Notes under the pieces: generated by a model
Told to the model about the DNA's origin: nothing
Databases searched by the model: none
Seen by the model: only the letters and a program-made list of their open reading frames with translations
Position numbers and translations under genes: made by a program
In this document: positions 1 through 11,496 of the stretch, piece after piece
Numbering within the stretch: position 1 is the stretch's first letter
Layout: each line of letters begins with the position of its first letter
Assembly (NCBI GenBank): GCA_020051025.1
Contig: JAGVJS010000040.1
Location: 1-11,496, forward strand
Source of the DNA: Sphingobium sp.
GTDB lineage: Bacteria; Pseudomonadota; Alphaproteobacteria; Sphingomonadales; Sphingomonadaceae
Direction: 5' to 3'
Length of the DNA stretch: 11,496 nt

Positions 1-909
1 GGCATGGTGGCCACCTGGGTCGGCCATGCGACCGTGCTGGTGCAGGCGGCGGGCCTGAACATCCTGACCGATCCGATCTGGGCCGACTATGCCAGCCCCT
101 TGCCGCCGCTGGGGCCGAAGCGCGTGGCGGAGCCGGGCATCCGCTTCGATGATCTGCCGAAAATCGACCTGATCGTGCTGAGCCACAATCATTATGACCA
201 TATGGACCTGCCCACGCTGAAAAGGCTGTGGGAACGGGACCGGCCCAGGATCGTCACCAGCCTTGGCAATGACGCGATCCTGAAAGCGCAGGGCATCCCG
301 GCAACGGCGCTGGACTGGGGGCAGTCGGTCAGTGGCGCGGCCCTGAACGGCCTGGCGCCGCAGGCGGTGATCCAGTGCGGCAATTACGAACATTGTCCCG
401 ACTATCGCGTCCATGTGACCCGCAACCATCATTGGGGCAGCCGCTGGGGCACGGACCGCAACCGGGCGCTGTGGTCGAGTTTCCTGATCGAGACGCGGGC
501 GGGCAACATCTTCTTTGCCGGCGACACCGGCGCGGGCGACATGGGCTGGCCCTATGAGGCGACACGATACGGCCCGATCCGGCTGGCGCTGATCCCGATC
601 GGCGCTTTCCGCTTCTGGAAGGGGCAGATGGCGTCGGACGCGCATATCGGTCCGGCGCAGGCGGTCGAGGTGTTCGAGCGGCTGGGCGCGTCGACCGCCA
701 TCCCTATTCATTGGGGCACGTTCCGCCTGTCCTACGAACAATGGGATACGCCGCCCAGGATGCTGGAACTCTATTTACGCTGCGCCGGGATCGAGCAGAA
801 ACGCTTCGCGCCGGTGCGGATCGGCCAGACATTGCCGGTCCCCACGGTCAGCCCGGTGCCGATCGGGGCGAAACGCTGCGACGAGCGGGCGATCCGCGCA
901 CTGGAATGA
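1..909 (+). CDS. Metallo-beta-lactamase-fold hydrolase, NAPE-PLD/UlaG-like (5' end outside window)
   Basis: Hydrolase of the metallo-beta-lactamase fold, closest in layout to NAPE-phospholipase D-like and UlaG-like proteins, which cleave phosphodiester or lactone bonds with two metal ions; the substrate here cannot be told. Counting from the first ATG (base 4), the opening WVGHAT strand leads to LTDPIW, the metal motif HNHYDH is at residues 61-66, NHHWG at 141-145, a metal-bridging Asp in FAGDTG near 174, and a late His in PIHWG near 236. No signal peptide is visible. The frame is open to the window edge, and family members normally carry tens of residues before the WxGHAT strand. There is also no room for a ribosome binding site before base 4, so that ATG is probably internal and the gene begins upstream. 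The fold is certain; the substrate class is not. Confidence 0.9.
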   Translation, partial: GMVATWVGHATVLVQAAGLNILTDPIWADYASPLPPLGPKRVAEPGIRFDDLPKIDLIVLSHNHYDHMDLPTLKRLWERDRPRIVTSLGNDAILKAQGIPATALDWGQSVSGAALNGLAPQAVIQCGNYEHCPDYRVHVTRNHHWGSRWGTDRNRALWSSFLIETRAGNIFFAGDTGAGDMGWPYEATRYGPIRLALIPIGAFRFWKGQMASDAHIGPAQAVEVFERLGASTAIPIHWGTFRLSYEQWDTPPRMLELYLRCAGIEQKRFAPVRIGQTLPVPTVSPVPIGAKRCDERAIRALE

Positions 910-910
910 T

Positions 911-1006
911 CCACAACTTATCCACAGGCCATGCACAGGGTGATACAGCGACTGACCACAGGCTATACAGAGATGATGCACAGCCTATGCACAGGAGAGC
1001 CCACAG
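911..1006 (+). promoter_or_regulatory. Array of DnaA-box-like CACAG repeats
   Basis: The gap between the hydrolase and the GFA gene holds a perfect DnaA-box consensus, TTATCCACA, at 918-926. Same-orientation near-matches are CCATGCACA at 929-937, TGATGCACA at 974-982 and CTATGCACA at 985-993. The core ACAG occurs eight times, starting at 924, 935, 945, 958, 967, 980, 991 and 1003, about 11 bp apart on average, so the copies lie on roughly one face of the helix. The last copy abuts the GTG start of the next gene. A DnaA-binding or other regulatory cluster is plausible, but binding is inferred from sequence only; local repeat expansion is the alternative. Confidence 0.5.
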
Positions 1007-1447
1007 GTGACGGAGCCGGGTGAACAGTCGATCAGGCAGGCAGGGCAATGCCTGTGCGGCGCGGTCCGTTTCGAGGCGGTCATCGCCGACCGGGCCATGG
1101 GCGCCTGCCATTGCGGCATGTGCCGGCGCTGGTCGGGCGGCGTGTTCCTGTCAGTCGCCTGCACCGCCATCAGCCTGGCCGATCCCGATGCGATGGGCAT
1201 CTATGCCTCGTCGCCATGGGGTGAGCGGGGTTTCTGCAAAAATTGCGGCAGTTCGCTGCTGTGGCGGTCGAAGGACGGCGCGCATCTGGCGGTGTCCATC
1301 CAGGCCTTTGCCGATCCGGGCGCCTTCCCCTTCACCACGCAGATCTTCACCGACGAAAAGCCCGCATGCTATCATTTTCGCGAGACGACGCGGGATATGA
1401 CCGGTGCGGAGGTGGTGGCCGCCTTCGCGCCCGGTCAGGATCGTTAA
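1007..1447 (+). CDS. GFA / CENP-V family zinc-binding protein
   Basis: Member of the GFA family (glutathione-dependent formaldehyde-activating enzyme/CENP-V fold), small zinc proteins of about 130-150 residues. The cysteine pattern is complete: CLCGAVRF (Cys15, Cys17), CHCGMC (Cys34, Cys36, Cys39) and FCKNCGS (Cys77, Cys80), followed by the family's SSLLWR strand. True GFA catalyses S-hydroxymethylglutathione formation, but most members of this size have no proven reaction, so an enzymatic role should not be assumed. The GTG start is chosen because AGGAG (993-997) lies 9 nt upstream. No signal peptide, so cytosolic. It is separated from the upstream hydrolase by the CACAG repeat array and ends only 7 nt before the convergent DUF3617 gene, with no hairpin terminator between them. 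Confidence 0.9.
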   Translation: MTEPGEQSIRQAGQCLCGAVRFEAVIADRAMGACHCGMCRRWSGGVFLSVACTAISLADPDAMGIYASSPWGERGFCKNCGSSLLWRSKDGAHLAVSIQAFADPGAFPFTTQIFTDEKPACYHFRETTRDMTGAEVVAAFAPGQDR

Positions 1448-1454
1448 AGGCGCG

Positions 1455-1973
1455 TCAGCCGGCCTTGGCGCAATCGCCGGTGCGGGTGCCGGTCAGATCA
1501 TGGGTGGTGCGCAGGACAGGCTTGCCACCCTCCGTCTTCGTCATGGTCGTGCCCAGCGTCAGCGAGTCCGCGGTATAATTGCCCTCGACCGTGATTTCCG
1601 ACGTACCCGCGCCCGCCTTGCAGTTCAGGGTCGCGATCAGCCGGCCCTTGCGCGCCATCTTGTCCTTATAGCTGCACGCCGTTCCTTCCTTGCCCGCGAT
1701 CCCATCGGCATCGGGCAGGCCATCCTTGTCGATGGCGATGCACAGCTTCTCCTCGCCCACTTCTTTCAGCGCTTCCTGATATTGGGCCGGGGTCACGGTG
1801 GGCGTGTTGTAGCCGGTGGTCTTGCGCGTCAGCGTCCATTGGCCCGCGCGCATCAGGATCGGCGCCTCTTCCGCCTCCGGCGCCGGGGCAGGTTCGCTGC
1901 CGCAGGCCGACAGGCCAAGCGTGCCGCCGCACATAAGGGCCAGCGGCAGCGCCGCACGCCAGGTCTTTCGCAT
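1455..1973 (-). CDS. DUF3617 domain lipoprotein (first copy)
   Basis: Predicted lipoprotein of 172 residues. A basic, hydrophobic signal peptide ends in the lipobox LSAC, so Cys24 would be lipidated and the protein anchored in the periplasm. A Pro/Glu/Ala-rich linker (residues 27-38) precedes a DUF3617-type domain that begins with RAGQWTLTRKT and contains Cys78, Cys100 and Cys118 (the last in LNCKAG), plus a C-terminal Cys near the end; these probably form disulfides. Beta-strand-rich, no catalytic motif, function unknown for the family. A strong GGGGAGAGG ribosome site precedes the ATG. It lies downstream of, and in the same orientation as, the HNH gene and a second DUF3617 gene, so the three may be co-transcribed. 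Confidence 0.87.
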   Translation of the reverse strand: MRKTWRAALPLALMCGGTLGLSACGSEPAPAPEAEEAPILMRAGQWTLTRKTTGYNTPTVTPAQYQEALKEVGEEKLCIAIDKDGLPDADGIAGKEGTACSYKDKMARKGRLIATLNCKAGAGTSEITVEGNYTADSLTLGTTMTKTEGGKPVLRTTHDLTGTRTGDCAKAG

Positions 1974-2042
1974 ATCCTCTCCCCTGTTCTTCGTAAGAAT
2001 CTGGCGAAGGCTCTACCGCTTGGTCATGGAGCGCAAGGAAAA

Positions 2043-2372
2043 TTATCGCCGCCGCCGGGTGGGCGCTTGCCGGGTGGGGGCATGAAAGTCGGGCGGCTTG
2101 TCCGATATCCATGCCAGGAAGCGGGCTATGGCCGGCTGAACGCGCAGGGCGGATGCCTGCACATAGGCGTGCGCCAAATCTGCATTGGTCAGCGTTGCAT
2201 GGATGGTGCGGTGGCAGATCGGGTGCAGCGGCACGACCACCCGGCCGCCCCGGCTCCTTGGCAGCGGATGATGCCACTCCACCCGTCCTCCCAACGGCCG
2301 CTCACACAGCCAGCAGCGGTCGGAGACGGCGTTGCCTGGGTCGCCGCTCAGTTGGCGGCGGCCGGGGCGCAA
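2043..2372 (-). CDS. Small HNH endonuclease family protein (start uncertain)
   Basis: Small HNH-type protein of about 90-110 residues. The core, in order, is CWLC (first zinc-ligand pair), VEWHHP (the HNH histidines), SRGG, then HPICHRTIHATLTNADLA with the second Cys/His ligand pair, and a basic tail rich in Arg with FHAPTR. I recognise this as a short standalone HNH family seen in sphingomonads; substrate and role are unknown. The start is a problem: in this frame the region just before CWLC has no ATG. The only standard initiators nearby are TTG at 2372 (preceded by GGAG 4 nt upstream) and GTG at 2387, both inside the 3' end of the upstream DUF3617 gene, whose stop is at 2348-2350. A coupled start or a non-canonical CTG at 2351 overlapping that stop are alternatives. 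The coding evidence is good; the N terminus is a guess. Confidence 0.72.
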   Translation of the reverse strand: MRPGRRQLSGDPGNAVSDRCWLCERPLGGRVEWHHPLPRSRGGRVVVPLHPICHRTIHATLTNADLAHAYVQASALRVQPAIARFLAWISDKPPDFHAPTRQAPTRRRR

Positions 2373-2914
2373 TCCGCTCCGATCCACTTCCCTTCCGACC
2401 GGGCGGTCATTGCCATGGTCATATTGTTCGGTCCGCCCGCCATCTTCATGTCCATATCCATCGCATAGCTTTCCGGGGCATAGGTGCCGGACATGGTGGC
2501 GTTCATCGTGCCGCCCTGCGACTTGCAGGATATCTGACCTTTCACGGTGCCGCCTTTCGCCTCGAACCCGCCATAGGTGCAATCCTTATTCTCCTGCCCC
2601 GCGAACATCTCACCGCTTGGGTTGGCGGCCTGCTCGGGCGTGACGCAATATTTGAGCGACGTCTGGCTCATCATGCTCTTCATCTGATCCTTCATATTGG
2701 CCGGGGCGCCGGGCATGTCGGACAGGTCGATATCCTTGACGGTAAAGCGCCCTTCCCACTGGCCGGGCTTCAATTGCACCTTGTCGACTTCCGCCTTCAC
2801 CTCAGCCTTGCTCATCGCGTCGGTGGCGGCGATGTCCCCCGTCTTGTCACCGGGTTTGTCGCCACAGGCGGCAAGGGTCATCAGAACCGTAAGCATCAAG
2901 ACCGTCCGGCGCAT
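2348..2914 (-). CDS. DUF3617 domain lipoprotein (second copy)
   Basis: Second DUF3617-type lipoprotein, 188 residues from the chosen start. The signal peptide MRRTVLMLTVLMTLAAC ends in lipobox LAAC, giving lipidated Cys17. A charged linker with repeated GDK/GD units follows, then the domain proper: LKPGQWEGRF, YCVTPEQA, a DCTYGGFEAKGG strand, ISCKSQGGTMNATMSGTY and a Met-rich stretch (YAMDMDMKMAGG), ending in a Cys near the C terminus. The CVTPEQA and GTMNATMSGTY blocks are the usual DUF3617 landmarks. The start was chosen at the second of two nearby ATGs because GGGAGG lies 6 nt ahead of it; an in-frame GTG at 2938 and an ATG at 2920 are less well placed. The family has no known activity. 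The 3' end overlaps the likely start of the HNH gene. Confidence 0.87.
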   Translation of the reverse strand: MRRTVLMLTVLMTLAACGDKPGDKTGDIAATDAMSKAEVKAEVDKVQLKPGQWEGRFTVKDIDLSDMPGAPANMKDQMKSMMSQTSLKYCVTPEQAANPSGEMFAGQENKDCTYGGFEAKGGTVKGQISCKSQGGTMNATMSGTYAPESYAMDMDMKMAGGPNNMTMAMTARSEGKWIGADCAPAAAN

Positions 2915-3132
2915 CGTCATCCTCCCTGTTTCTATCACGACACGAGCATATCAGCGCTGCGGGAAGGTTCAATGACCCCGCATAAAATGAAGGATGTTCT
3001 TTATTTGTTCATTTTGATTCGGTAGAGATCACGCTGACCTTTTGGGCAGTTTTGACAGGGATAAGGATGTCTGGCGTATTGGTGACTTCAATATCCAGAC
3101 GGCGGCAGACAAGCCTGACCGCCTGGCCAGCG

Positions 3133-3565
3133 ATGATGGCGGTCATTACATCGCTGCTCGCTGCAACGGTCCCCGCGACAGCTTCAATCATTTCGCTCAG
3201 GATGCGAGTTTCAACCGTGGCGCCTATCGTGTCTTTACGTCGAAGGAGGCGACCGATGGATCAGCCACAATGTCTTCAAGGATGAAGGGCATCAGATTCG
3301 GAATATCGACGGCACCGAAGTTCTTTCCGACCTTCTTTGGGAAGCCTGGTACGCTGAGTCCGAGGAGGGCGGGATCAAACGCTGGTCGATCCTGGAATAT
3401 GAGATCAAGGATGGAAAGTCCGATATCAGCTTCCGTTATCCCGACGAGGTCGATGTGGAAGTCATTGATGACGACCGTCGCCAGTCAGCCCTGCGCGCGC
3501 GCTTCGGTGACAAGCCGATCGTCTATCCGCCCATGCCCAGGACCGCGTTTGAACTGAAGCCCTGA
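3133..3565 (+). pseudogene. Probable frameshifted YezG/DUF600-like gene
   Basis: Two adjacent plus-strand frames together read as one protein of about 143 residues. The first (from ATG 3133 or 3136) encodes a short helix and strand, SLLAATVPATASIISLRMRV and APIV. The second, open until the TGA at 3563-3565, continues LYVEGGDRWISHNVF, DLLWEAWYAE, RWSILEYEI, ISFRYPDEVD and FGDKPIVYPP. The seam is at about 3229-3235, where two extra bases would restore a continuous V-S-L-Y-V-E-G; the second frame has no start codon of its own. The late W...G...FxYPD...R...FGDKxxxYP pattern resembles the YezG/DUF600 immunity-like family, an assignment from memory and only tentative. Either a true pseudogene or a sequencing indel. 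The 200 bp before it hold no convincing gene. It stops 40 nt before uvrB. Confidence 0.45.
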
Positions 3566-3605
3566 TCCCGATTGCGCCTGCGTCCAAAGCCCCCATATTG
3601 CACCC

Positions 3606-5789
3606 ATGTCGATTCAGATCCGCACCACGCTCGATGAACCGGAAACCGGGGAAGGTTTCGTCCCCCATCGCCCTGCGCGTCCTGAAAAGAGCGAGGGCGG
3701 GCGCCCCTTCACGCTGGTCAGCGACTATGAACCATCGGGCGATCAGCGCACCGCGATCCCCGAACTGGTCGAACAGGCGCTGGCCGGCGAGAAGGATCAG
3801 GTGCTGCTGGGCGTCACCGGCTCCGGCAAGACCTTCACCATGGCCAAGGTGATCGAGGCGTTGCAGCGGCCTGCGCTTATATTGGCGCCGAACAAGATCC
3901 TCGCCGCCCAGCTTTATGGGGAATTCAAGAGCTTCTTCCCCGACAATGCGGTCGAATATTTCGTCAGCTATTATGACTATTACCAGCCCGAAGCCTATGT
4001 CGCGCGGTCCGACACCTATATCGAGAAGGAGTCGAGCGTAAACGAGAGCATCGACCGGATGCGCCATTCGGCCACCCGCGCGCTGCTGGAACGGGACTAT
4101 GTCATCATCGTGGCGTCCGTCTCCTGCCTGTACGGCATCGGTTCGGTCGAAACCTATTCGGCCATGACCTTCTCCATGAAGAAAGGCGGGATCGAGGACC
4201 AGCGGGAGATCATCCGCAAGCTGGTCGCGCTTCAATATAAGCGCAAAGATGCCGGTTTCGCGCGCGGCAATTTCCGCTTGAAAGGCGACAATCTCGAAAT
4301 CTTTCCATCCCATTATGAGGACACGGCCTGGCGCATCAGCTTCTTCGGCAATGAGATTGAGGAGATTGTCGAGTTTGATCCGCTCAGCGGCAAGAAGGTC
4401 GCGAGCCTCGATTATGTGAAGGTCTTCCCCAACAGCCACCATGTCACCCCCGGCCCGACGCTCAAGCAGGCGATGGAGGCGATCCGTTTCGAACTGACCG
4501 AACGCCTCAAGGAACTGGTCGAGGAAGGCAAGTTGCTGGAGGCGCAGCGGCTGGAGCAGCGGACCAATTTCGACCTGGAGATGATCGCGGCGACGGGTAG
4601 TTGCGCGGGGATCGAGAATTATTCCCGCTTCCTGACCGGTCGCCTGCCCGGCGAGCCGCCGCCGACCCTGTTCGAATATCTGCCCGAAAATGCGTTGCTG
4701 TTCGTGGACGAAAGCCATCAGACCGTGCCGCAGATCGGCGCGATGGCGCGCGGCGACCACCGACGCAAGATCACGCTGGCCGAATATGGCTTCCGCCTGC
4801 CCAGTTGCATCGACAATCGCCCGCTGCGCTTCAATGAGTGGGACGCGATGCGGCCGCAAACGGTGTCCGTTTCCGCGACGCCCGGTCCGTGGGAGATGGA
4901 GCAGACCGGCGGGGTGTTCAGCGAACAGGTGATCCGCCCCACCGGCCTGATCGATCCGCCGGTCGAGATCAAGCCGGTCGAGGATCAGGTGGACGATCTG
5001 ATCAACGAATGCCGCAAGGTCGCGGCGCAGGGTTATCGCACGCTCGTCACGACGCTGACCAAGCGCATGGCCGAAGACCTGACCGAGTTCATGCACGAGG
5101 CGGGGATCAAGGTCCGTTACATGCACTCGGACGTCGAGACGCTGGAACGTATCGAACTGATCCGTGACCTCAGGCTCGGCGTCTATGACGTGCTGATCGG
5201 CATCAACCTGCTGCGCGAGGGCCTCGACATTCCCGAATGCGGGCTGGTGGCAATCCTCGACGCCGACAAGGAAGGCTTCCTGCGGTCCGAAACCTCGCTG
5301 ATCCAGACCATCGGCCGCGCGGCACGCAATGTAGAAGGGCGCGTGATCCTCTATGCGGACCGTATCACCGGCAGCATGGAACGCGCGCTTAACGAAACCT
5401 CACGTCGCCGCGAGAAGCAGGAAGCCTACAACCTCGAGCACGGCATCACGCCGACCACGATCAAGCGCAATATCGGCGACATCATCGCCCATGTATCGAG
5501 CAAGGATCAGGTGACAGTTGACACCGGGCTGGAGGATCGTCCGCATTTGGTGGGCCATAATCTGCGCGCCTATATCGAGGATCTGGAAAAGAAGATGCGC
5601 GCAGCGGCAGCGGACCTGGAATTCGAGGAAGCCGGGCGGATTCGGGACGAGATCCGCAAGCTGGAGGCGGAGGAATTGGGCTTGCCGGCGCATGAGCAGG
5701 TCGCGGCACCGAGAGGGCGGGCGACCGAGGGGAAGCCGGGGACGCGGAAACTGCGTTATGGGAAGACGACACGGAAATTTGGAAGATAG
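3606..5789 (+). CDS. uvrB: UvrABC excinuclease subunit B
   Basis: Central subunit of nucleotide excision repair: with UvrA it scans DNA, verifies the lesion by strand separation, then recruits UvrC for the two incisions; cytosolic. All landmarks are present in the 727 residues: Walker A GVTGSGKT (69-76), the damage-probing beta-hairpin [12 protein letters not shown] (121-132), helicase motif II DESH (368-371), [11 protein letters not shown] (534-544), motif [10 protein letters not shown] (567-574), and the C-terminal UVR motif (about 652-690) that binds UvrC. The last 35 residues form a basic Gly/Arg/Lys-rich tail. The roughly 40-residue N-terminal extension before [13 protein letters not shown] is longer than in E. 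coli but not unusual for alphaproteobacteria. Only 40 nt separate it from the preceding remnant, and I see no GTTC-N7-GTTC SOS box there; no good ribosome site is visible either. Confidence 0.99.
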
Positions 5790-5847
5790 TATTTTTCTAT
5801 AGCCCAATTAGTGCTATTAGTAATCTCACACCTCTCGTGAGATCGCG
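5790..5847 (+). promoter_or_regulatory. Candidate promoter/operator of the RAMA-higBA cassette
   Basis: AT-rich gap between uvrB and the cassette, the most AT-rich stretch nearby. It holds a perfect 7-bp inverted repeat, ATCTCAC (5823-5829) and GTGAGAT (5837-5843) with a 7-nt spacer, ending 4 nt before the start codon so that its right arm covers the ribosome-site position. Further upstream is a shorter inverted pair, ATAGC (5799-5803) and GCTAT (5813-5817), and a direct repeat ATTAGT at 5807 and 5816. TATTAG (5815-5820) could be a -10 element but its -35 partner is poor. Autoregulation by HigA or by the ribbon-helix-helix protein is the natural reading; it is inference. Confidence 0.45.
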
Positions 5848-6297
5848 ATGCACATTGATGTAAGCCTAGATGTTTTCAAAGCGTTGACCAATAAATTACG
5901 CTATGAAGGCCATAGCTTTGATGACGTAATAAGAGAACTATTAGCGCTTGATTCGCCAACGGAGCCTGATCGCGATGCCAAGGCAGGTCTTGAAGATAGC
6001 GAACCGCTCAGCAGCGTGAATCGCAGCTTTTGCCGCATAATGGGTGAATTTTACTCGCGCGGCCTTATCTTGCCAGATGGTACAGAGCTACGCGCACGGT
6101 ATAAAGGACAGGAGTTCCGGGCTCGAATAGAAGGCGGCACATGGCTTGATGAGGGCGGGCAAGAGCATTCCAGCCCTTCCGCTGCTGCGCGTGCCATCAC
6201 CGACAACAATGTTAACGGCCTGCGCTTCTGGGAAGCGCGTCGTCCGGTTGATACATTTTGGCGCAAACTCGATTCTATTGCGGGTGAAAACCAATGA
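5848..6297 (+). CDS. Ribbon-helix-helix plus RAMA domain protein
   Basis: Protein of 149 residues in two parts. Residues 2-32 (HIDVSLDVFKALTNKL, then FDDVIRELL) have the short strand and two helices of a ribbon-helix-helix DNA-binding/dimerisation unit, somewhat like the SeqA N terminus. After a charged linker, residues about 68-131 match a RAMA-type domain: LILPDGTELRARYKGQEF, the SSPSAAARAIT block (108-118) and NGLRFWE (123-129). RAMA domains are known from restriction-modification and modified-DNA-binding contexts, and a close relative is DUF4357. No catalytic motif is seen, so it most likely binds DNA. Its stop shares the sequence ATGA with the start of higB, a 4-nt overlap that implies translational coupling. 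Codon use is less GC-biased than uvrB or ruvB, suggesting acquisition. The exact domain name is less certain than the two-part layout. Confidence 0.75.
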   Translation: MHIDVSLDVFKALTNKLRYEGHSFDDVIRELLALDSPTEPDRDAKAGLEDSEPLSSVNRSFCRIMGEFYSRGLILPDGTELRARYKGQEFRARIEGGTWLDEGGQEHSSPSAAARAITDNNVNGLRFWEARRPVDTFWRKLDSIAGENQ

Positions 6298-6575
6298 TCC
6301 GCTCCTTCGCCGATCCCGAAACCGAGAAAGTCTGGAACGGTGAGCGTAGCCGCAAGCTGCCGCCTGACATTCAGCAGACGGCACGGCGCAAGATGCGACA
6401 GATTCACCGTACCCTTAACCTCTATGATTTGCGGGTTCCCACAGGAAATCGGTTCGAGCAGTTGAAAGGCTTTACCCCTTCACGATATAGTCTGCGGATC
6501 AACGACCAGTGGCGCATCACGTTCGGCTGGTCAGACGGAGGCGCAGACAATGTCCGGATCGAGGACTATCATTGA
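6294..6575 (+). CDS. higB: HigB-type toxin, RelE/ParE superfamily
   Basis: Type II toxin of the HigB/RelE-ParE superfamily; relatives are ribosome-dependent mRNA interferases. At 93 residues it has the family's usual length and shape: a start MIRSFADPETEKVW, a basic helix near RRKMRQIHRTL, the DLRVPTGNRFEQLKG segment, and the conserved C-terminal strands YSLRINDQWRITFGW and a final VRIEDYH. The Arg residues of the RINDQWRI strand and the closing DYH are the typical conserved positions. It overlaps the RAMA gene by 4 nt and higA by 26 nt, in the toxin-first order typical of higBA. A GGGTGA sequence inside the end of the RAMA gene may serve as ribosome site. It looks intact, so it is expected to need an active antitoxin. 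Confidence 0.92.
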   Translation: MIRSFADPETEKVWNGERSRKLPPDIQQTARRKMRQIHRTLNLYDLRVPTGNRFEQLKGFTPSRYSLRINDQWRITFGWSDGGADNVRIEDYH

Positions 6576-6870
6576 GGATGACGATCAACTGGACAACGTG
6601 CATCCCGGCGCGATCCTCCGTGAAGATTTCCTGATCGGCAGCGATATCCCGACGCAAGAAGTAGTCGATGGAGCCGGCATCTCTGCCGATAGGCTGAAAG
6701 CGATTCTTTTGGAGCGCGCACCAATCGATGCAAATATCGACCTACGGCTCGCCCGCTATTTCGGCGTGAGCGAGGGTTTTTTTCTTGGCCTCCAGATTGA
6801 CTATGATCTGGAGGAAGAACGTCGCACCCATGGCGATGAAATCGCGCGCATCACTAAACGCGCGGCCTGA
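6550..6870 (+). CDS. higA: HigA-type antitoxin, HTH XRE family
   Basis: Antitoxin partner of HigB, 106 residues. Family signatures are VHPGAILREDFL (17-28) before the helix-turn-helix, LRLARYFGVSEGFFLGLQIDYDLE (65-88) after it, and a charged C-terminal tail. Such proteins bind and neutralise the toxin and repress their own operon through the HTH. The middle of the HTH (about 33-62) differs from common HigA proteins: where relatives usually have a Gln/Arg-rich recognition helix and a basic turn, this one reads VVDGAGISADRLKAILLERAPIDANI, so DNA specificity may be unusual. GGAGG (6537-6541) lies 8 nt before the ATG, inside higB, supporting this start. It is the last gene of the cassette and its stop codon falls in the loop of a GC-rich hairpin. 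Confidence 0.92.
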   Translation: MSGSRTIIEDDDQLDNVHPGAILREDFLIGSDIPTQEVVDGAGISADRLKAILLERAPIDANIDLRLARYFGVSEGFFLGLQIDYDLEEERRTHGDEIARITKRAA

Positions 6871-6877
6871 GCCGCGC
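6860..6877. terminator. GC-rich hairpin between convergent genes
   Basis: GCGCGGC (6860-6866) pairs perfectly with GCCGCGC (6871-6877) around a 4-nt loop CTGA that contains the higA stop codon. On the minus strand it lies 17 nt beyond the stop of the DUF1080 gene and is followed by GTTTAG, a weak T-rich run; on the plus strand no T-run follows. It could end minus-strand transcription, or just stabilise the higA 3' end. Not a textbook terminator. Confidence 0.4.
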
Positions 6878-6894
6878 TACTACCGCGCCAGCCT

Positions 6895-7662
6895 TCAATC
6901 CAGCCGCTGCAACTCGATATTGCGAAATTCGATCGGATGGCCTTCGCTTTGCAGGGCGATATAGCCGCGTTTCAATTGTAGCGCGCCGCCGGCCGCCGCG
7001 ATCAGGGGTTTGGCGTCCGCATCTTCCGGGTCCAGTTCAATCCCCGAATAGCGCAGCACAGCCTTGCCATCGATATAATGGGTGACCTCGCCCGACGGCA
7101 GCACCTCCAGCTCCGCTTTGGTCCAGCGACCGGCGGGCAGCGGGGATCCGCTGGCCAATATGCAGTGGCGCGGGTCGCGCTTCCCGTCATACACTACAGT
7201 CGTGCCCGGCGTGCAGACATTGGCGGTCGGCTCCTCCGTCGGACGCGGCGTGGCCAGCAACTGCATTTCAAGGCTGACGGGAAAATCCTGATCGCGGCGG
7301 ATCGTCTCGGGCGGCTGGGCGTGGAACATCAGGCCGCTGTTGGTCGCCTGCCAGACCTTGATGCCAGGCAGGGACTCGCCGAACAGCCGATATTCGAAGC
7401 GGATGCGATAGGCGCCGAGCGGCGCTTTCCAGAAGAGATGGCCGAATTCGCCTTCGAAACGTTTGTAGTTGGTATGGGACACGCGAATCGCGCCGTCCTG
7501 CACGATGAACATGTGCAGCGGATCTTCGCCCAGCGCCCGACCCGTGATCTTGGGCGTCCAGCCGTCCAGTGTCTTGCCATCGAAAATGCGCTGCCACTGG
7601 GGTTCGGGTGCCGGTGCCGCACCCATCAGCAGCGCCATGGCGGCAATCGCATATAGTCTCAT
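6895..7662 (-). CDS. Secreted DUF1080 (3-keto-disaccharide hydrolase-like) protein
   Basis: Exported protein of 255 residues of the DUF1080 family (LamG/glucanase-like beta-sandwich), a group that includes 3-keto-disaccharide hydrolases and many carbohydrate-related proteins of unknown activity. A signal peptide (MRLYAIAAMALLMGAAPAP) is cut near residue 18-20, giving a periplasmic or secreted protein. The family opening FDGKTLDGW is at 27-35 and the closing GYIALQSEGHPIEFRNIELQRL at the C terminus. NSGLMFHAQ (108-116) and HYIDGKAVLRYSG (195-207) are the usual internal strands. Cys150 and Cys167 could form a disulfide. A GGGGGAGGG ribosome site precedes the ATG by about 10 nt. No sugar transporter or oxidoreductase gene is adjacent, so context gives no substrate. 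The hydrolase reaction itself is inferred from the family. Confidence 0.88.
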   Translation of the reverse strand: MRLYAIAAMALLMGAAPAPEPQWQRIFDGKTLDGWTPKITGRALGEDPLHMFIVQDGAIRVSHTNYKRFEGEFGHLFWKAPLGAYRIRFEYRLFGESLPGIKVWQATNSGLMFHAQPPETIRRDQDFPVSLEMQLLATPRPTEEPTANVCTPGTTVVYDGKRDPRHCILASGSPLPAGRWTKAELEVLPSGEVTHYIDGKAVLRYSGIELDPEDADAKPLIAAAGGALQLKRGYIALQSEGHPIEFRNIELQRLD

Positions 7663-7722
7663 CGGCTGACGCCCTCCCCCTCATTGTGTCGACAAGAAGG
7701 GTTTTGCGGCATCGTTGGCGGT

Positions 7723-7742
7723 TCGTCCAGTGGCTTGGACGA
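7723..7742 (-). terminator. Possible terminator hairpin after the acyl-CoA synthetase gene
   Basis: TCGTCCA (7723-7729) and TGGACGA (7736-7742) form a perfect 7-bp stem with a 6-nt loop, 16 nt past the stop of the acyl-CoA synthetase gene on the minus strand. No T-run follows it, so intrinsic termination is doubtful; a 3'-end stabiliser or coincidence are alternatives. Confidence 0.35.
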
Positions 7743-7758
7743 TCCCGGCAGGCCAGCC

Positions 7759-9537
7759 CTATCCCTTGTACAGCGCATCCAGCCGCTCCGCATAGCGTTT
7801 GCGGATGACGTGACGGCGGATCTTCATTGAAGGCGTCATTTCCTCATTCTCGATGGCGAAAGGCTCGTCGGCCAGGATGAAGCGGCGGACCCGTTCCAGC
7901 ACCGACAGATCATCATTCACCCGGTCCACCGCCGCGCGCAATGCCGCCTGATAGGCGGCATTGGCCGCAACGCTGTCCAGCGCGACCCCCTGTTCGATCG
8001 CCCATTCGCGGGTCCATTCGGCATCCGGCACCAGCAGGCCCACCAGATAGGGGCGGCGGTCGCCATGGACCATCGCCTGGCCGATTTCGCTCTGAAGCGT
8101 CAGCATGCCTTCGACCTTTTGCGGCGAGACATTGTCGCCCTTGTCGTTGACGATCAGATCCTTCTTGCGGTCGGTGATGCGGATACGGCCCTTGCCATCA
8201 ATCTCACCAATGTCACCGGTATGGAGCCAGCCATCCCTGAGCGCCTTTTCGGTTTCGGCCGGGTTGCGCCAGTAACCGTGCATGACGAGTTCGCCGCGCA
8301 CCAATATCTCGCCATCCTCGGCGATCCTGACCTCCACGCCATTGAGCGGCGGGCCGACCGTATCCATGGCGATGCCTGCGGACGGATAGTTGCAACTGAT
8401 GATCGGCCCGGCTTCGGTCTGGCCATAGCCCTGATGCAGCGTCAGCCCCATCGCGTCGAAGAACAGGCCGACATCGGGATTGAGCGGCGCGCCGCCGGAC
8501 ACCAGCGCCTTCATCCGCCCGCCAAAGCGCCCCCTGATCTTGGGGATGAGCGTGCGCGACAACAGCGCCTTCATCGGCAGGTCGACGATCGAACGCCTGC
8601 CCGCCTGCTCCTTCGCCGCGATGCGGATCGCCTGCCCCATCAGATAGGTCGGGAACTTGCCCTGCTTTTCCACCGACTTCATGATGCGGGTGCGCAGCAC
8701 TTCAAACAGGCGGGGCACGACGACCATGATGGTCGGCCGGGTTTCCTCGATATTGGAGGCCAGCTTTTCCAGCCCTTCCGAATAATAAATCTGTCCGCCC
8801 AACAGCATCGGCAGGAACTGGCCCGCGCTATGTTCATAGGCGTGAGACAGTGGCAGGAAGGACAGGAAGACTTCGTCGCCCCAGCCGAAATCCTCCGCCA
8901 CGACCTTCCCCGCGCCCTCCACATTGGCGAGGATCGCGCCATGATGCTGCATCACGCCGCGCGGCGCGCCGCCGGTGCCGCTGGTGTAGATGATGCAGGC
9001 CTGATCGTTGCGAGTTGCGGTCTGGGCGGCAGCGATCGCGTCCACATCCGCCGGATGGGCGGCGAGCAGGTCGCTCCATAGATGGCAGGCGCAAGTGCCC
9101 TGCGCCCCGCGCAGCGGCTCCATACCGATAACGAAAGCAGCCTGCGAGCGGACCACGGCGGGCATCAATGCCTGCGCCAGCCTGGCGGTCGACACGATCA
9201 CGGCGCGGGCGCCGCTGTCGGTCAGGATATGCTGATGATCGCGCGTGGTGTTGGTGGTGTAGGTCGGCACGCTGATGCAGCCCGCCGCCATGATGGCGAG
9301 GTCGGCGATGCAGAATTCCGGTCGATTTTCGCTGACCAGCATCACCGGGTCGCCGGCTTTCAACCCCTGCGCCTTTAGCGCCGCCGCCAGCGAAGCGACC
9401 TGCCGCGCGACCTCCGCCCAACTGAGCGATTGCCACTGGCCGCCGCTCTTGCGCCAGAGGAAGGGTGCATCGCCCTTTTCCTGCGCGCGCGCGAAGAACA
9501 TGGTGACGAGGTTGGGAAACTTCTCGATGGCCCTCAA
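7759..9537 (-). CDS. Long-chain acyl-CoA synthetase (AMP-dependent synthetase/ligase)
   Basis: Adenylate-forming enzyme of 592 residues that would activate a fatty or related carboxylic acid to its CoA thioester via an acyl-AMP intermediate. Motifs in order: phosphate loop YTSGTGGAPRGVM (184-196), LPLSHAYEHSAGQ (228-240), SGGAPLN (347-353), GYGQTEAGP (370-378), GWLHTGDIG (436-444), DRKKDLIV (456-463), and the catalytic lysine in TPSMKIRR (Lys572). The length and the SHAYEH segment fit the FadD/FAA1-like long-chain group more than acetyl-CoA synthetases. Two loop positions differ from the common YTSGTTGxPKG: Gly for the second Thr and Arg for Lys. Translation starts at TTG: AGGAG (9545-9549) stands 7 nt before it and no ATG nearby fits. 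Likely cytosolic or membrane-associated. It is divergent in function from the ruvAB genes behind it; exact chain-length preference cannot be read. Confidence 0.92.
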   Translation of the reverse strand: MRAIEKFPNLVTMFFARAQEKGDAPFLWRKSGGQWQSLSWAEVARQVASLAAALKAQGLKAGDPVMLVSENRPEFCIADLAIMAAGCISVPTYTTNTTRDHQHILTDSGARAVIVSTARLAQALMPAVVRSQAAFVIGMEPLRGAQGTCACHLWSDLLAAHPADVDAIAAAQTATRNDQACIIYTSGTGGAPRGVMQHHGAILANVEGAGKVVAEDFGWGDEVFLSFLPLSHAYEHSAGQFLPMLLGGQIYYSEGLEKLASNIEETRPTIMVVVPRLFEVLRTRIMKSVEKQGKFPTYLMGQAIRIAAKEQAGRRSIVDLPMKALLSRTLIPKIRGRFGGRMKALVSGGAPLNPDVGLFFDAMGLTLHQGYGQTEAGPIISCNYPSAGIAMDTVGPPLNGVEVRIAEDGEILVRGELVMHGYWRNPAETEKALRDGWLHTGDIGEIDGKGRIRITDRKKDLIVNDKGDNVSPQKVEGMLTLQSEIGQAMVHGDRRPYLVGLLVPDAEWTREWAIEQGVALDSVAANAAYQAALRAAVDRVNDDLSVLERVRRFILADEPFAIENEEMTPSMKIRRHVIRKRYAERLDALYKG

Positions 9538-9639
9538 GGCTCGACTCCTGCGATGGTCGACGCGTCTGATGCGCGCCTATGCGTTAGACAAGGCTATAAC
9601 GGTGCCTTGCCGTAACGGCCACGCTTTTCCGTTTGTTTC

Positions 9640-10662
9640 CTAATCGAAGAGGCCGTTCTGCACATCGTGCGGCGGGTTAAGGCCCAGATGCTTCCAGCCG
9701 GGGCCGTTGAGACAGCGGCCTCGCGCGGTGCGAGCGATGAGGCCGAGCTGAATCAGATAGGGTTCGACCACTTCCTCGATCGTGTCGCGCGCTTCGGAGA
9801 GGCCGGCGGCCAGCGTCTCCACGCCGACCGGGCCGCCGCGATAGATATCGGCGATCATCATCAGGTAACGCCGATCCATCAGGTCAAGGCCGAGATGATC
9901 GACCTCCAGCCGTTGCAGCGCAGCGTCAGCAACCTTCGCATCGACAGTCGGCGCGCCCGCGACATTGGCGAAGTCGCGCACCCGCCGCAGCAGCCGCCCG
10001 GCGATACGCGGCGTACCGCGGGAGCGGCGGGCGATCTCGATCGCACCATCGGAAGTGATGGCCAGATCGAGCAGTCGCGCGGCCCGGCGCACCACCAGTT
10101 CCAGTTCGTCCACCGTGTAGAATTGCAGCCGTACCGGAATACCGAAACGGTCGCGCAGCGGCGTGGTGAGCAGCCCCTGCCGCGTGGTCGCGCCGACCAG
10201 CGTGAAGCGCGGCAGGTCGATCCGGACCGAGCGGGCGGACGGTCCTTCACCAATCATCAGGTCGAGCGCGCGATCCTCCATCGCGGGATAGAGGACTTCC
10301 TCGACCGCCGGGTTCAAGCGATGGATTTCGTCCACGAACAGGACGTCGCCCTCATCCAGATTGGTGAGCAGCGCGGCAAGATCGCCAGACTTGGCAATGA
10401 CCGGGCCAGACGTGGCGCGGAAACCCACGCCCATTTCCTTGGCGACAATCTGCGCCAGCGTGGTCTTGCCGAGCCCCGGCGGCCCGAAGAACAGCACATG
10501 GTCGAGCGCATCGCCACGCGACTTCGCCGCCTGGATGAAGATGCGCAAATTCTCGCGCGCGGCCTGCTGGCCCACAAATTCGTCGAGCGACTTGGGGCGC
10601 AGCGCCGCGTCCACATCCTCGGGGCGCCGCGCAGGGGTGATGAGGCGGTCGTCGTCAGTCAT
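9640..10662 (-). CDS. ruvB: Holliday junction branch migration ATPase RuvB
   Basis: Motor of the RuvABC Holliday junction resolvasome: hexameric AAA+ rings driven by ATP pull the arms of four-way junctions that RuvA holds. The 340 residues have the full set: the N-terminal [12 protein letters not shown], Walker A GPPGLGKT (60-67), Walker [10 protein letters not shown] (109-117), sensor 1 in TLVGATTR (154-161), arginine finger in PLRDRFG (168-174), sensor 2 in [17 protein letters not shown] (216-232), and the C-terminal winged helix ending with [13 protein letters not shown]. Length matches the family. The ATG is preceded on its strand by AAAAAGG with 7-nt spacing, a modest ribosome site. RuvA normally lies just upstream; here a GIY-YIG repeat unit is wedged between, with its edge only about 20 nt from this start codon. 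Confidence 0.99.
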
Positions 10663-10681
10663 GGACGAGCCTTTTTACCAA

Positions 10682-10710
10682 CGTCATGCTGAACTTGTTT
10701 CAGCATCCAT
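10682..10710. repeat. Left copy of 29-bp inverted repeat (hairpin palindrome)
   Basis: Exact reverse complement of the repeat at 11056-11084. It contains a nested palindrome, ATGCTGAA (10686-10693), loop CTTGT, TTCAGCAT (10699-10706), able to form an 8-bp hairpin, then CCAT. The stop codon and last three residues (HGC) of the GIY-YIG gene are encoded by this repeat. Confidence 0.95.
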
Positions 10711-11026
10711 GGCGCGGCAAATCCTGTCCTATCGGTGGCAAACCGAGGGTGACAGAAAGGTCGATCCATTGCGGATTGTCCGTTTCGATGAGATTGATTT
10801 TCCACTGTCGACGCCATCGCTTCAGTTGCTTCTCGCGCAATATCGCCTGCTCCATCGTTTCGCAGGGTTCGTAGCGGACGAGCCGATGTATGCCATATCG
10901 GCTGGTGAAGCCGGGCAACGCATCTGTGCGATGCTGCATCAACCGGCCAAGCAGATTCGAGGTTACGCCAATGTAGAGCGTGCCATAGGGCTGGCTGGCG
11001 AGGATGTAGACGCATGGTTCCTTCAT
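10700..11026 (-). CDS. GIY-YIG nuclease family protein
   Basis: Small single-domain GIY-YIG protein of 108 residues, the fold of UvrC's N-terminal nuclease and of homing endonucleases. The first signature strand is CVYILAS (5-11), followed by GTLYIGVT (15-22), the catalytic Arg28 in NLLGRLMQH, and the metal-binding Glu65 in ILREKQLKRW. All catalytic positions expected of the fold are present, so it should be an active nuclease, though many such small proteins have no proven substrate. The ATG chosen has GAGGT 5 nt upstream (complement of 11031-11035). The frame is open 18 codons further up, to 11080 inside the right-hand repeat, where it would add MLNLFQHP. The C terminus and TGA stop come from the left-hand repeat, so gene and repeats look like one unit. 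Confidence 0.9.
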   Translation of the reverse strand: MKEPCVYILASQPYGTLYIGVTSNLLGRLMQHRTDALPGFTSRYGIHRLVRYEPCETMEQAILREKQLKRWRRQWKINLIETDNPQWIDLSVTLGLPPIGQDLPRHGC

Positions 11027-11055
11027 CCGCACCTCGCTTTGGTGATGACGGCCTG

Positions 11056-11084
11056 ATGGATGCTGAAACAAGTTCAGCATGACG
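11056..11084. repeat. Right copy of 29-bp inverted repeat (hairpin palindrome)
   Basis: Reverse complement of 10682-10710 without mismatch. The nested palindrome is ATGCTGAA (11060-11067), loop ACAAG, TTCAGCAT (11073-11080). It lies 14 nt beyond the ruvA stop and 29 nt upstream of the GIY-YIG start codon. Read towards the GIY-YIG gene it encodes MLNLFQHP. Confidence 0.95.
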
Positions 11085-11098
11085 AGTGCGTGAGGATA

Positions 11099-11496
11099 TC
11101 ACTTCGCCGCCTTTCGCAGCGCCAGCCGCACCAGTGCGTCGAGGCTGGCGCCTTCGCCCAGTTCCTCTTCAGCGGCGGCGACGGCGATGCTGGCTTCATG
11201 GGGTTTGAAGCCCAGATTCTGGAGCGCGGACAGAGCATCGCTGCTGTGATTGCCGACCGGCATGGCGACCGCGCCGGCCACACCGACGGGGCCGCCGGCC
11301 GCGATCCCGCCGATCTTGTCCTTGAGTTCGTTGACGATGCGCTGGGCCAGTTTCGGGCCGACGCGATTGGCGCGGGCCACCATCGCCTTGTCCCCCGCCG
11401 CGATCGCACGGTGCAGGTCGTGCGGCTCCAGCGCGGACAGGATCGCCAGCGCCACGCGCGACCCCACGCCCTGCACATGGGTCAGCAGCCGATACC
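11099..11496 (-). CDS. ruvA: Holliday junction DNA helicase subunit RuvA (5' part outside window)
   Basis: C-terminal two thirds of RuvA, the tetramer that recognises the Holliday junction and loads RuvB. The frame is open to the window edge with [22 protein letters not shown], the first helix-hairpin-helix; [23 protein letters not shown] is the second; a Gly/Ala/Val-rich flexible linker follows, then the RuvB-binding domain [23 protein letters not shown] through [14 protein letters not shown]. The N-terminal OB-fold domain, about 65-70 residues, must lie beyond the right edge; the GTG at 11476 is internal, not the start. RuvC and ruvA usually precede ruvB in one operon, consistent with transcription leftward from outside the window. 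Confidence 0.96.

Follow-up and report, generated by a model that had tools for sequence, protein, structure and literature searches.

The DNA analysed here, an 11,496-nucleotide stretch from Sphingobium sp. referred to below as the window, contains two host genes on the minus strand, ruvB (9640..10662; Pfam RuvB_N, 8e-80) and the 3' part of ruvA (11099..11494; Pfam RuvA_C, 4e-12), which are set apart by a small unit made up of a nuclease gene and two terminal repeats. The left repeat (10682..10710, plus strand) starts with an outward-facing CGTC head (10682-10685), followed by the first strand of a stem (10686-10693), a loop (10694-10698), the second strand of the stem (10699-10706) and a CCAT tail (10707-10710); the arm thus reads CGTC, ATGCTGAA, CTTGT, TTCAGCAT and CCAT. 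The right repeat (11056..11084, minus strand) is its perfect inverted copy, with the CGTC head facing outward on the ruvA side. These arms (29 nt, 100% complementary, 345 nt apart) constitute the sole perfect pair among the 25 longest inverted pairs listed for the window, and folding of one arm as single-stranded DNA gives an 8-bp stem with a 5-nt loop (-6.7 kcal/mol, z -4.1). The enclosed gene (10700..11026, minus strand) has its ATG at 11026 and its stop codon inside the left repeat, and encodes a GIY-YIG nuclease of 108 amino acids (Pfam PF01541, 6e-12). Two spacers complete the arrangement, one of 14 nt from the ruvA stop to the right repeat (11085..11098) and another of 19 nt from the ruvB start to the left repeat (10663..10681), both variable in relatives. 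The preliminary description of this DNA had reported perfect 29-bp inverted ends with an 8-bp-stem palindrome in each, a single GIY-YIG gene whose stop codon lies in the repeat, and the separation of ruvA and ruvB with short spacers; the inverted-repeat listing and the folding confirm the first point, and the coordinates together with the Pfam matches confirm the other two.

Repeats of this kind belong to the CGTC-tagged REP superfamily defined by Di Nocera, De Gregorio and Rocco in 2013. According to the available text of that survey (PMC3733652), these REPs have an unpaired CGTC at one end, a stem of 8-9 bp starting from AT, a loop of 4-5 nt and a tail that is usually CCA; they are mostly HH dimers, and they are present in all orders of alphaproteobacteria and also in Neisseria, rickettsiae and Wolbachia, the named carriers including S. 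chlorophenolicum, S. meliloti, A. lipoferum, N. aromaticivorans and the Neisseriae (dRS3). The window repeat fits this type (CGTC head, 8-bp stem starting AT, 5-nt loop, CCA tail), and layout, paired units and alphaproteobacterial spread are common to both. With up to 3 mismatches allowed, its 26-nt core has 11 matches in the 2.44-Mb assembly, the two of the window among them, and the reversed pattern has none, so two facing copies 345 bp apart are not the result of chance.

A longer open reading frame (10700-11080) starts inside the right repeat and adds MLNLFQHP... to the protein, outside the region of homology; such REP-encoded starts are a likely source of wrong start annotation for genes of this kind. 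Elsewhere in the window, a small open reading frame at 6294-6575 has a Pfam HigB-like toxin match (2e-15) and is overlapped by another at 6550-6870, which looks HigA antitoxin-like by eye and has no Pfam match at 0.001.

The GIY/YIG core with the conserved Tyr, Arg and Glu and a further active-site residue is present in the window protein. Across 48 sequences Y7, Y18, G20, R28, H32, E65 and N84 are invariant, and we take these positions to have the active-site roles of their counterparts in I-TevI and UvrC. Pfam gives GIY-YIG plus a borderline T5orf172, whereas no match was obtained in Rfam and NCBIfam, and PADLOC returned weak matches alone (E 0.003 to 0.06), to parts of PDC-S14 and UzuA. The structure model (pLDDT 85.8) is best matched by UPF0213, Slx1, the N-domain of UvrC and I-TevI, and the nearest solved structures are remote (best E 9e-6). 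With these nucleases (in I-TevI, the catalytic domain) the window protein shares the fold and the catalytic-type residues, although it is barely more than a catalytic domain of about 90 amino acids. Slx1 acts on branched DNA. Median dN/dS values of 0.08-0.14, depending on REP type, reveal purifying selection on the gene. To our knowledge, no REP partner has been described for UPF0213, Slx1, the UvrC N-domain or I-TevI.

Inverted REPs around the nuclease gene in other genomes

Two more close GIY-YIG genes are present in the same genome (2.44 Mb, 61% complete), at C374:230-493 (65% identity) and C342:2018-2275 (53%). Both are bounded by inverted CGTC REPs with differing stems (about CGTCATTCCCGCG and CGTCATGCCAGCG), which gave a first hint that the pairing is general and type-specific. 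The association was measured by a motif-free test, in which the best ungapped match between the left 180 bp and the reverse complement of the right 180 bp must score at least 14; the control uses the right flank reversed but not complemented. Among 61 genomes of the genus, 57 have a nuclease match with an E value of 0.001 or lower, weak in some cases, and inverted repeats surround 125 of the 141 loci of the nuclease subfamily (control 0/141), that is, 97/110 in a first set and 28/31 in loci added later (controls 0/110 and 0/31). The first set consists of 30 loci from the search and 80 taken by rank order with repeats ignored, and the 141 loci are nearly all the matches listed, down to about 115 bits; the listed matches outside them are G015:C15 (contig edge), G020:C168 (the same locus as L124), four copies in G035, the other two genes of the window's own genome and one tandem copy in G059. 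The same test was negative in control windows inside the 110 loci (0/217) and in 200-bp flanks of ruvB (0/30).

Beyond the genus, a second collection of 80 loci was chosen by protein similarity alone. The motif-free test was positive in 51 of 79 (control 0/79; L074 left out), and 16 of the 28 misses represent one conserved neighbourhood, mostly from Sphingomonas. When L074 and L087 are set aside for short flanks, 43 of 78 loci have a CGTC REP on each side with both heads out and 62 have at least one REP nearby, the REP density being 3.25 per kb near the gene vs 0.13 per kb further off. Phylum-wide, where 123 of 299 genomes have a nuclease match (many of them weak), 22 of 29 new best-scoring loci were positive with 200-bp flanks (control 0/29). 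Seven of nine named records from a plasmid collection, chosen from 34 with a match, were also positive (control 0), including Sinorhizobium meliloti, Azospirillum lipoferum (between sufB and sufC), Novosphingobium aromaticivorans and Neisseria gonorrhoeae, the unit of the last being flanked by repeats of the dRS3 kind that face inward. The search of sphingomonad genomes for repeat and protein that the preliminary description had proposed thus ties the repeat to GIY-YIG genes, and the exceptions are of two sorts: REP-rich genomes without a cognate gene, and gene copies without REP pairs. A cyanobacterial member of the subfamily, on a Planktothrix agardhii plasmid beside the DISARM gene drmA (L459), has GTCATTCTGAG...AAGAATCTC repeats near it, perhaps a further REP type, with an inverted-repeat score of just 12.

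The REPs around the genus loci can be described by seven consensus strings. Head-out REPs are found on both sides of 89 of the 110 loci, and in 87 of these 89 the left and right REPs are of the same type; when the nearest REP alone is considered, 81/110 loci are head-out and 5/110 head-in on both sides. Since the strings were derived from the same loci, the densities of the types (5.16 per kb near the gene vs 0.04 far from it) are partly circular, which is not the case of the motif-free test. Two types deviate from the CGTC REP layout, type D in its head (CGTG) and type C in its tail (CTCA). When the seven types and 'none' are mapped as eight labels onto a tree of 109 proteins (the 110 less the fragment L180), 8 changes are enough; no fewer than 7 could be expected of eight labels, shuffled labels need 65.8 on average, and none of 200 shuffles is as low. 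This agreement is partly due to joint inheritance, because flanks and gene are linked. The 110 loci fall into 24 genomic contexts as judged by tblastx of the flanks; type A nevertheless recurs in five contexts, type B in five and type C in nine. In REP pairs of two types, at L462 (G031:C44) and L465 (G044:C4), inspection by eye showed a nested palindromic repeat of greater length (AGAGCATCGTGCGCAAAAGTGGGAACCGGTTTT... or variants).

A second GIY-YIG family (L291-L320), with a member in the window's own genome (L291, C21:8066-8332; Pfam GIY-YIG, 7e-17), has inverted palindromes of another kind (CCGTTCG...) around 27 of 30 genus loci (control 0/30), which indicates that the pairing of GIY-YIG genes and palindromes is not limited to CGTC REPs. 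These palindromes read CCGTTCGTTTCGAGC... and CCGTTCGCCCTGAGC..., and the protein looks UPF0213-like by eye. Genes of the DUF559 family (PF04480; L354, L355 and L362-L391) are often enclosed by C-rich palindromes (CCCCTCCCGC...GCGGGAGGGG among them); they may possibly be a third nuclease-like family with hairpin repeats, the motif-free test being positive in 20/30 but also in 4/30 controls, owing to low complexity.

Free REP pairs, REP load and the ruvA-ruvB junction

REP pairs without a gene are also dispersed in these genomes, with their CGTC ends outward and commonly 60-64 bp from start to start. On the question raised in the preliminary description, genus counts show that solitary REPs outnumber full units, and both have common boundaries, namely CGTC...GACG ends. 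Of 16 type-A free pairs examined in G026, 15 measure 88-92 bp from CGTC to GACG and one measures 143 bp, and the 30 nt on either side have no common sequence by eye. The pairs were found by their end strings, so their ends are exact by choice, and their status as boundaries rests on the unlike flanks and on an empty site. The latter comes from eight G026 pairs that were compared with six relatives; 23 alignments were examined, covering six of these pairs, and the remaining two had matches that were partial or within another repeat. A single comparison (L247 vs L392, 90% identity) offers a clean high-identity empty site, in which the limits of the insertion lie no more than about 3 bp from the CGTC ends, with no sign of a long target duplication; L248 vs L393 (84%) also fits, and the rest were too diverged, rearranged or occupied by other REPs. 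One free pair of G031 (L463) is 98% identical over 46 nt to the end of a full unit in another genome, the similarity extending 17 nt past the REP, as expected from an internally deleted unit.

REP load follows the presence of the gene. Type-A REPs occur in 44 of the 61 genus genomes, with the reversed-pattern control at 0 in all 61. The 24 genomes with a clade-A nuclease carry 4-48 of them (median 11) and the 37 without a clade-A unit have a median of 1, with 17 having none (p 4e-9, or 4e-8 once the REPs of the unit itself are subtracted). Clade A was named by its REPs, but on the protein tree it is set apart by a single branch, present in 76% of bootstrap trees, so that label and protein clade are equal there. 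The state of the gene changes 15 times on the ruvB tree, from which 10 independent supported pairs were obtained: in about 7 of them the REP load goes the same way as the gene, in about 0 the opposite way and in about 3 there is no difference (median p 0.016 with thresholds of 2 or 4 free REPs, 0.03 with a threshold of 6). The exceptions without a clade-A unit are G031 (28 REPs), G036 (26) and five genomes with 4-7; as G036 is placed among unit-bearing genomes and has an empty ruvA-ruvB junction, recent gene loss is the simple reading for it. Type D shows the same tendency, with a median of 9 REPs in 13 genomes with the unit and of 1 in 48 without it (p 2e-5, 1e-3 after subtraction). This replicate is weaker than type A, and four genomes without the unit, as judged among the matches listed (at least about 115 bits, so that the gene may be missed there), hold 36-86 REPs.

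The comparison of ruvA-ruvB junctions suggested by the preliminary description revealed that the gene is not fixed at this place: among 59 readable genus junctions (two more are unreadable), 17 have the unit, all oriented as ruvAB, 22 are empty, the ruvB start overlapping the ruvA stop, and 20 contain something else. Neither this position nor the distribution of the repeat, which is linked to GIY-YIG genes, corresponds to a fixed syntenic gene beside an unrelated repeat. Of the 20 other junctions, six hold a short stretch (30-48 bp), one a REP pair (137 bp) and 13 an insert of between 258 and 1146 bp; ruvA-ruvB, otherwise an overlapping gene pair, is an insertion-prone place. A REP pair without the gene lies at the junction of G054, and an apparent remnant of one repeat at that of G046. 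In the second collection, ruvB is in the flank of 24 of 80 loci, with ruvA on the other side in 23 of the 24. The gene runs with ruvAB in Sphingobium and against it in Novosphingobium and in further genera, Erythrobacter, Porphyrobacter and Qipengyuania among them, which could be explained by inversion between the repeats or by separate insertions. Junction polymorphism and both orientations lead us to consider the ruvA-ruvB units as probably old but unstable.

No full unit was caught moving cleanly in the two cases followed. Four identical copies at contig ends in G035 have the look of fresh transposition, but the piece that they share (at least 438 bp) outruns the REPs and the contigs stop there. 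The site of the G018/G050 unit gave no clean empty site in G016, G022 or G029; G029 has a decayed remnant, and G016 and G022 have a DUF559 gene between other palindromes. Since inheritance at a conserved place accounts for the majority of units (the 110 loci represent 24 contexts), the term 'minimal mobile element' is too strong; of the two alternatives first put forward, mobile or domesticated, a domesticated partner nuclease of dispersed REPs is the better fit.

Likeness to REP/RAYT and candidate roles of the nuclease

The system most like the one described here is REP/RAYT (TnpA-REP, REPtron, REPIN), which also has a small nuclease-type gene between inverted REP hairpins, dispersed free REP pairs with common ends and several clades with distinct repeats. 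RAYTs are, however, tyrosine (HUH) transposases tied to GTAG REPs, as stated in the available text of PMC3733652, whereas the window protein is a GIY-YIG enzyme and its REPs are of the CGTC type. A Y1 tyrosine transposase with an HUH motif is absent, Pfam and the structure model both giving GIY-YIG, and GTAG-tagged flanks are absent as well, the window repeats being CGTC-headed and those of relatives CGTC- or CGTG-headed. The unit is therefore not a member of the REP/RAYT family, though it appears to work like one by analogy. RAYT and GIY-YIG enzymes have unrelated folds. Insertion sequences and MITEs share with it the terminal inverted repeats, the single gene and gene-less derivatives with common ends. 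Unlike them, it has neither a known transposase nor a clear target duplication, and each genome contains few full units, mostly at conserved positions.

The agent that makes CGTC REPs was left open by the 2013 survey, the available text of which states that these REPs "apparently lack a dedicated transposase", suggests that the enzyme may have died out and ties no gene to them (PMC3733652); in the present analysis a GIY-YIG gene is bounded by them, also in records of the taxa named there. A literature search, with most subscription journals and preprints outside its scope, found no relevant link between GIY-YIG and REP, REPIN, RAYT, dRS3 or extragenic repeats, and there is none in the available parts of PMC9465073, PMC12306157 and PMC6006769.

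With a probability of roughly two thirds, we consider the window segment to be a copy of a widespread two-part system, consisting of a GIY-YIG gene within a cognate pair of CGTC REPs and of dispersed REP pairs, which would be REP/RAYT-like and domesticated. The results suggest that the GIY-YIG nuclease is the missing partner enzyme of the widespread CGTC REP family, that is, the counterpart of RAYT. From the REP/RAYT analogy, the most likely target of the nuclease is the REP hairpin, either single-stranded or extruded, together with its unpaired CGTC head, and the enzyme would cut at or near that head; the cut might let REP pairs be copied or inserted elsewhere with defined ends, while the gene-bearing unit would be kept largely at conserved places by selection. 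The idea of a GIY-YIG enzyme with its own palindromic ends, put forward in the preliminary description, is strongly supported as a conserved association, and the action of the enzyme on those ends is what we infer from the analogy.

An unlikely alternative, though the one that best accounts for the data after this, is a homing-like process, in which DNA devoid of the unit would be cut by the nuclease at intergenic sites or at REPs and would then acquire the unit or the REP pair through recombinational repair, the REPs being recognition and protection elements rather than transposon ends. GIY-YIG is the fold of the homing endonuclease I-TevI, which is among the structural matches, the units recur at the same sites across species, the G018/G050 site is occupied in G016 and G022 by another palindrome-flanked nuclease-like gene (DUF559), and the one empty site has no clear target duplication. 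Nevertheless, gene-less REP pairs with the same ends occur at many unrelated sites, which simple one-site homing does not explain. Less probable still is a role in genome upkeep, in which the nuclease would remove, process or limit REP hairpins, or a regulatory one with the hairpins as its targets, in either case without spreading them. Purifying selection and conserved positions would suit such a host function, as would a fold like that of Slx1 and UvrC, which act on DNA structures; against it, clade-A genomes carry more, not fewer, cognate REPs, also in the tree-independent pairs. Finally, it is highly improbable, in view of the controls, that REPs, perhaps as terminators, pile up in intergenic gaps and merely flank a gene of unrelated function: the gene is mostly vertically inherited and the majority of REPs lie between genes, downstream of coding regions (PMC3733652, available text), but repeats are not found in this way around ruvB or in other windows of the same loci, left and right types are matched and mostly head-out, distinct nuclease clades have distinct REP types, REP load follows the gene across genomes, and a second GIY-YIG family has a second family of palindromes.

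To return to the two-part system, a wider form of it is about evenly balanced between being right and wrong: GIY-YIG enzymes might spread REPs as a second class beside the RAYTs and unrelated to them, with one subfamily for CGTC REPs (including the dRS3-like ones of Neisseria) and another for CCGTTCG palindromes, and hairpins would be moved without a covalent transposase intermediate. We know of no such transposition-like reaction for bacterial GIY-YIG enzymes.

The matched GIY-YIG gene makes the origin of CGTC REPs testable, with an enzyme of about 100 amino acids and a defined hairpin substrate, with clade-specific substrate pairs as built-in controls and with natural strains that have or lack the gene. 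If the enzyme does disperse REPs, nucleases of unrelated folds would have entered into partnership with REPs on at least two occasions, and the GIY-YIG reaction would count among the chemistries that move DNA in bacteria.
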